This document shows, one piece after another, positions 1-64,000 of a DNA stretch of 64,000 nt. Where the stretch lies: assembly GCF_001442615.1 (NCBI RefSeq), contig NZ_LMXN01000008.1, positions 62,001 to 126,000 on the forward strand. The letters are read 5' to 3'. The notes beneath the pieces are model-generated. The model was not told the origin of the DNA. It worked only from the letters and a program-made list of their open reading frames with translations, and ran no database searches. The stretch comes from Algoriphagus resistens. GTDB taxonomy: Bacteria; Bacteroidota; Bacteroidia; Cytophagales; Cyclobacteriaceae. How positions within the stretch are numbered: the stretch's first letter is position 1; every line of letters starts with the position of its first letter. The position numbers and the translations under genes are program-made.

Positions 1-815
1 TCCTTGTGGGTGAGCGCCTTTCGATCATTACCTCCAAAGCCCAGACTACCCGACATAGAATTATCGGGTTGACAAATTCCGACAAATATCAAATTGTTTT
101 TTCAGATACACCCGGAATACTCAAGCCCCAGTACGAACTTCAGAAGAACATGATGAGCTTCGTAAACATCTCCCTGGAAGATGCGGACATCATTCTTTTT
201 GTCACGGATCTTTTCGAAACGGATGCAGACATTGAGCACGTGATCGAGAAAATCAATGAATCCGGAGTCCCCGTCTTGTTGGTTATCAACAAAATTGATC
301 TAGCCAAACCAGGCCAACTGGAAGAAATAACCACCTATTGGACTTCTAGGATCAAGTCTGAATTGGTTATTCCTATTTCTGCAGGGGAAAAATTCAATAC
401 TGAAAAAATCATGCAGGAAATCCTTGATAGACTTCCTGAGCATCCTGCTTTTTACGACAAAGCGGAACTTTCTGACAGATCTGAACGGTTCTTTGCCTCT
501 GAGATCATCCGGGAGAAAATCTTTGAGAATTACAAAAAAGAAATCCCTTACAGCTCCGAAGTCTCTATCGAAGATTTCAAAGTAAAAAAAAATATAATCA
601 GCATCCGCGCGATCATATACGTGGAGAGAGATAGCCAAAAAGGCATTATCATAGGAGACAAAGGTGCTGCACTAAAAAAAGTGGGGATACAGGCCCGGGA
701 AGAACTAGAAAAGTTCTTCGGCAAAAAAGTCTTTCTCGAAACCTTCGTGAAGGTGGAGCAGGACTGGAGAAAAAATAAACTAAAACTGAAAAAATTTGGG
801 TACGACCCAACCTGA
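1..815 (+). CDS. era: GTPase Era, 5'-truncated by window edge
   Basis: Era is a GTPase that binds the 3' end of 16S rRNA and helps mature the small ribosomal subunit. The window opens just after the P-loop: the first in-frame codons read LVGERLS, followed by the SKAQTTRH switch region. G3 (DTPG), G4 (NKID) and G5 (SA) motifs follow. The last third carries the KH domain with the IGDKG loop, used for rRNA binding. The stop is at 813-815, two bases before der, so the two genes are probably co-transcribed. The true start lies outside the window. Family assignment is secure. Confidence 0.95.
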   Translation, partial: LVGERLSIITSKAQTTRHRIIGLTNSDKYQIVFSDTPGILKPQYELQKNMMSFVNISLEDADIILFVTDLFETDADIEHVIEKINESGVPVLLVINKIDLAKPGQLEEITTYWTSRIKSELVIPISAGEKFNTEKIMQEILDRLPEHPAFYDKAELSDRSERFFASEIIREKIFENYKKEIPYSSEVSIEDFKVKKNIISIRAIIYVERDSQKGIIIGDKGAALKKVGIQAREELEKFFGKKVFLETFVKVEQDWRKNKLKLKKFGYDPT

Positions 816-817
816 TC

Positions 818-2131
818 ATGGCAAATATAGTAGCGATAGTAGGACGGCCTAACGTGGGCAAATCTACTCTTTTCAACCGACTGGTGGAAGAAAGAAAGGC
901 GATTGAAGATAACATGAGCGGAGTAACACGTGATCGTCACTACGGTCATGCGCAATGGGCAGGCAAGTTTTTTTCAGTGATAGACACAGGAGGATACGTC
1001 ACAGGTTCAGAAGACATGTATGAGGCCGAGATCCGTAAGCAGGTGAAACTTGCCATCGAGGAAGCGGATGTAATTCTTTTCATTGTCGATTGTCACACCG
1101 GCCTTACCGATCTTGACAGCGAATTCGCCAAAGAGCTTAGAAGCTCCAAAAAACCCATCTATGTGGTCGCCAATAAGGCTGACAACCAGGAAAAAAGTTT
1201 CGCCGCGCATGAATTTTACGCATTGGGTGTAAGTGACTATGAGGTTTACCCAATCGCTTCTGCCAGTGGCAGTGGCACCGGAGAGCTTTTAGATGAGATG
1301 ATTAAACATTTCGAGGAGGACGGGGTTGAAGATCCGGACGCAGACACTCCAAAGATTTCCATTCTCGGAAGGCCAAACGTTGGAAAATCATCTTTCCTGA
1401 ATGCATTGATCGGCAAAGACCGCTCCATCGTAACAGATGAAGCCGGAACTACCAGAGATTCTATCCATACCAGATATCAGCTTTTTGGGCAGGATTTCAT
1501 CATCACGGATACTGCCGGAATCCGGAAAAAATCCAAGGTAACAGAGGATGTGGAATTCTACTCTGTCATGCGTTCTTTAAGGACTTTGGAGGAATCAGAC
1601 GTAGTCATGGTCATGGTGGATGCCACCCGGGGGCTTGAATCCCAGGACATGAACTTGATTTCTCTCGCCATCAAAAACAACAAAGGTGTAATGATCATGG
1701 TAAACAAATGGGATTTGATCGAAAAAGACCATAAAACCATGGGTAAAATCAAGGATGACATGCTTGAGAAATTGGGCGAAAACAAATGGATTCCGATCAT
1801 CTTCACTTCCGTGCTTGAAAAGCAGCGAATCTTTCAGGCGATTGAGCTGGCGGTGAAAGTATACGAAAACAAAACCCGTAGAATCCCCACTTCCAAGCTT
1901 AATGACGTCATGCTTGCCGAAATCGAAAGATACCCCCCGCCTGCATGGAAAGGAAAGTACATTAAGATTAAATACTCCACCCAACTTCCAACTAAAAACC
2001 CAGTCTTCGCATTCTTCTGTAACCTCCCCCAATACATCAAATCTCCCTATACAAGATACCTGGAAAACAGGCTCCGGGAAAACTTTGATTTTGAAGGAGT
2101 TCCGGTGAAAATTATTTACAAAAACAAATAA
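818..2131 (+). CDS. der: Ribosome biogenesis GTPase Der (EngA)
   Basis: Der has two tandem GTPase domains and a C-terminal KH-like domain and acts in 50S subunit assembly. The 437-residue product has the first P-loop GRPNVGKST at about residues 8-16 with DTGGY and NKAD, then a second P-loop GRPNVGKSS near residue 185 with DTAGI and NKWD. The last ~100 residues fit the KH-like domain (YPPPAWKGKYIKI segment). Length is normal for the family. It starts two bases after the era stop, which supports a shared transcript and this ATG. Nothing unusual was seen. Confidence 0.97.
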   Translation: MANIVAIVGRPNVGKSTLFNRLVEERKAIEDNMSGVTRDRHYGHAQWAGKFFSVIDTGGYVTGSEDMYEAEIRKQVKLAIEEADVILFIVDCHTGLTDLDSEFAKELRSSKKPIYVVANKADNQEKSFAAHEFYALGVSDYEVYPIASASGSGTGELLDEMIKHFEEDGVEDPDADTPKISILGRPNVGKSSFLNALIGKDRSIVTDEAGTTRDSIHTRYQLFGQDFIITDTAGIRKKSKVTEDVEFYSVMRSLRTLEESDVVMVMVDATRGLESQDMNLISLAIKNNKGVMIMVNKWDLIEKDHKTMGKIKDDMLEKLGENKWIPIIFTSVLEKQRIFQAIELAVKVYENKTRRIPTSKLNDVMLAEIERYPPPAWKGKYIKIKYSTQLPTKNPVFAFFCNLPQYIKSPYTRYLENRLRENFDFEGVPVKIIYKNK

Positions 2132-2149
2132 ATATATTTAAACGGACTA

Positions 2150-2181
2150 TTGTTTTTTTAAACAAAACTGTAATACCTTTG
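2150..2181 (+). promoter_or_regulatory. Bacteroidota-type promoter of the small lipoprotein gene
   Basis: A TTG at 2150-2152 and TACCTTTG at 2174-2181 are separated by 21 bases. This matches the TTG-N19..23-TAnnTTTG consensus of the Bacteroidota primary sigma factor. The ATG of the downstream lipoprotein gene follows 26 bases after the -7 box. Seen directly in the sequence; transcription is inferred. Confidence 0.6.
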
Positions 2182-2207
2182 CTTTGTAATTAAGAAAACC
2201 ACAAAAA

Positions 2208-2408
2208 ATGAAAAAGGTATTTGCAATTTTCGCAATCGCTAGCATGTTCGCTGTTGCTTCATGCGGTAACAAAGAAGTTAAAGAAGAGACTGTTGAGACT
2301 ATCGAGGTAGTTGAAGAGCCTGTTGTAGAGGAGGAAATCATTATCGAAGAAGCTGATACTACTGTAGTAGTTGAAGAGACTGTCGAAGCTGTTGAGCCTG
2401 CTCAATAA
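2208..2408 (+). CDS. Small acidic lipoprotein of unknown function
   Basis: The 66-residue product has a type II signal peptide, a charged MKK start, a hydrophobic stretch and the lipobox VASC at residues 16-19, so it should be lipidated and membrane-anchored. The mature part is almost only E, V, T and D, with repeated VEE and VVEE units and no globular sequence; it is probably disordered and strongly acidic. The gene is monocistronic, with a good promoter upstream and a strong hairpin terminator 24 bases after the stop, so it is very likely real and expressed. Similar low-complexity lipoproteins are common in Bacteroidota; no function can be assigned. Confidence 0.75.
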   Translation: MKKVFAIFAIASMFAVASCGNKEVKEETVETIEVVEEPVVEEEIIIEEADTTVVVEETVEAVEPAQ

Positions 2409-2432
2409 TTCTTTCCTTTCTAAAAGTATTGA

Positions 2433-2458
2433 GTCCCGCTTATGCGGGACTTTTTTTT
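2433..2458 (+). terminator. Rho-independent terminator after the small lipoprotein
   Basis: A perfect 7-bp GC-rich stem, GTCCCGC with GCGGGAC, closes a 4-base loop (TTAT) and is followed by eight T residues at 2451-2458. It lies over the region where an extended SprT reading frame could start, which argues for the later SprT start at 2471. Confidence 0.88.
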
Positions 2459-2470
2459 GTATTTTTCGGT

Positions 2471-3094
2471 ATGAGCAGTTCGGAAAAACTAAAGGAAATA
2501 TTAGCACAGAAACTTCCTTTAACAGCAGTAAATTACGCAGTTGACCTTTGGGAAAAAGAACCCTTTTCATTTAAAACCACCGTTAGCCGCAAATCCAAGC
2601 TGGGAGACTTCAGATACAGAAGAGACCGTCAAATCCAGACTATCACGATCAACTCGGATCTTAACCCTTACCAATTCCTCTTAACCTATATCCATGAAGT
2701 AGCACACCTCCATGCCTTCCTGAGGTTTGGAATCGAAATCCCTCCGCACGGGGCAGAGTGGAAATCAACTTTTCAACAGTTAATGTCCCCCATTCTATCC
2801 ACCGAATTTTTCCCAATAGACTTATTGATCCCTTTGCGCAAACACATGAAAAACCCGAAAGCCAGCTCAGCTGCGGATCTTTTTCTAATGAAGGAAATGA
2901 GCAAATACGATGACAAAAGTAGCAACCCGGAGATTGTTTTCCTGTCCGATATAATGCTAGGAAACCGGTTTTTGCTCTCTGGAAGGGAATTTGAAAAGGG
3001 GGAAACACGAAGAACCAGAGTCCTGTGCATGGAAATAAAATCGGGCAGAAAGTATTTGATAGCCCAACTGGCCAAAGTAAAACTGATTAATTAA
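2471..3094 (+). CDS. SprT-like zinc metallopeptidase-domain protein
   Basis: The 207-residue product has an HEVAH zinc-binding motif at residues 75-79 and a further candidate ligand in PPHGAEW near residue 93, the pattern of SprT/Spartan-like domains. In eukaryotes these act on DNA-protein crosslinks; the bacterial role is poorly defined. An earlier in-frame ATG at 2429 was rejected because its leader would be encoded by the terminator of the preceding gene. The gene runs head-on into scpB, and the two coding ends overlap by four bases. Confidence 0.8.
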   Translation: MSSSEKLKEILAQKLPLTAVNYAVDLWEKEPFSFKTTVSRKSKLGDFRYRRDRQIQTITINSDLNPYQFLLTYIHEVAHLHAFLRFGIEIPPHGAEWKSTFQQLMSPILSTEFFPIDLLIPLRKHMKNPKASSAADLFLMKEMSKYDDKSSNPEIVFLSDIMLGNRFLLSGREFEKGETRRTRVLCMEIKSGRKYLIAQLAKVKLIN

Positions 3095-3651
3095 TCGCGC
3101 TCTTCCCCAATTTGGTTTTCAGGCTGGGAAAAATCTTTCGGCTGAGGCAGATCTTTCAGGGAATTTATCCCAAAGTATTCCATAAACTTATCCGAAGTGC
3201 CGTATAAAACAGGTCTGCCCAATCCTTCCGACTTACCCTTGATATCAACCAGCTCTTTTTCTAACAGCTTCTGTACTGAGTAATCACTATTTACACCTCT
3301 GATTTGCTCGATGTCACCCTTGGTCACCGGCTGTTTGTAGGCAATAATCGACAAGGTTTCCAGTTGAGCCGTTGACAGTCTCTTCTGCGACTGTTGCCGC
3401 AGAAGAATACCAATCGAGGTTTGATAAGCAGGTTTGGTCAAGAACTGATACCCACCCCCCATGTGCTCCAATTGAAAAGAAAATTCTTCCGATTGATATT
3501 TTTCGATTAAGTCATTAATTGCCTGATCCACATGCTCATTGGGAATTTCGGCCTCAAACATTTCACTCAGACACTTTACTATCTCTGCCTTGGGCAAAGG
3601 CACGGGGGCGCAAAAAATCAATGCTTCAATATGTCTATGGAGAAAATCCAA
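3091..3651 (-). CDS. scpB: Segregation and condensation protein ScpB
   Basis: ScpB binds the kleisin ScpA and, with SMC, forms the bacterial condensin complex that compacts and separates chromosomes. The 186-residue protein has the two winged-helix modules of the family: an N-terminal half beginning with the HIEALIFCAP segment and a central LSTAQLETLSIIAYKQPVTK stretch typical of ScpB. A 40-residue polar tail follows, rich in P, Q and E. It lies three bases downstream of the DksA-like gene and is probably co-transcribed with it. scpA is not in the window. Confidence 0.93.
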   Translation of the reverse strand: MDFLHRHIEALIFCAPVPLPKAEIVKCLSEMFEAEIPNEHVDQAINDLIEKYQSEEFSFQLEHMGGGYQFLTKPAYQTSIGILLRQQSQKRLSTAQLETLSIIAYKQPVTKGDIEQIRGVNSDYSVQKLLEKELVDIKGKSEGLGRPVLYGTSDKFMEYFGINSLKDLPQPKDFSQPENQIGEERD

Positions 3652-3654
3652 AGC

Positions 3655-4038
3655 TTATTTTTTAGCAAGTTTTGCCTCTATGGAGTGCATCGTATGCGGA
3701 ACCGCCATTAATCGCTCCTTTGAAATCAGTTTACCCGTGTCCACACAAACCCCATAGGTGCCATTCTTAATTCGGATCAATGCATTCTCCAGGTTATAGA
3801 TGAACTTCTGCTGTCTTGCTGCAAGCTGGTTTTGGCTTTCGCGCTCCAACGTATCTGCGCCGTCTTCAAGCAGTTTTGAAGTTGAGGCAGTAAAATCAGT
3901 TCCACTGTCATTCTTTTTACTCAAAGATTCTTTCAATGAAAGCAGCTCTTCCTTTGCACTTTCAAGTTTCTTCTGAATAATTACTTCGAATTCCTTTAAC
4001 TCTTCCGGAGAATATGCGGTCTTTTCTTCCTTGCTCAT
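3655..4038 (-). CDS. DksA/TraR-family protein lacking most zinc ligands
   Basis: DksA/TraR proteins enter the RNA polymerase secondary channel through a coiled coil and modulate transcription. The 127-residue product has a long charged coiled coil (residues ~15-90), then the family tail pattern: GTYGVCVDTGKLI followed by ISKERLMAVP. Compared with the C-x2-C...C-x2-C zinc finger of DksA, only the first Cys remains; the other positions read T, S and A, so the finger probably does not bind zinc. Zinc-independent DksA paralogues are known. It is upstream of scpB with a 3-base gap. Confidence 0.82.
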   Translation of the reverse strand: MSKEEKTAYSPEELKEFEVIIQKKLESAKEELLSLKESLSKKNDSGTDFTASTSKLLEDGADTLERESQNQLAARQQKFIYNLENALIRIKNGTYGVCVDTGKLISKERLMAVPHTMHSIEAKLAKK

Positions 4039-4424
4039 AGCCTGCTAAAATTAGATAATAGTAATGGGACGGATCTTTTTAGAATTAGTTCTCTAAAATA
4101 CATGTACGTGTTGGATTTCCAAGGATTCTAAAGCCCGCTTTTACCCGAAAATCATGTGATATTTTGTTTACCAACTGCTACACAAAAGTCTGGGATGATC
4201 TAATCTAAAAGCGGATTGCCAGGGGATAAAACTCAAATCAACTTTCAAAAATCTGATAATCAACACCCTACATGCTTTTAAAATTATTACTCCTATCGAA
4301 TTAATAGAGGATATTTTCCGGCAGGCTACACTTTAAGATTAAGCACAGTATATCTAGAGATGTGAAAAAATCATTCTACCGACATCTATTTTTTTCCTGT
4401 AAGTTGATTTATGACGCTAAAGAC
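4039..4424. other. Intergenic stretch without recognisable gene
   Basis: About 390 A+T-rich bases between the DksA-like gene and the small gene terminator. Both strands carry frequent stops in all frames. The promoter of the DksA-like gene must lie at the left end; a TAATTTTA box on the minus strand just upstream of its ATG is a weak candidate. Nothing else could be supported. Confidence 0.5.
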
Positions 4425-4451
4425 AAAAAAGCCATCATGCGACGGCTTTTT
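4425..4451 (-). terminator. Hairpin terminator overlapping the end of the 56-codon gene
   Basis: A 6-bp stem (4431-4436 with 4441-4446, one G-T pair) closes the loop ATGC. On the minus strand it is followed by a run of T (A-run 4425-4430 on the plus strand); on the plus strand it is followed by TTTTT, so it could work both ways. The minus-strand stop codon at 4435-4437 lies inside it. Confidence 0.7.
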
Positions 4452-4605
4452 CCTCCAATATCATTTTTTTCAGTCTGCTCTGGAGAACCAACGCGTCGAT
4501 GTCTATCCGATACTTCATATTCAAGTACTGCATAACCTCCTTAAGGTCTTTGCCATTCTGCAGGTGAATTGTCTGCAGGGCTTGGGTGATTAGGTCTTTT
4601 TCCAT
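4435..4605 (-). CDS. Small conserved-looking protein of 56 residues
   Basis: An open frame from ATG at 4605 to TGA at 4435 gives a 56-residue protein beginning MEKDLITQAL and ending LEEKAVA. It is balanced in charge and predicted helical throughout, with a central KEVMQYLNMKYRIDIDALV segment and no signal peptide or Cys. Its stop codon is embedded in a hairpin with a T-run, a common arrangement for real short genes, and it stands alone in a 1.2-kb otherwise empty region. I do not recognise a family. The antisense frame over the same bases is judged a shadow. Confidence 0.6.
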   Translation of the reverse strand: MEKDLITQALQTIHLQNGKDLKEVMQYLNMKYRIDIDALVLQSRLKKMILEEKAVA

Positions 4606-5147
4606 GGGTTTTGGGTGTTGTGTACCTTAAGATAGTGTTTTCTGTTTTTGATCCTGCTAATGAAGCCGAAAAAAATTTAAGTTTTGTAACAATGACTATG
4701 GTTTTGCAGCACCCCTGCCTCTCTGGACAAATCCTATAATTCTACCAAAAGTATCCGTGTCCGTACCGGTGAGCTTCCCTTGGCTATCAGTTCCCGTCTA
4801 AGTAAAATCCTGCCACACCTACTACTTTATTTTGGAAAGAAGAAGTACCTCTCAGCTCATTTGTGCAGCAATTAAACAAATATTCATCCAGGTATTATAT
4901 CCATTCCATTTACTTTTAAATTCACGGCCCGGTTTGTCACCCTGAGTATGTTTGGAATTACCCTCCATGAAAACAGAGAAATAGATCAATTGCCAAATAA
5001 AAAATAAGACAATCATGCATTAGTCAACTAAAAAACACCTACTAAAGCTAGGAATCAAAATGATGTAGAATTATTCTTTTTGTTGAATTTCATAGGCTTT
5101 TGGTTAAAATATTTGGGTGGCGGGTCTGAAATTGAATCTGTAGCCCT
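4606..5147. other. Intergenic stretch without recognisable gene
   Basis: About 540 bases upstream of the asd leader region. All six frames are broken by frequent stops. No repeat, tRNA or convincing protein remnant was seen. The right end leads into the TACTTTTG promoter box of asd. Confidence 0.5.
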
Positions 5148-5155
5148 TACTTTTG
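5148..5155 (+). promoter_or_regulatory. -7 promoter box upstream of asd and its leader ORF
   Basis: TACTTTTG is a perfect match to TAnnTTTG. No TTG sits at the ideal -33 distance, so the promoter call rests on the -7 box and its position, 36 bases before the leader ATG and 128 before the asd ATG. Confidence 0.45.
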
Positions 5156-5190
5156 TGCTTCAAAAATTTTCAACAACTTCTTTAAATCTG

Positions 5191-5286
5191 ATGAAATCGA
5201 GCACAGCGCGGGTGACACACAAGATGATGGTTATCCTGCATGCTAGATTCCATATGGTCTTTAAAAAACAAATTACAATCAGATGA
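5191..5286 (+). CDS. Candidate leader peptide upstream of asd
   Basis: A 31-codon frame runs from ATG 5191 to TGA 5284-5286. The stop overlaps the asd start as ATGA, an arrangement typical of translational coupling. Composition is striking: Met, Thr, Ile and Lys, all products of the aspartate pathway that Asd feeds, make up 14 of 31 residues (STARVTHKMMVIL and KKQITIR segments). It begins ~36 bases after a perfect -7 box. This suggests a leader that senses aspartate-family amino acids, but no clear antiterminator/terminator pair was found. The frame stays open further upstream to 5080, but that part precedes the promoter. It could also be chance. Confidence 0.4.
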   Translation: MKSSTARVTHKMMVILHARFHMVFKKQITIR

Positions 5287-6272
5287 AATTAGCAGTGGTA
5301 GGAGCTACCGGCTTGGTAGGCTCAGAAATCCTAGAGGTGCTCGCCGAGCACAATTTCCCTTTTGACGAACTTCTATTAGTCGCCAGTGAGCGATCAGTAG
5401 GCAAACAGATCGCATACAAGGGAAAACCCTACACTGTTATCGGGCTTGCGGAAGCCGTTTCATTAAAACCAGAAGTAGCGATATTTTCCGCAGGAGGAAG
5501 CACTTCCACAGAGTGGGCTCCCAAGTTTGCTGAGGCAGGTACCATCGTCATCGACAATTCCTCTGCATGGAGAATGGATCCTACAAAAAAATTGATCGTT
5601 CCGGAAATCAACGCAAAAGAATTGACCAAGGAAGATAAGATCATCGCAAATCCAAACTGCTCTACTATCCAGATGGTATTGGCTCTGGAGCCTTTGCGCC
5701 AGCGCTATGGCATCAAAAGAGTGGTGGTGTCCACCTACCAATCTGTGACAGGCACAGGTAAGGCAGCAGTGGATCAGATGATGGCGGAGCGTGCGGGAGA
5801 AAGTGCCGAAATGGTCTACCCTCACAAAATTGACATGAACGTGCTTCCCCATATCGATGTGTTCCAGGCAAACGGCTACACCAAGGAGGAAATGAAAATG
5901 ATCAACGAAACCAAGAAAATATTCAGTGATAATACAATCCAGGTAACAGCAACTACAGTGAGAATCCCTACTATGGGCGGACACTCTGAGGCAGTTAATG
6001 TGGAATTCAAAGAAGACTTTGACCTGGTCGAGGTTCGGCAGTTGCTGGAAGCTACACCTGGTGTAATCGTTCAGGATGACCCGGCAAACTTCATCTACCC
6101 AATGCCGATCACCGCGCATAAAAAAGACGAGGTATTCGTAGGCCGCCTGAGAAGAGACGAGTCACAGGCAAATACGCTGAATATGTGGATTGTAGCTGAC
6201 AACCTTAGAAAGGGCGCTGCTACCAATGCCGTGCAAATCGCTGAATACGCGCTAGCAAATGGTTTGATTTAA
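5283..6272 (+). CDS. asd: Aspartate-semialdehyde dehydrogenase
   Basis: Asd reduces aspartyl-4-phosphate to aspartate semialdehyde with NADPH, the branch point to lysine/diaminopimelate, threonine, methionine and isoleucine. The 329-residue protein starts with the GATGLVG nucleotide-binding loop (residues 7-13), has the catalytic cysteine in NPNCST near residue 128 and a conserved GGHSEAVNVEF segment near residue 238. Length is normal. Its stop overlaps the next gene's ATG by one base, so the two are translated as a pair. Regulation may involve the leader frame that overlaps its start. Confidence 0.96.
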   Translation: MKLAVVGATGLVGSEILEVLAEHNFPFDELLLVASERSVGKQIAYKGKPYTVIGLAEAVSLKPEVAIFSAGGSTSTEWAPKFAEAGTIVIDNSSAWRMDPTKKLIVPEINAKELTKEDKIIANPNCSTIQMVLALEPLRQRYGIKRVVVSTYQSVTGTGKAAVDQMMAERAGESAEMVYPHKIDMNVLPHIDVFQANGYTKEEMKMINETKKIFSDNTIQVTATTVRIPTMGGHSEAVNVEFKEDFDLVEVRQLLEATPGVIVQDDPANFIYPMPITAHKKDEVFVGRLRRDESQANTLNMWIVADNLRKGAATNAVQIAEYALANGLI

Positions 6273-7465
6273 TGGATTTGTCCCATTATCACCGGGCAGA
6301 CTTCCAACAATTTGTGCAGGATCATCTTAGGGAAGATCCTGCACTTTTGCTTTTCAGGCATCAAGGCAAAGTTGATTTCGACCTAAAAGCCGCAGTCCAG
6401 CAGATCGCTGCCCGTCAAAAAGCCACCAAGAAACTTACTTCCTGGGCTTCAAACCCAAACTTGATTTTCCCTACATCGATCCCATTGGAGCAAAGCTCAT
6501 CGGAGCTGACGGCAGATTTTAAGGCCAGGGGAAGAACTGGCAAGCTTATGATTGATCTCACTGGCGGCTTTGGTGTTGACTGCTATCATATTGGTAAGCG
6601 ATTCGAAAAAGCTATTTATTGTGAGCGGGAAGAGGAATTGGCAGCTATAGCAGCCTACAATTTAGAACTGCTGGAAGCTGGAAAATTCGAGATCGTAAAA
6701 GGAGATGGATTAGATTTTTTGGCTCAAACAGAACAGCATTTTGACTTAATCTATGCAGATCCTGCACGAAGAGGAAAAGACAATCAGAAGCTATACAAGC
6801 TTCAGGACTGTGAGCCAGATGTAGTAAGCGCATGGGAAATGATGAAAAGCAAGGCTGATTCGATTTTGCTGAAAGTATCTCCGATGCTCGACATATCACA
6901 GGCAATTTCAGAGCTCGTGGATATCCAGAAAGTACAGGTACTATCCGTGAAAAACGAAGTGAAAGAACTGCTTTTGCACTGGGACAAAAGTATTTCTGAA
7001 CCGCATTTGAAAATAGAAGCGATTGATCTGGGTGACAGGGAAAGTAGCTTTTCATTTGAACTAGGCGAAGAAACCGGGATCAATTCAACATTTGGAGAAG
7101 TAGCCAATTATTTAATTGAGCCATTTTCAGGAATTTTGAAAGCCGGAGCATTCAAAATTTTTGGGGAAAGATTTGGCCTGAAGAAACTCGATCCCAATAG
7201 TCATTTATACACTTGCGCTGAAGTGCAAACTGATATCCCTGCTCGGGTCTTCAAAGTAATCCAAGAGGTACAGCCGAAGAAACCCGAAATTAAAAAGCTA
7301 TTTCCCTCAGGAAAGGTGAATGTAATTACCCGGAATTACGCCTCGGGTTCTGAAGTGCTGAAGAAAAAATTAGGAGTGAAAGACGGTGGAGAAGACTTTT
7401 TGATCGGCACAAAGACCCAAAGCGGCTTCAAGGTCATTTGGTGTAGGCTGGCAAAGCCGGAATAA
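6272..7465 (+). CDS. Class I SAM-dependent methyltransferase with THUMP-like C-terminus
   Basis: The 397-residue protein has an N-terminal helical region, a Rossmann-type methyltransferase core with the SAM loop DLTGGFGVD near residue 95 and the motif IV variant YADPARRG near residue 164, then a C-terminal domain of the kind named THUMP-like. DPARR in place of NPPY is typical of this family, which is widespread in Bacteroidota. Substrate is unknown; RNA is likely from the THUMP-like domain. The ATG overlaps the asd stop by one base. Confidence 0.82.
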   Translation: MDLSHYHRADFQQFVQDHLREDPALLLFRHQGKVDFDLKAAVQQIAARQKATKKLTSWASNPNLIFPTSIPLEQSSSELTADFKARGRTGKLMIDLTGGFGVDCYHIGKRFEKAIYCEREEELAAIAAYNLELLEAGKFEIVKGDGLDFLAQTEQHFDLIYADPARRGKDNQKLYKLQDCEPDVVSAWEMMKSKADSILLKVSPMLDISQAISELVDIQKVQVLSVKNEVKELLLHWDKSISEPHLKIEAIDLGDRESSFSFELGEETGINSTFGEVANYLIEPFSGILKAGAFKIFGERFGLKKLDPNSHLYTCAEVQTDIPARVFKVIQEVQPKKPEIKKLFPSGKVNVITRNYASGSEVLKKKLGVKDGGEDFLIGTKTQSGFKVIWCRLAKPE

Positions 7466-7610
7466 AACAAAGTAGTAGGATTTAAGTTTTTAATTTTTTA
7501 ATCGCGAATACCCATATTGCCACAACAATCCAAATGAAGCAACTGGAAAAAGCCTGAATAGGCCAGCTTCAGGAGAAGCAGTAAACATGTTGAACCTACT
7601 TTGCTGCTAA

Positions 7611-7640
7611 AAAGAAAAAAGTGAAGAATTACTCCTTCAC
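7611..7640 (-). terminator. Terminator of the DUF4834 gene, overlapping its stop
   Basis: On the minus strand GTGAAG and CTTCAC (plus 7635-7640 and 7621-7626) form a stem whose 8-base loop contains the TAA stop, followed by TTTTTTCTTT (plus 7611-7620). Confidence 0.7.
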
Positions 7641-7895
7641 TTCTTCATAATCGACGTATTCCCCGCCCTTAATATCCTTGTTAAACTTTTCTTTCCTCTG
7701 CTTTGGAACATAATCCACAACCACTTCATCCTTGGGAGCAGAAGCATGTCGCTGGGCACGTTGCTCCTCCCTGGCCACTTCGTTTACCTGTTGTGCAAAT
7801 TTTGCCAATTTACTTCGAAGAAAATATCGGATTAGCTGGCCAAGAAGCCAGCCAATCCCTAAAAGAATAACTACAAATTTTAATAATCCGCCCAT
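7629..7895 (-). CDS. DUF4834 family membrane protein
   Basis: The 88-residue protein begins with one transmembrane helix (FVVILLGIGWLLGQLIRYFL, about residues 7-26) and continues with a charged cytoplasmic-type tail containing the RKEKFNKDIKGGEYVDYEEV pattern at the end. This is the layout of the DUF4834 family of Bacteroidota, which has no known function. It lies 23 bases downstream of carB on the same strand, with a terminator at its end, so it is likely the last gene of a carB transcript. Confidence 0.75.
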   Translation of the reverse strand: MGGLLKFVVILLGIGWLLGQLIRYFLRSKLAKFAQQVNEVAREEQRAQRHASAPKDEVVVDYVPKQRKEKFNKDIKGGEYVDYEEVKE

Positions 7896-7918
7896 CGGCT
7901 CTGTTTTTTGGTTCGAAA

Positions 7919-10738
7919 TTATCTACTTAAATACAGATTTCTCTCTGCGTAGATTTTCAGGAAATAATCATCCATCAGATCATCGATAAAATAAATCGCT
8001 TCACCGGTAGATTTCATTTCAGGCCCCAGTTCTTTGTTTACTTTCGGGAATTTGTGGAAAGAGAAAACAGGTTCCTTGATAGCATAACCTTTCTTATAAG
8101 GTTTGAATTCAAAATCAGTCACTTTTTTCTCTCCCAACATCACCTTTACGGCGTAATTGACATAAGGTTCTCTGTAAGCCTTGCAAATAAATGGCACCGT
8201 ACGGGAGGCTCTTGGATTTGCTTCGATGATATAGACTTTGTCATTTTTGATTGCAAACTGGATATTAATCAAACCTACAGTTCTTAGCGCCAAGGCAATT
8301 TTCTCAGTATAGGTTTCGATCTGCCGAATCACCAAATCTCCCAAATTATAGGGAGGAAGCACTGCGTAAGAATCACCTGAGTGGATCCCCGCTGGCTCGA
8401 TATGCTGCATAATCCCAATGATGTAGACATTCTCCCCATCACAGATCGCATCGGCTTCAGCCTCAATAGCCCCCTCAAGAAAGTGATCCAGCAAAATCTC
8501 GTTGTTGGGAATATCCCGCAACACATCCACGACATGCTGCTCTAGCTCCTTCTCGTTGATCACGATCTTCATCCCCTGTCCGCCCAATACATAGCTCGGA
8601 CGTACCAGAAGTGGAAAACCGATAGTCTTGCAAAGCTCCAGTGCTTCGTCAGTGCTATGAATTGTACCAAATTCTGGATAAGGAACATCCAGATCTTTCA
8701 AAAGAGAAGAGAATCTTCCTCTATCTTCAGCTAGATCCAGAGCTTCAAAGCTGGTTCCTATAATTTTGATTCCATATTTCTCCAGTTTCTCGGCAAGCTT
8801 CAATGCCGTCTGGCCACCTAGCTGAACAATCACCCCCTCTGGCTGCTCGTGAAGGATAATCTCGTAGATATGCTCCCAGAATACAGGCTCAAAGTACAGC
8901 TTATCTGCAATATCAAAATCCGTAGAAACCGTCTCAGGATTACAGTTGATCATGATCGTCTCGTAGCCACATTCTTTGGCGGCCAGGACTCCGTGTACAC
9001 AGGAATAATCAAACTCGATCCCTTGTCCGACGCGGTTTGGACCGGAACCCAAGACCACGACTTTCTTACGGTCTGATTTCACGGATTCGTTCTCAGAACC
9101 AAATGAAGAATAATAATAAGGGGTTTTGGCTTCAAATTCAGCCGCACAGGTATCTACCAATTTATACACCCGTTTGATCCCCATTTCCTTGTAGCGTTTA
9201 TCGAAAACTTCGCTTTCCAGGCAATCCAACAAATGTGCAATCTGACGGTCCGCATAGCCTTTGCGCTTAGCCAGATCCATCAGTTCCTGAGGGATAGTAT
9301 CAAGTTTATATTTACCAATTTCCTTTTCCAGATGGATCAACTCTTCGATCTGCTTCAAAAACCACTTATCAATCTTAGTCAAATCCTGAATCGTGCGGAA
9401 AGAAATCCCAAGTTTGAAGGCATCATAGATATGGAAAAGCCTATTCCAGCTAGGATTGGCAAGCGAATACAGAATCTCATCCTGGTTACGAAGTTCTTTG
9501 CCATCGGCACCCAAGCCATTTCTTTTGATTTCCAAGGACTGACAGGCCTTCTGGAGTGCCTCCTGAAAGTTTCTGCCTATCCCCATCACTTCACCTACAG
9601 ACTTCATAGATAAGCCAAGTCTTCTGTCCGCTCCTTTGAATTTATCAAAGTTCCAACGAGGAACTTTCACAATGACATAATCAATGGTAGGTTCAAAAAA
9701 TGCTGAAGTTGTTCCAGTGATTGAGTTTTTCAACTCATCCAGATTATATCCTATAGCCAGTTTAGCTGCTACTTTCGCAATCGGATATCCTGTGGCTTTA
9801 GATGCCAGGGCAGAAGAACGGGAAACACGCGGATTGATCTCAATACCGATGATTTCTGAATTATCAGGACTTACCGAGAACTGCACATTACAGCCACCTG
9901 CAAAGTTCCCGATACTGTTCATCATCGTGATGGCATAATTCCTCATGCGCTGATACGTGGTGTCAGGCAAGGTCATCGCCGGTGCTACAGTGATAGAATC
10001 ACCGGTATGCACACCCATAGGATCAAAGTTCTCTATGGAACAGATCACGATCATGTTACCGATATTATCCCTCATTACTTCCAGCTCGTATTCCTTCCAG
10101 CCCAAAATACTCTGCTCGATCAAGACTTCGTGAACCGGGGAAGCCTGAAGGCCTGCGGAAAGGGCCTTCTCAAATTCTTCGGCAGTTTCTACAAAGGCTC
10201 CACCTGCGCCACCTAGTGTATATGAGGCTCTGATGATAAGCGGGAACCCGATTTCCTGGGCAATTTCTTTCCCCTGAAGAAAAGAAGTGGCCGTAGCACC
10301 TTTACATACGCCAACACCGATTTTTTCCATGAGTGCTTTGAATTTCTCACGATTTTCGGCTGTGTCAATTGCATCAATATCCACACCGATCATTTTCACA
10401 TCGTACTTAGCCCAGACACCGCCTTTTTCACAGTCAATGGCAAGATTCAGGGCGGTTTGCCCACCCATGGTAGGAAGAACTGCATCGATGTCCGGATGAT
10501 CTTTAAGGATTTTTACAATGGATTTCTTTTCCAAAGGAAGCAAATAGACATTGTCGGCCGTGACAGGATCAGTCATAATAGTCGCCGGATTCGAGTTGAT
10601 CAGCGTGACCGTGATCCCTTCTTCGCGAAGAGATCGGGAGGCTTGAGAACCTGCGTAGTCAAATTCGCAAGCTTGACCAATGACGATGGGACCTGAACCA
10701 ATGATGAGAACGTGCTTTATACTGCTATCTTTAGGCAT
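7919..10738 (-). CDS. carB: Carbamoyl-phosphate synthase large subunit without the MGS domain
   Basis: CarB makes carbamoyl phosphate from ammonia (supplied by CarA), bicarbonate and two ATP, for pyrimidine and arginine synthesis. The 939-residue protein has both homologous ATP-grasp halves: the first starts IGSGPIVIGQACEFDYAG, the second LGSGPNRVGQGIEFDYS near residue 560, separated by the oligomerisation region. It stops at about the point where the ~130-residue methylglyoxal-synthase-like allosteric domain begins in E. coli CarB (1073 residues). The end is clean, with a gene right after it, so this is not a frameshift. Loss of UMP/ornithine control through that domain is inferred. carA is not in the window. 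Confidence 0.95.
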   Translation of the reverse strand: MPKDSSIKHVLIIGSGPIVIGQACEFDYAGSQASRSLREEGITVTLINSNPATIMTDPVTADNVYLLPLEKKSIVKILKDHPDIDAVLPTMGGQTALNLAIDCEKGGVWAKYDVKMIGVDIDAIDTAENREKFKALMEKIGVGVCKGATATSFLQGKEIAQEIGFPLIIRASYTLGGAGGAFVETAEEFEKALSAGLQASPVHEVLIEQSILGWKEYELEVMRDNIGNMIVICSIENFDPMGVHTGDSITVAPAMTLPDTTYQRMRNYAITMMNSIGNFAGGCNVQFSVSPDNSEIIGIEINPRVSRSSALASKATGYPIAKVAAKLAIGYNLDELKNSITGTTSAFFEPTIDYVIVKVPRWNFDKFKGADRRLGLSMKSVGEVMGIGRNFQEALQKACQSLEIKRNGLGADGKELRNQDEILYSLANPSWNRLFHIYDAFKLGISFRTIQDLTKIDKWFLKQIEELIHLEKEIGKYKLDTIPQELMDLAKRKGYADRQIAHLLDCLESEVFDKRYKEMGIKRVYKLVDTCAAEFEAKTPYYYSSFGSENESVKSDRKKVVVLGSGPNRVGQGIEFDYSCVHGVLAAKECGYETIMINCNPETVSTDFDIADKLYFEPVFWEHIYEIILHEQPEGVIVQLGGQTALKLAEKLEKYGIKIIGTSFEALDLAEDRGRFSSLLKDLDVPYPEFGTIHSTDEALELCKTIGFPLLVRPSYVLGGQGMKIVINEKELEQHVVDVLRDIPNNEILLDHFLEGAIEAEADAICDGENVYIIGIMQHIEPAGIHSGDSYAVLPPYNLGDLVIRQIETYTEKIALALRTVGLINIQFAIKNDKVYIIEANPRASRTVPFICKAYREPYVNYAVKVMLGEKKVTDFEFKPYKKGYAIKEPVFSFHKFPKVNKELGPEMKSTGEAIYFIDDLMDDYFLKIYAERNLYLSR

Positions 10739-10786
10739 TAGAGAGGGGAGATTGAAGAGAAAGTTTTACTTAAGTCCAAATTGGGG

Positions 10787-10794
10787 CAAAATTA
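10787..10794 (-). promoter_or_regulatory. -7 promoter box upstream of carB
   Basis: On the minus strand this reads TAATTTTG, a perfect TAnnTTTG box, 48 bases before the carB ATG. A TTG at the right -33 spacing was not found. Confidence 0.4.
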
Positions 10795-10914
10795 GAAAAA
10801 TATTCTGAAGGGGCACGGTAAAACCCAAAGAAATCAAAAACCACCTTTGAACCCTAGGCAAATTTCCTTCAGAATTATTTCGTTTTTGGCAAAGAATTGA
10901 ATTTATTGGTAAAC

Positions 10915-11409
10915 CTATAAATGGCTTTTATAAAACGGAGGGTACATCCCATCCATCGGAACGTGGATGGGATGTAAGCAACAATCGCTGAGGAAAGTTA
11001 ACCTTGAAAGAATGTGATTACGAATGGTATCAGGTGATGCCCCACCTACTGAACAAACGAAGTAACCATCTGACCATAGGATTGACTGATACCAATATTG
11101 CCTGCGAAGTGTAGTGTGATGGAGTTGTCGGATTTGGGATGTAGCTCGTTGTTTTGGCCTACGGACAATTTTGGCAATAGACCGACGTGGGATGTAACGG
11201 ATTAAACAATGTACATGATCGTCATCAGTTTCCATCACTTCAATATCAAAATCAGATTTGGAAGCGATGGATAAGAAGATTGCCTTACTATCATTAGTTA
11301 ACTGACCTACAAGCATTGGCTTTCGGAAGATAATGTTTAGAACGGTTTGTACTGATGCCGTTTGTTTTGGTGGACCTATTAGTGAGGTTTTTTGTGAATG
11401 TTCCCCCAT
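10915..11409 (-). pseudogene. tnpA: Degenerate IS200/IS605 Y1 transposase TnpA
   Basis: TnpA of this family moves single-stranded DNA with an HUH motif and one catalytic tyrosine. The frame keeps the HUH histidines (DDDHVHCL, about residue 65) and the ILWSDGYFV segment. Near the C-terminus, where the family has the catalytic helix with NYI or KYI, this copy reads NHI: the tyrosine codon is now CAC. Just after it the frame slips: in another frame FQG followed by TAA (10998-11000) matches the usual family end, while this frame runs on through the left-end hairpin. The N-terminal part before RKPML also looks shortened. The protein is very probably inactive. Confidence 0.7.
10943..10976. repeat. 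Left-end subterminal hairpin of the IS605-type element
   Basis: A perfect 12-bp stem (10943-10954 with 10965-10976) closes a 10-base loop. In IS200/IS605 elements the Y1 transposase recognises such a hairpin in single-stranded DNA at the element end. Confidence 0.8.
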
Positions 11410-11432
11410 TTCGATGGGAACATTTACAAAAA
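11389..11432. promoter_or_regulatory. Hairpin enclosing the tnpA start codon
   Basis: A 17-bp stem (11389-11405 with 11416-11432, one mismatch that is a wobble pair in RNA) closes a 10-base loop holding the tnpA ATG (plus 11407-11409). IS200 is known to hold tnpA translation down through mRNA structure around its start; this hairpin would fit that role. It also lies between the divergent tnpA and tnpB genes. Confidence 0.6.
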
Positions 11433-11470
11433 GCGCAGGGGTCAGTATAAACTATACTATATTAGCACAG

Positions 11471-12682
11471 GTGAAAACAATATACCGTACATTTCAATTT
11501 GAATTACAGCCAACGCAGGAACAAAAAGTGTTGTTGGATAAGCATTTCGGATGTATAAGGTACGTTTTTAACCACTTTTTAAACGAAAGAAAAGAGCAAT
11601 ATCAGGCAGGCAATAAATCTGATAATTATTACGCACAAGCTGCGGCACTTACCGAATTAAAGAAACAGGAGGAAACCAGCTGGCTTAAAGAAGTGAATAG
11701 CCAATCATTGCAATTTGCTTTAAGGTGTTTGGATACTGCCTATGTAAACTTCTTTAGGGGCAATGCTAAATTTCCACGGTTTAAGTCAAGGAAAAAGAAA
11801 AACACATTTACAGTCCCGCAATTTGCCAAACTTAGAGATGGAAGGTTTTACGCCCCTAAGTTTAAAGAAGGTATTAAGGTGACTGTCCATCGTGAAGTAA
11901 AAGGCGAAATTGGTAAATGCATTTTAAGCAAGACACCAACAGGTAAATACTTTGTATCAATTCTATCCGAAGAACAATACCAGCCCAAAGAAAAAACAGG
12001 TGCAGTTTGTGGGATAGATTTAGGATTAAAAGATTTTGCTGTTACTTCTGATGGAATTAGATTTAAAAACAATAAATACACAAAACACTATGAAAGAAAA
12101 TTAGCGAAAGCACAAGAACATCTTTCCCGTAAAACAAAGGGCAGTAATTCGTTTGAAAAACAAAGACGGAAAACTGCTTTAATTCACGGGAAGATAACCA
12201 ATTCACGAATGGATAACTTACATCAGGTGTCACATAAATTGGTATCGGATTTCGATCTAATTGCACTGGAAGATTTGGATGTAAAAGGAATGGTTAAGAA
12301 CCCTAAACTTGCCAAACATATTTCTGATGCCAGTTGGGGGACTTTTGTTAGGTTTCTTGAATACAAAGCCGATTGGAATGACAGGCAAATTGTAAAAATC
12401 AATCGTTGGTATCCCTCAAGTAAGACCTGTTGTGAATGTGGTTGGATCAACCAGGACTTAAATCTTTCGATAAGAGAATGGACTTGCAAAAACGGACACG
12501 TTCTTGACCGTGATCTGAACGCTGCAAAAAATATTCTAAAAGAAGGGTTAAAAATATATGGGCAGGGACTGTCCATTACAAGGGTGGAGCGGAAATCAGA
12601 CTTTGGCAACAAAGCACACGCTATGAAACCCGAAGCCCATCCCATCGCCTTTGGCGTGGGTGGGCAGTTCACTATTGCCTAA
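11471..12682 (+). CDS. tnpB: TnpB, IS605-type RNA-guided endonuclease
   Basis: TnpB is the compact ancestor of Cas12: a RuvC nuclease guided by an RNA (omega or reRNA) made from the element's right end. The 403-residue product starts at GTG 11471 (KTIYRTFQFELQPT, the usual N-terminus); the frame is open further upstream but lacks homology there. The RuvC residues are present: D in GIDLGLKDF (~183), E in ALEDLDVKGM (~267) and the DRDLNAAKN motif (~346-353). The zinc-binding segment CCECG...CKNGH lies just before the last motif. Length is normal and no stop or frameshift was seen, so it is probably functional even though tnpA is decayed. Confidence 0.9.
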   Translation: MKTIYRTFQFELQPTQEQKVLLDKHFGCIRYVFNHFLNERKEQYQAGNKSDNYYAQAAALTELKKQEETSWLKEVNSQSLQFALRCLDTAYVNFFRGNAKFPRFKSRKKKNTFTVPQFAKLRDGRFYAPKFKEGIKVTVHREVKGEIGKCILSKTPTGKYFVSILSEEQYQPKEKTGAVCGIDLGLKDFAVTSDGIRFKNNKYTKHYERKLAKAQEHLSRKTKGSNSFEKQRRKTALIHGKITNSRMDNLHQVSHKLVSDFDLIALEDLDVKGMVKNPKLAKHISDASWGTFVRFLEYKADWNDRQIVKINRWYPSSKTCCECGWINQDLNLSIREWTCKNGHVLDRDLNAAKNILKEGLKIYGQGLSITRVERKSDFGNKAHAMKPEAHPIAFGVGGQFTIA

Positions 12683-12690
12683 TCATTAAG
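12560..12690 (+). ncRNA. Probable TnpB guide RNA (omega RNA) scaffold region
   Basis: In characterised IS605-family elements the TnpB guide RNA scaffold comes from the 3' end of tnpB and the right end, and the guide is copied from flanking DNA. Here the last ~120 bases of tnpB plus the right-end hairpin occupy that place. The bases just after the hairpin (from about 12670) would be the guide. Extents are inferred, not seen. Confidence 0.4.
12635..12665. repeat. Right-end subterminal hairpin of the IS605-type element
   Basis: GCCCA and CCCA and CGCC on the left arm pair with GGCG, TGGG and TGGGC on the right arm around the loop TTT, with two single-T bulges. Bulged end hairpins are typical of this family. 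It lies within the C-terminal codons of tnpB. Confidence 0.75.
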
Positions 12691-12756
12691 ATAAAAAGGA
12701 ATGCAATGTATCATTCCAATTTTTCGATAAATCCAAAATCGCAAAACATCCACTCG

Positions 12757-13752
12757 ATGAATAAAAGAATAATCACACTGGGCGAAATCATGCTCAGGCT
12801 TTCTACCCCCGGACATGAACGCTTTATAAACACACAATCCTACGAAGTCAACTATGGAGGTGCCGAAGCAAATGTTGCTGTTTCCTTAGCGAACTGGGGA
12901 TTGTCCGCTGCCCATGTAACTTCTTTCCCAGATCACGAAATCGGAAAAGCAGCTGTCAATGGGCTAAGGTTTGCTGGTGTGGACACTACCTTTATCCGTT
13001 ACAATGAAGGGAGAATGGGTGTGTATTTTGTAGAAAACGGTGCTATGCAGCGCTCATCAAAAATTATCTATGACCGCTTTGATTCGGCATTTGCCCAGGT
13101 CAATGTCGATGATTTTGATTGGGAGACAATTTTTGAAGGTGCGGATTGGTTTCACTGGACAGGTATTACACCAGCTATTTCCCAATCAGCCGCAGATCTT
13201 TGTAAAGCCGCTATACAGGCTGCCACTAAGCTTGGGGTCAAAATCAGTGCTGATATTAATTACCGTAGAAACCTTTGGCAATACGGGAAAGGCCCGATGG
13301 AGGTCATGCCTGAATTGATAGAACCCTCACACTTGATCATTGCAGGCCTCACAGACTTCGAAAACTGCATGGGCATCCAAGAGACAGACTATCTCCAAGC
13401 TTGCCAAAAAGCCCAAACCATGTGCCCCAACTTAAACTATGTTTCGACCACTCACCGGGATTCGATCAGTGCATCTGAAAACAAACTAAGCGGAGTCCTT
13501 TGGAACAGAGAAGCTATGCTCGAATCCAAAACCTATGAGATGACCCATATCGTGGATAGAATTGGAGGCGGAGATGCTTACATGGCTGGATTGATTTATG
13601 GCCTGCTAACCTCAGATGACCAAAATGCCCTGGACTTTGCGGTGGCTGCTTCGGTGTTAAAACACTCTATTCCGGGAGACGCAAACTTTGTTTCTGTAGA
13701 CGAGATAAACCAGCTGGTGGAAGGAAAAAATGTAGGTAAACTTTTACGTTAA
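12757..13752 (+). CDS. kdgK: 2-keto-3-deoxygluconate kinase (PfkB family)
   Basis: KdgK phosphorylates 2-keto-3-deoxygluconate to KDPG in hexuronate catabolism. From ATG 12757 the protein has 331 residues and begins NKRIITLGEIMLRLS; the frame is open 17 codons further upstream, but that segment lacks family sequence and starts next to the IS605 right end. PfkB features: the N-terminal GGAEANVAVSLANWG segment and the C-terminal catalytic motif GGGDAYMAGLIYG. It is followed eight bases later by eda, whose enzyme uses its product, so the pair forms an operon. The IS605-type insertion upstream may have separated it from its original promoter. Confidence 0.88.
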   Translation: MNKRIITLGEIMLRLSTPGHERFINTQSYEVNYGGAEANVAVSLANWGLSAAHVTSFPDHEIGKAAVNGLRFAGVDTTFIRYNEGRMGVYFVENGAMQRSSKIIYDRFDSAFAQVNVDDFDWETIFEGADWFHWTGITPAISQSAADLCKAAIQAATKLGVKISADINYRRNLWQYGKGPMEVMPELIEPSHLIIAGLTDFENCMGIQETDYLQACQKAQTMCPNLNYVSTTHRDSISASENKLSGVLWNREAMLESKTYEMTHIVDRIGGGDAYMAGLIYGLLTSDDQNALDFAVAASVLKHSIPGDANFVSVDEINQLVEGKNVGKLLR

Positions 13753-13760
13753 AAACAAGT

Positions 13761-14420
13761 ATGAGATTTTCACAAAGTGACATGTTACAAGCCATGAATG
13801 ACACAGGAATGATCCCTGTATTCAACCATGTGGATTTAAAAGTGACAAAAGATGTAGTTGACGCCTCCTACAGAGCAGGAATTCGGGTTTTTGAGTTCAC
13901 CAACAGAGCGACAAACTCTCTGGATATTTTCAAAGAGCTATATGCTCATGCTGGAAAATACCCCGATATGGTGATGGGCATTGGCACCATTTTCACCGCC
14001 GAAGATGCAAATTCCTTTATAGAAGCAGGCGCTGATTTTATCGTATCACCGGCGCTGATTCCAGAATTAGCCGTGTTTTGCAATTCAAAGGAAATTTTCT
14101 GGATCCCTGGATGTGCGACCATGTCTGAGATTTTTCAGGCTAAAAAGTTAGGGGCCACCTTGGTGAAGGCATTCCCAGGAAACGTGGTCGGGTCAACATT
14201 TGTAGCTGCCGCCAAATCCGTCTATCCTGATTTACATATTATGCCAACCGGCGGGGTGGAACCTACCCGGGAAAATCTGAAAGAATGGTTTGACGCAGGC
14301 GTCTATTGCGTGGGAATGGGATCGCAGCTTTTCAAAAAAGACTGGATCAAAAACCAGCAGTATGATCTGCTTGAGAATAAAATAACCGATACGCTACAGG
14401 TGATTAAAAGCATTCGGTAA
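13761..14420 (+). CDS. eda: KDPG aldolase (bifunctional 4-hydroxy-2-oxoglutarate aldolase)
   Basis: Eda cleaves 2-keto-3-deoxy-6-phosphogluconate to pyruvate and glyceraldehyde 3-phosphate. The 219-residue TIM-barrel protein has the Schiff-base lysine in LVKAFPGN (near residue 137), the catalytic-site segment GIRVFEFTNRA near residue 40, and the GCATMSEI and MPTGGVEPT phosphate-binding stretches. With kdgK directly upstream it completes the lower part of the glucuronate/galacturonate route. Length is normal and the start fits the conserved N-terminus. Confidence 0.92.
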   Translation: MRFSQSDMLQAMNDTGMIPVFNHVDLKVTKDVVDASYRAGIRVFEFTNRATNSLDIFKELYAHAGKYPDMVMGIGTIFTAEDANSFIEAGADFIVSPALIPELAVFCNSKEIFWIPGCATMSEIFQAKKLGATLVKAFPGNVVGSTFVAAAKSVYPDLHIMPTGGVEPTRENLKEWFDAGVYCVGMGSQLFKKDWIKNQQYDLLENKITDTLQVIKSIR

Positions 14421-14425
14421 GTGCT

Positions 14426-14463
14426 GTAAGTGGCAAGGAGTTTTCAAACAACTTACCACTTAC
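14426..14463. terminator. Possible bidirectional hairpin between eda and the acetyltransferase gene
   Basis: GTAAGTGG (14426-14433) pairs perfectly with CCACTTAC (14456-14463) around a 22-base loop, in the short gap between two convergent genes. No clean T-run adjoins it, so terminator function is uncertain. Confidence 0.3.
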
Positions 14464-14469
14464 ACCATA

Positions 14470-14976
14470 CTATTTTTCCGGATGGGTGATTAACTCATAA
14501 TACTGTTCCAACATGGGCACCCCAAAATTCATCGATTTCATTTCGCTGATCTTTTTGAAGCCCATTCTTTCGTACAGACTTACAGCAGCATCGAGCCCAG
14601 AGGTAGTATATAAATAAGCCGCATCATAATTGGATGTATTATAGAACTCCAACCACTCTTTCATCAGCCTGCTCCCAATACCTCTGCCACGGAACTCCTT
14701 AGCCAAAATAAAGTAACGCAACTGTGCTCGATTGGCAGGACGGTGCATGAGTAATACAAATCCTACCATTTCCCCCCCGCTTTCTACCACCCATACACGG
14801 TCTTTTTCCTGGTTATATGCACGGTAGAATTCCAGCAGACTTTCCATGACATAAGCTTCAAAGCCCAATCCAAAGTCATGTTCTTCTGAATAAACTTTCC
14901 CATGCAAGGCAGCTACCTGCCCAAGATCTCCTGGCTTAAGTGTATTTCTGATTAAAAATTCAGGGGGCTTTTGCAT
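14470..14976 (-). CDS. GNAT family N-acetyltransferase
   Basis: The 168-residue protein has the acetyl-CoA binding motif A of the GNAT fold, EFRGRGIGSRLMKEW (about residues 92-106), preceded by the beta strands around VWVVESGGEMVGFVLL and followed by the YTTSGLDAAVSLYERMGF segment typical of motif B. Substrate cannot be predicted. It appears monocistronic and converges with eda. Confidence 0.82.
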   Translation of the reverse strand: MQKPPEFLIRNTLKPGDLGQVAALHGKVYSEEHDFGLGFEAYVMESLLEFYRAYNQEKDRVWVVESGGEMVGFVLLMHRPANRAQLRYFILAKEFRGRGIGSRLMKEWLEFYNTSNYDAAYLYTTSGLDAAVSLYERMGFKKISEMKSMNFGVPMLEQYYELITHPEK

Positions 14977-15139
14977 GGATTCAAAATATGAAAAAATGAT
15001 GAAACCTTCTTATTTCTATAAGACAAAAAACTTCTCTCTGCAAATCTGACTTCTAAAGAAGCAAGACAACCTCGCGCTCCACGAAAACCGTTGCTGTTGA
15101 GCTTGCCGAACTACCGCATTCTGCGGTTAAGCAAAATAA

Positions 15140-15164
15140 ATAGCCGACGCAACTGGCCGGCTAT
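15140..15164 (-). terminator. Hairpin after the UPF0158-like gene
   Basis: A 7-bp stem ATAGCCG/CGGCTAT lies directly after the stop of the minus-strand gene and is followed there by TTATTTTGC. The T-run is imperfect. Confidence 0.4.
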
Positions 15165-15167
15165 CCA

Positions 15168-15605
15168 TTAATCTTCGGTGTAGTTGAAACTATCAACCTG
15201 CTCCTTGATCCAGTCATAGTATTTTTCCCTGCGGAATTCCACCCATTCGCTTTTGTATTTGGAGTCTTCGATCAAAAACTTAAATGCTGTATTTGCTTTC
15301 GGTTTGGTCAGTGAGCTCACCAAATCCTCCGCAAGATTTCTTTCTTTGACACGCTGATCAATAAAATCCTGCATCATTTGATGCTCTTGAGCAGGCTCCA
15401 TCTGGGTAAACTCGGCATAATTGTCCGGATTTTCTTCAATCTCGTCCAGTACATCTTCTTCAGCCTCAGTCAGATCATAATTATAATAATCCTCATCATC
15501 CGGCATCTGATGAATTCTTTTCTTGTCGATCTGATAGAAACAGATCATTCCTTTGAGTAATTGTGTTGAGATAAGGTCTATCTCCTTGTCAGTAAGCGAA
15601 AGCAT
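15168..15605 (-). CDS. Acidic hypothetical protein, UPF0158-like C-terminus
   Basis: The 145-residue protein is strongly acidic in the first half (DDEDYYNYDLTEAEEDVLDE) and has a C-terminal KFLIEDSKYKSEWVEFRREKYYDWIKEQV-type segment that resembles UPF0158 family proteins (short helix pattern FRxxLED...EW..F...). No membrane segment, signal peptide or catalytic motif is visible. Function is unknown. A hairpin directly after the stop supports it as a separate unit. Family assignment is from pattern only. Confidence 0.55.
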   Translation of the reverse strand: MLSLTDKEIDLISTQLLKGMICFYQIDKKRIHQMPDDEDYYNYDLTEAEEDVLDEIEENPDNYAEFTQMEPAQEHQMMQDFIDQRVKERNLAEDLVSSLTKPKANTAFKFLIEDSKYKSEWVEFRREKYYDWIKEQVDSFNYTED

Positions 15606-15699
15606 TGATGGTTTACAAAATTTTCAGAAAAATAGTGAAAGTCGAATTCTGATCAAATTCTATTTTAATTAAGCAATTGAAGCGCCAATATACTGCGTT

Positions 15700-16368
15700 T
15701 TAATCACTTGAATCAAAAATTACTGAAAGCATTTCAATATCTATTTCATGGCCTCCGGAAAAAGTAAGTTTTTTCACGGCCTTGCCTAGTTTTTCTATCA
15801 ATTCTTCCTGTGTCTCAACACTTTCTGGTGTAACAAATTCATCCCGGTCTCCCAAAACCAAAGTAATCTTCGTATACGAAAATTTCTCGCATGCATCCTC
15901 CAAAACCATGTCTTGGGCAAATCCTCCGGCCCAAAGCACCAACTTACTCACTTCACCTGCCCATCTACTTGCCCAACGTGTGGCGGTTGCCGCACCCTGA
16001 GAGAATCCCAATACATTGACTTTAGGGGTTTCCTTGTACTGCGAGCGTAAACTTTCCATCAGCAGATCCAGGTAAATATGATTATTTTGTATGGCTATTT
16101 CACGCTCATGCCGGGTCATCCAATTTGCCCCTACTCTCCCCGAAAATCCATTGAGATAACCATAATTCGTTCCTTCAGGAGCTACGATGAGTGTATCATC
16201 TGAATCAAAACCCTGAAATTTCCTGAGAAAAAATTCAGCTAATTGGCCATACCCATGCAACACAAGCCAGATTTCTTTCTCCAGGAAAGTAGGCTCATGC
16301 GAAACGGAATACTGTGCCTGATACTGAAAATTGATACTTTTCTTCAAAGCTCTAGGCGTTAAGATCAT
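15700..16368 (-). CDS. Alpha/beta hydrolase (phospholipase/carboxylesterase type)
   Basis: A serine esterase of the alpha/beta-hydrolase fold. From the ATG at 16368 it has 222 residues, with the oxyanion region VLHGYGQ near residue 37, the nucleophile elbow GFSQGAA near residue 120, the acid in LGDRDEFV and the histidine in SGGHEID near the C-terminus, so the triad is complete. An upstream in-frame ATG (16422) would overlap cdd by 70 bases; the later start overlaps it by 17 and fits the family N-terminus better. Probably co-transcribed with cdd. Substrate unknown. Confidence 0.8.
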   Translation of the reverse strand: MILTPRALKKSINFQYQAQYSVSHEPTFLEKEIWLVLHGYGQLAEFFLRKFQGFDSDDTLIVAPEGTNYGYLNGFSGRVGANWMTRHEREIAIQNNHIYLDLLMESLRSQYKETPKVNVLGFSQGAATATRWASRWAGEVSKLVLWAGGFAQDMVLEDACEKFSYTKITLVLGDRDEFVTPESVETQEELIEKLGKAVKKLTFSGGHEIDIEMLSVIFDSSD

Positions 16369-16834
16369 CAAATTTGAAGGGCAAAAGTGTCTGGATCCCG
16401 GGAAATCGCAGTACACTGCCATCAGGATTTTGAATAAGAATCGAAATTGACCGGTTAAACCTCGTCTCCATCTCGTTGATCGTCTGCCTACAAAGCCCGC
16501 ACGGTGAAACTCCCGCCCAGTTCTCCTCTCCCTTTCTTCGGGCTACAATTGCGATTTCCTTCACTGCCTGGTCAGGGTAATTGGCACCGGCATAGCCCAG
16601 CACCAAGCGCTCTGCGCAGACCCCCACAGGAAAACTCACATTTTCCTGGTTGCTGGACTGAAGGATTTCTCCGGATTCCAGACGGACAGAAGCACCTACA
16701 TGAAAGTCTGAATACGGCGCATAGGCATTTTCGGAGACTTTTCTCGCCCGCATCATCAGTTGTTGCTCTTCTGCAGTCAGTTCCTCCCAGGCCAGCTCTT
16801 CAAACTCCGCTTCTATTTTTATTTTCTTACTCAT
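16352..16834 (-). CDS. cdd: Cytidine deaminase
   Basis: Cdd deaminates cytidine and deoxycytidine to uridine forms in pyrimidine salvage. The 160-residue protein carries the zinc and catalytic motifs CAE (in VGVCAERL, near residue 73) and PCGLCRQ (near residue 111), plus the NAYAPYSDFHVGAS substrate segment. Length fits the homotetrameric one-domain type with a short N-terminal extension. It is upstream of and overlaps the esterase gene. Confidence 0.94.
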   Translation of the reverse strand: MSKKIKIEAEFEELAWEELTAEEQQLMMRARKVSENAYAPYSDFHVGASVRLESGEILQSSNQENVSFPVGVCAERLVLGYAGANYPDQAVKEIAIVARRKGEENWAGVSPCGLCRQTINEMETRFNRSISILIQNPDGSVLRFPGIQTLLPFKFDDLNA

Positions 16835-16955
16835 ATCTCTCTAAATTGGAGTTTTCCTAACGGTCAAAGTAATGAAATGTTCCTTTTAATATTTCGTTCC
16901 CGATTTTTTACCCTAAAATATATTCTCCATTTTAGTCCGGGCAATTCTACATAAG

Positions 16956-18287
16956 ATGCATACAATTCTGATTTTAGGCGGAGGAAAATCAACCCTGTTC
17001 CTGATTGACTTTTTGGCCGAAAGCTGCCAGACCAAAAAGCGAAAATTGATTTTGGCAGATATCCATCTGGCATCTGCCCAGGCAAAACTTAAAAACCGTG
17101 CAAATACCCAAGCTCGCCAGCTAGACATTGAGGATGTAGAGTCCCGGCAGTTACTGATCAAAGAAGCCGACGTGGTAATCTCTATGTTGCCGGCTTTTAT
17201 GCATCCGCTGGTAGCAAGGGATTGTTTGGATTTTGGAAAGCATTTTTTCTCGGCTTCCTATGAATCTGTGCAAATGCAGGAGATGAAGTCAGAAATCGAA
17301 GCAAAAGACTTGTTTTTTCTAAATGAATGCGGCTTGGACCCAGGGATTGATCACATGTCTGCCATGCAGATCATTGACTTCATGAAGTCAAAAAACCAGG
17401 AAATCATCTCCTTCAAATCTTACTGCGGTGGACTTCTCGCACCGGAATCGGAAGATAATCCATGGAAGTACAAGTTTACCTGGAACCCAAGGAATGTGGT
17501 GCTCGCAGGTCAGGGCACTTCCCGCTACATAGAAAAGGACGACTTGAAATTTGTTCCCTACCATCAGCTTTTCAAGCGGCTCGAAACTATTCAATTCCCC
17601 GGCCTGGGAGATTTTGACGGCTATCCCAACCGGGATTCCCTCAGCTATAGAACCGTGTATGGCCTGGAGAACATCAGTACCATGCTGCGCGGCACACTGC
17701 GTAGAGCGGGGTTCTGCAAAGCCTGGAATGTCCTGGTGCAACTGGGGATGTGTGATGATGGTTTTCAGATGAATTTACCGGAAAATACTACACTGCGACA
17801 GTTTTTGAATTCCTTTTTGCCTTACGATCCAAGACTTTCCGTGGAAGAAAAACTGGGAAATCTGATTCCGGATTTTGATTTTCCCACCTGGGAGAAAATC
17901 CAGTGGCTGGGATTTTTCGGAAATGACCTGCTGCCTAAAACCACGGGGTCTCCTGCTGCTATTCTACAGGCAATTTTGGAGAAGAACTGGAAGCTATATC
18001 CAGAAGACAAAGACATGATCGTAATGCAGCACCTTTTTGAAATCAAATCCACAGAAGGCAACAAAGAAATCCGGTCAAGTCTGGTATGCTTTGGTGAAGA
18101 CTCCACCTGTACCGCAATGGCAAAAACAGTCGGACTTCCGCTGGCGATTGCAGTGGATTTGTTTCTGGACGGAAAAATCAACCTTAAAGGCCTCCACATT
18201 CCTGTGCTTCCAGAGATTTATAACCCTGTTTTGGCTGCGCTAAAAAATCATGGGATCAGCTTCCGGGAAGAAGTGCGGATAGTTTAA
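16956..18287 (+). CDS. Saccharopine dehydrogenase family protein
   Basis: The 443-residue protein has an N-terminal Rossmann fold (ILILGGGKST, residues 4-13), a second core region with NECGLDPGIDHMSAM near residue 128, and the SYCGGLLAPE segment near residue 152 that is characteristic of saccharopine reductase/LYS9-like enzymes. The family member forming glutamate and aminoadipate semialdehyde from saccharopine is the closest match. No partner lysine-ketoglutarate reductase is in the window, so the physiological reaction is inferred. Its 3' end overlaps the convergent methyltransferase gene by four bases. Confidence 0.82.
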   Translation: MHTILILGGGKSTLFLIDFLAESCQTKKRKLILADIHLASAQAKLKNRANTQARQLDIEDVESRQLLIKEADVVISMLPAFMHPLVARDCLDFGKHFFSASYESVQMQEMKSEIEAKDLFFLNECGLDPGIDHMSAMQIIDFMKSKNQEIISFKSYCGGLLAPESEDNPWKYKFTWNPRNVVLAGQGTSRYIEKDDLKFVPYHQLFKRLETIQFPGLGDFDGYPNRDSLSYRTVYGLENISTMLRGTLRRAGFCKAWNVLVQLGMCDDGFQMNLPENTTLRQFLNSFLPYDPRLSVEEKLGNLIPDFDFPTWEKIQWLGFFGNDLLPKTTGSPAAILQAILEKNWKLYPEDKDMIVMQHLFEIKSTEGNKEIRSSLVCFGEDSTCTAMAKTVGLPLAIAVDLFLDGKINLKGLHIPVLPEIYNPVLAALKNHGISFREEVRIV

Positions 18288-18997
18288 GTCATGAAACCAA
18301 GTAAAAAGCCGGAAACCAATGCAGCGTAGCTTTCATGGGGTGTTCCATCTTCATTCTTAATGAAAATGGCTGTGGCTTTGAACTCAGTTTTCTTTCTGGA
18401 AAAAGAGCCAATTTCGCGTAAGATTCGTTTTCCAGGCTTGTCTTGGAGTGTGAATTTAATTCGGAGAAACAAACCATGGCTTGCTGCTTCCTTTTGAAAA
18501 TCCTGCATTTGTCTCTGTGGCAGTATAAGCCAAAACTCCCCATCTGTTTTAAGAAGCTGGATCATTTTCCCCAATAAATCCCGAAAGGAAAGTTCATCGG
18601 TATGCAAAGCCATGTTACGCTGCACATCAGATGACTTCAAATGATCCGGAAAATAGGGCGGATTGCTTACAATCAGATCATATTTTTCCGAGGGCTGAAA
18701 ATCTTGAAATCTACCTTCCCAAAGTTCTAGGCGATCTGAAAATGGACTTGACCGGAAATTATCCAAAGCCTGGGCAGCAGCCTGAGGATCTATCTCCACT
18801 GCCTGGATTTTTGCTTCCGCAAACCGCTGGGCAAGCATTAATGCAATCACCCCTGTTCCCGTACCTACATCTAAAATTTCCCGGGGTGAACCTGCATCCG
18901 CCAAAGCCCCCAACATGACCGCATCCGTGCTGACTTTCATCGCACAATTATCCTGATCGATCCGAAACTGCTGAAACTGAAACCAGGAATTGGCCAT
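18284..18997 (-). CDS. trmN6: tRNA1(Val) adenine-37 N6-methyltransferase
   Basis: This enzyme methylates A37 of tRNA1(Val). The 237-residue protein has the family N-terminus FQFQQFRIDQDNCAMKVSTD, the SAM loop DVGTGTGVIAL near residue 42 and the catalytic NPPY (VSNPPYF) near residue 112, which marks N6-adenine methylation. Length is normal. Its ATG overlaps the stop of the upstream DUF2179 gene by one base, so the two are a transcriptional and translational pair. Confidence 0.87.
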   Translation of the reverse strand: MANSWFQFQQFRIDQDNCAMKVSTDAVMLGALADAGSPREILDVGTGTGVIALMLAQRFAEAKIQAVEIDPQAAAQALDNFRSSPFSDRLELWEGRFQDFQPSEKYDLIVSNPPYFPDHLKSSDVQRNMALHTDELSFRDLLGKMIQLLKTDGEFWLILPQRQMQDFQKEAASHGLFLRIKFTLQDKPGKRILREIGSFSRKKTEFKATAIFIKNEDGTPHESYAALVSGFLLGFMT

Positions 18998-19599
18998 TAG
19001 GTACGGGCTTTGCTGAAGAAGCTCATGTTGAACCTTGGCTTATCGTCCATCACATTGAGATCATCCTCTGATACACGTTTCACGCTCTCAATAGTATAGA
19101 ATGCTTTCTCATCGATACTTTTAACTTTCGCCACAAACTCCGCCAGGCTATCTCTTTTCATCACGGTGAAAAGCAGATTCACCTTTCCGAATCTCCCTTC
19201 TCCCCCTACATTGGTAAAGCGAAAATCACGGGCCTTCATGTACTCAATCAATTCAGGAAGTGGTTTGGGAGTGATCACTCTTACAAGCACTCTCCCCAGT
19301 GCCAGTTTCTCCTCAAAATACATCCCCACATAGGTGCCTGTCCCAAATCCGCCCGCATAGGCTACATAAGAAAGAGGATTGTCTATATTCTGAAAAATCT
19401 GACCAATGGCGAGCAGCCAGATCAATGCCTCAAAAAAACCTAAAAATGGTGCAATATTCTTTTTCCCGTTCATCATAAACATGATTCTCAAGGTATTGAT
19501 AGACACATCACCTACTCTAGCACAGAAGATGAGCAAGGGCATGATCAGATAATTGAACAACTGTTCAGAAACACCTAGGGATTGAAGAAATTCTTGCAT
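18997..19599 (-). CDS. UPF0316/DUF2179 membrane protein
   Basis: The 200-residue protein has three hydrophobic segments in its first half (around residues 15-35, 48-70 and 74-95), including the conserved ARVGDVSINTLRIMF stretch, and a soluble C-terminal DUF2179 domain (residues ~105-180, VRVITPKPLPELIEYMKARDFRFT). This is the layout of the UPF0316 family, whose role is unknown. A perfect -7 box precedes it, and it is the first gene of a pair with trmN6. Confidence 0.82.
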   Translation of the reverse strand: MQEFLQSLGVSEQLFNYLIMPLLIFCARVGDVSINTLRIMFMMNGKKNIAPFLGFFEALIWLLAIGQIFQNIDNPLSYVAYAGGFGTGTYVGMYFEEKLALGRVLVRVITPKPLPELIEYMKARDFRFTNVGGEGRFGKVNLLFTVMKRDSLAEFVAKVKSIDEKAFYTIESVKRVSEDDLNVMDDKPRFNMSFFSKART

Positions 19600-19624
19600 G
19601 GGATCGGGATTCAGTTTGAAGCCG

Positions 19625-19632
19625 CAAAATTA
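19625..19632 (-). promoter_or_regulatory. -7 promoter box upstream of the UPF0316 gene
   Basis: On the minus strand TAATTTTG, a perfect TAnnTTTG match, 25 bases before the ATG. No TTG at the usual -33 distance. Confidence 0.4.
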
Positions 19633-19668
19633 CACCCTATTCCTATGAGATCGAAATGATAGTTGGAA

Positions 19669-20835
19669 TTAGATTTTGCGGTCACGTCCCGCCGACATCC
19701 CGAAGAAGGTAAACATAAGAGAAAAGAACAACAAGAAGAAAATCAGGACATTCCAGTTGTCAAAAAGATCCAGCGACACACCAAAAAGCAAGGGGCCCAA
19801 AGCTGCCAGATAATACCCCGAGGATTGCACCATTGCTGATAATTTGGCAGTGGTCTGATCCTCGGCAGTACGCAATGCAATCAGTGTATAAGCAATACTT
19901 AGACTCGACCCCATACAAAGTCCTACTATTCCCAAAGACGCATACGTCACGAGCTCGTTCTCTATAAATAGCCCTAGATAACCTAACACATACGCTACTC
20001 CCACTGTCAGTACCACGCCGCTTTGTTCCTTGAGTCTGATCAGAAAATTTGGGGCAAAATACGAGCCCAGCAGAGAAACTACCTGCATCATCGAAGACAC
20101 GAAACCCGCCTGGGCAGCAGTCCAACCTCGGAAGATCAACATATCAGGCAGCCAGGTCACCATCGTGAAATACATCACAGACTGGCAGCCCATGAAGACA
20201 GTGATCTGCCAGGCAAGTTTGGATCGCCACACATTTTTAGCAGGATCAGTGACTTCATGAAGACTGGCCTTGGGCCGTTGTAGCTGAGGAATCCATACGA
20301 TCATTGCCAGCACCATAAAAACAGCCCAGAATGCCAACGATCCACGCCATCCAAAATCCCAATCTACCGCAATAGGCACGCTCATCCCTACGGCAATGGC
20401 AGCAAAAAGCGACATCATCGTTGCAAGCAATGCTGTCATCAATCCTAGTTTCTCGGGAAGTCTGACTTTGATCAAAGGAATCATAAGCACATTGGCGATC
20501 ACTATGCCCACCCCCGTCAACGCTGTGCCAAAAAGCATCAACTCAATTCCTCCCAACACACGAAGGATTACCCCGGTGGTGAGAATGACAACTCCCAAGA
20601 AGACCGCTCTTCCCATTCCCAGCCGTTTTCCTATCCCGGGAGCAAAAAGTGAAAATGTAGCAAATGTCAGTAAAGGAAGCGTAGTGAGAAATCCCGCCAG
20701 GCCATTGGACAAGCCCAAGTCCTCACGGATAAATGGAATCAATGGCCCAACCGACGCTATGGAGGTGCGTAAATTGATCGAAACCAAAATAATCCCCGTA
20801 ATAAGAAGTGATTGGGCGGAAAACGATTTAGTCAA
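19669..20835 (-). CDS. MFS transporter, CynX/NimT type
   Basis: A 12-helix major facilitator protein of about 388 residues. The first helix ends in INLRTSIASVGPLIPFI, the signature of the CynX/NimT (cyanate and 2-nitroimidazole) branch. Substrate is not predictable. No ATG precedes this motif in frame; the longest frame begins at TTG 20895, next to an inverted repeat. A TTG at 20835, giving (M)TKSFSAQSLLITG, makes a more normal N-terminus and is used here, with low certainty. The gene stands alone. Confidence 0.8.
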   Translation of the reverse strand: MTKSFSAQSLLITGIILVSINLRTSIASVGPLIPFIREDLGLSNGLAGFLTTLPLLTFATFSLFAPGIGKRLGMGRAVFLGVVILTTGVILRVLGGIELMLFGTALTGVGIVIANVLMIPLIKVRLPEKLGLMTALLATMMSLFAAIAVGMSVPIAVDWDFGWRGSLAFWAVFMVLAMIVWIPQLQRPKASLHEVTDPAKNVWRSKLAWQITVFMGCQSVMYFTMVTWLPDMLIFRGWTAAQAGFVSSMMQVVSLLGSYFAPNFLIRLKEQSGVVLTVGVAYVLGYLGLFIENELVTYASLGIVGLCMGSSLSIAYTLIALRTAEDQTTAKLSAMVQSSGYYLAALGPLLFGVSLDLFDNWNVLIFFLLFFSLMFTFFGMSAGRDRKI

Positions 20836-20895
20836 AACAGAATTATAAAAATTAAATACTAAGGGTGAATAGCAGTGACTGATCCAAGAGAACAA

Positions 20896-20964
20896 TCCGC
20901 TCAGAACTGAAGGTTTGTAAGCTTCAGTTCAAACCGAATTCATATCATTTTAGTTCTGAGCGGA
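20896..20964. repeat. Nested inverted repeats with two alternative pairings
   Basis: A perfect 13-bp inverted repeat (20896-20908 with 20952-20964) encloses 43 bases. Inside and partly sharing its left arm is a perfect 9-bp stem (20904-20912 with 20922-20930, 9-base loop). The two pairings compete for 20904-20908. Function is unknown; it could be a terminator-like structure, a small element end or an RNA switch. Confidence 0.6.
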
Positions 20965-21126
20965 CTGCCAAAACCAGGGAAATTTAAGGTGATTTTTTTC
21001 TTCTGGCAGTTCATGGATTTTCAGCTTGCTGAGTTTTAGCAGATCCACCCGCAGCAATGTACCCACACTCGTCCTGAAGTAAGCCGGATAAAGCAACCAA
21101 TCCTCAATTGCGAAGGTCTGTTGCAC
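20950..21126 (-). pseudogene. Possible gene remnant upstream of the dinB cassette
   Basis: On the minus strand a 58-codon frame (GTG 21126 to TAA 20950) encodes a protein-like sequence with WLLYPAYFRTSVGTLLRVD and PEEKNHLKFPWFWQ segments. Directly upstream, in another frame, ATG AAA-style codons give HADCKPGVVRSELSAMKMG before a TGA, which looks like the earlier part of the same gene shifted by one frame. I do not recognise the family. A frameshifted remnant is the best reading, but chance open frames cannot be excluded. Its stop codon lies in the 13-bp inverted repeat. Confidence 0.3.
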
Positions 21127-21321
21127 CCATTTTCATGGCACTCAGTTCCGACCGGACTACTCCGGGTTTGCAGTCGGCATGCGCTGACTCAATTAGTGTC
21201 ATTTCCTAAGGAATTTTAGCCTGCCCATTCAGAAAAAGCTTTGACTTTTCATTTTAATTAGATACAATTAATAATTACAATATGATACTAATAATATCAA
21301 TCCTAGAGGTAAACCTAGAAA

Positions 21322-22470
21322 ATGGAAAGGCATATCGTGCATTTGGATCTGGACACATTCTTTGTGTCCGTGGAGCGGTTGAAAAATGATGCCCTCAAGG
21401 GCAAACCTGTCATCATCGGCGGCAGCTCCGACCGGGGAGTGGTGGCTTCCTGCAGTTATGAAGCCCGTACATTCGGGGTGCACTCGGCGATGCCCATGAA
21501 GCTGGCACGGAGGCTCTGCCCTTCCGCATTCTACATCAAAGGAGACCATGATAGCTACAGCCTGCATTCACGCCTGATCACTGAGGCACTCCAGGAGCAG
21601 GTACCGGTACTGGAGAAAGCATCCATCGATGAATTTTACATCGATATGACAGGGATGGACAGGTTTTTTGGCTGTGAAAAATTCACCAAAGAATTACGGG
21701 AAAAGATCTATAAGCAATCGGGTCTGCCGATTTCCTGTGCCTTGGCAGTAAACAAGCTGGTATCCAAAGTCGCCACACATGATGCCAAACCCAACGGGCA
21801 GACGACCATTCCTTTTGGCAAAGAAAAACCCTACCTCGCTCCGCTTCCCATCCGAAGGATGCCTGGGGTGGGCGAAAAAACTTCCGCATTGCTGGAGCGT
21901 ATGGGAGTAGAAAACATCAGGCTGCTCAGTGAAATCCCTCCCCGGATGATGCAAAATCTCTTGGGAAAGCCAGGTATTGATCTCTCACGAAAGGCAAATG
22001 GAATAGACGAATCACCCGTCATTCCCTACACCGAGCAAAAGAGTATAGGAACCGAAAACACCTTTGAATCGGACACCATCGACATGGCTTTTCTCAATAG
22101 TCAATTGGTACGGATGACAGAGAAAGTAGGCTTTGAACTTCGCCAAAAAAACAAACTCTGCGGCTGTATCACGGTAAAGCTCCGTTATGCCAATTTCGAC
22201 ACGGTCAGCCGTCAGTGCATTATTTCCTATACCAGTTCGGACGAGGTCTTGCTACAGCGGGCCAAGGAACTGTTTGCCAAGCTCTATGAAAAGAGAATGC
22301 TCGTACGCCTGATAGGTGTGAAGGTCAGTCATCTCGTCCAGGGACATCAGCAGATTGATCTTTTCCAAGACACCGAAGAAGGCGTGAGTCTATATCAGGC
22401 CATTGACTGGATCAAGCACCGCTACGGCGAAAAAAGCCTGACCAGGGCCATCACCCTAACCCGTCCCTAA
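21322..22470 (+). CDS. dinB: DNA polymerase IV (Y-family, DinB)
   Basis: A translesion polymerase. The 382-residue protein has the N-terminal catalytic HLDLDTFFVSVE (first Asp near residue 7-9), SCSYEARTFGV, the second catalytic site KASIDEFYIDMT (near residue 98), then the helix-hairpin-helix MPGVGEKTSALLERMG and the little-finger domain. Residues for catalysis are intact. The stop is one base before the start of a DnaE-type polymerase, so both are translated from one message. A-T-rich direct-repeat-like sequence (GATAC...AATAAT twice, about 21262-21295) lies just upstream and may hold an operator. Confidence 0.93.
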   Translation: MERHIVHLDLDTFFVSVERLKNDALKGKPVIIGGSSDRGVVASCSYEARTFGVHSAMPMKLARRLCPSAFYIKGDHDSYSLHSRLITEALQEQVPVLEKASIDEFYIDMTGMDRFFGCEKFTKELREKIYKQSGLPISCALAVNKLVSKVATHDAKPNGQTTIPFGKEKPYLAPLPIRRMPGVGEKTSALLERMGVENIRLLSEIPPRMMQNLLGKPGIDLSRKANGIDESPVIPYTEQKSIGTENTFESDTIDMAFLNSQLVRMTEKVGFELRQKNKLCGCITVKLRYANFDTVSRQCIISYTSSDEVLLQRAKELFAKLYEKRMLVRLIGVKVSHLVQGHQQIDLFQDTEEGVSLYQAIDWIKHRYGEKSLTRAITLTRP

Positions 22471-22471
22471 T

Positions 22472-25438
22472 ATGTTTATCAATTGCAAAACCTGGTTCAG
22501 CTACCGCTACGGCACCTTCAGCACCCAAGATCTCGTGGACGCAGCCGCAGAGCTTGGCCTAGCTTCTCTTGGTCTCACCAATATCAACAGCACTGCTGAT
22601 ATCTGGGACTTCGTGGACTTCTGCAGAAAAGAGAAAATCAAACCTATCGTCGGAACCGAAATCCGGAATAAGGACAGGTTTTGCTATTTACTAATGGCTA
22701 AAAGCGACGCCGGACTACTGGAAATCAACCATTTTCTTTCTCGTCACCTGCAGGATGAACTGCCTTTTCCTGAGCGGCCTGATTCCTTTTTAGAGGTACA
22801 GATTATCTATCCTTTTGGAAGTTTTGCTGCGCAAAATCTAAAAGAACATGAATTCATTGGTGTATTGGCAAGTGAGCTGAATCATATCAAAAAGAAGGAA
22901 GTGGAGGCTACGCCAAAGAAATGGATCATCCGCCACCCGGTGACTTTCAAGGACAAAACCTTCTTCAACCTCCATCGCTTGCTACGTGCCATCGGCAAGA
23001 ATACTCTCATCAGTAAGCTGGGACAAAAGGACTTTGCTTCTCCGGATGAAATGTTTATCCCGGAAGCAGCTCTTATGAGTGCTTTCCGGAATTTTCCCGG
23101 CATGATCAGCAACACGCTACAACTGATCGACACCTGTGAAATCAAAACTGAGCTCCTCACCGACAAAAACAAAAAGCACTACAGTGTCAGTGCAGAAGAT
23201 GATCGGATTTTACTGGCAAAGCTTGCCCAGGAAGGGCTCCATTATCGGTATGGTGCTGATCCTGTAGCCAAAGCCCGTCTGATCAAAGAGTTGAAAATCA
23301 TCAACGACCTGCACTTCAATGCCTATTTTCTCATCGTATGGGATGTGATCCGCTATGCCCAGAACCGTGGCTTCTATTACGTAGGCAGGGGAAGCGGGGC
23401 CAATTCAATCGTGGCATATTGTCTAAAAATCACTGACGTAGACCCGATCAGACTCGACTTGTATTTCGAGCGGTTTCTCAATCCCCACAGGACTTCTCCG
23501 CCGGATTTTGACATAGATTTCTCCTGGAAGGACCGGGATGAGGTCATCGATTACATTTTCAAACGCTACGGCAAAGACCATGTTTCGCTGCTGGGAATGT
23601 ACAGCACCTTTCAGCGGAGAGCCGTGATCCGTGAGTTGGGAAAGGTTTTTGGTCTGCCAAAAGAAGAAATCGATCAACTCGTCCGGGGCAAAGACCAGCC
23701 GATGAATGAGGATAAAATCCAACGTACCATCTTAAAATACGGTAAGCTGCTGGAGAATTTCCCCAACCATCTTTCCATTCATCCTGGCGGTATGCTGATT
23801 TCTGAGAAGCCTATCTACCAATACACGGTGAATGAACTGCCGCCGAAAGGCTTTTGCACCGCTCAAATAGATATGTTTTTGGCGGAGAAAATCGGCCTTT
23901 TCAAACTTGACATTCTCAGCCAGCGTGGCCTCGGCCATATCAAAGACGCGATCCGGCTCATCAAACGGAACCGTGGAATTGACATTGATATCCATCGGGT
24001 AGAGCAGTTCATGAGTGACCCTAAGGTGGCCGAACAGATCAGGAAAGCAGATACCATCGGCTGCTTTTACATTGAAAGCCCCGCGATGCGACAGCTACTC
24101 ACCAAGCTGAAATGTGACGACTACCTCACACTGGTGGCAGCGAGTTCTATCATCCGGCCGGGCGTGGCGCAGTCGGGTATGATGAAGCAATACATCGAGC
24201 GTTTTCATGACCCCGAAAAGACTGTCTATCTCCACCCCAAAATGAAGGAGCTACTGGAAGAAACCTTCGGGGTGATGGTGTATCAAGAAGATGTGATCAA
24301 GGTGGCCCATCACTTTGCAGGCTTGGACATGGGGGAAGCAGACATTCTTCGCAGAGCCATGTCCGGCAAGTACCGATCACACAATCGCTTCAATGAGATC
24401 CGGGAAAAATATTTTGCAAACTGTAAGGAACTGGGCCATGATGATACGGTAGCCGCTGAGGTATGGCGGCAGATGGAATCTTTTGGTGGTTATTCATTTT
24501 CCAAGGCGCACTCCGCTTCTTTCGCCGTAGAAAGTTATCAAAGCTTGTACCTGAAGACCTATTTCCCTATGGAATTCATGGTGGCAGTGATCAATAATTT
24601 CGGTGGGTTCTATGCTACAGAATTTTATTTCCACGAGCTGAAGCGTACAGGAGCAAAGGTGAATCCACCTTGCGTAAACCGAAGTGAGTACTCCACCAAT
24701 ATCAGTGGGGAAGAGGTTTTTGTAGGCATGGTTCATATCCAGCAACTGGAAAAGAAGTTTTGCGATGTAATTCTTGAGGAGCGAGATCGAAACGGTCCTT
24801 ATCTAGGCCTGGAGGACTTTATTGAGCGTACCTATGCCGGGCCGGAGCAATTGAACATTTTGATCAGTGTGGGGGCTTTTGGATTCACGGGTTTGGGAAA
24901 GAAAAAACTGCTTTGGAAAGCCAACTTCGCTCAAAAAACCCTCACAACCATCCCCGATTCTCCTATGCTTTTCAAGGAACCTCCAATGGAATTTACACTC
25001 CCTGATTTTCCGGATTACCCACTCGAAGATGCAATTGATGAAATAAATGTGCTCGGTTTCGCACTCACGGACATGTTTCGGCTTGCTGCCCACGACGGCA
25101 AAGGGATGGCCCTGGTACACCAACTACCCGACTTACTGGGCAAGAACGTGGAAATGCTCGGCCAGCTGGTCACCACAAAAGATGTGCGGACGATCAACCG
25201 GGAACACATGGCCTTTGGAACCTTTCTAGATGCGAAAGGTGACTGGCTGGACACAGTCCATTTCCCCAATTCCCTGAAACGCTTCCCGTTTCAGGGCAGG
25301 GGATTTTACAAAATGCGTGGCAAAGTGGTGGAAGATTTTGGTACGTATGCAGTGGATGTACATGGCATGTGGAAGGTCGGGCTGAAAGATAAAAAAGAGG
25401 TACCTCCAACACCTTACGAAGCACCTATTTTACTGTAA
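22472..25438 (+). CDS. dnaE: DnaE-type DNA polymerase III alpha subunit of a translesion cassette
   Basis: C-family polymerase of 988 residues, shorter than replicative DnaE (~1160 or more). The N-terminal PHP domain is degenerate: where DnaE has an HxH metal motif the sequence reads CKTWFSYRYG, so PHP-dependent proofreading is unlikely. The palm aspartates are present in PPDFDIDFSW (near residue 345) and KLDILSQRGLG (near 475), and GGYSFSKAHSASFAV follows near 675. The C-terminal beta-binding/tau region is reduced. It directly follows dinB. This organisation recalls ImuB-DnaE2 mutagenesis cassettes; it is probably a damage-tolerance polymerase rather than the replicase (inference). Confidence 0.85.
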   Translation: MFINCKTWFSYRYGTFSTQDLVDAAAELGLASLGLTNINSTADIWDFVDFCRKEKIKPIVGTEIRNKDRFCYLLMAKSDAGLLEINHFLSRHLQDELPFPERPDSFLEVQIIYPFGSFAAQNLKEHEFIGVLASELNHIKKKEVEATPKKWIIRHPVTFKDKTFFNLHRLLRAIGKNTLISKLGQKDFASPDEMFIPEAALMSAFRNFPGMISNTLQLIDTCEIKTELLTDKNKKHYSVSAEDDRILLAKLAQEGLHYRYGADPVAKARLIKELKIINDLHFNAYFLIVWDVIRYAQNRGFYYVGRGSGANSIVAYCLKITDVDPIRLDLYFERFLNPHRTSPPDFDIDFSWKDRDEVIDYIFKRYGKDHVSLLGMYSTFQRRAVIRELGKVFGLPKEEIDQLVRGKDQPMNEDKIQRTILKYGKLLENFPNHLSIHPGGMLISEKPIYQYTVNELPPKGFCTAQIDMFLAEKIGLFKLDILSQRGLGHIKDAIRLIKRNRGIDIDIHRVEQFMSDPKVAEQIRKADTIGCFYIESPAMRQLLTKLKCDDYLTLVAASSIIRPGVAQSGMMKQYIERFHDPEKTVYLHPKMKELLEETFGVMVYQEDVIKVAHHFAGLDMGEADILRRAMSGKYRSHNRFNEIREKYFANCKELGHDDTVAAEVWRQMESFGGYSFSKAHSASFAVESYQSLYLKTYFPMEFMVAVINNFGGFYATEFYFHELKRTGAKVNPPCVNRSEYSTNISGEEVFVGMVHIQQLEKKFCDVILEERDRNGPYLGLEDFIERTYAGPEQLNILISVGAFGFTGLGKKKLLWKANFAQKTLTTIPDSPMLFKEPPMEFTLPDFPDYPLEDAIDEINVLGFALTDMFRLAAHDGKGMALVHQLPDLLGKNVEMLGQLVTTKDVRTINREHMAFGTFLDAKGDWLDTVHFPNSLKRFPFQGRGFYKMRGKVVEDFGTYAVDVHGMWKVGLKDKKEVPPTPYEAPILL

Positions 25439-25461
25439 ACTAAAAATCCATAATAAAAAAC

Positions 25462-26070
25462 ATGAAAATCATGGCCGCTTTTGAATACCTTCTCATCATC
25501 TCCCCTAATGAAAGGATTAAGCATGATGTAATGAAGTTAAAAAAACTTTTTGCAGATCGCTATGGCTGCGAAAAGGCTATAGGCTTAATTCCACACATTA
25601 CAATGGCCAATTGGTTACTGAGCGACTATCGTGAAGATCGGGTTGTTGCCAGTATTGCACGCTATACAGAAACTGTGAATCCCTTCTTTGCCCAATTTGA
25701 TGGACTTGGCAAATTTGATAACCGTGGAAAGAATAATTCCAAAACCATAGTTGTCAATGTCGTTAATAAAGAATCCTTTGCGCACATCTCAAAAGGACTG
25801 AACCGTTCCTCTCGCCACCTGCTGAAGAAGTTTGCAACGTTTCCAGGCACCGCCCATCTGACAATCGCCAGATCTATGCAGTCTGAGCAGTTTGAAAGGG
25901 CTTGGAGTGAGTGGAGAGACAAAAAATATAAGGCTTACTGTGAAGTAAGCAGAATGATCCTACTTCGCAGAGAATTATTTAAAGAAGGTCATGGCACTTA
26001 CCAAACTATTGCAACGTTTCCCTTTGCTGGAAAACAGCCACATATTCAGCAACTGGAGCTTGGGCTTTGA
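25462..26070 (+). CDS. 2H phosphoesterase / 2'-5' RNA ligase family protein
   Basis: The 202-residue protein has the two HxT/S motifs that define the 2H superfamily: PHITMAN near residue 49 and AHLTIAR near residue 136. The family includes 2',3'-cyclic phosphodiesterases and RNA 2',5'-ligase/cyclic-nucleotide hydrolases. The exact reaction is unknown. It lies 23 bases after the DnaE-type gene on the same strand and may be transcribed with the polymerase cassette, but a role in DNA repair is not implied. An alternative start three codons later (MAAFEYL) is possible. Confidence 0.78.
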   Translation: MKIMAAFEYLLIISPNERIKHDVMKLKKLFADRYGCEKAIGLIPHITMANWLLSDYREDRVVASIARYTETVNPFFAQFDGLGKFDNRGKNNSKTIVVNVVNKESFAHISKGLNRSSRHLLKKFATFPGTAHLTIARSMQSEQFERAWSEWRDKKYKAYCEVSRMILLRRELFKEGHGTYQTIATFPFAGKQPHIQQLELGL

Positions 26071-26099
26071 AGGGAAGTACGTCTCAAAAACACAGGCAA

Positions 26100-27500
26100 T
26101 TAATCTACCTGCTCCTTGATCCAGCTCGTCACCGCTTCAAGAGCCTTAGGGGAGAAGGTCTGCTCTATCTCTGCGTATTCGTTTGGCAGCCCTGTCTCAG
26201 CTTCCTGGAACAGGTGGTTCAGCCCAGGCAATTCCATCGTGGTCACCTGTGTATTCCCTCCTTTTTCCAATCCTGCTTTGATTGCCTCCAAATTCTCTTT
26301 TGGTGGGACTTGCAGGTCTTTTCCCCCATTGATTGCCAGTACCGGGCAGCTCACCTTCTCCAAAGCCGGAGCTGGATCGTAATTGATAAAATACTGCATC
26401 CAGGGGCTCATGTACTGTGCGTCTATCGCATAGGCAAACCCCTCTTCACTCATTCCTGCAGGAAGATTTTCCTTGGGAATATTTCTAAAAACTTGGGTCA
26501 AATAGCTTTTCATCTCTTCCCTCTTCTCTTCTTCACTTTGATTTTTCAAGATGATTTCGAATATTTTCTGGTTTAGCATCTTATTTTCCTCAAGCTGATT
26601 AGAGCTCATACCGGATGCTTTTCCGATCAGTTCCTGCTGAGCAAGTAGGAATTTATCTCCCCGGATTCCTGTTCCTGCGAGTAGAACCAGAAAATCAATG
26701 TCCTCAGAATCACCAGCAACCATAGGCGCGATAATCCCGCCTTCACTGTGCCCAATAAGTCCGATTTTACCCTTGTCTATCTCCGGTCTTGACTGCAAAT
26801 ACTGCACCCCCGAAGCTACATCGGTAGCAAAATCCACCGAAGTCGCACTTTCAAAATTCCCTGTGGAAGCCGCCGTTCCACGATCATCAAAGCGCAAAAC
26901 CGCAATGCCGTTTCTGGTCAGATAATCCGACAAAACCAGAAATGGCTTATGCCCCATCATCTCTTCATCACGGTTTTGAGGCCCACTTCCTGAGATCAAT
27001 ACCACTGCCGGAAAGACACCATCCTGAGCCGGCATAGTCAAGGTACCTGCCAGCAGTATCTCCGCCTGCTTATTTTCAAATATCACCTCTTCGGAACGGT
27101 AAGGGAAAGGCCTTTTTGGTTCCTGGGGACGGTTAGCACCTATTTTTTCTATTTCCTCCCTAGATAGATTCATTGGAAAGGATTTTCCTGCCTGGGTAAA
27201 AGTCCCGGTAATCACCTGCCCATCACCCAAGGTGCCTTCGTAGGTAATATTTGCACTGGTCATCGAAATTTTCAGGACATCATCTTCGAAGTGGGCCGAA
27301 GTCGCAGGAATCCCAAATGCCCCCTGGTCCGGGCTGTCCATAGTGGCAGTATAGCCACTCTCAGTTTGTGAAACATTGAATACCAGCCGAAGCTGTACAC
27401 TCTGAACTTTCAGCGCACCATGCCATTGTCCGGTGATATCTTGGGCGAAGCTGCTCAGAGAAATCAAAAAAATGAGGGTAAGTAGCGAAAATCTCTTCAT
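26100..27500 (-). CDS. Secreted alpha/beta hydrolase (S33-like esterase/peptidase)
   Basis: The 466-residue protein has a Sec signal peptide (MKRFSLLTLIFLISLSSFAQ), an N-terminal beta-rich domain of ~110 residues that begins GQWHGALKVQ, and a C-terminal alpha/beta-hydrolase domain with the nucleophile GHSEGG (near residue 248), the acid in NGGKDLQVP (near 395) and the histidine in GLNHLFQ (near 428). The arrangement matches periplasmic hydrolases of the EstD/serine-aminopeptidase S33 group. Substrate unknown. Monocistronic; converges with the 2H gene. Confidence 0.82.
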   Translation of the reverse strand: MKRFSLLTLIFLISLSSFAQDITGQWHGALKVQSVQLRLVFNVSQTESGYTATMDSPDQGAFGIPATSAHFEDDVLKISMTSANITYEGTLGDGQVITGTFTQAGKSFPMNLSREEIEKIGANRPQEPKRPFPYRSEEVIFENKQAEILLAGTLTMPAQDGVFPAVVLISGSGPQNRDEEMMGHKPFLVLSDYLTRNGIAVLRFDDRGTAASTGNFESATSVDFATDVASGVQYLQSRPEIDKGKIGLIGHSEGGIIAPMVAGDSEDIDFLVLLAGTGIRGDKFLLAQQELIGKASGMSSNQLEENKMLNQKIFEIILKNQSEEEKREEMKSYLTQVFRNIPKENLPAGMSEEGFAYAIDAQYMSPWMQYFINYDPAPALEKVSCPVLAINGGKDLQVPPKENLEAIKAGLEKGGNTQVTTMELPGLNHLFQEAETGLPNEYAEIEQTFSPKALEAVTSWIKEQVD

Positions 27501-27653
27501 AATTGTTTTCTATGTTGTAAAATCAAGACGAAAGGTCCTGACCGGAAAATTAAGGAAAAAATAACCGGATATCGCTTCGCATTTGAAAGAGAAAATTGCC
27601 CAGACCATGCGAATTGCTTATTTTCCAAGCTACAATTAACAAACCCAACCTCA

Positions 27654-29258
27654 GTGCTTACACTTTTCAGTTTCTTAGCTTTCACGGGCTTCGTAGCAAT
27701 CTACTCCACATGGATGCTACGCAAACAAAATCTTCAGACCCAAGACGGTTATTTCCTAGGCGGCCGCAGCTTAACAGGCGTGGTCATCGCAGGATCCATG
27801 CTGCTCACCAATATTTCCACCGAGCATCTTGTGGGGATGAATGGTTCAGCTTATAAAAACGGGGCAATTATTATTGCCTGGGAGGTTACTTCAGCCATCG
27901 CATTGGTGATCGGTGCGCTCTATTTTATCCCAAAATACCTCAGGATGGGGCTTACCACCATTCCCGAGTTTTTGGAGAAAAGATTTGATAAAATGACGCA
28001 GGCACTGATTTCCCTGTTGCTGATTACCTCTTTTGTGGTAACACTGCTGCCAATCGTTCTCTACACCGGAGCGATTAATATTGAATCCATATTTGGCATT
28101 TCAGAAACGCTGGGAATTACCCAAACAGAAGGAATCTGGCTCACTGTGGTCGTGGTGGGAGTGATCGGAGCAGTTTATGCGATTTTTGGAGGATTGAAGA
28201 TGGTGGCTTACACAGATACGATCAATGGATTTGGGCTACTTATCGCAGGATTGTTGGTTCCAGTTTTCGCGCTTTGGGATATAGGGGACGGAAGTGTGCT
28301 TGATGGTTTGGCTAAAGTCTTCAACAATGCCCCAGAAAAATTTAATGTGATCAGCAGGGAGCCGTCAATTGGTCCAGGGGCAAGAGATTCTATTCTGCCC
28401 TTTGAAGTATTGTTTACCGGGCTGATCATCAACCAGCTTTATTTCTGGACGATGCACCAATCCATTGTGCAGCGAGCTTTAGGGGCGGTGAGTCTGAAGG
28501 AAGCACAGAAAGGACTGTTGTTCACCGGGGTTTTAAAAATACTGATCCCACTGGTTATCGTGCTGCCTGGGATTATTGGCTTCTATTATTTCGGGGATAC
28601 ACTTTTTGATTCACAGGACAGTGTCTATCCTGAGCTGGTCAAGCGGATACTCCCTCCCTGGATGACAGGTTTTTTTGTAGCAGTGATTATGGGCGCTATT
28701 TTGAGCACCTTCAATAGTGCTTTGAACAGCGCAGCGACCATTTTCAGTCTGGATATTTTCAAAGTCTATATCAACAAAGCCGCTAAAGAAGGACAACTCG
28801 TCCGGATCGGAAAATGGGTCTCGGCTATTTTGGCGGTGGTTTCCATCTTAGTCGCCCCCTTTGTAGCCAATGCCCCTGCAGGCCTTTACCAACTTCTGCA
28901 GCAGCTGAACGGGATTTTCTTTATCCCGATGGCCACAGTGATCATTGCAGGATTCTTTTTCCCAAAAATATCTGCTGCTGGTGCTAAAGCAGGACTGGTC
29001 TTTGGATTGGGATTCTATATTCTGATGGACCTGATATTGAAAGTGAATATTCATTTTGTGCATATCTGGGGAATAGAATTTATCCTTAATCTAATCGTGA
29101 TGCATTTCGTATCAATAAAATACCCGGTTACCACTCCATTCGTGATGGCCGATTCGGGCAAGTTGAGCATCGTTCCCTGGAAACATGCCAAAACAATGGG
29201 CTGGATATTGATTGCAATCACAGTTATTATTTATGTAATTTTAGGTACAATCGCTTAA
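27654..29258 (+). CDS. Sodium/solute symporter (SSS family), probably for myo-inositol
   Basis: A ~13-helix membrane protein of 534 residues, family SLC5/SSS, with the N-terminal DGYFLGGRSLTGVVIAGSMLLTNISTEHLVG signature spread over residues ~27-60 and the late QQLNGIFFIPM helix. It starts at GTG 27654. Four bases after its stop begins inositol oxygenase, and this coupling makes inositol (or a related cyclitol) the likely substrate (inference). A possible promoter lies at 27596-27626 (TTG, 20 bases, TATTTTCC), an imperfect match. Confidence 0.85.
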   Translation: MLTLFSFLAFTGFVAIYSTWMLRKQNLQTQDGYFLGGRSLTGVVIAGSMLLTNISTEHLVGMNGSAYKNGAIIIAWEVTSAIALVIGALYFIPKYLRMGLTTIPEFLEKRFDKMTQALISLLLITSFVVTLLPIVLYTGAINIESIFGISETLGITQTEGIWLTVVVVGVIGAVYAIFGGLKMVAYTDTINGFGLLIAGLLVPVFALWDIGDGSVLDGLAKVFNNAPEKFNVISREPSIGPGARDSILPFEVLFTGLIINQLYFWTMHQSIVQRALGAVSLKEAQKGLLFTGVLKILIPLVIVLPGIIGFYYFGDTLFDSQDSVYPELVKRILPPWMTGFFVAVIMGAILSTFNSALNSAATIFSLDIFKVYINKAAKEGQLVRIGKWVSAILAVVSILVAPFVANAPAGLYQLLQQLNGIFFIPMATVIIAGFFFPKISAAGAKAGLVFGLGFYILMDLILKVNIHFVHIWGIEFILNLIVMHFVSIKYPVTTPFVMADSGKLSIVPWKHAKTMGWILIAITVIIYVILGTIA

Positions 29259-29262
29259 TACT

Positions 29263-30081
29263 ATGGAAACTACAGAAAAGGAATTCAGGAATTATGACCA
29301 CGCCGATGTGAAAGTCGCGGTGCGGGAACATTATAGAAAAATGCGAATGTATCAGACCTATGCTTATGTGCAGCGGATGAAATCCAAGTATCTCAAATTT
29401 GACAAGCCGATGAGTCTTTGGGATGCGATGGAGAAACTCAATGCACTGATCGATGTCAGTGACCCTGATCTTGATTTGCCAAATGTGCAGCATCTGATCC
29501 AGTCCGCGGAGGCTTTGAGGCATGACAACCGTCCTGATTGGATGCAGCTGGTAGGTTTGATCCATGACTTGGGTAAAGTCATGTATTTATTTGGAAGTGA
29601 TGAAGACGGCACAAGCCAGGCAGAGCAATGGGGACTTGTGGGAGATGTATTCGTAGTTGGCGCAAAACTACCTGACACCTGCGTTTACCCTGAGTTCAAT
29701 GAGCTGAATCCGGACATGAAAGATCCCCGCTACAATACAGAACTGGGGATCTATGAAAAAGGCTGTGGTCTTGACAACCTACAGCTGACCTGGGGACATG
29801 ATGAGTACTTTTACCAGGTATTGAAAAACCACCAAGAAAACACGATTCCTGAAGCAGGAATGGTGATGGTGCGCTATCACTCCTTTTACCCTTGGCACAA
29901 TGGCGGAAGTTATTCCCAATTCGAAGCTCCCCAAGATGCACAGTACAAAGAATGGATTCTTGACTTCAACCGATATGACCTGTATACCAAATCTCCAAAA
30001 ATCTATGACTTGGATGAGGTGAAGGATTATTACCTACCGATTGCCGAAAAGTATCTGGGAAAGGGCCCGATTAACTGGTAG
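29263..30081 (+). CDS. Inositol oxygenase
   Basis: Inositol oxygenase (EC 1.13.99.1) uses a diiron centre and O2 to cleave myo-inositol to D-glucuronate. The 272-residue protein is full length and carries the HD-type metal ligands: HDNRPDWMQLVGLIHDLGKV (residues ~87-106), the GHDEY segment near residue 178 and the RYHSFYPWH segment near residue 204. The enzyme is best known from animals and plants but occurs in several Bacteroidota. It is paired with the SSS transporter. Glucuronate could then pass to the KDG pathway, whose kdgK and eda lie 15 kb away. Confidence 0.92.
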   Translation: METTEKEFRNYDHADVKVAVREHYRKMRMYQTYAYVQRMKSKYLKFDKPMSLWDAMEKLNALIDVSDPDLDLPNVQHLIQSAEALRHDNRPDWMQLVGLIHDLGKVMYLFGSDEDGTSQAEQWGLVGDVFVVGAKLPDTCVYPEFNELNPDMKDPRYNTELGIYEKGCGLDNLQLTWGHDEYFYQVLKNHQENTIPEAGMVMVRYHSFYPWHNGGSYSQFEAPQDAQYKEWILDFNRYDLYTKSPKIYDLDEVKDYYLPIAEKYLGKGPINW

Positions 30082-30105
30082 TCCTCCATTTAAGCTGTCT
30101 AGCTA

Positions 30106-30798
30106 TTATTCAAACACAGCCACTGCGCGGACCGGAGAGCCGGTTCCGCCTCTGATCTTCAAAGGAAATCCTATGAACCGAAATCTACCTCTATCGATCA
30201 AAAGATGGAGGTTGATTAGATTTTCGTAATGGGTAAATCCCATCTCTCCACAGATTTGATGCACTTCTTGGTTAGTAAGCTTAGGAATACCCGGAGACAT
30301 TGTTTCTACTCCAAATGCGGAAATTTTCTGCGCCCCAAGCCAGCGGGTAGCTTCGACTGTGAGTCCAGGACCTTTGCTCCAGTTGTCTGTGCCGAAATAT
30401 TTCCGATAATGGTCTGTGCACAGTAAAACAGTATCTCCCTGGAGAACAGACAATCCGGCCATTTGAATTGCTTGCTGAATATCCTCCACGGCAATTAATT
30501 CCTGCAATCCCTTATGGGTTAGATCAAGACAAATACCCTTAGTATAAAACATGGAAAGCGGCATTCCATCTATTGTCTGCCTTGCAAAATCTTTTCCCAT
30601 GTGATTGAGTCCATCGACATGTGTACCTGTATGTTCACTCATTTCAAGCTTAAGTGCACTTGGGGTATGGGTTTGTGGATTTATTTCTTTTGCCCATTGC
30701 TCATGTGTGGCGTGGACACTGATTTTGACAGGAGCCATGCTATGGTGCATAGGCATACCCTCATATATTTCCTGTGAGAGGTCAATGATTTCCGGCAT
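30106..30798 (-). CDS. Cyclase family protein (kynurenine formamidase-like)
   Basis: The 230-residue protein has the metal-binding motif HTGTHVDGLNH (near residue 55), the mark of the cyclase/kynurenine formamidase family of metal-dependent amidohydrolases and lactone or cyclic-ester hydrolases. The N-terminal IDLSQEIYEGMPMH segment also fits. No other kynurenine-pathway gene is nearby, so the substrate is open. It converges with the inositol oxygenase gene. Confidence 0.83.
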   Translation of the reverse strand: MPEIIDLSQEIYEGMPMHHSMAPVKISVHATHEQWAKEINPQTHTPSALKLEMSEHTGTHVDGLNHMGKDFARQTIDGMPLSMFYTKGICLDLTHKGLQELIAVEDIQQAIQMAGLSVLQGDTVLLCTDHYRKYFGTDNWSKGPGLTVEATRWLGAQKISAFGVETMSPGIPKLTNQEVHQICGEMGFTHYENLINLHLLIDRGRFRFIGFPLKIRGGTGSPVRAVAVFE

Positions 30799-31208
30799 AA
30801 AAAATTATTTCTTCCATAAAAAGAAAAGCAGCCTTAAAGGTTCCCTTATCCTAATCAATAGTTCTAGCGCTTTGGTTTGGAAAATTCGGGTCTAGCTTAT
30901 CGAGTAGTTCTAAGATTCTTTGTGATGGAAAGAATTTGCAAAATTAGTAAAGGAGTGGGAAACGATAGAAAGAATGTAATACAGCTGATTTCGTAAAAAA
31001 TAACCCACAAAGATAAAAATGAAATATTAAAATTGGAGAAATGGATAACGGTGAAATTTAAACCACATAGAATTTCTTAAGTGAAGAAGAATAATTTGCT
31101 CAAACCCATTGGGTAATGTGTAGTCATGACTTGGGGATTTGCTGATGCCAAACTAATTCTGAATCTTGGAGTTAGATTTATAAAGAGATAAACCCAAATT
31201 CAAACACA
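30799..31208. other. Divergent intergenic region, no gene recognised
   Basis: About 410 A+T-rich bases between the divergently transcribed cyclase and acyl-CoA dehydrogenase genes. Stops are frequent in all frames. It must hold both promoters; TAGATTTA at 31173-31180 is a weak -7 candidate for the acyl-CoA dehydrogenase gene. Nothing else was seen. Confidence 0.5.
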
Positions 31209-32348
31209 ATGAACTTTGATCAAAATGAAAATCAGCGGATGATTGCCCAGATGATCCGGGATTTTGGAGCCAAAGAGATCACTCCATTCCGGAAGGACTG
31301 GGACGACAGGCAATTTTTCCCTTTGGAATTATTCAAGAAACTTGGCGAACTCGGATTGATGGGTGTTCTGATCCCTACTGAGTATGGCGGATCAGGTTTC
31401 GGATACCTGGAATATGTCACGGCAATAGTGGAGCTTTCTAAGCTAGACCCCTCCATCGGCCTTTCTATGGCTGCCCACAACTCCCTTTGCTCAGGTCATA
31501 TCATGGCTTTTGGCTCTGAGGAACAAAAGCAAAAATATCTGCCTAAACTCGCTACTTGCGAATGGCTGGGTGCCTGGGGGCTAACTGAGCCAAACACAGG
31601 TTCAGATTCCGGAAACATGCGCACGGTCGCAAAAAAAGAAGGCGATTATTGGATTATCAACGGAGCAAAGAATTTCATTACCCACGGTGTCTCAGGTGAT
31701 GTGGCAGTCGTCATTGCAAGAACCGGGGAGATTGGAGATGCACATGGAATGACAGCATTTATCGTTGAGCGCGGGACCCCTGGTTTTGAAGGTGGAAGAA
31801 AAGAGGACAAACTCGGCATGCGTGCTTCCGAGACCGCGGAGATGATCTTTACTGATTGTAAAGTTCACGAACGTCAGGTTATCGGAGAGGTGGGCAACGG
31901 TTTTATCCAATCCATGAAGGTACTCGATGGCGGCAGAATTTCTATTGCCGCACTTGGCCAGGGAATTGCTGAGGGAGCTTTGGAAGTATCCATCCAATAT
32001 TCCAAGGAAAGACATCAATTCAACAAGCCGATCAGTTCCTTTCAGGGGATTTCATTTAAACTGGCGGACATGGCCACTCAGGTAGAGGCTTCCAGGTTAT
32101 TGATATTCAAGGCGGCAGATCTCAAAAACCGCGGAGAAAAAGTAACCCTAACCGGAGCTCAGGCCAAATATTTCTCTTCCGAAGTTGCTGTTTCCGTTTC
32201 CAATGATGCGGTTCAGATCTTTGGTGGCTATGGCTTTACCAAGGATTACCCTGTGGAAAAATTCTATCGTGACTCCAAGCTATGTACCATAGGTGAAGGA
32301 ACATCAGAGATACAAAAGATGGTAATTGCCCGGGAGATTTTGAAATAA
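31209..32348 (+). CDS. Acyl-CoA dehydrogenase
   Basis: FAD-dependent enzyme that introduces the alpha-beta double bond in acyl-CoA. The 379-residue protein has WGLTEPNTGSDSGNM (FAD/substrate, near residue 120), the QFNKPISSFQGISFKLADM segment near 270, the catalytic glutamate region DYPVEKFYRDSK near 350 and the C-terminal GEGTSEIQKMVIAREIL. It is full length. Chain-length preference cannot be read. No other beta-oxidation gene is adjacent. It ends at a hairpin terminator whose distal half was duplicated by an IS insertion. Confidence 0.92.
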   Translation: MNFDQNENQRMIAQMIRDFGAKEITPFRKDWDDRQFFPLELFKKLGELGLMGVLIPTEYGGSGFGYLEYVTAIVELSKLDPSIGLSMAAHNSLCSGHIMAFGSEEQKQKYLPKLATCEWLGAWGLTEPNTGSDSGNMRTVAKKEGDYWIINGAKNFITHGVSGDVAVVIARTGEIGDAHGMTAFIVERGTPGFEGGRKEDKLGMRASETAEMIFTDCKVHERQVIGEVGNGFIQSMKVLDGGRISIAALGQGIAEGALEVSIQYSKERHQFNKPISSFQGISFKLADMATQVEASRLLIFKAADLKNRGEKVTLTGAQAKYFSSEVAVSVSNDAVQIFGGYGFTKDYPVEKFYRDSKLCTIGEGTSEIQKMVIAREILK

Positions 32349-32367
32349 CCCCAGCTTCAACAGCATC

Positions 32368-32405
32368 AAAAAAGCCTGAGATCTGTCCAGATTTCAGGCT
32401 TTTTC
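32368..32405 (+). terminator. Terminator after acyl-CoA dehydrogenase
   Basis: An A-run, GCCTGA (32374-32379) pairing with TCAGGC (32394-32399) and a T-run form a bidirectional terminator; ATCT and AGAT inside the loop can extend the stem. Its right half lies in the 54-bp repeat and recurs at 34093 beyond the IS. Confidence 0.75.
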
Positions 32406-32438
32406 ATAGGATCGGGAAGACTTTCCTCAAAACTATTT
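32385..32438. repeat. 54-bp direct repeat, left copy (IS1634 target duplication)
   Basis: Identical over 54 bases to 34093-34146. The copies abut the two ends of the IS1634-family element, as a target-site duplication would. IS1634-family elements are known for unusually long and variable target duplications. Confidence 0.88.
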
Positions 32439-34092
32439 CCTGTTTTGTGCGGATATACTTTAGTTTAAAATTAACTAGTTGAATTATAGTAAGTTAATTA
32501 TGTTGATTTTGTGATTTTGGGTGTCCCGGCTTATTTTTAGTTCATGTTCGTGAGACGTAAAAAGAATTCAAGTGGTAGCTTCAGTGTCCAAATTATCCAG
32601 AAAGTTGGCAGGATCAATAAAGTAGTCAAATCGATAGGGAGTTCTTTTGATGAAATGGAACTAGATATTTTAGAGCGCCAAGCCAAACTTGAAATCGAGA
32701 AAATACAAGGCCAAGCTTTTCTATTTTCAAATGATCGGGACAAGAGTTTGAAGTCCATTCTTTCCAATGTAGGCAATAACGAAATTGAATTAGTGGGTCC
32801 GGATAGTGTTCTTGGTAATGTTTATGAATCAATAGGTTACCATGAAATCGGAGTGGACAACTTATTCCGGGAATTGGTTATGTCCAGACTTGTTTACCCG
32901 GGTTCCAAGCTAAAAACGGTTGATTACCTGTCTAGATTCAAAAATCAAGAAGTCAGTGTTTACTCCATCTATCGCTATATGGACAAGCTCCATAAAGAGT
33001 TTAAGGAGAAGATTGAGAGAACAACTTTCAAGCACTTTGCCCAGATTTTGGGAGGACAGATCGGCCTAGTTTTCTATGACATGACCACCTTGTATTTTGA
33101 GACTCCTGATGAAGACGACCTTCGAAAAATCGGGTATTCAAAAGATGGCAAACATCAGCACCCCCAGATCAAGCTTGGACTGTTGGTCGGTCCACAGGGC
33201 TACCCGTTGGGCTACGATATTTTTGAAGGCAATATCTATGAAGGGTATACCCTAATTCCTGTTTTGGAAAATATTCAAAAGAAGTTTTCCATTGGCAAGC
33301 CCATCGTGATTGCTGATGCCGGTTTACTGTCCAATGCCAACATTCATGCGCTGATCAGTAACGGCTACAAGTTTGTATTAGGCGGTAAAGTCAGAAGTGA
33401 AAGCAACCAGATCAAAGATGAAATCCAGGCACTGGAACTAACCGAGGACAACCCTAGGGAGGTGAAAAAAGACGGTTATCGGCTAGTGGTAAGCTTTTCT
33501 CAAAAGAGACAGAAAAAAGATGCCCACAATAGGAAAAAGGGGATTGAGAAGCTTGAGAAGAAGGTCAAAAATGGAAAAATAGACAAAAACAGTATTAATA
33601 ACAGGGGATACAACAAGTACCTCAAGCTGGAATCAGAGGTTAAAGTAGCTATTGATTACGAAAAATATGAATTGGATGCCAGATGGGATGGATTGAAAGG
33701 ATATCTGACAAATACCGATATGAAAGCCAAAGAGGTCATAGCTGCCTACGGAAATTTATGGCACATTGAAAAGGCTTTTCGAATAAGCAAGACAGATATC
33801 AGAATACGGCCAATCTATCACAGAATTCCCGAAAGAATAAATACACACATCTGCATCTGCTTTGTTTCCTATGCTGTATTTAAGGAACTCGAGAGACTAC
33901 TCAAAAAGGCAAAAGTGTCATTCTCGGCAAACAGAGCCATTGAACTGACCAAAAGCATGTATCAAATAAGAGTGCTCCTCCCAGAATCAAAAACCTATAC
34001 CACTATTCCTCTCAAACCCACTTCAGAGCAGCTGGAATTAATCCAAGCAATCAGGAAAAATTAGCTTGGGTGTCCCATCGCACAAAACAGGG
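32439..34092 (+). mobile_element. IS1634-family insertion sequence (IS4-related)
   Basis: About 1.65 kb with 13-bp perfect terminal inverted repeats (32439-32451 and 34079-34091) beginning CCTGTTTTGTGCG, one transposase gene filling most of the element, and a 54-bp direct repeat on each side. One extra G (34092) separates the right repeat arm from the right target copy. An 11-bp direct repeat TTGGGTGTCCC also brackets the transposase gene (32517-32527 and 34066-34076). The element looks complete and the target copies are identical, which points to a recent insertion. Confidence 0.9.
32544..34064 (+). CDS. IS1634 family transposase
   Basis: The 506-residue DDE transposase has the family N-terminus (FVRRKKNSSGSFSVQII), the first Asp in FYDMTTLYFET (residue 179), the second in VIADAGLLSN (residue 258) and the Glu in HIEKAFRISKTD (residue 409), the last with the Y-x2-R/K-like spacing of IS4-type enzymes. 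A long insertion rich in Lys between the second and third motifs is normal for the group. No frameshift or stop is present; it should be active. Confidence 0.93.
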   Translation: MFVRRKKNSSGSFSVQIIQKVGRINKVVKSIGSSFDEMELDILERQAKLEIEKIQGQAFLFSNDRDKSLKSILSNVGNNEIELVGPDSVLGNVYESIGYHEIGVDNLFRELVMSRLVYPGSKLKTVDYLSRFKNQEVSVYSIYRYMDKLHKEFKEKIERTTFKHFAQILGGQIGLVFYDMTTLYFETPDEDDLRKIGYSKDGKHQHPQIKLGLLVGPQGYPLGYDIFEGNIYEGYTLIPVLENIQKKFSIGKPIVIADAGLLSNANIHALISNGYKFVLGGKVRSESNQIKDEIQALELTEDNPREVKKDGYRLVVSFSQKRQKKDAHNRKKGIEKLEKKVKNGKIDKNSINNRGYNKYLKLESEVKVAIDYEKYELDARWDGLKGYLTNTDMKAKEVIAAYGNLWHIEKAFRISKTDIRIRPIYHRIPERINTHICICFVSYAVFKELERLLKKAKVSFSANRAIELTKSMYQIRVLLPESKTYTTIPLKPTSEQLELIQAIRKN

Positions 34093-34146
34093 GTCCAGAT
34101 TTCAGGCTTTTTCATAGGATCGGGAAGACTTTCCTCAAAACTATTT
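34093..34146. repeat. 54-bp direct repeat, right copy (IS1634 target duplication)
   Basis: Identical to 32385-32438. On the minus strand it encodes part of the antitoxin-like remnant. Confidence 0.88.
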
Positions 34147-34238
34147 TTCTTAAAATCCTCAAGTGAATCTACAATTTTCTCATTCTCCAACTCCGTGATC
34201 CAGTGAATCAATTCTATTTTCTTCTATTCGATATTCAT
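34093..34238 (-). pseudogene. Antitoxin-like small gene, broken by a stop and by the IS
   Basis: From ATG 34238 the minus strand reads MNIE, then TAG, then KKIELIHWITELENEKIVDSLED-like sequence in the same frame, continuing through the 54-bp repeat as SFEESLPDPMKKPEIW before entering the IS. On the far side of the IS the left repeat restores the same frame to a TGA at 32366-32368. The opening KIELIHWI...LENEKIVDSLEDFKK resembles the N-termini of small Bacteroidota addiction-module antitoxins. TAG probably replaced CAG. Decay by the stop and disruption by the IS are both seen; the antitoxin identity is inferred. Confidence 0.5.
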
Positions 34239-34319
34239 AGCGCTAATTTTATGGGTGTTTCGCAAAACACTGGCTTTTCAACCAAGTCTAAAAACCCCAA
34301 GCTAGGCCTTCAAAGTTCC

Positions 34320-35054
34320 TCACGCCCCTGCCATCAAATATAATCCGGCCGCCAATACCGCGCCCACACAGGGGCCAAGTATGGGCACCCAGGCATAATC
34401 CCAACCTGAACTTCCTTTGCCCTTAATCGGTAAAATGGAATGCATAATCCGTGGCCCAAAATCACGGGCCGGATTGATCGCATACCCTGTGGTTCCACCC
34501 AGTGACAATCCTATCACCCAAACAAGGAATGCCACGGGAATTGCTCCCAGCGACCCCATGCCTATAGGAGTTTCATTCAAATCGCCGATTTCCACCCCCT
34601 GATTGTACAGGATCACAAGGATCAGGACAAAAGTCCCCACCACTTCGGAGAGAAAATTTAAAGGAAGATTTCGTATGGCCGGAGAAGTTGCAAACGGTGC
34701 TGCTTTAAGCCCGGCATCTACTGATGCATCGTAGTGGTCCTTGTACATCAGCCAGGCCATCCCCACCCCGATCATCGCTCCTAAAACCTGGGCTATTATA
34801 TAGCCCGGAGCCAATGCCCAGTCAAATTGCCCAGTCAAAGCCAAACCTATGGTAACAGCAGGATTGAGATGTGCCCCACTGTAAGGCCCGGCAACGACCA
34901 CACCAACAAATACACCCAACGCCCAACCTGTAGTGATGGCCATGATACCGCCTCCGTTCCCTTTGGTCTTTGGCAAAAGCATATTTGCCACTACACCTGA
35001 ACCCAGTAAGAGCAATAAGCCTGTTCCAATTAATTCTGCTAGATATGCATTCAT
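34320..35054 (-). CDS. glpF: Glycerol facilitator / aquaporin (MIP family)
   Basis: A six-helix channel of 244 residues with the two MIP half-helix motifs HLNPAVTIG (near residue 66) and AINPARDFGPR (near residue 199). The D in NPARDFGPR is typical of glycerol-conducting members. It is last in the operon glpD-glpK-glpF, with its ATG overlapping the glpK stop by one base, which supports a glycerol role. The product lets glycerol diffuse in, where GlpK traps it. Confidence 0.92.
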   Translation of the reverse strand: MNAYLAELIGTGLLLLLGSGVVANMLLPKTKGNGGGIMAITTGWALGVFVGVVVAGPYSGAHLNPAVTIGLALTGQFDWALAPGYIIAQVLGAMIGVGMAWLMYKDHYDASVDAGLKAAPFATSPAIRNLPLNFLSEVVGTFVLILVILYNQGVEIGDLNETPIGMGSLGAIPVAFLVWVIGLSLGGTTGYAINPARDFGPRIMHSILPIKGKGSSGWDYAWVPILGPCVGAVLAAGLYLMAGA

Positions 35055-36553
35055 TATTCTATCCAGTTTTTTGAGCGTTCAACCGCTTTATGCCAAAAAT
35101 CAATCAATTTTGTCCGTTCTCCATTTTCCATCCGTGGAATAAAGCTTTTATCCGCATTCCAAAGTGAATTGATCTCTTCCCGATCCTTCCAAAACCCAAC
35201 TGCCAAACCTGCCAGAAATGCCGCGCCGATTGCCGTGGTTTCAATAATCTCAGGGCGTTTGATTTCACAATCCAGCAGATCTGCCTGAAACTGCATCAAA
35301 AAGCTGTTTGCAGTGGCTCCTCCATCTACCCGAAGCTCTTGCGTGGGCTTTCCACTGTCCTTTTCCATGGCTTTGAGCACATCGTAAACCTGATATGCAA
35401 TCGCTTCCAACGCTGCCCGGGCCATGTGTGCTTTAGTCGTACCTCGGGTGATTCCGAAAAAAGCCCCGCGGGCATTTTGATCCCAATGCGGCGCGCCTAA
35501 ACCAGATAGTGCCGGAACAAAATAAACTCCCTCATTACTTTCTATACTATCCGCCAACCGTTCACTTTCACGCGCATGCCGGAAAAGTTCAAGACCATCC
35601 CGTAACCATTGAATAGCTGCTCCGCCAATAAATACTGATCCTTCCAGTGCATAATTGATTTCATCACCAATCTTCCAGGCAACTGTGGTGAGCAACTGGT
35701 TTTTTGACCTCACCGCCTCTTTGCCGGTGTTCATGACCAAAAAGCAGCCTGTGCCATAGGTTGTTTTGGCCATTCCGGGCTCAGTGCACAGCTGACCGAA
35801 AAGTGCTGCCTGCTGGTCTCCGGCAATACCTGCAATCGGAATTTTCACGCTGAGCACATCTCCGGCGGTTTCGCAGTAAACCTCACTACATGATTTCACT
35901 TCTGGCAAAAGGGAACCGGGAATATCAAATAAATCCAACAACTCCTTGTCCCATTCCTGCGAATGGATATTGAAAAGCATCGTCCGGCTAGCATTGGTAA
36001 TGTCAGTGATATGGGTTTTGCCCGCAGTAAGCTTCCAAACCAACCAGGAATCCACCGTCCCAAAAGCAAGTTCACCCGCTTCAGCGCGTGCTCTGGCCCC
36101 TTCTACGTTCTCAAGAATCCATCTGATTTTGGTGGCTGAAAAATAGGCATCGATAATCAAACCCGTTTTGGAAACTACCGATTCCGCATGTCCCTGATCC
36201 TTGAGCTCATTACAATACGCTGCTGTTCGGCGATCCTGCCAGACGATTGCTTTGTATATCGCTTCGCCAGTCTTCCTATCCCACACAATGGTCGTCTCAC
36301 GCTGGTTTGTAATTCCAATCGCAGCTACCTGATCCGCTCTGATACTTTTATTGACTAATGATTCTATCATCACAGAAGACTGGGAAGTCCAGATTTCGCC
36401 AGGATCATGCTCCACCCATCCGGGTTTAGGGAAATGCTGCTTGAAATCCTTTTGGGCAACAGAAACGATCTTGCCCTTTTTATCAAAAAGAATAGCTCTG
36501 GAACTGGTTGTGCCTTGGTCCAGAGCCATTAAATAGGGTTTATTTTGGCTCAT
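35054..36553 (-). CDS. glpK: Glycerol kinase
   Basis: GlpK phosphorylates glycerol to sn-glycerol 3-phosphate. The 499-residue protein is of normal length and has the ATPase-fold start [15 protein letters not shown] (residues ~10-24), GITNQRETT near residue 82, WQDRRTA near 104 and the [12 protein letters not shown] and [18 protein letters not shown] stretches of the C-terminal domain. It overlaps glpD upstream by four bases (ATGA) and glpF downstream by one. Confidence 0.96.
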
Positions 36554-38124
36554 TTTGGGTTATTTTTTATCAAATACTTCGACGCTGTCTTGTTAAAGTC
36601 AGCCAACTCTGATTCTATCCATTTTTCATCTTTCTCCATTTCTTTAGCCATCAGCCTGGCAACTATGGGTGCGGTATCTATCGCTGCCTGGGCGTCCAGA
36701 AAGAGCATGCGGATCCTTCTTGCCAACACATCTTCTACCTTCACGGCCATTTCTTCCCGCACTGCCCAAATCACTTCCGCCTCTATATTGGGGAAATCAG
36801 GATGCAGTTTTGCACCCCAGGCTTTCTCTTCCTTTATCAAGTCTTGGATATACTGCGCATCAAAACCATAAATCCCCCAATGTCCTTTAGGAACCCGGTT
36901 TGTAGCTCCGTGGATTTTCATGTCCAGCGATTTACTTTCATTCAGTTTTTCTCCGGTGACTTTAGTGAAGTACCCCACGGTATCCTCTCCCATTTTTCGG
37001 AAAGTCGTCCACTTGCCTCCCGTCAATGTGACCAAACCGCTTTCAGATAAAATCACTTTATGGGACCGGGAGATCTCTTTAGTTTTGGTGCTGCCTTCCT
37101 TTGGCCTGGCAAGTGGTCTGAGACCGGCGAAAACAGATCTCACGTCGGCCCGGGTTGGCGTCTTCGCTAAATAACCCGCGGCAGTTTCCAGTACAAAATC
37201 AATTTCCTTTTGTAGCGCTTCCGGTTCCAATTTTGGCTTTTCACGAAGTGTGTCGGTAGTTCCCACTACGAGTTTCCCATGCCAGGGAACGGCAAAGAGA
37301 ACTCTCCCATCTCTGGTTTTTGGGATCATCAGCGCATCCTTTCCTCCCAAAAACTCAAGATCCAAAACCAGATGGATTCCCTGGCTTGGCTGGATCATTT
37401 TTGATGCTTCGGGGTTATCCATCTTCAGGATTTTATCCGCAAAGACCCCGGTTGCATTCACTACCATTTTCGCATTCACTTCGTATTTTTTTCCTGAAAG
37501 CCTATCTGAAACATGCAATCCGGTGATTTTGCCAGCATCATTTTTCACCAGACTGTTCACGCTGAGGTAATTCAACACGCAGGTACCGGCTTCATCAGCG
37601 GATTGGGCGAGATTTAGAGCAAGTCTGGCATCATCAAACTGGCCGTCATGATAGACTACGCCCCCATAAAGTCCCTCTGATTTTAGACCCGGAAGTCGTT
37701 TAAGCGTTTCATTCTTTGAGATAAATTCAGATTTACCCAGACTCAACCTGCCGGACATCCAATCATACACTTTCAGGCCTACACTGTACATGAACCGGTC
37801 TTTGGCAGTGAAAATAGGAATAATAAACGGCTGGTTATGTGCTAAATGAGGAGCGTTTTTCAATAGTTTCCCCCGTTCCTTAAGCGCCTCAAAGACTAAT
37901 CCTACCTCACCTTGGGCAAGATACCTCACCCCTCCGTGGACTAGCTTGGTGCTCCGGCTGGAAGTACCTTTGGCAAAATCAGCTTTTTCGAAAAGAACGA
38001 CTGAAAGTCCCCTGGATATAGCATCCAATGCTACTCCAAGGCCTGAGGATCCACCACCGATGATAGCAATATCCCATATTTTACTGGTGTCCTGTAATTG
38101 TTTGAGGTTTTCTGGGCGATTCAT
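36550..38124 (-). CDS. glpD: Glycerol-3-phosphate dehydrogenase, aerobic FAD type
   Basis: GlpD oxidises glycerol 3-phosphate to dihydroxyacetone phosphate and passes electrons to quinone at the inner membrane. The 524-residue protein has the FAD loop [18 protein letters not shown] (residues ~21-38), the [10 protein letters not shown] segment near 60 and [14 protein letters not shown] near 365. It is the first gene of glpD-glpK-glpF. No regulator is adjacent. Confidence 0.94.
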
Positions 38125-38211
38125 ATTGATTAAAAATACCGATTTAAGGTAGGGAAAAAATTGGGAAAGAATAACCCAAATCGCTGATAGAATCGCATAA
38201 CCCCTCTCAAA

Positions 38212-38715
38212 TTAATAATCCTTATAGGTTTTCCGGTTTACAGAGGACATTCCACCTTCCTCTAAAGAAACCTCATAAATGTAATCGTACTCCCAGTCTT
38301 CCAGATTTTCATAGTTCTCACCGTCCCCCACAAAATAATTAACGACTTGCCCCACCGTATTGCTATGGCCGATTACCAATACGTTTCCTTCCATCGTCCG
38401 TAATTTCCCGACAAGCTCATCATGGTTTTTCGGGTCATAGATTTCTATTTCAACCCCTGCTTCACTTGCCGTTGGAGCAGCAGTTAATCGCGTTCTCTTA
38501 TAATCAGTGCTGAAAACATGGGTAATCTCCTTATCAGCTAGAATCTGGGCGAGCTTCTTCGCTCTCACATTTCCTGCTACCGAAAGTTCGGGGTCATTTC
38601 CGGTCAACTGCTTTTCAGCATGTCGGACTATGTAAATCGTTTTGGGCTGTTGCTTACCAGAGCATGCTGCAAATAATGAAGCAATTAAAAAGAGGAGGAT
38701 ATATTTCATCCCCAA
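38212..38715 (-). CDS. Histidine phosphatase family lipoprotein
   Basis: The 167-residue protein has a lipoprotein signal (hydrophobic helix ending FAACSG, Cys near residue 18) and the phosphoglycerate-mutase-like catalytic RHAE motif (IVRHAEKQ near residue 31), with the second catalytic His in VIGHSNT near residue 117. It is the short SixA-like type. Being lipid-anchored it would act in the periplasm or at the outer membrane. Substrate unknown. ATG at 38709 (MKYILL) is an equally likely start. Confidence 0.82.
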   Translation of the reverse strand: MGMKYILLFLIASLFAACSGKQQPKTIYIVRHAEKQLTGNDPELSVAGNVRAKKLAQILADKEITHVFSTDYKRTRLTAAPTASEAGVEIEIYDPKNHDELVGKLRTMEGNVLVIGHSNTVGQVVNYFVGDGENYENLEDWEYDYIYEVSLEEGGMSSVNRKTYKDY

Positions 38716-38866
38716 AAGTTAAACAATTCTGTAAATGATTTAAAGGGAGCACTAAAAAGCAAAAAATTCTATGCTTCCACGTGGACCCTGGCAAATTGGA
38801 ACCTCCATGCCTACTCCTTGCGGTAAAAAAAACCCTCGCGATCAAAAAAATCCAAAGGTTAAGTAT

Positions 38867-39601
38867 TTACCCGCTAAATGAATTATCCAAGTGCTGGTCT
38901 TTAGTCTTGATGCTTTCATATTCCAGGAATTGCTCCCAGAATTCCTCCTCGGGCACCGCGGCTCTTAGGTAAAGTTTCTCTTTTTTGATCGGGTGGACGA
39001 ACACCAAATTAAATGCATGCAGATTGATGCTAGCATCCGGATTTGGCTTTGCGAAGCCATACTTGATGTCCCCGCGTATAGGACAACCCATAGATGCCAG
39101 CTGTACCCTTATCTGGTGTGGACGGCCTGATACAGGGCGGACTTCGATCAGCCAATGATCATTCATGAAGCCTAAAGTCTTGTAGTTCAACTCAGCTTTT
39201 TGAGAACCGGGCACTTCACGGTCGTGTGCCGTCACTACGTTTTTCTGCTCATCTTTTACCAGATAGTGCGTCAATTTCCCACTTTCTTCTCTTGGCTTTC
39301 TCTTTACCAGCGCCCAATACACTTTATGGATCTCTCTTTTGCGGAAAAGCTCCATCATACGCTCCAACCCTTTGGATGTACGGGCAAAGGCCACCAAGCC
39401 ACTTACCGGTCTATCCAGTCTGTGTATAGGATGTAAAAAAACCGCTCCTGGTTTGTCGTATTTCTTGGCAATATATTCCTTCAGGTAGCCGGTCAAAGTC
39501 TTATCACCCGTCTTATCCCCCTGCACCAATATGCCGGCAGCTTTATTTACTATTAAAAGGTGGTTGTCTTCATAGACAACTGTGAATGGCTTCTTTTTCA
39601 T
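38867..39601 (-). CDS. RluA-family pseudouridine synthase
   Basis: Converts specific uridines in rRNA or tRNA to pseudouridine. From ATG 39601 (MKKKPF) the protein has 244 residues with the N-terminal VVYEDNHLLIVNKAAGILV, the catalytic aspartate in HRLDRPVSG (near residue 64) and the RPVSGRPHQIRVQL motif near 157. There is no S4 domain at the N-terminus, so it is the short RluA/RluC-type. An ATG four codons earlier is possible. RNA target not predictable. Confidence 0.88.
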   Translation of the reverse strand: MKKKPFTVVYEDNHLLIVNKAAGILVQGDKTGDKTLTGYLKEYIAKKYDKPGAVFLHPIHRLDRPVSGLVAFARTSKGLERMMELFRKREIHKVYWALVKRKPREESGKLTHYLVKDEQKNVVTAHDREVPGSQKAELNYKTLGFMNDHWLIEVRPVSGRPHQIRVQLASMGCPIRGDIKYGFAKPNPDASINLHAFNLVFVHPIKKEKLYLRAAVPEEEFWEQFLEYESIKTKDQHLDNSFSG

Positions 39602-39817
39602 AATCAATGACAAAGGTAAGAATTTCGCAGGAGTTGAATAAGGGAATTTTCAGGAGCTTTAAAAAGGAGACCAAAAGCTCTATAGGGGGGAGATCTCAGG
39701 ATAGCGTCATCATGTTTGAGCAATTTCCCAAAGTAAATTTCTGCGAAAGAATTCTTCAGCTATTTGAATCCCAAACTAGGTAAATTATCGGATATTTTTA
39801 CTAATACACTAGATAAA

Positions 39818-40399
39818 TTATCCCTTCGGAATCCCCTCTTTAATGCTTTCCACCCATCCCTTCACCAGCTCCAGACCATATTCTGTCAAGTGGGCTTCCG
39901 GGTGATATTGAATCCCAAGAATCGGTAAATTTTCATGCACTATTCCCATCACTTCACCTAATTCCGTTTCCAGTATCACTTCTAGTTCCCCTGGTAAATC
40001 TGTCAATTGGAGAGAATGATATCTAGTTACCTTAAAAGCAGCAGGAATTCCCGCTGTGTACAGATGTGCTGAAGTAATATATACTTCATGGACTTTCCCG
40101 TGCGTAGGAACTTTGTTCTTTTTTAATTTTGCCCCAAAAAATTCACCTATCGCCTGATGTCCCAAGCAAACTCCCAAAACAGGGACTTTATCATGACAGT
40201 AGGCTAAAATTTCCATCAAATTACCTGCCTGAGAGGGCACTCCCGGCCCTGGCGATAACACCAGACCATCAAAACTAAGTTTCTTGATTTCCTCCAGCGG
40301 TACATCATTGCGGAGAACAAGTAATTCCACCCCCGTCTGTCTCAGCAAATCAGCTAACATGTAACTGAACGAATCAAAATTATCTATCAGCAGCAGCAT
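39818..40399 (-). CDS. Glutamine amidotransferase, TrpG/PabA type
   Basis: Class I glutamine amidotransferase subunit that feeds ammonia to anthranilate synthase or aminodeoxychorismate synthase. From ATG 40399 (MLLLIDNFDSF) it has 193 residues, with the oxyanion loop SPGPGVPSQAG, the nucleophile cysteine in GVCLGHQAIGE (near residue 78) and the H-E pair in IQYHPEAHLTEYG near 170. No synthase partner is adjacent; it sits at the end of yqeY-cvpA-amidotransferase and overlaps cvpA by 20 bases. An isolated copy could be PabA-like or shared; the sequence alone does not decide. Confidence 0.87.
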   Translation of the reverse strand: MLLLIDNFDSFSYMLADLLRQTGVELLVLRNDVPLEEIKKLSFDGLVLSPGPGVPSQAGNLMEILAYCHDKVPVLGVCLGHQAIGEFFGAKLKKNKVPTHGKVHEVYITSAHLYTAGIPAAFKVTRYHSLQLTDLPGELEVILETELGEVMGIVHENLPILGIQYHPEAHLTEYGLELVKGWVESIKEGIPKG

Positions 40400-40928
40400 C
40401 CTTGATTTTCTCCACGATCTCATCCAGCTTCTCCAGACTCTCCTCTATGCTTGGGAAAAAGGGCTCTATTGCTGCGACAATACCAGGTGCAATAGGTTCG
40501 ATAAAATATAGCATCTCCGAATTCTTTGTCCATTTTTCAGGCATCTCCAATTTGAAGAGACTAGCCAACCAAAAGAACAGACTGATGAAAAAGGCCGCTT
40601 TCACCACCCCAAAAACCGCCCCAACTGTAGCATCTAATGGACCAAGGAGTACCATGTCCATTAGCTGCTTGAGTATCCATCCCACAATCTTGATGATCAG
40701 AAGGGTAAGAATAAAAATCACTATAAAACCGAAAATCGGAAAGCCAAGATTAAATTCCGTGACATTTTCGGCCAGCCAGTCATTCATCGGAGACATAAAA
40801 TAAAGACCTAAGATCACGGCGATCACAAATCCAAAAAGACCCAGAACCCCAAGAAGAAATCCTGTGCGGAATCCTTCATAGGCTCCCAGGCCCAGAATGA
40901 CCACGATAATGATATCTATTATGCTCAA
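40380..40928 (-). CDS. CvpA family membrane protein
   Basis: The 182-residue protein has four predicted transmembrane helices (about residues 3-25, 28-48, 62-85, 102-122) and the CvpA-typical opening IIDIIIVVILGLGAYEGFRTGF. The E. coli member is tied to colicin V production and envelope stress. The C-terminal ~50 residues are charged and cytoplasmic or periplasmic. It starts one base after the yqeY stop. Confidence 0.85.
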   Translation of the reverse strand: MSIIDIIIVVILGLGAYEGFRTGFLLGVLGLFGFVIAVILGLYFMSPMNDWLAENVTEFNLGFPIFGFIVIFILTLLIIKIVGWILKQLMDMVLLGPLDATVGAVFGVVKAAFFISLFFWLASLFKLEMPEKWTKNSEMLYFIEPIAPGIVAAIEPFFPSIEESLEKLDEIVEKIKDAAADR

Positions 40929-40929
40929 C

Positions 40930-41382
40930 TTAGCTGTTCAGTATGGTTTTTACTTTCTCAGATATCACTTTGCCATCAGCTTTTCCAGCCAATTGCTTGC
41001 TGGCCACGCCCATTACTTTGCCCATATCTTTTGGACTTGAAGCACCTGTTTGCGCAATTATTTCCTTAATCGCAACGGTAATCTCCTCATCTGTCAGTGC
41101 TTTTGGAAGAAACTCTTGCAGCACTTCCAGCTCAGCCATCTCTACATCATAGAGGTCTGCTCTATTTTGCTGTTGATAAATATCCGCCGAATCCTTTCGC
41201 TGCTTGGCAGCTTTGGTCAAAAGCTTCAATTCATCTTCCTCAGTAATCTCAGCCTTAGCCCCGCTTTTGGTTTCTTCCAAAAGAATCAGCGACTTGATAG
41301 ATCTTAACGCGCCCAATCGGGTTTTGTCTTTTGCGATCATTGCCGATTTAATTTCACTTTCTATTTTCTGCTTTAAACTCAT
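40930..41382 (-). CDS. GatB/YqeY domain-containing protein
   Basis: The 150-residue helical protein is a full-length stand-alone Yqe[20 protein letters not shown] at the start, [15 protein letters not shown] near residue 25 and a C-terminal [20 protein letters not shown] segment shared with the tail domain of GatB. That domain binds tRNA in amidotransferases; the role of the free protein is unknown. It is first in yqeY-cvpA-amidotransferase and divergent from pdxJ. Confidence 0.88.
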
Positions 41383-41444
41383 TAGTCCTAAGTTTGCGTT
41401 ACACTTCTAATAATTCAGACAAAAATACCTTTTTCGACTCGGAT

Positions 41445-42164
41445 ATGACCAAGCTAAGCGTAAATATTAACAAGATCGCCACTCTTCGCAATGCCCGAGG
41501 TGGGGATAATCCCAATGTAGTAAAAGTCGCCATGGATGCAGAGTGCTTTGGAGCACAAGGAATTACCGTGCATCCACGGCCTGATGAACGTCACATCCGC
41601 TACCAGGATGTGCTTGATCTGTCCAAAGTAGTCAGGACAGAATTCAATATTGAAGGCTACCCCGACCACCGGTTTATGGAGTTGGTGCGGAAAGTGAAAC
41701 CTGCGCAAGCCACCCTGGTCCCTGATCCACCAACCGCGATCACTTCAAATAATGGCTGGGATACGATCTCAAATCAGAGCATGTTGAAAGATATTGTGGC
41801 CGAATTACATGAGTCAGGCGTGCGTGTATCCATTTTCATCAATCCAGAGCTCAAATACTTCGAACCCGCAAAGCTTACAGGCACGGATCGGGTTGAGCTA
41901 TACACGGAGCCTTACGCTTCCAATTATCATAAAGACCGGGACACCGCTGTCAAGCCTTATATAAAAGTAGCTGAAGTAGCGCGGGAATTAGGGCTTGGAC
42001 TAAATGCAGGGCATGACTTAGACTTGCAGAATCTAGCCTTCCTGAAGCAAAGTATACCCTATCTTGACGAGGTTTCCATCGGTCATGCCTTGGTTTGCGA
42101 TACACTTTATTATGGCCTGGAAAATACAATCCAGATGTATAGGAGGAAGCTTGAACTTGAATAA
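41445..42164 (+). CDS. pdxJ: Pyridoxine 5'-phosphate synthase
   Basis: PdxJ condenses 1-deoxyxylulose 5-phosphate with 3-amino-2-oxopropyl phosphate to pyridoxine 5'-phosphate. From ATG 41445 the protein has 239 residues, beginning [19 protein letters not shown], with the conserved [10 protein letters not shown] near residue 45, [16 protein letters not shown] near 95 and [14 protein letters not shown] near 182. The frame extends 17 codons upstream without family sequence. Length is normal. Confidence 0.95.
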
Positions 42165-42268
42165 CAGAATTGGAAGCTTGAAAAATCAGAAAATTGTAAG
42201 AGAGAAGAAATGAAGGCAGGAGGATCAAAAGATCCCGCAACCTGTAATTCGCAAATCCCAACGTCAAA

Positions 42269-43027
42269 ATGAAATTAAATTTTAAGAAAACAGGCTCCGG
42301 AAAGCCATTGATTATACTTCACGGACTTTTTGGTTCGGCAGACAACTGGTTTAGTATATCCAAAGAACTCAAGGATCACTACACGCTTTACTTAATAGAC
42401 CAACGCAATCACGGAGATTCGCCACAGTCAGATGACTGGAACTATGAAGTGATGGTAGAGGATCTGAAAGAGCTGATGGATAATGAAGGCCTGAAAAAAG
42501 CGTACCTGATGGGACACTCCATGGGTGGCAAAACGGCTATGAATTTTGCCTTGAGATATCCTGACAAAGTAGAAAAACTGATCGTTGCAGATATAGCTCC
42601 GCGCTATTATGCTGTGCACCACCAGCGAATTCTGGAAGGGTTGAATGCGCTGGACCTAAATGAAATCCAATCTAGAAAAGAGGCCGATGAGGAGCTTTCC
42701 AAGTATGTCCCCGAAGTCGGTGTCCGTCAGTTTTTGCTGAAAAGCCTAGGCAGGGATTCGGATGGATTCCAGTGGAAAATCAATCTTCCTGTAATCACTG
42801 AAAAAATCAACGAAGTGGGCAAAGCCTTACCTGAAGGAGAAAGCTTCACCGGTCCGACTCTTTTTCTGGCTGGCGCTAACTCCAGCTACATCCAACAATC
42901 TGATATTGATGATATTGATGCCTTTTTCCCCAATAATGTGGTGGAATTCATCGCAGACGCCGCCCACTGGCTACATGCAGAGCAGCCAGATGCAGTAGTG
43001 GAGGAAATCAGAAAGTTTTTGAAATAG
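42269..43027 (+). CDS. Alpha/beta hydrolase (YbfF-like esterase)
   Basis: The 252-residue protein has the oxyanion region LHGLFGSADNW (near residue 20), NHGDSP near 51, the nucleophile elbow GHSMGGKTAM near 91 and the histidine in DAAHWLHAEQP near 231. This matches the YbfF group of cytosolic esterases with acyl-CoA or short-chain ester activity. It follows pdxJ by 104 bases on the same strand and may share its transcript. Natural substrate unknown. Confidence 0.83.
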   Translation: MKLNFKKTGSGKPLIILHGLFGSADNWFSISKELKDHYTLYLIDQRNHGDSPQSDDWNYEVMVEDLKELMDNEGLKKAYLMGHSMGGKTAMNFALRYPDKVEKLIVADIAPRYYAVHHQRILEGLNALDLNEIQSRKEADEELSKYVPEVGVRQFLLKSLGRDSDGFQWKINLPVITEKINEVGKALPEGESFTGPTLFLAGANSSYIQQSDIDDIDAFFPNNVVEFIADAAHWLHAEQPDAVVEEIRKFLK

Positions 43028-43123
43028 GCATGATCTAGGCTATATCAACGTAATTGAAAAAGTTTCTGACCCTAAAAAGCCCTATTCCATCTAAATTTCC
43101 GTTCTTTTTTAAACAACGACCCA

Positions 43124-43834
43124 ATGCCCAAAGGAAAACTCTTCCTCATACCGAATGTACTTGCAGACAACACGCAAGACGCTGTCATTACACCTCAGGT
43201 GAGAGAGGTAATCACCAACACCAAAGTCTATCTGGTTGAAAACATGAGAACTGCCCGTCGCTACATCAGCAGTCTCAAGCTAGGGGTAAATCTAGACCAT
43301 GTCCATATGGAAATTCTGGACAAGGGTACCTCTCCTGAGTTCATCAACCGTCTTATGCAGCCGCTTATTAATGGAGCTGACATCGGAATTATCTCTGAAG
43401 CAGGCTGTCCGGGAATTGCTGATCCGGGAGCTTTGGCAGTGGAGCATGCACATAAAAAGGGAATTCAAGTTGTGCCTCTTTCCGGGCCGAGCTCTATGTT
43501 TATGGCGTTGATGGGATCCGGGTTTTCGGGCCAGTCATTTGCCTTTCACGGCTATCTTCCCATAGATAAAAAAGACAAATCTTCCGCAATCAAAAAGTTG
43601 GAAGCCGAATCGCTTCGGGAAAGAAGAGCCCAGATTTTTATGGAAACCCCATTTCGCAATAACCAGTTGCTGGAGGATTTATTGAAGACATTAGCTCCGC
43701 AGACTAAGCTTTGCATTGCAAAAAACATAACAGGCTCAGATGAGATGATCCTGACCAAAACCGCTCAGGAATGGAAGGAACTTCCACTTGATCTGCATAA
43801 GATCCCAACTGTTTTTATACTTCAAAGCTTTTAA
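43124..43834 (+). CDS. SAM-dependent methyltransferase, RsmI/tetrapyrrole-methylase family
   Basis: The 236-residue protein has the tetrapyrrole methylase fold used by RsmI, which methylates C1402 of 16S rRNA. The GIISEAGCPGIADPG segment (near residue 86) and VPLSGPSSMFMALMGSGF near 112 are diagnostic, as is RRAQIFMETPFRN near 165. The N-terminus is PKGKLFLIPN rather than the usual YLVATPIGN of RsmI, so this is a paralogue whose target may differ. The dipeptidase gene follows three bases after its stop. Confidence 0.82.
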   Translation: MPKGKLFLIPNVLADNTQDAVITPQVREVITNTKVYLVENMRTARRYISSLKLGVNLDHVHMEILDKGTSPEFINRLMQPLINGADIGIISEAGCPGIADPGALAVEHAHKKGIQVVPLSGPSSMFMALMGSGFSGQSFAFHGYLPIDKKDKSSAIKKLEAESLRERRAQIFMETPFRNNQLLEDLLKTLAPQTKLCIAKNITGSDEMILTKTAQEWKELPLDLHKIPTVFILQSF

Positions 43835-43837
43835 TCC

Positions 43838-44908
43838 ATGTTTACAATCGACGCACACCTTGATCTGAGTATGAATGCACTGGAATGGAATCGTGATCTG
43901 ACGCTTCCTGTTTCAGAAATCAATGCCCGGGAAAAGGGGCTTACAGATAAGCCCGATCGTGGTAATGCGGTAGTTTCTCTGCCTGCGCTTCGGGAAGGGA
44001 ATATTGGATTGGTTGTCGCCACACAAATTGCACGGTATGTGGCTCCCGGAAATTCACTTCCCGGCTGGCATTCACCGGAGCAGGCCTGGGCTCAAACCCA
44101 AGGTCAGCTCGCCTGGTACCAGGCGATGGTGGATAAAGGCGAAATGACGCAGATCAGAAACCTTGCTGAATTGGATGCACACTTGGACCTTTGGGAAAAC
44201 GGGGAGGATACTACCGGCAAAGCGGTAGGATTTATACTTTCTCTCGAAGGAGCGGATTCAATTGTGGATTTGGGTTATTTGGAAAAAGCCTATGAGACGG
44301 GACTCCGTGTCCTAGGCCCGGCCCACTATGGGCCAGGCAGGTACGCGCATGGCACAGATGCCTCAGCTCCTCTCAATAACCAAGGGAAAGCACTTATCCG
44401 CAAAATGGATGAGTTGGGAATTATCCTGGACACCACCCATCTGTGCGATTTGGCATTTTGGGAAGCTTTGGAGATTTACCGTGGACCGGTCTGGGCAAGC
44501 CATAATAATTGCCGGGCGCTGGTGAACCACAACAGGCAGTTTTCTGATGAAATGATCAAAGCATTGATCGATCGAGGTGCGGTGATCGGCGGAGCAATGG
44601 ATGCCTGGATGTTAAGTCCTGGATGGGAAAGGGGAAAATCAACTCCGCAAGAAAGAAATGTTACCTTAAGCACAGTTTTGGACCACATGGAGCACATTTG
44701 CCAGATCGCAGGAAATGCTGACCACGTAGGAATTGGCTCGGATTTGGACGGTGCCTTTGGCACAGAGCAATGTCCGGCTGATCTCAAGACTATTACAAAT
44801 CTGAACGTTATTCCTGATTTATTGGAAAAAAGAGGTTTTTCGGAAGCTGATATTGAAAAAGTAATGCGAAAGAACTGGCTGAATTTTCTAAGAAAAGCAT
44901 GGGCCTGA
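43838..44908 (+). CDS. Membrane dipeptidase (peptidase M19) family protein
   Basis: The 356-residue TIM-barrel metallopeptidase has the first zinc site DAHLDL (residues 5-10), the bridging glutamate in LSLEGADS near 130, and later histidines in DTTHLCD near 193 and ASHNNCRAL near 220. The VGIGSDLDGAFG segment near 297 is typical of renal-dipeptidase relatives. No signal peptide is present, so it is cytosolic. Some family members act on D-amino-acid or N-acyl-D compounds, so the exact substrate is open. Followed by a terminator. Confidence 0.87.
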   Translation: MFTIDAHLDLSMNALEWNRDLTLPVSEINAREKGLTDKPDRGNAVVSLPALREGNIGLVVATQIARYVAPGNSLPGWHSPEQAWAQTQGQLAWYQAMVDKGEMTQIRNLAELDAHLDLWENGEDTTGKAVGFILSLEGADSIVDLGYLEKAYETGLRVLGPAHYGPGRYAHGTDASAPLNNQGKALIRKMDELGIILDTTHLCDLAFWEALEIYRGPVWASHNNCRALVNHNRQFSDEMIKALIDRGAVIGGAMDAWMLSPGWERGKSTPQERNVTLSTVLDHMEHICQIAGNADHVGIGSDLDGAFGTEQCPADLKTITNLNVIPDLLEKRGFSEADIEKVMRKNWLNFLRKAWA

Positions 44909-44929
44909 CTTTTTTATGCTATTGATCAT

Positions 44930-44964
44930 AAAAGCCCTTTGCCACTCAGGTTTAGGGCTTTTTT
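44930..44964 (+). terminator. Terminator after the dipeptidase gene
   Basis: AAAAGCCCT (44930-44938) pairs with AGGGCTTTT (44954-44962) and continues into a T-run; the A-run makes it bidirectional. Confidence 0.8.
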
Positions 44965-45240
44965 CTTGAAGTCTTTTTTTACTACGGTGGGAACAGTGTT
45001 CCAGTGATATCCTGCGATTTTTCCCATCGGTGAAGGCAAGGCCTGGTTCATGAATGTATTTTATTGCACCGAAGAAATCATCCCCGCTCTTTACTTTTTG
45101 ATTTCTACGTTTTTCGCTGACGGCCAGAATTTAATCTCCCATTTATCCCAAAACAGGAAAGTATCTTTTCCAATTTTCCTTATCTTAAAAACCCGAGTCT
45201 TATTCTCTTTTTTGTTGTTTTACGTTTAACCCAACCCAAA
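44965..45240. other. Upstream region of the sugar operon
   Basis: About 275 bases with no convincing gene. TACGTTTA at 45221-45228, seven of eight matches to the -7 box, is the best promoter candidate for the HPS-like gene starting at 45241, but it would leave only ~12 bases to the ATG and has no clear -33 partner. Confidence 0.35.
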
Positions 45241-45939
45241 ATGAAACCCATAGTACAAATCTCTTTAGACCTTACTGACATTGATGAAGCGCTGGAAACA
45301 GCTGCGTTGGCAATGCGCGCAGGAGTGGATTGGCTGGAAGCCGGCACCCCACTGATTCTTGCCGAAGGACTTCATGGAGTGAGAAAATTGAGGGAGGCTT
45401 TCCCTGGAATCCCCATTGTAGCGGACTTGAAGACCATGGACGGTGGTTATCTGGAAGCAGAAATGATGGCAAAAGCCGGAGCCACCCATGTGGTCGTAAT
45501 GGCCAGGGCACATGAAGAAACCATCAAATGTGTGGTGCAAGCGGGTAAAGATTACGGGGTGAAGGTCATGGGCGATAATCTAGGCTGTCCCGACATGGTC
45601 GGGGGAGCGCGGTTTTTGGAAGATCTTGGGTGTGACTATGTAATCCACCATATCGGTTTCGATGAGCGACGGGGAATTGCAGCTGCAGGACACCGGATGC
45701 CAAGCCCACTCGATCAACTTCGGGAAGTGGTGAATGCTGTACAAGTCCCCGTTCAGGCAGTAGGAGGACTCTCACTTGAGCAGGCCATACAATGTCCGCA
45801 ATATGGAGCGCCGCTGGTTGTGCTTGGAGCGCCGTTGACCATTGATGCAGACGCTTTCAAAACTGCCGATGGCGATCTTGAAGCCTCCCTTAGGAAAATT
45901 TGCGCAGCCATACATTCCCAGACAATCAACAATTCTTAA
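45241..45939 (+). CDS. Hexulose-6-phosphate synthase-like (OMPDC superfamily)
   Basis: A 232-residue (beta/alpha)8 enzyme of the orotidine-5'-phosphate decarboxylase superfamily. The metal/catalytic motif reads DLKTMDGG (near residue 62), closer to 3-hexulose-6-phosphate synthase (DLKTMDAG) than to 3-keto-L-gulonate-6-phosphate decarboxylase (DAKIADAG). LEAGTPLILAEG near 33 and HHIGFDERRG near 137 also fit. HPS adds formaldehyde to ribulose 5-phosphate or works in reverse; here no hexulose-phosphate isomerase accompanies it, so another decarboxylation or aldol step on a sugar phosphate is as likely. First gene of a five-gene operon. Confidence 0.8.
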   Translation: MKPIVQISLDLTDIDEALETAALAMRAGVDWLEAGTPLILAEGLHGVRKLREAFPGIPIVADLKTMDGGYLEAEMMAKAGATHVVVMARAHEETIKCVVQAGKDYGVKVMGDNLGCPDMVGGARFLEDLGCDYVIHHIGFDERRGIAAAGHRMPSPLDQLREVVNAVQVPVQAVGGLSLEQAIQCPQYGAPLVVLGAPLTIDADAFKTADGDLEASLRKICAAIHSQTINNS

Positions 45940-45951
45940 ACTCAACATCAC

Positions 45952-46989
45952 ATGTCAATATCAGGTAAATCTGCCGCTGTAGTCAATTTTTCAGAAGTAA
46001 AAGGCTCGGTGGAAATCAGGGAAATCCCCATTCCTGAAATCGGGGACGAGGACGTGCTCCTAGAAGTAGAAAATGTAGGTGTTTGTGGTAGCGATCTGCA
46101 CCAGTGGACATCCGATCACAGTTGGCCAGTAAATTATCCAGTGGTCTTGGGACACGAGTTCGGTGGGAAAATAGCAACAGTTGGAGAGCGGGTGAACGGG
46201 TGGAAAGTCGGGGATCGGGTAGTCAGCGAAACCGCCGCTGTCATAGATCCACAAAACCCCATGAGCAAAACCGGCCTGTATAACCTGGATCCTACCAGAA
46301 AAGGCTTCGGCTATGGAGTGAATGGGGCTATGACAAGATTCGTAAGAGTCCCTGCCCGATGTTTGCACCGTGTGCCTGATGCGCTATCTTTTGAAGAAGC
46401 CTGTCTTACCGAGCCTTGCTCTGTAGCTTACAATGCCGTTGCAGTAAACTCCCACATCAAACCGGGAGATCGGGTAATCGTCATCGGCCCCGGAACAATC
46501 GGGATCCTATGTGCTGCGGTGGCAAAAATTTGTGGTGGAGACGTAGCCATTCTTGGATTGGAAAAAGATCGGGGAAGGCTGGAAATAGCCAAAAGTTATG
46601 GCATCACACCAATCATCAATGACGCTTCAGAATGGGCCAGAAAAACGGATGGGCTTGGAGCGGATCTGATAATCGATGCAGCTGGGATCAGCATCACATT
46701 GAAAATCGCCATGGATCTCGTTCGTCCCAATGGACAAATCACCAAAGTGGGCTGGGGACCTACTCCCTGCAACTTTTCCATTGATCCATTGGTACAAAAA
46801 AATGTAAGACTTCAGGGAAGTTTCAGCCATAATTGGCCGATCTGGGAGAAAGTCATTGGCTTACTTGGCAGTGGAGCGTTAAATGTAAAACCCATTATTG
46901 GAGGTATCTGGCCGATTACGGAATGGCATGAGGCATTTGAGAAAATGCATAGTGGGGAAGTCGTAAAAAGTGTACTTAAACCCGTATGA
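45952..46989 (+). CDS. Medium-chain zinc-type alcohol/polyol dehydrogenase without structural-zinc cysteines
   Basis: NAD(P)-dependent MDR dehydrogenase of 345 residues. Catalytic zinc ligands are present: C in GVCGSDLHQW (near residue 42), H-E in LGHEFGG near 66 and the E in TEPCSVAYNAV near 155. The cofactor loop VIGPGTIGILCAAVAK is near 180. The lobe that normally holds four structural-zinc cysteines (residues ~90-115, ETAAVIDPQNPMSK) has none. Relatives act on sorbitol, threonine or polyols; the substrate here is unknown. It lies 12 bases after the HPS-like gene and one base before the SDR gene. Confidence 0.83.
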   Translation: MSISGKSAAVVNFSEVKGSVEIREIPIPEIGDEDVLLEVENVGVCGSDLHQWTSDHSWPVNYPVVLGHEFGGKIATVGERVNGWKVGDRVVSETAAVIDPQNPMSKTGLYNLDPTRKGFGYGVNGAMTRFVRVPARCLHRVPDALSFEEACLTEPCSVAYNAVAVNSHIKPGDRVIVIGPGTIGILCAAVAKICGGDVAILGLEKDRGRLEIAKSYGITPIINDASEWARKTDGLGADLIIDAAGISITLKIAMDLVRPNGQITKVGWGPTPCNFSIDPLVQKNVRLQGSFSHNWPIWEKVIGLLGSGALNVKPIIGGIWPITEWHEAFEKMHSGEVVKSVLKPV

Positions 46990-46990
46990 T

Positions 46991-47788
46991 ATGCGATTAA
47001 AAGACAAAGTAATTATCGTGACAGGAAGCACAATGGGTATAGGCAAAGCCATTGCCAAAAAGGCAGTGTCCGAAGGCGCCAAAGTGATCATCCATGGCCT
47101 CGAAGAAGCCCTGGGGAGTAAAGTAGTTTCCGAATTAGGCAAAGAACACGCAAGATTGCATATTGAAGACCTCGCAGTGGAAGGAGCTACGCAAAGACTC
47201 GTTGACCTTGCCATAGCGTCTTGGGGCCGTCTTGATGCCATTGTAAATAATGCGGCAATTGTCGCGGCTTCTACTCTTTTGACTACTGACAAGGCGTTCA
47301 TAAACCGTATGCTGGAAGTAAATACACTCGCTCCCTTATTCTTGACACAGTCGGCTCTTCCCCACCTCATAAAAAGTCATGGCGCGGTATTGAATATCGG
47401 TTCTATAAACGCCTGGAGCGGTGAGCACAATCTGTTGGCCTACAGCATTTCCAAAGGCGCACTTATGACCATGACCAGGAATTTGGGAGATTCTCTTTTC
47501 CGTGAGAGCGGTGTACGCGTCAACCAGATAAATCCGGGCTGGGTACTTACTGAGAAGGAGATTGAGAGAAAAAAAGAGCATGGACTTTCTGATACCTGGT
47601 ACAAAGACCTGTCTAAACTTTACGCTCCGGCAGGAAGAATAATTTGGCCAGAAGAAATCGCCGCAGCGACTGTTTATTGGCTTTCGGATGAAAGCGGGCC
47701 AATCAGCGGGCAAGTGGTTGATCTGGAGCAATTCCCCATGATAGGCAGGAATATCCCAAAAGACCCGAGTACTATTCCACATAAATAA
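46991..47788 (+). CDS. Short-chain dehydrogenase/reductase
   Basis: The 265-residue SDR has the cofactor loop TGSTMGIGKAIA (residues ~12-23), NNAAIV near 83, the catalytic Ser in NIGSINAWSG near 135 and the Y-x3-K pair in YSISKGAL near 150. The longer frame starting at 46970 lies inside the MDR gene; ATG 46991 gives the normal start one base after the MDR stop. Classical NAD(P)-dependent sugar or polyol oxidoreductase; with the MDR enzyme it offers two redox steps in one pathway. Confidence 0.87.
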   Translation: MRLKDKVIIVTGSTMGIGKAIAKKAVSEGAKVIIHGLEEALGSKVVSELGKEHARLHIEDLAVEGATQRLVDLAIASWGRLDAIVNNAAIVAASTLLTTDKAFINRMLEVNTLAPLFLTQSALPHLIKSHGAVLNIGSINAWSGEHNLLAYSISKGALMTMTRNLGDSLFRESGVRVNQINPGWVLTEKEIERKKEHGLSDTWYKDLSKLYAPAGRIIWPEEIAAATVYWLSDESGPISGQVVDLEQFPMIGRNIPKDPSTIPHK

Positions 47789-47802
47789 ACTAAACGTATA
47801 AA

Positions 47803-48690
47803 ATGCCAAAAATAGCCGCCTTTCCCAAAGCCTTTATGCATGCACTTTGCAAAGATGGCAGCATGAAACTTTCAGAATGGATAACCCTTGCTTCCGGGCT
47901 GGATATCAATGGATTGGAATGGTATGCGGGTTTTCTGGAAATGGAAAAAGAAGAAAACTGGCGACTCTTCCGAAAGATGGTAGAAGACAAGGGAATGGTG
48001 ATTCCCATGATGTGCTGCTCTCCTGATTTCACACATCCCGATAAGACATTCCGAGAGAAAGAGATTCAAAAACAGAAGAGATGGATGGAAATGACCGACG
48101 AGCTTGGAGGAAAATATTGCCGTGTACTGTCAGGGCAATATCGGCCGGAACTCACAGAGGAAGAGGGGATTAAATATGCTTCAGAATCCATTCAAGCCTG
48201 TCTTCCCTATGCCAAATCACTGGGCATCACATTGATCCTGGAGAATCACTACAAAGATGACTTTTGGGACTATCCTGAATTTGCTCAGAAAAGGGAATTG
48301 TTCACCAAGCTGGTAGACAGCGTGAAGGATCCGAATTTCGGGGTGAATTATGATCCCAGCAACGCATTTTTGGCGGGAGAAGATCCATTGGATTTATTGT
48401 ATGAAGTTTCAGAGCATGTGGTCACTATGCATGCCAGTGATCGGTTTTTGAAGTATGGTACTCTAGAGGATTTGAAAAATGAGGAAAGAGGGGTAACTGG
48501 CTACGCTGCCCGGTTAAGCCATGGGGAAGTTGGAAAGGGGCTGAATGATTACGATGCGATTTTCACCGAACTGAAGCGTGTGGGATTTGACAGTTGGATC
48601 AGCATAGAGGATGGAGTCGATGGAATGGACCAGCTTCAGCGGAGTGTGGCATTTTTGAAGAAGAAAATTTCTCAATATTGGCACTCATGA
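47803..48690 (+). CDS. Sugar phosphate isomerase/epimerase family protein
   Basis: A 295-residue TIM barrel of the xylose-isomerase-like/AP-endonuclease-2 family. Metal-ligand positions are visible in ILENHYKD (E near residue 146), NYDPSNAF (D near 183), HASDRF (H near 207) and ISIEDGVDGM (E near 268). Members isomerise or epimerise keto sugars or dehydrate sugar acids. It shares a four-base ATGA overlap with the SMP-30 gene, which shows tight coupling. Confidence 0.84.
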   Translation: MPKIAAFPKAFMHALCKDGSMKLSEWITLASGLDINGLEWYAGFLEMEKEENWRLFRKMVEDKGMVIPMMCCSPDFTHPDKTFREKEIQKQKRWMEMTDELGGKYCRVLSGQYRPELTEEEGIKYASESIQACLPYAKSLGITLILENHYKDDFWDYPEFAQKRELFTKLVDSVKDPNFGVNYDPSNAFLAGEDPLDLLYEVSEHVVTMHASDRFLKYGTLEDLKNEERGVTGYAARLSHGEVGKGLNDYDAIFTELKRVGFDSWISIEDGVDGMDQLQRSVAFLKKKISQYWHS

Positions 48691-49574
48691 ACATTACAAA
48701 CATGAAGGCAGAGCACCTTTTCTCTTCACAATGCATCTTAGGCGAGAGTCCATTTTGGCATCCGGCACGCCAAAGTTTTTTCTGGGTAGATATAGAAAAC
48801 GGAAAATTATTCGAATATCATTTAGCTACTGAGAAGACAAGTGTAAAATCATTCCCCCATCGGCTGACATTGGTTTTGGAGGGAAAAGAAAATGAGTTGG
48901 TTTTGGCACTGGACCGTAAAATTGCTTCTTACAATTTGGACTCGGAAGAATTGGAATGGCTGGCCGAAGTAGAGACTGAGTTTCCGCTGAACAGGTTTAA
49001 TGACGGAAAGTGCGATGCAAAAGGGAGACTTTGGATCGGAACCCTCAGCACAGAATTCACTGAAGGTTCAGGCTCGCTATATAGCGTCAGCAGGGATCTA
49101 ACCCCAGGAAAGCAACTGGATCAATTGACCATTTCCAATGGAATGGCCTGGACTGGGGATAATCAGACCTTTTACTTTATTGATACGCCTACCAGACAAA
49201 TCAAGGCGTTTAAGTTTGGTCTGGACACTGGGACTCTTGAATTTGATCACGTTGCCATCGAGATCCCAGAGGAATTGGGAATGCCTGACGGGATGTGTAT
49301 AGATGAGGAAGGAATGCTCTGGGTGGCACATTATGGAGGCGCAGGTGTTTACCGCTGGGATCCGGGTACAGGCAGACTGCTGCAACAAGTGGAGATCCCG
49401 GCTCCGCATGTTACCTCCTGTGCTTTTGGGGGGAAAAATCTAGACCTGCTTTTAGTCACCACCGCCCAGGAGAATATGAGCCCAGAACAGTTAAAAAGCT
49501 ATCCCAAGAGCGGTGATGTATTCCTGGTGAAGACACAGGCAAAAGGGAGTAAAGCATATGGTTTTTTGTATTGA
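48687..49574 (+). CDS. SMP-30/gluconolactonase family protein
   Basis: A 295-residue six-bladed beta-propeller lactonase. Visible features: LGESPFWHP near residue 21 (metal Glu), NRFNDGKCDAKGRLWIGT near 106, ISNGMAW near 150 and GMPDGMCIDEEGMLWVA near 195 (metal Asp). The start at 48687 overlaps the previous stop as ATGA; the longer frame from 48594 lies inside the isomerase gene. It would open a sugar-acid lactone made by one of the operon's dehydrogenases. No signal peptide, so cytosolic. Confidence 0.88.
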   Translation: MNITNMKAEHLFSSQCILGESPFWHPARQSFFWVDIENGKLFEYHLATEKTSVKSFPHRLTLVLEGKENELVLALDRKIASYNLDSEELEWLAEVETEFPLNRFNDGKCDAKGRLWIGTLSTEFTEGSGSLYSVSRDLTPGKQLDQLTISNGMAWTGDNQTFYFIDTPTRQIKAFKFGLDTGTLEFDHVAIEIPEELGMPDGMCIDEEGMLWVAHYGGAGVYRWDPGTGRLLQQVEIPAPHVTSCAFGGKNLDLLLVTTAQENMSPEQLKSYPKSGDVFLVKTQAKGSKAYGFLY

Positions 49575-49735
49575 AAAAGCATATTCAAAAGATAAAATAA
49601 AGGGTTTTAGGGTGTTGGTTTGGACTTAGAAACAGGGATGATTCTGGATTCATTATATAAATTAGGAGGAAATATTATATAAGCACATCCTATAAGCTCG
49701 GAGTGGGATGATGAGTACCTGACTAGGCAGCCACT

Positions 49736-50566
49736 TCAAAATTTCAGTTTGGCCAATACCGGTAAATGATCAGAAGAGTAATGCTCCTGTATGACTTCGT
49801 GAAACAGAGACTGAATCCCAAGCCCTTCGGAATACAAAATAAAGTCAATCGCTTTTCTGGGATTCACTACCGGAATTGTATTCGGGCAGCCTTGCTCGCA
49901 TGTCCTGTCAAAAGTCTTATCCAAATGAGCCATCGTCTTGCTGCTTGCCTCCACATTGAAGTCTCCTACCAGAATTATCGGTAATTTCTCTTCTTCAAAA
50001 TAGGTGGTGATTGCTTCGGCTTGTGCAAGTGCGTTTGTATCACTGGTAAAGTCCAGATGCGTATTTCCAAACCTTACCTGTACCTCTTCTGGTAGCTCCA
50101 CAGTAACCACAGATAGCGTTCTTCTCTCAGTTCCGGTTTCTTCTGGCAAATGAACCGTCTCCATTTCTGAAATAGGGTATTTGGAAAGAATGGCTGTCCC
50201 GTAAGTTCCCCCTTTGTAGTCAATGCCCTTTGAGAAATAAAACTTCATACCCGTGAGTTCAGCAAGCTTTTCGGCTTGGTTAAGATGCACCCCAGACCGC
50301 TCATTGTTCACATCAATCTCCTGTAAGCCAATCAAATCAGCCTTTGAATTTAAGATCACCTTCGCAATGCCATCTACATCTATCAGTCCGGGTTTACTTG
50401 GGGGATTACAGTGATGCACATTATAACTCAGCACTTTAACTTCCAGACTTTCTGTGATTTCTGGTTGTTGAATTGGTTCTGTTGGGAGAGAAGGCCCCTG
50501 GCCATTCGCACAAGAATTAATCAAACCAGTCAGGAGTACCAGTGTATATATGCGAAGTCTTTTCAT
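49736..50566 (-). CDS. Endonuclease/exonuclease/phosphatase family lipoprotein
   Basis: The 276-residue protein has a lipoprotein signal (LLTGLINSCANG, Cys near residue 19) and one EEP (DNase I-like) domain. Catalytic motifs: YNVHHCNP near 50, LQEID near 82, GNTHLDFT near 168, GDFNVEAS near 202 and SSDHLPVLA near the end. The family covers nucleases, inositol-phosphate phosphatases and sphingomyelinases. Surface location and neighbours (SusC/SusD, a phosphodiesterase and a second EEP protein) suggest attack on an exported or environmental phosphoester. It is 132 bases downstream of the other EEP gene. Confidence 0.84.
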   Translation of the reverse strand: MKRLRIYTLVLLTGLINSCANGQGPSLPTEPIQQPEITESLEVKVLSYNVHHCNPPSKPGLIDVDGIAKVILNSKADLIGLQEIDVNNERSGVHLNQAEKLAELTGMKFYFSKGIDYKGGTYGTAILSKYPISEMETVHLPEETGTERRTLSVVTVELPEEVQVRFGNTHLDFTSDTNALAQAEAITTYFEEEKLPIILVGDFNVEASSKTMAHLDKTFDRTCEQGCPNTIPVVNPRKAIDFILYSEGLGIQSLFHEVIQEHYSSDHLPVLAKLKF

Positions 50567-50698
50567 GTGTTTATAATTGTTATAAAATGGTCAGATGGAA
50601 TCTTTGGCGATTAAAATAATCATTGCTCTGTGTGTTTAATGATGATTTTGACCGTGTCGATTTCATAAGGGTTTTAGAAATGAAACAGATATCTAATT

Positions 50699-51472
50699 TC
50701 AATTGCTTTTCAGAACCAAAACTGCCTCTATTGGCAGGTGGTCTGAATAGTGAATAGTTGAAGGGATTTTGACGTGGGTCACTTTCTTGATATGGACTTT
50801 ACTGGTCCAGATATAATCTATCTTCTTGGAAGGATCTATTACAGGAAAGGTATTTCCCAATTTTTCATCCGCCATTTTTAATTGCCTTGAAAACAGTTCT
50901 ATTTCTTCTGTCCCAGGCTCTGCATTAAAGTCTCCTGTAAGGATAAGTGGCGAGTCGGCCTCAAGAAATCCCAACGTTTCAGCCGACTGGATCAATCGCA
51001 TGGATTGATCCAGGGCAAGATGAACTGTGGCAAAAACAAGCACTTTTTTATTGGCCAGGGAAATTTTAGTAGAAAGTAATGCCAAGGATCTTTTCTCGCC
51101 ATTTTTTATGGAAGTGATTTGGTCATGCTGTTGGCTGATAATAGGATATTTAGACAGTATTCCCAACCCGTATGCACCCCCGTCGTATTCAAAATGCCTC
51201 TGAAAAGCATAATGCATTCCAGTAATATCTGCCAGAACTTTCATTTGATCAACCTTGCCTGAGCGGTTGCACATACTATCCACTTCTTGCAAACCTATCA
51301 GATCGGCCTGGGTACCTTTGATATATTCTGCAATTTCCTCTAGCGTATTAACCTCATTTTTATCGGCACCGTGGTGGATGTTGTAGGAAATAACTTTCAG
51401 AGATTGTGCTAAAGAGCAAGGCATGTTAAGGAAGGTTGCACCCAGGACCAGAAAATAGAATTTGAAAATCAT
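50699..51472 (-). CDS. Secreted endonuclease/exonuclease/phosphatase family protein
   Basis: The 257-residue protein has a Sec signal peptide (ending CSLAQ near residue 23) and an EEP domain with SYNIHHGAD near 30, LQEVDSMC near 60, ATVHLALDQS near 150, TGDFNAEPG near 178 and YSDHLPIEAV near the end, so the active site is complete. It is related to the lipoprotein EEP downstream and shares its order of motifs, suggesting duplication. It begins 14 bases after the phosphodiesterase gene and is probably in the SusCD operon. Confidence 0.84.
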   Translation of the reverse strand: MIFKFYFLVLGATFLNMPCSLAQSLKVISYNIHHGADKNEVNTLEEIAEYIKGTQADLIGLQEVDSMCNRSGKVDQMKVLADITGMHYAFQRHFEYDGGAYGLGILSKYPIISQQHDQITSIKNGEKRSLALLSTKISLANKKVLVFATVHLALDQSMRLIQSAETLGFLEADSPLILTGDFNAEPGTEEIELFSRQLKMADEKLGNTFPVIDPSKKIDYIWTSKVHIKKVTHVKIPSTIHYSDHLPIEAVLVLKSN

Positions 51473-51486
51473 AGTACCAATTTAAC

Positions 51487-52653
51487 TTAGTCTTGTTTTG
51501 TATAAACTGTAAAATCAGTCTGTAAGCCGGAATCAGGTGTAACAAGAACATTTTCTACCTGGACCTTGATTTTGACTTCTTCAGGGTATTTCCAAACTGC
51601 TCTCAAGATCACCTTAACTGAATCCTGGGCAGGAATAGTTACCGTACCTAAAGGAGCTCCTTCAATATCATATGTGGACTGCATTTTGGTCTCAAAGGGA
51701 ATATCGCTGGAATTTACAAAGTTTACAATTATAAGAGGCTCCGCTTTTCGCAGCTTACGCTCAGCACTCACCCGTATAGCCGATTTGAAAAAAGCTTCTG
51801 CTTCAGGCTGTCTGGCAACAACATAATCCCCAAAATACAATGCAGTTCTTTTGGCAAACAACGCTTCCTCTACCCCTGCGGCCGTCTTTTCCTTTACAAA
51901 AACCAGCGTCATGGGTCTGTGGGTGTCCTTATATCTCGGATGGTTATCATAATGCTCATCTGTGTTGCAGAGCATAGCAAGATTATGATCCAATGCCATC
52001 CTATGGGCGATCACATTGTAGTTACCTGAATTGACTACTTCCACTCCTTTCAGGATATCCTTATCCAATAATTCCTGGTGAAAGGAAGTAAACAGCAGGG
52101 TATCTTTCTTATCCCACCATCCCCAACCCGGATGATTATATACCACAAAGGCATTTTGCTTCTTGGCGGCCAGGAACGGCTCCATAAGCTGCTCATGGGT
52201 AATGCTGTCTTTCATCACAAATTCGGCTTTTCCACTTTTCATATACTCGGTAGGCAGCGTATTGGCATCTTCCAGAAATAATGCATTGTGATGATATGGA
52301 GCCACTCTTGGTGATATTTCCACTCCCTTAATGATTATCAAACCTTTGCCTTCAGCGGATTTAGAAGCGATTTCATAGGACTTGTTGTAGTCTTTCTGTA
52401 TCAAATCAGGAAAGCCTTCGTAATCGATGTGCTCAGTAAGAGAAATCACATCCAAATCATCCCTAATGGCTTCATTCACCCGAAAGGTAGGCCAAACATG
52501 TCCGTCAGAAAACACGGTGTGCATGTGAAAATCACCTTTTAAGGTATAAAAGCCAGGGATATCGGGAAGGATAACCGAACTCTTTTGTGCGAAGGAAACA
52601 CTACTGATGGCCATGGCCATCAGTAGTAAAAATCTAACTTTTAGTTGCATCAT
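51487..52653 (-). CDS. Secreted PHP-type phosphodiesterase, Sb-PDE-like
   Basis: PHP-fold metal-dependent phosphoesterase of about 388 residues with a Sec signal peptide (LLLMAMAISSVSFAQ). PHP metal motifs: GDFHMHTVFSDGH near residue 40, TEHIDYEG near 72, YNHPGWGWWD near 172 and CNTDEHYDNHPR near 230. A C-terminal beta-rich domain follows (residues ~290-388). It resembles the Sb-PDE family, named for a Sphingobium enzyme that hydrolyses organophosphate diesters. The frame could start nine codons earlier inside the susD stop region; ATG 52653 avoids that overlap. It lies 17 bases after susD. Confidence 0.8.
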   Translation of the reverse strand: MMQLKVRFLLLMAMAISSVSFAQKSSVILPDIPGFYTLKGDFHMHTVFSDGHVWPTFRVNEAIRDDLDVISLTEHIDYEGFPDLIQKDYNKSYEIASKSAEGKGLIIIKGVEISPRVAPYHHNALFLEDANTLPTEYMKSGKAEFVMKDSITHEQLMEPFLAAKKQNAFVVYNHPGWGWWDKKDTLLFTSFHQELLDKDILKGVEVVNSGNYNVIAHRMALDHNLAMLCNTDEHYDNHPRYKDTHRPMTLVFVKEKTAAGVEEALFAKRTALYFGDYVVARQPEAEAFFKSAIRVSAERKLRKAEPLIIVNFVNSSDIPFETKMQSTYDIEGAPLGTVTIPAQDSVKVILRAVWKYPEEVKIKVQVENVLVTPDSGLQTDFTVYTKQD

Positions 52654-52670
52654 ATCTATTGAACTACTGA

Positions 52671-54425
52671 TCAATCCCAACCTGGATTTTGTTCCAGATT
52701 TGGGTTAAGGACTATATCCGTATTAGAGATTGGATGCAGGTACTTTTTCTCTGGGAATTCCCTGTCCTCATCATCTCTCCAGATCAAATGCCCTTTGGTA
52801 CCTTCCGAAAGCTGGGATGCACTGCCGTCGATGATAAAATAGATGACTCCTGGAACTTTTGAATCAGGCACTGTTTGCACGAAAGCTACGTCAGGGGTGT
52901 CATTGCCATCAAGATCCATTGGTATATCCAAGCCCGGAACGTAAATTCCTTTCCACTGCATTTCTATCAACTCTCCTTTTTTCCAGCGGAGCAAATCGTC
53001 GTAACGGAATCCTTCATAGCAAAGCTCAATGCCTCTTTCTCTTCTGATCTCAAGCAAAAATTTATCACTTATCCCCGGGAAATAGGTAGTTTGAAGGTAA
53101 CTATCGGAAGTCGTAGGTACAGCCGGGTTTACACCAGCCCGCTCACGAAGGAGCGCAATAGTCTGATTCCATACACTTTCATCAAACTGTCCTAATTCTG
53201 CCTTCGCCTCTGCATAATTCAAGAGAACTTCTGCATACCTGATCAAAGGAATAGAGTTATAGGATTCGGATACCCCATCCAGCCCCTTATCATCCAAACT
53301 ATGTTTTAGAATATGGTAACCTGTAAATGTATACCCGAAATTCGGGGGAGCCGGGCTTCCGTCACTACGGGTATACCCAAGCGAACGTACTGTTTGGGCC
53401 AAGCGGTAATCACGGTCTTTCATTTCATCCACAAAAAGAATTTCATCAAACCCTTCTTTGTCAGAAAACCGTGATCCATCTGTCATCAGGTAAGTATTGA
53501 CGAACTGCTTATTCAATCCCCAGCGGGCGCCATAGGTGGCACTGTTGAACTTCCAGGTGATATTATGCCACCTTCTTAGTGCGTTATTGTACACCACCGC
53601 CAGCATGATTTCTGTATTTATTGGGTTTTCGCTAGTAAACAAGACCCTGTAATCCGTCGAAGCATCCCCCGTACTATAGATAGAATATGTGCCGGCGTCC
53701 ATTACTTTTTTGGCGGCATTCGCAGCTTCAGTCAGAAATTCATCTGCCGAGTTGACAAGTCCGGCCTCCGGATGATATTTTCTGAATGTTCCTTCGAAAA
53801 GTGCTACTCTTGATTTGAATGCCAATGCTACCTGACGGGTGACCATGGAGGAAGTATTGTCCTTTGTATCCCGGATATGCTCCACGGCGAAATCCAAGTC
53901 TTCCATAACATTGGCCATAACCAATTCCCGGGGATCCCTCGGCTTATATAATTCTTCCTCATCTGTAGTATCCAACGTTTGTCCATACCAAGGCACATCT
54001 CCGTAGCGCTTTACCTTCTCAAAATAAAACCATGCCCGGAAGAATCTTGCGATACCCTCATAGTGATCTCTCGCTTCTTGCGGGATGATTTCCTGATTAA
54101 AGTTTTCAAGGAAATAATTTATATTCCTTAGGTCTGTCCAGTTCCATGCTCCCTCATCCACTGATGAGTAGGTCCCGGCGATGAAAGTCGGAGATTGGTT
54201 TTTTGAGGTAAAATCTCCCAATTCATCACTTTGAACCACTTCGAGACCTCCTGGAAGCATTCTTTGGTAAAAGGAAGTGGTATACAATTCAAGATCTTTT
54301 TCGGACTGGAAAAAGGTATTTGGTACCAGTCTATCCATTGGCTCAGTTTCCAGAAAGTCTTCGCAAGAGCTGAATGACATGATGGAAAGTATAGCCGTAG
54401 AAAATATTATCAATGATTTTTTCAT
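52671..54425 (-). CDS. SusD/RagB-family nutrient-binding lipoprotein
   Basis: The 584-residue surface lipoprotein forms the lid of the SusC channel. Signal II with SFSSCEDFLE (Cys near residue 21), the SusD-type opening LETEPMDRLVPNTFFQSEKDLE, a TPR-like core with RAWFYFEKVKRYGDVPW near 130 and the C-terminal RRERGIELCYEGFRYDDLLRWKKGE stretch near 470 are all typical. It follows susC by 19 bases. The ligand is unknown; the linked genes point to a phosphorylated compound. Confidence 0.93.
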   Translation of the reverse strand: MKKSLIIFSTAILSIMSFSSCEDFLETEPMDRLVPNTFFQSEKDLELYTTSFYQRMLPGGLEVVQSDELGDFTSKNQSPTFIAGTYSSVDEGAWNWTDLRNINYFLENFNQEIIPQEARDHYEGIARFFRAWFYFEKVKRYGDVPWYGQTLDTTDEEELYKPRDPRELVMANVMEDLDFAVEHIRDTKDNTSSMVTRQVALAFKSRVALFEGTFRKYHPEAGLVNSADEFLTEAANAAKKVMDAGTYSIYSTGDASTDYRVLFTSENPINTEIMLAVVYNNALRRWHNITWKFNSATYGARWGLNKQFVNTYLMTDGSRFSDKEGFDEILFVDEMKDRDYRLAQTVRSLGYTRSDGSPAPPNFGYTFTGYHILKHSLDDKGLDGVSESYNSIPLIRYAEVLLNYAEAKAELGQFDESVWNQTIALLRERAGVNPAVPTTSDSYLQTTYFPGISDKFLLEIRRERGIELCYEGFRYDDLLRWKKGELIEMQWKGIYVPGLDIPMDLDGNDTPDVAFVQTVPDSKVPGVIYFIIDGSASQLSEGTKGHLIWRDDEDREFPEKKYLHPISNTDIVLNPNLEQNPGWD

Positions 54426-54444
54426 AATCAGATAGTTTCAATTG

Positions 54445-57400
54445 TTAGAAAGAAAGATTCAAACCCACTGTATAGGTTTTGAGCATAGGATAGGCATCGC
54501 CCTGACCATGACTGTTGGTCATATCTCCAGTTGGCGCTTCGATAATTTCGGGATCAAAGTTGTCCGTGTGTTTGTAAAGGCCTGAGAAGGTCAGAATATT
54601 CTGTCCGCTCACATATACCATAGCTTTCTTCATCCCTATCTTGTCCAAAAGGTGGGCAGGAATGGAGTAATCCAAGGTTACATTTTTTAAGCGTAAGTAG
54701 CTGGCGTCCTGAAGATATCTTGTTTGCGGAGCTCCGAGTGATCTGTTGGTTCCCAAAGCAGTATACCCTCTGAATCTTGGAAAATAGGCATCCGGATTAT
54801 CTTCTGTCCAAATATCATCCATCATCATTTTGGGCTGAAAACCATAGGGCCTGTTGTATGGTCCGTAAAACAAATCCGCCTCAGGTGCGAAATACCAGTC
54901 ACGCTTGCCTACTCCCTGAAAGAATGCTGATATTCCAAAGCCATTCCAGTTGCCTGAAAGCGTAAATCCAAACTGATATCTCGGGGCGTTGTTCCCGATG
55001 ATTCTTCTGTCCCCAGGATCATTTACTGTGTTTGTTCCCTGATTGATTACTCCATCGTTGTTCAGGTCCGCAAACTTCAAGTCACCGGCAAGCCATTGTC
55101 TGTTGTTAGAGTTGATCAGGAAGCTTTGGTCGGCATGATTGGCAACATCTTCTTCAGAAGAGAAAAAACCCATTGTCTCATATCCCCAGATTTCTCCGAT
55201 TGTTGAACCCTCATAATAGGTGCTGGAGATTAGTTTATTGGGATTGTTGAATTTGGTAATTTCGGCTTGGCTGTCCCAGACCGAACCGGATATGCTATAG
55301 CTGAATGGCTTAGAACCCATAGCGAATTCATCTCTCCATGCCATGGTATATTCCCAGCCTTTCGTAGAAAGATCCGCGAAGTTGCCATATGGGACCGTCG
55401 CTCCAAAAACATTTGGAAGTGGCTCTCCATAAGTAAACATATCCGTGGTCAGTCGGTTATACCAATCAAAGCTTAGCGTAAATTTGCCAGAAAGCAAGGA
55501 AGCATCCATTCCTATGTCAAAGGTGGTGGCTTTCTCCCAAGTCAAGCCGTTGGGAATTGCTCCGGGCAGGTAGGTATATCCTTTCTGTATACCATCTAAA
55601 ATCACGCTTGTTTTGGCCACTGACATTGTTTCCATATAGCGATAGGGCGCCACATTTCCATTTCCAAGCGTACCATAGGAAGAGCGGATCTTGAGGTTAT
55701 CCAACCAGCTTTTGGTATTGCCCATGAAGCCTTCCTCAGAAATATTCCACCCTGCCGAAACGGAAGGGAAGAACCCAAAACGCTGGTCGCTTGGGAATTT
55801 GGATGAACCATCATAGCGGCCATTGAATTCCAACAAATACTTCTCTTTAAAACGGTAGTTTAACCTGTAAAATACCCCCATGTATTTCCACTCACTTCCC
55901 CCTCCTCTAATGGTATAATTGAGCCCATCCAATAGATTAAAATCAGGCTTGGTCTCCACCAATAGCCCATCCCGCTGGGAATCCAGATTTTCTAAACGGT
56001 TGCTCTCCACATTATAGCCCATTAACAAACTGAAGTCATGCACCTCATTCAAGTTCTTCTTAAGTTCGGCTGTAATATTTGACCCCCAATAGGTTGTCTC
56101 GTCGGTGAGTTGACGGAGTAGGCTTTGTCCGAAGTGGGAGCTCTGTCCCGGTGCGGTGCTGAAGTCCACGAAATTATTGAAGCGTGCATCCTTGTTAAAG
56201 TTTTTAGAGAAGGTGAAATTGGCCTTGAGAGTCAAAAAGTCGGCAAAGGGAGTTGCCGTAAGAGATGGTGTGTTTCTGATAAAAAATTTACTCTGGTCTG
56301 ATTTGCTGCTACCATCTACATAGGACGCTCCTATGTAAGACCCTGATTGGGTAAAGCTGCCGTCTGGATTCTGCATCACCGCCATAGGAAAGCCCTGAAC
56401 GGCTAAATACCTCCAAATCCCTGCATCGCCATTTGCAAGGAGCGGATACTCATATTTGTAAGTACTGAGGTCAAAGTTGTTTTCCAGAGACAACCAGTCT
56501 GTCAGGTTTACAGCTCCTTTTGCACGGAGATTATATTTGTTGAAATTATCCGAAGAATAGTTGAAGATCCCATCTTGATGATAATACAGGCCTGAGATGT
56601 AATAGCTTGCCTTATCAGATGCTCCTGATGCACTGATAGATGCTTCAGTCGCAGGCATATTGTCTTTATGCAGGTATTTGAACCAATCTGTATTCCCAAA
56701 ATACTCATACCTATTTAGCTCTTCATTGAAAACCGTTTCCGGAAGATTAGGATTTTCGTTATGGTTTTTCAGTTCTTCCAGGTATTCCAGAGAAAACGGA
56801 AAAATACTGTTTACAGAAATCGGATGGGTTTTGTAATCGTACCAAGCAAAGAAGGCCTCATCAAAATTCTTCGCCCATTCATAGCCATTGGTAACTAAAT
56901 TGGGCACTACCGTCCGCTGATTTACAGAATGGCTAATTTTCACATCCACCCCGGAAGATCCTTTTTTGGGATTTTTTGTTGTGATTAAAACCACACCAAA
57001 AGCTGCTCTAGATCCATAGACCGCCGCAGAAGAAGCATCCTTTAGGATAGATACACTTTCCACATCATTGGGATTCACCAGATTGGCATCCCCCTCTACC
57101 CCATCGATTAATACCAACGCATCACCACCTGCTCCTATGGAAGTAGCACCACGGATATTAAAAGCTGCAGACCGGGTTGGGCTACCGTCCACCATTTTGA
57201 TATTCAGGTTGGGAAGAGCTCCCTGAAGCATTCTGGTCAAGTTTGGGGAAGGTCTATTTTCAATAGCCTCTGTTCCTATCTGGGAAACAGCTCCTGTCAG
57301 ATTTACTTTTTTCTGTGTACCATAGCCAACCACCACTACTTCAGCCAACTCCTGCGGAATCAGTAAAAAGGTCATTTCATCTTCACTGATAACAATTACT

Positions 57401-57963
57401 TCGGGGTTATACCCCAAGGCCGAAGCCCTGATTTCTTTCCCTAGGAGAACCTCATCGATTTCCAGTGACCAGTTACCGTCCAGATCTGCTATAGCACCCT
57501 GGCTGGTTTCGGAAATAAAAACACTTGCTCCCATAATGGGTTCTTGGGTCTCTGCGTCCAAAATCCTTCCTGAGATTTTCATCTTCACTTCAATAGGTGT
57601 CTTTGTATTCTTATCTGTTGGTTTTACAGCTATTGATTCATTGACTTGCCTGAAACCCAGTTTTGTCTGCGCAGCCACTTCATAAAGCAAGGTCTCCAGG
57701 TCTGTATTGCCAGAGAGAGAAATTTGTTTGTTTTCCACGGTTTCAGGATTGAAGTGAAACCTAAATTCTGATTGCTTTTCCACCAGATGAAAAAAATCCA
57801 AAACAGAGGTTTTGTTAGACTGGATCGTTATCTGTGTCAGATTAAGATGTTGTGCATGTGAGCTACTGGCTAAGGCCAGACCACTCAGGCAATAAGCCAA
57901 CGTGAAGCCAACCATGAGGCACTTGCACGTATCCCACATGAGTTGTAGTAGTTTTTTTTTCAT
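54445..57963 (-). CDS. SusC/RagA-family TonB-dependent transporter with STN domain
   Basis: Outer-membrane importer of 1172 residues from ATG 57963; 15 earlier codons are open but precede the likely signal peptide. Order: signal peptide with long n-region, an STN domain (residues ~50-115), a carboxypeptidase-regulatory-like domain (~125-205, ISGRILDAETQEPIMGAS), the TonB box/plug with VVVGYGTQKKVNLTGAVS near 210 and VLIDGVEGD, then the 22-strand barrel ending in an aromatic LNLSF. The STN domain is the part that signals to a FecR anti-sigma factor, encoded just upstream with its sigma factor, so import and expression are coupled. Confidence 0.95.
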   Translation of the reverse strand: MKKKLLQLMWDTCKCLMVGFTLAYCLSGLALASSSHAQHLNLTQITIQSNKTSVLDFFHLVEKQSEFRFHFNPETVENKQISLSGNTDLETLLYEVAAQTKLGFRQVNESIAVKPTDKNTKTPIEVKMKISGRILDAETQEPIMGASVFISETSQGAIADLDGNWSLEIDEVLLGKEIRASALGYNPEVIVISEDEMTFLLIPQELAEVVVVGYGTQKKVNLTGAVSQIGTEAIENRPSPNLTRMLQGALPNLNIKMVDGSPTRSAAFNIRGATSIGAGGDALVLIDGVEGDANLVNPNDVESVSILKDASSAAVYGSRAAFGVVLITTKNPKKGSSGVDVKISHSVNQRTVVPNLVTNGYEWAKNFDEAFFAWYDYKTHPISVNSIFPFSLEYLEELKNHNENPNLPETVFNEELNRYEYFGNTDWFKYLHKDNMPATEASISASGASDKASYYISGLYYHQDGIFNYSSDNFNKYNLRAKGAVNLTDWLSLENNFDLSTYKYEYPLLANGDAGIWRYLAVQGFPMAVMQNPDGSFTQSGSYIGASYVDGSSKSDQSKFFIRNTPSLTATPFADFLTLKANFTFSKNFNKDARFNNFVDFSTAPGQSSHFGQSLLRQLTDETTYWGSNITAELKKNLNEVHDFSLLMGYNVESNRLENLDSQRDGLLVETKPDFNLLDGLNYTIRGGGSEWKYMGVFYRLNYRFKEKYLLEFNGRYDGSSKFPSDQRFGFFPSVSAGWNISEEGFMGNTKSWLDNLKIRSSYGTLGNGNVAPYRYMETMSVAKTSVILDGIQKGYTYLPGAIPNGLTWEKATTFDIGMDASLLSGKFTLSFDWYNRLTTDMFTYGEPLPNVFGATVPYGNFADLSTKGWEYTMAWRDEFAMGSKPFSYSISGSVWDSQAEITKFNNPNKLISSTYYEGSTIGEIWGYETMGFFSSEEDVANHADQSFLINSNNRQWLAGDLKFADLNNDGVINQGTNTVNDPGDRRIIGNNAPRYQFGFTLSGNWNGFGISAFFQGVGKRDWYFAPEADLFYGPYNRPYGFQPKMMMDDIWTEDNPDAYFPRFRGYTALGTNRSLGAPQTRYLQDASYLRLKNVTLDYSIPAHLLDKIGMKKAMVYVSGQNILTFSGLYKHTDNFDPEIIEAPTGDMTNSHGQGDAYPMLKTYTVGLNLSF

Positions 57964-58080
57964 AATTTTGATAAATAAAGGTTGGGACTTGAGGTGTCGC
58001 ATCGCCAAAATTGTACACCATCAAGTCAGTTAATCATTCGATCTTTTGTCCGGTGGTTCTAGTAATCACCGGATTTTTCA

Positions 58081-59043
58081 TTAACAGGGGTTCACATCTA
58101 TGGTGACATTGGCATCATTTATTTTATAGGTTAGATTAAGCGTATAGCTGAGGGTCTCCAGAATTTGTTCCAGGCTTGCCTGAGTGAATTCTCCGGTATA
58201 ATGACAGTTTGGACCCTTCCCATTTATTTCGATAGTCACAGCATACCAACTTTTCAAGGTGGATTGGATCATGTCAATAGTTGCATTGTCAAACGTGATT
58301 TTACCAAGCCTCCAACCCGGAAGCTCTGCAACATCGAACTGCTCCATTTCACTAAAACCTTCCTGGGCTGTCCAACTGATTTTTTCCCCCATCAATAGAA
58401 TAGTTGATTCCTTTTCAGACTGCTGTTCCGAAAATTTGACCCTTCCGGAATAAACAGACAGCTCTACTCCCGATTGATGGTAAGATTTAAGGTTGAAGGA
58501 TGTACCAAGAACTTCTGTAGCCACTGTTCCTGTCATAATTTTAAAAGGAGATTCAGGATTGGTTGTGACTTCAAAAAAAGCTTCCCCGGATAAACTGACT
58601 TGTCGATTGGTAGGAAAATCTGCTGCATACTCAAGTTTCGATCCGGTACTCAGCCAGACTTTGCTCCCATCTGGAAGTTGAAAAGCAGACACTTTCCCGA
58701 TAGCATTGCTATACGCTCCTGCGGCGAGAGTAGCCGTCCCTGCATCTGGTAGGCCAGTAATGAGGCCATAACCAGCTCCGCAAAATAAAAGGAGGATTGC
58801 CGCTTTCCAGATCCAACTGCCGAAACCTATTTTTTTTCTCCTCCTGGTTACTTTGTCAGCATGAATTTTATTGTGGATGTTTTCCCAGGCTTGCAATTTG
58901 ATCCGATTGCTATCTGAAATAGATTTGGATACATCCTCATTTAGGGAGTTATACCAATGGTTCAGTTCTTCGAGCGGGGATATATCCTGCTCTTCTTTAC
59001 TAAAAAGCTTCCTTAACTGTACTTTGATTTTTTGTGAATTCAT
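58081..59043 (-). CDS. FecR-family anti-sigma factor
   Basis: The 320-residue inner-membrane protein has a cytoplasmic N-terminus (~70 residues) to hold the sigma factor, one transmembrane helix (IWKAAILLLFCGAGYGLI, residues ~80-98) and a periplasmic FecR domain (FQLPDGSKVWLSTGSKLEY, then FEVTTNPESPFKI). The C-terminal DUF4974-like segment (KITFDNATIDMIQSTLKSW) would contact the STN domain of SusC. Gene order sigma-FecR-SusC-SusD is the standard trans-envelope regulation unit of Bacteroidota. Confidence 0.92.
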   Translation of the reverse strand: MNSQKIKVQLRKLFSKEEQDISPLEELNHWYNSLNEDVSKSISDSNRIKLQAWENIHNKIHADKVTRRRKKIGFGSWIWKAAILLLFCGAGYGLITGLPDAGTATLAAGAYSNAIGKVSAFQLPDGSKVWLSTGSKLEYAADFPTNRQVSLSGEAFFEVTTNPESPFKIMTGTVATEVLGTSFNLKSYHQSGVELSVYSGRVKFSEQQSEKESTILLMGEKISWTAQEGFSEMEQFDVAELPGWRLGKITFDNATIDMIQSTLKSWYAVTIEINGKGPNCHYTGEFTQASLEQILETLSYTLNLTYKINDANVTIDVNPC

Positions 59044-59152
59044 AACCTGTCTCTTCCTTCTAAAGAGACCTGATCCACAGCTTTCATCTAGTCCTGAACA
59101 ATTATTGAATCATGAATTAAAAATTCTGTTTAGTAACAAAATGATAACTGGA

Positions 59153-59740
59153 TCAAGTGATCACAATTGAGAGTAATGCCACGGCTATCAGGTTATTTTC
59201 CAACTGTGCCTGAAGCTTGGAATTGGCCTGACTTAGATGATTTCTTACAGTGGACTCTGTGATGCAATAGGTTTCCGCCAGTTCTTTTACAGTCTTGTTT
59301 TCAAACCTGTTCTGAATAAAAATCTGCCTGCTTCTCATTGGTAATTCTTCAATTCTATCCATTAAAAAAGTATAGAGTTCATTAAACTCCATGATCTTAA
59401 AACCATCAATTGAGTCACTGTAGGAACTGTTCGGCTGTATAGAATCCAACGCATCAAATATTATTTTATCCTGATCTATCCATTTAAAAAACTGATACTT
59501 CAGCATGGTGACCAAATAGTTTTGAAGATTATTTATTTCTCCAATGCGCTTTCTGTATTTCCAAAAATTGATAAAAGTTTCCTGGGCCAAGTCCATGGCC
59601 AAATCCTGTGATCTGGTTTTTTTGAGAGCATGAGCAAACAGTATCTCCCAGTACCGATCGAATAGCACCCTGAAGGAAGCATCATCGTCCTCCTCTTGGA
59701 TCTTGCGAAGGAGTAGCTGTTCGTTTACTATTGCTTTCAT
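59153..59740 (-). CDS. ECF RNA polymerase sigma factor (Bacteroidota SusCD-linked type)
   Basis: The 195-residue sigma-70 family factor has region 2 (FRVLFDRYWEILFAHALKKTRSQDLAMDLAQETFINFWKYR, residues ~25-65) and region 4 with MRSRQIFIQNRFENKTVKELAETYCITESTVRNHLSQA (residues ~138-175). It should direct transcription of the susC-susD-phosphodiesterase operon when released by the FecR protein that follows 110 bases downstream. Confidence 0.93.
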   Translation of the reverse strand: MKAIVNEQLLLRKIQEEDDDASFRVLFDRYWEILFAHALKKTRSQDLAMDLAQETFINFWKYRKRIGEINNLQNYLVTMLKYQFFKWIDQDKIIFDALDSIQPNSSYSDSIDGFKIMEFNELYTFLMDRIEELPMRSRQIFIQNRFENKTVKELAETYCITESTVRNHLSQANSKLQAQLENNLIAVALLSIVIT

Positions 59741-59998
59741 GCACGAAAATTTAACGTAAAGTTACCTGAAGGAGCAGTGCCCGAAGAAATATTGGTGTTA
59801 ACAATAAGTTATGATTGGATACAGATATCTGACTAAATTAAGGTATGTATAACCTATCTGCGCAATGGAAAAGAGAATTAGACTTGTTCTTTTATCATCT
59901 AAACCTGTAAAAAAATGAACGTGGCAACATACTCTTTCAGCAATTCCAATTTAATAATTTGATAAACAGTATCTCATGCAAGAAAAATGGGGAATAGG

Positions 59999-60006
59999 TA
60001 ATTTTG
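59999..60006 (+). promoter_or_regulatory. -7 promoter box upstream of phoD
   Basis: TAATTTTG, a perfect TAnnTTTG box, 47 bases before ATG 60054 and inside the longer possible reading frame. This supports 60054 as the start. No Pho-box-like repeats were recognised. A -33 TTG at standard spacing is missing. Confidence 0.4.
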
Positions 60007-60053
60007 GGCAGCCTATAGATTTACCTATTTTTCTCTTCATTTATCTCTCTGCC

Positions 60054-61679
60054 ATGGAATCCCCATCAAAGCTCAGGCAACCTCATTTGCTCATCAGCTC
60101 CGAAAAAATAGACCGTAGAACCTTTCTGCAGAAGTCGGCACTTAGCCTATCGGGGGTAAGTCTTTTGGGGTCGCTCCCTTTTTCTTCACAAGCGGAAGAT
60201 CTCAATGACTATCCTTTTACACTTGGGGTTGCTTCTGGAGAGCCATTGCCTGACGGCATAGTACTCTGGACCAGGCTTGCGCCAAAGCCTCTGGAAGGCG
60301 GAGGACTTAAGGATCAGGAAATAGAGGTATACTGGGAAATAGCGTCAGACCCTGAGTTCAGTGATATAGTGCAGCATGGGACAGAATTGGCCACAAAAGA
60401 TTTTGCACATTCTGTACACGTGGAGGTAGCCGGTCTATCTCCTTCAAGCTATTACTACTATCGGTTCAAGACCGGTGAGGTTGTATCCCAAACAGGTAAG
60501 ACTAAAACGGCTCCCGCATTGGGCTCAGATCTTGCTGAGTTAAAATTCGCCATTGCTTCCTGCCAAAACTACTCTGCGGGGCTATATACGGCCTATGATC
60601 ATATGGTAAAAGAAGATTTGGACGTAGTTTTCTTTCTGGGTGATTATATCTATGAAAAAGCAAGTGGCGCAAATGCTCTTCGAAAGCATCTTCCGGATAA
60701 GGAAATTAGGTCATTGGAGGATTATAGAATCAGGTACGCTCAATATAAGAGCGATCCTTCCTTAATGGCGGCACATGCAGCTTTTCCATGGATAGTAGTC
60801 CCTGATGATCATGAGGTCAAAAACAACTGGGGCGGAGATGGCCCTCCTTACGATGACAATGCTTCATTTTTACAACGAAGATCGGTGGCCTTTCAGGCTT
60901 ATTATGAGCATATGCCTTTGAGAAAAACCTCAATCCCTGAAGGGATAGCAATGCGTGTTTATAGAAAGTTTAGCTTCGGCAACCTTGCAGAATTTTCCAT
61001 GCTGGATACCCGACAATTTCGGACAGATTTTGCCTGCAGTGGAAACTGGGAGGAGAACTGCGCTGCACGCTTTGATCCCGGTAGAACGATGCTGGGTGAA
61101 GTCCAGGAAAATTGGTTGACCGAGAATCTTTCCCAGTCTGCATGTACCTGGAATATTCTGGGACAGCAGGTAAGGATGGCCCAGGTTGGTAGAAAAATGG
61201 ACGGGACTATTAAATATGCAGCAGATTCCTGGGATGGATATGCCGCTACCAGAAATAGATTGATGAGCAGTATCAAGGATAATCAAGTAAAGAATCTGGT
61301 CGTACTTACAGGGGATTCCCATAAGAATTGGGTGAATGAACTACGCCTGAATCCTGATGATCCTCAATCCGAAGTGATAGGCACTGAATTTATGGGAACC
61401 AGCATCAGCAGCGCCGGAGATGGCAAAGAATTTTCCGACATAGGTCTGGAACTTATGGAAATCAATCCCGACATCAAGTTTTATAATGAGCAGAGAGGCT
61501 ATGTGGTGCTGGTGGCCAAACCTGATGAGCTTAGGGCTGACTTCAAGGTAATGCCTTTTGTCACACTTCCTGATGCGCCTATCCATACCATCGCTTCTTT
61601 CATTATAGCGAATGGAATTGCAGGATTGAGCCCAAGCAATCGGGATACGGCAACTACTGTGGCCCAAGCACTGGTATAG
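60054..61679 (+). CDS. Alkaline phosphatase D (PhoD) family, Tat-exported
   Basis: The 541-residue protein from ATG 60054 has a twin-arginine signal (DRRTFLQKSALSLSG, residues ~20-34), the PhoD N-domain (FTLGVASGEPLPDGIVLWTRLAP, residues ~50-72) and the metallophosphatase core: FFLGDYIYE near 200, VPDDHEVKNNWGG near 250 and LTGDSHKNW near 425. PhoD enzymes are phosphodiesterases/phosphomonoesterases that use Ca and Fe. It is divergent from the sigma/FecR/SusCD-phosphodiesterase locus, suggesting a shared phosphorus theme. The frame is open from 59976 but that stretch overlaps the promoter box. Confidence 0.92.
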   Translation: MESPSKLRQPHLLISSEKIDRRTFLQKSALSLSGVSLLGSLPFSSQAEDLNDYPFTLGVASGEPLPDGIVLWTRLAPKPLEGGGLKDQEIEVYWEIASDPEFSDIVQHGTELATKDFAHSVHVEVAGLSPSSYYYYRFKTGEVVSQTGKTKTAPALGSDLAELKFAIASCQNYSAGLYTAYDHMVKEDLDVVFFLGDYIYEKASGANALRKHLPDKEIRSLEDYRIRYAQYKSDPSLMAAHAAFPWIVVPDDHEVKNNWGGDGPPYDDNASFLQRRSVAFQAYYEHMPLRKTSIPEGIAMRVYRKFSFGNLAEFSMLDTRQFRTDFACSGNWEENCAARFDPGRTMLGEVQENWLTENLSQSACTWNILGQQVRMAQVGRKMDGTIKYAADSWDGYAATRNRLMSSIKDNQVKNLVVLTGDSHKNWVNELRLNPDDPQSEVIGTEFMGTSISSAGDGKEFSDIGLELMEINPDIKFYNEQRGYVVLVAKPDELRADFKVMPFVTLPDAPIHTIASFIIANGIAGLSPSNRDTATTVAQALV

Positions 61680-61890
61680 TTTGGCGGGTTCCGCCTCTGC
61701 CAAGTAGTTAGCGCCTTTGGTTGTCAAAGGTGGGCGGATTCGGAGCATTCTGAAGGAAAAGGAGGGTAAGATCCAAAACAGTGGGACTGGGGATTAGCAA
61801 ACATGACGAAGGCGAGTCATATTTAATTTCTGGGGTTATGTCAATAAATAACACGACCGCATTTCAAAAACCACATATCCAGCAGTGCAA
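61680..61890. other. Convergent intergenic region with a weak hairpin
   Basis: About 210 bases between the phoD stop and the permease stop. A CCTTTG/CAAAGG hairpin at about 61717-61732 lacks a T-run, so a terminator is not claimed. Confidence 0.35.
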
Positions 61891-64000
61891 TTACTCATTG
61901 CGTAATGATTTTGTAGGATTCATAGCGATTGTTTTCTGGCTTTGTATCCAGATAATCCCAAGGATCAACAGTACTGCCCCAACTATAATCCATAGAAAAG
62001 ATGCCCATGGCATTTCCGTTTTGTAGGCATAGGTATTCAGCCATTTTAGTGATGCAAACCAAGCTACCGGCACCGCTATAAGAAATGCCAGTAGCAAGAC
62101 CCATACAAATTCGTTTACCAACACTAACAGCGATTCAAACTGGGAGGCGCCAAACACCCGTCGCACACCGATCTCCTTGGTTTTCCTCAAGGTATTGAAC
62201 GTTGCCAATCCCACTATTCCAATAACTGCAATAACTATAGATATAACAGAGAACGTTAATACCAGATTTGAAGCAATTGACTCAGTTTTGTATAAATTAT
62301 CGAAGGTCTCATCCTGAAACCAATACTTGATGAGCAAGTCCGGTTCGATTAGCTTATAAGCGCCACTGATCGCCTCAAGTGCCTTTTGGGCCTCTCCAGG
62401 CTTGTATTTAATATATATACCAGGTAGGTATTCAATTGGCATACTATAAATAATCAGCGGCTGAATGGACTCTTTCAGAGATCCAGTATGTAAATCATTT
62501 ACCACCCCCACGATTTCGCAATCCTGGTAATCATGGATTCTTATTTTTTCCCCGATCGGATTTTCAAAACCAAGATAGGCTGCAGCTGTCTCTGAAATTA
62601 AAGCCTCCGTGACAAGTGAGTCTTTTGTCTGCTTTTCTGGTAAAAAAGCTCTTCCTTCCAACACCTCTAGTCCGAATAATTCACTGAAATTGGCCAGAGC
62701 CGCGAGGGTCTGAAAATTGATTTGGGAATCGGGTGATTTACCTGCCCAATCCACAGCAACGGTACTGTTGCCTATAATCATGGGATTTGCATTCGCAGCA
62801 GTCATGTCTATGATCGCGTCGCTCTTAAGTGTCTCGCTCCTGAAAGCATCATAGCTTTTGAGCAGTCTAAAGCTAGGTTCTAGCCTGATCATATTTTCCT
62901 TGTCAAACCCCAGGTTCTTCTCGCGGATAAAATCCAACTGAAAATAAATTACAGAACTGAACAGGATAATGCCAATGGAAAGGCACAGCTGTACAGTCAT
63001 CAATACTTTTCGGATATTCAAGGATCCGGTAAAATTGTTGGCTCCCGAACCTTTTAATATTCTAGCGGATTGGAAAGAAGACAACACCAAAGAAGGATAC
63101 AATCCTGCCAGCAATGCTACTGATACGAGAAAAACCAGCAGGTAAAGAACATTCATTCCCCCTATCAGAGAAAGCGACAGGCTCGCATCGATTAAACTAT
63201 TGAACCTGGGAAGAGCTAGTACTGTCCAGGCAATTCCCAAAAGAAATGAAGCAAGAACCATCATGAACGATTCACTCATAAACTGAACAATCAGAGTGTT
63301 TTTCACCGCACCGATTGCTTTTCTAACTCCTATTTCCTTGGCTCTTAAAGTAGCCCTGGCGGTGGACAGATTCACAAAATTGATGACAGCCATCGCCAAT
63401 ACCAACAAAGCGATAAGAATAAACAGTCTTACGTAATCAATCCGTCCTCCTGCATTCTTTCCATTTTCATAGGCATTATTTAAATGCCAGTCAGTAAATG
63501 GGACTGCTTCATACGATATTTTTTTGGACAGATACTCTTCCCCTAGTACTGTCGGGTGATTGAGCTTCTCTGAAAGTTGTTTTGCCGGTACGTTGGAGGA
63601 AGTTTTTAAGTAAACATCAAAAAACCAGGACTGCAGCCTTTCCTCATTGATTCCCGTTTGCCTTTGATAAATTGAAAATGGAAGTGCAAAATCAAATTTG
63701 ATGGAAGATTGTGATGGGATATCCTGAAAGACCGCCGCAATAGATACTTCCTTGGATCCGTCAATCTTGATGGTTTTCCCCAGGGGGCTTTCCTCACCAT
63801 ACAGTGTCCTGGCCATTTTCTCGGAAATAGCAATCTGCGCCACATCTTCCAGGGGATTAGGATCACCGCTGAGAATAGAGAAGGAGAAGGTGGAAAAAAG
63901 ACTGGGGCTTGCATAAACACCATTAAAATAAATGCATTCCCCGTCTCCGTTTTCAGGCCAGAAACACAGTTCGTGTGGCCACCTTGATCCTGTTGATATG
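61891..64000 (-). CDS. ABC transporter permease, MacB/FtsX type, N-terminus outside the window
   Basis: Large Bacteroidota-type permease. The frame remains open from the stop at 61891 to the window edge (703 codons seen), so the start lies beyond 64000; the GTG at 63843 is internal, since in-frame sequence upstream (YASPSLFSTFSFSILSGDP) continues the periplasmic MacB core. Two FtsX domains follow, each with several helices: the first near RLFILIALLVLAMAVINFVNLSTA, the last near the C-terminus with LVLTFSVISIVIAVIGIVGL and KTKEIGVRRVFGAS. Members export antimicrobial peptides, lipids or act in envelope signalling. The ATPase partner is not visible. Confidence 0.88.
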   Translation of the reverse strand, partial: ISTGSRWPHELCFWPENGDGECIYFNGVYASPSLFSTFSFSILSGDPNPLEDVAQIAISEKMARTLYGEESPLGKTIKIDGSKEVSIAAVFQDIPSQSSIKFDFALPFSIYQRQTGINEERLQSWFFDVYLKTSSNVPAKQLSEKLNHPTVLGEEYLSKKISYEAVPFTDWHLNNAYENGKNAGGRIDYVRLFILIALLVLAMAVINFVNLSTARATLRAKEIGVRKAIGAVKNTLIVQFMSESFMMVLASFLLGIAWTVLALPRFNSLIDASLSLSLIGGMNVLYLLVFLVSVALLAGLYPSLVLSSFQSARILKGSGANNFTGSLNIRKVLMTVQLCLSIGIILFSSVIYFQLDFIREKNLGFDKENMIRLEPSFRLLKSYDAFRSETLKSDAIIDMTAANANPMIIGNSTVAVDWAGKSPDSQINFQTLAALANFSELFGLEVLEGRAFLPEKQTKDSLVTEALISETAAAYLGFENPIGEKIRIHDYQDCEIVGVVNDLHTGSLKESIQPLIIYSMPIEYLPGIYIKYKPGEAQKALEAISGAYKLIEPDLLIKYWFQDETFDNLYKTESIASNLVLTFSVISIVIAVIGIVGLATFNTLRKTKEIGVRRVFGASQFESLLVLVNEFVWVLLLAFLIAVPVAWFASLKWLNTYAYKTEMPWASFLWIIVGAVLLILGIIWIQSQKTIAMNPTKSLRNE

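Follow-up and report, generated by a model that had tools for sequence, protein, structure and literature searches.

Within the window, a 64,000-nucleotide stretch of Algoriphagus resistens DNA, a run of co-directional minus-strand genes in the order sigma-FecR-SusC-SusD-PHP-EEP2-EEP1 (49736-59740; Table 1) is likely a SusCD locus that is induced by its ligand and takes up a small oligomer, either phosphodiester-linked or decorated with phosphate. A SusCD pair is normally taken to import glycans, and both annotation and ecological modelling build on that reading. The block shares the general layout of starch-type polysaccharide utilisation loci (SusC, SusD, and sigma/FecR with an STN-type transducer) but, unlike them, lacks a glycosidase or lyase. 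Open reading frames together with Pfam and NCBIfam matches confirmed the layout read in the first-pass annotation, including a divergent plus-strand PhoD gene 235 bases from the sigma gene, as well as its statement that glycoside hydrolases and polysaccharide lyases are absent: neither profile set found one among the block's eight proteins. A SusC/RagA barrel and plug adjoining a SusD lipoprotein (TIGR04056, TIGR04057, PF07980) make up a SusCD pair, and the lack of such hydrolases and lyases puts the block outside the definition of a polysaccharide utilisation locus. Intergenic gaps measure 109 (sigma-FecR), 72 (FecR-SusC), 19 (SusC-SusD), 14 (PHP-EEP2) and 132 bases (EEP2-EEP1), while SusD and PHP overlap by 10 bases. 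Judged by eye, without a predictor, EEP1 carries a lipobox (LINSC), the PHP and EEP2 N-termini resemble ordinary signal peptides, and PhoD begins with a twin-arginine motif.

Table 1. Features of the block, in window coordinates, and what identifies them.
Feature	Position	Strand	Evidence or remark
ECF sigma-70 factor, Bacteroidota type	59153-59740	-	Pfam Sigma70_r2, r4, r4_2; TIGR02985 at 103 bits, below the cut-off of 126
FecR-type anti-sigma factor	58081-59043	-	PF04773 and PF16344 (FecR and FecR_C)
SusC/RagA TonB-linked transporter, STN-type N-terminal extension	54445-58008	-	Plug, CarbopepD_reg_2, TonB barrel; TIGR04056 at 806 bits; STN via homology to L195
SusD lipoprotein, phosphoesterase-linked SusD group	52671-54425	-	SusD_RagB PF07980 (4.5e-47); TIGR04057; tree
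PHP-fold metallohydrolase, secreted, C-terminal Ig-like DUF5001	51487-52680	-	Pfam PHP (1.1e-6); nine of nine trinuclear-site ligands
EEP2, secreted endonuclease/exonuclease/phosphatase-family enzyme	50699-51472	-	Exo_endo_phos; PGAP2IP at 42.6 bits, above the cut-off of 27
EEP1, EEP-family lipoprotein	49736-50566	-	Exo_endo_phos; PGAP2IP at 30.8 bits, above the cut-off of 27
PhoD alkaline phosphatase/phosphodiesterase	59976-61679	+	PhoD and PhoD_N, PF09423 (8e-114); neighbour here, not a conserved part
Conserved footprint, two similar 7-base repeats 11 bases apart	59797-59814	-	Upstream of the sigma gene
Hairpin between FecR and SusC	58048-58074		Similar in L086 and L095

The SusD gene carries most of the argument. 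It belongs to a group in which the next gene usually encodes a phosphoesterase, drawn from several folds that are unrelated to one another. Among loci of the window's family picked through SusD, a phosphoesterase follows directly in 28 of 35 (EEP 13, PF01663 13, GDPD 2), as compared to 3 of 25 for other SusDs of the same genome (EEP 1, Metallophos 2); since the rows are related, the Fisher p of 1.4e-7, or 4e-6 with two PF01663/sulfatase tallies added to the controls, is only a guide, and the controls lie outside the group partly by construction because the group was found via similarity to the window SusD. A second family gave 6/9 in-group against 0/6 out-group loci scanned, of 8 (p 0.017; L303 has no gene after SusD and L305 lay outside the scan). 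In plasmid records annotated by others, of which 15 of 30 were examined, leaving out the 31.6%-38.7% band, an EEP gene directly follows SusD in all six at at least 38.7% identity and in none of the nine examined at 31.6% or below. Because the enrichment appears in three samples, the central idea of the first-pass annotation, a SusCD pair tied to phosphoesterases rather than glycosidases, is supported; it also held when the gene adjoining SusD was searched for glycosidases replacing phosphoesterases in homologous loci. In the tree (L242_1 omitted), a 55-row set with an SH-aLRT of 97 includes rows adjoining PHP (14), EEP (13), PF01663 (13), calcineurin-type (3) and GDPD genes (2); L107, L109 and L110 are labelled calcineurin-type on weak BLAST matches and motifs read by eye.

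These counts are defined by their sampling. About 115 SusD places were found; leaving aside the window and G190, the 20 best were fetched, together with 15 of the 20 ranked below them and five from further down. For the control SusDs, 30 of 65 places had loci; L254, L262 and L271 were dropped as group members, L265 and L277 are without a next gene, and in several controls the locus stops within the next gene. L297 and L097 are one locus, as are L068 and L105; both pairs were kept in the tallies. The next gene of L196 overlaps the SusD frame and was entered by hand, and the EEP label of L237 derives from the next-gene tally and likeness to L230.

The rule has exceptions. Seven of the 35 loci break it (L198, L202, L207, L211, L213, L229, L240): in L207 a glucuronyl esterase follows SusD, and in L202 a small unlabelled gene followed by one for a beta-helix protein. 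In the tree, five SusDs from loci with a PHP orthologue (L067, L096, L100, L101, L102_4) fall outside the group; sulfatases lie nearby in L066, L067, L103 and L104, and L067 has an acetylesterase. Across 25 loci, 14 of them picked through PHP, the operon runs downstream of SusD comprise 58 genes, of which 40 are PHP, EEP, PF01663, GDPD or calcineurin-type. The other 18 are non-phosphoesterases by label, including a sulfatase (L066), two GxDLY esterases and three genes left without a name (L098:11351-11734, L195:10860-11396, L202:2692-3147). Twelve genes were unlabelled or weakly labelled at first; nine were then named, L198:8528-9805 only by sub-cut-off matches.

Might the block instead serve a glycan that bears phosphate or phospho-zwitterion groups, with phosphoesterases stripping the decorations and glycosidases encoded elsewhere? 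A NAGPA phosphodiester glycosidase accompanies PHP in 5 of 20 orthologous loci, and the EEP1 fold neighbour 4C1R is titled mannosyl-6-phosphatase Bt3783, an enzyme of a yeast mannan locus; a literature search on BT3783 gave no matching paper. Both EEP proteins also exceed the PF23226 (PGAP2IP) cut-off; one study places in the PGAP2IP cluster a GlcNAc-PDase that removes phosphocholine from GlcNAc (PMC10704324). The members published there are mostly from Clostridium-type species, and the window EEPs were compared with them by family profile. However, none of the 55 named operon-run genes (of 58, in 25 related loci) is a glycosidase or lyase, an absence that covers the window block and the named operon-run genes rather than every gene of the 20-kb loci, and the swaps seen in related loci are between phosphoesterase folds. 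We thus consider a decorated glycan unlikely.

The two EEP proteins match Exo_endo_phos (PF03372; 8e-24 and 3e-21) and keep the N, E, D/N and DH positions that are conserved across the EEP superfamily. We rejected naming their substrate by fold search, as many EEP proteins matched at a non-discriminating 15-24% identity. The same limit weakens the proposal that the locus scavenges extracellular nucleic acid or nucleotides. The EEP superfamily includes nucleases, NCBIfam matches to exodeoxyribonuclease III occur below cut-off, and the fold neighbours comprise CNOT6L, TDP2 and nocturnin; yet nucleoside salvage genes were not found in the operon runs and the pentitol genes of sister loci suggest another substrate, which makes this proposal quite improbable.

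The PHP enzyme is less clear-cut than the first-pass annotation, which called it an Sb-PDE-like phosphodiesterase, had it. It shares the PHP subfamily and all metal ligands, nine of nine at the trinuclear site, with Sb-PDE/No-PDE (PMC11656708) and with PDB 3E38. Its closest solved relative is 3E38 (E 9e-60), whose function is unproven, whereas No-PDE is 29% identical. At the two leaving-group positions for which mutation data exist in No-PDE (I96 and I206; PMC11656708), the window PHP has Y and W, aromatic as in 3E38, in an alignment with gaps around 206 in two further rows; the non-aromatic pair of the Sb-PDE type is therefore missing, and that name was not borne out. The top NCBIfam match is CehA/McbA, at 53 bits against a cut-off of 80. 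The CehA/McbA family includes carbamate hydrolases. Conceivably, then, PHP and the EEP proteins cleave esters of another kind and the fold names mislead in suggesting phosphate, but the retention of every metal ligand of a proven phosphodiesterase, and the three to four further unrelated phosphoesterase families that fill the same slot, leave this highly improbable. Counting against the main reading, both folds include non-diesterases: BT3783 is titled a phosphatase, and PHP has the weak CehA/McbA match.

How is such a locus controlled? Since residues 1-140 of the window SusC gave zero Pfam matches even at E<=5, the assignment of STN rests on homology: this stretch aligns at 32% (E 3e-12) with the L195 orthologue, whose N-terminus is PF07660 (STN; 3.5e-9). 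With sigma and FecR genes upstream, the STN-FecR-sigma chain proposed in the first-pass annotation is supported to that extent. For the footprint upstream of sigma, a weight model built from L066, L086, L087, L093, L095, L195 and the window found strong sites only in those six loci; sites in L208, L213 and some others were weaker. Its reading as a Pho box was rejected: at one mismatch or fewer the pattern had 4 matches genome-wide versus 10 for its reverse, and therefore no regulon is claimed.

These counts bear on a reading of the block as a phosphate-starvation-induced scavenging system, with PhoD releasing the final phosphate. The phosphate utilisation systems PUSI and PUSII (PusCD1 and PusCD2) of Flavobacterium johnsoniae likewise combine SusCD, an ECF sigma factor or FecR and secreted phosphodiesterases or phosphomonoesterases in place of CAZymes, and are induced only under phosphate depletion (PMC8115612). 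The window and its relatives, too, co-locate SusCD with PME/PDE rather than CAZyme genes, and L198 encodes PafA. The SusCD-phosphoesterase idea is thus already published for Flavobacterium (PMC8115612), but the window probably represents another SusD lineage, with other enzymes: PUS loci use PF00149, PF16670 and PhoA, and the window has PHP and two EEP proteins. SusDs beside PF16670 (PI-PLC) genes, taken as PUSI-type from their architecture, gave zero SusD BLAST matches to the window and lie outside its group; PusD has been called polyphyletic (PMC8115612). With neither a genome-wide box nor a conserved PhoD, this reading is possible though doubtful.

PhoD, which the first-pass annotation had included, was rejected as a locus part. 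A match occurs in one of 22 related loci searched (L103, itself without SusCD), a search in which some loci stop 2-3 kb upstream of sigma, and a congener has PhoD and PHP on separate contigs. Outside those 22 loci, L105 has a weak PhoD-like neighbour (20%, 54 bits). The order of the other genes exceeds chance, recurring in full in L086, L087 and L093 and as SusC-SusD-PHP in further loci; in L087, FecR is split over two frames. Carriers of the locus include Algoriphagus aquimarinus ACAM 450 (L086) and A. vanfongensis DSM 17529 (L095), of which the second lacks EEP2. PHP orthologues (47-82%) have a SusC or SusD match within 5 kb in 19/20 loci and a group SusD in 15/20, as compared to 6/35 and 4/35 in the wider PHP family. 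PHP is present in 5 of 72 Algoriphagus genomes, and the locus is accessory in the genus.

Returning to the uptake of a phosphodiester-linked or phosphate-decorated oligomer, we infer enzyme placement, import, signalling and substrate class as follows. EEP1 would trim the substrate at the outer membrane; SusD would bind the pieces and SusC import them; PHP and EEP2 might cleave in the periplasm whatever phosphoester bonds are left; and substrate-loaded SusC would signal via STN to FecR and sigma, raising expression. We favour polyol- or sugar-linked esters over nucleic acid, such as glycerophospho- or inositolphospho head groups, zwitterion-decorated sugars or teichoic-type polyol phosphates. 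RbtT/DalT/CsbX transporters in the sister loci L196 and L198 (564 and 543 bits; cut-off 375) hint at a polyol. L198 also carries GDPD alongside PafA. Literature on teichoic acid and SusD was silent on this link among the matches listed, and the searched passages of PMC11892949 were not relevant either. More speculatively, a single SusCD lineage with members in Cyclobacteriaceae, Sphingobacteriaceae, Chitinophagaceae, Flavobacteriaceae and Bacteroidales (Bacteroides fragilis plasmids among them) could be a dedicated phosphodiester-oligomer importer that repeatedly swapped its hydrolase among unrelated folds, one branch feeding on polyol-phosphate (teichoic-type) polymers for carbon and phosphate.

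Here and in many relatives, then, an importer paired with phosphate-ester-cutting enzymes probably feeds the cell a phosphate-linked compound. The finding names concrete enzymes and a SusD with a measurable ligand, and a SusD lineage that predicts an adjoining phosphoesterase in three samples offers a simple sequence test for organophosphate uptake across Bacteroidota, gut species included.

How closely is this transporter tied to phosphoesterases? The gene set and order described by the first-pass annotation agree with coordinates and family matches (see table), and family profile matches recovered no glycosidase or lyase among the block's proteins. Since neighbouring genes lie at most 132 bases apart, the block is likely a single operon. 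Read by eye, EEP1 carries a lipoprotein signal (LINSC), a cysteine following the signal being seen in 8/9 EEP1 relatives too, whereas PHP and EEP2 carry signal peptides of the ordinary kind and PhoD a twin-arginine motif. In the host genome (6.13 Mb; window at C42:62001-126000), two further SusCD pairs of the window's SusD group occur at G000:C42:140021-141751 and G000:C12:412147-413934, followed by an EEP and a PF01663 enzyme, respectively. The PHP gene is found in five of the 72 genomes sampled from the genus, taken as Algoriphagus in a broad sense and with the window's own counted, and the locus is accessory there; the closest named relatives of PHP are in Cyclobacterium qasimii (82%), Algoriphagus aquimarinus (80%) and A. 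vanfongensis (79%).

Predicted genes of the block and two sister loci of possible polyol type
Feature	Position	Strand
EEP1	49736-50566	-
EEP2	50699-51472	-
PHP	51487-52680	-
SusD	52671-54425	-
SusC	54445-58008	-
FecR	58081-59043	-
sigma	59153-59740	-
PhoD	59976-61679	divergent from rest of block
Possible polyol-type sister locus L196	2868-10274	
Possible polyol-type sister locus L198	1552-9805	

The STN domain assigned to SusC holds by homology to an orthologue (L195), although its own stretch (residues 1-140) gave no Pfam match at E ≤ 5: the orthologue matches PF07660 (3.5e-9) and aligns at 32% to the window's SusC over the latter's residues 41-140 (E 3e-12). By alignment, the N-terminal extension is absent from SusC of three PHP-orthologue loci. 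In two of them sigma/FecR genes are lacking as well, upstream of SusC in L089 and in the same line as SusC in L092. The third, L094, has sigma- and FecR-like genes despite lacking the extension, so the occurrences of STN and sigma/FecR match imperfectly. Upstream of the sigma gene, a footprint (59797-59814, minus strand) made up of two 7-base repeats that resemble each other and stand 11 bases apart is kept in six other loci (L066, L086, L087, L093, L095, L195) and has one exact match genome-wide. A hairpin lies between FecR and SusC (58048-58074), with similar ones in L086 and L095. FecR of C. qasimii (L087:3606-4593) is broken across two open frames, perhaps through a frameshift or assembly error.

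Among 20 PHP orthologues at 47–82% (L086-L103, n = 18, plus L066 and L067), 19 have a SusC or SusD match within 5 kb, and in 15 that distance includes a SusD from the same group as the window's; the corresponding counts among 35 PHP loci of lower similarity, some short and one counted twice, are 6 and 4. Both EEPs follow in four of the 20 orthologue loci (L086, L087, L088, L093), and EEP1 or EEP2 lies downstream in eight. Five of the 20 carry a NAGPA phosphodiester glycosidase. Counting PhoD as part of the locus went too far: it adjoins PHP solely in L103, where SusCD is absent and PhoD (51%) sits next to two tandem PHP genes and sulfatases (L103:5488-13443). Three Bacteroidales loci (L107, L109, L110) have SusD, then a calcineurin-type gene, then a more distant PHP gene. 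One PHP orthologue (G610:C7:110424-111578) has an in-frame stop and is possibly decaying.

To avoid enzyme-based locus choice, SusD served as query in 196 genomes of the window's family. Of the loci fetched, 35 have a SusD that BLAST puts at roughly 36% or higher (L195-L214, L227-L241). There the gene right after SusD encodes an EEP (13), PF01663 (13) or GDPD (2) protein, i.e. a phosphoesterase in 28/35, and, judged by this adjoining gene, glycosidases were not seen to replace these enzymes in homologous loci. The exceptions are an SdrD-like gene before two EEP and, further on, GDPD and PafA (L198), a small gene then a beta-helix (L202), a glucuronyl esterase (L207), an unknown gene with EEP second (L211), DUF6528 (L213), no following gene (L229), and a lactonase-like gene with a weak PF04185 phosphoesterase match (L240). 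Five lower SusDs (L242-L246) adjoin heparinase-like, pectate-lyase-like and alginate lyase genes, one unclear gene and a metallophosphatase-PQQ protein. As control, 30 of 65 PF07980 places of the same genome, minus three group members and two without a next gene (n = 25), gave EEP 1, Metallophos 2, sulfatases 2, GH30, glucoamylase-like and others (Fisher 1.4e-7, or 4e-6 when two control PF01663 matches, probably the sulfatases, are added; the test ignores kinship).

The association reappeared in two further samples. A family search centred on G326, a genome taken for Flavobacteriaceae, listed 17 SusD places, all fetched. Directly after SusD, the nine best places (E ≤ 1e-108) carry EEP five times and Metallophos once; the remaining three have Calx-beta followed by EEP-like and metallophosphatase-like genes (L296), a TIM barrel with PHP third (L297, the same locus as Galbibacter L097), and a histidine kinase, with a PF01663-like gene directly before SusC (L299). 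Of the eight weaker places, one without a next gene, the six scanned yielded GH29, GH2, GHL10, two heparinase-like and one Nramp gene, with no phosphoesterase next to SusD. Among 30 matching records in a plasmid collection, an annotated EEP directly follows SusD in 6/6 at identities of at least 38.7%, three being similar B. fragilis plasmids, and EEP, PHP or PF01663 adjoins SusD in 0/9 examined at 31.6% or less; one of these nine has a phosphodiester glycosidase next. A Bacteroides finegoldii SusCD locus (L348:5797-9724; SusD identity 31%) contains two phosphodiester glycosidase genes.

A quick tree built from 92 SusDs has a 55-row set (SH-aLRT 97) with the EEP-linked (13), PF01663-linked (13) and GDPD-linked (2) rows, together with 14/19 PHP-linked and 3/4 calcineurin-type rows, the latter two kinds mostly sampled via PHP. 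Outside it fall PHP-linked L067, L096, L100, L101 and L102_4, lyase-linked rows and, partly by construction, 27 controls. The labels cluster yet require several changes (PHP 5, EEP 6, PF01663 6), and the hydrolase has therefore probably been exchanged repeatedly on one transporter lineage.

What might the enzymes cleave? The best solved relative of PHP is 3E38 (E 8.6e-60). A plasmid search with PHP matched a Novosphingobium sp. EMRT-2 plasmid (L247; 29%, E 4e-22); we infer that this match is No-PDE itself, the proven PHP diesterase from that strain (PMC11656708), because strain, subfamily and all nine published ligand positions fit. These nine metal ligands are all present in the window's PHP and 24 other aligned relatives besides No-PDE. 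At the two leaving-group positions PHP has Y and W (the alignment is gapped near the second in two other rows); 3E38 carries aromatic residues at these positions, as the window's PHP does, and changing No-PDE to the 3E38 residues moved selectivity toward monoesters (PMC11656708). PHP is thus a likely phosphoesterase and a candidate diesterase. The label 'Sb-PDE-like' overreached, given 3E38 as nearest solved relative, 29% to No-PDE and the Y/W pocket positions. In EEP1 and EEP2 alike, N, E, D/N and DH are conserved across 6/6 rows of each alignment, and both proteins exceed the PF23226 (PGAP2IP) cut-off; GlcNAc-PDase, which takes phosphocholine off GlcNAc, clusters with PGAP2IP and Cwh43 (PMC10704324). 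Fold neighbours of their models (mean pLDDT 80.2 and 79.5) are many EEP proteins, for EEP1 including 4C1R, titled mannosyl-6-phosphatase Bt3783, and do not point to a substrate.

Across 25 loci, the operon runs that follow SusD comprise 58 genes, 40 of them PHP, EEP, PF01663, GDPD or calcineurin-type; the remainder include two NAGPA, two GxDLY esterases, one sulfatase, transporters and kinases, and no glycosidase or lyase was recognised (three of the 58 lack a family assignment). L196 combines a PF01663 enzyme with an RbtT/DalT/CsbX transporter, a 2-hydroxyacid dehydrogenase, two FGGY kinases and a histidine phosphatase; in L198, a transporter of the RbtT/DalT/CsbX type accompanies two EEP, GDPD and PafA (803 bits, cut-off 650). 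This content suggests polyol-phosphate polymer catabolism for that branch, the window excluded. On a Hymenobacter volaticus plasmid (L356:14526-26621; NZ_CP095068.1), a group SusD and EEP lie near an alkaline phosphatase family gene, in a cluster with a second SusCD (two SusD in all), PI-PLC and a CehA/McbA gene.

SusCD pairs with phosphoesterases have a published precedent in Flavobacterium johnsoniae, whose PUSI and PUSII respond to phosphate depletion by induction (PMC8115612; also PMC8812569). In the main text of PMC8115612, the word 'PHP' was not found and EEP appears as an orphan gene; among the literature matches listed, with subscription journals mostly outside coverage, no paper described PHP and EEP together in a SusCD locus. 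SusDs beside PF16670 (PI-PLC) genes in the second family had no BLAST match to the window SusD, so its group looks separate from PUSI-type SusDs, a type assigned here from the PF16670 neighbour. PhoD and Sb-PDE aside, the first-pass interpretation was right in kind in tying SusCD to phosphoesterases. An uptake locus for a phosphoester compound remains a probable reading, held slightly less firmly than at first because phosphoesterases make up 40/58, not nearly all, of the run genes. What is new here is a SusD lineage that, judged by adjoining genes, predicts phosphoesterase partners in samples other than its source.
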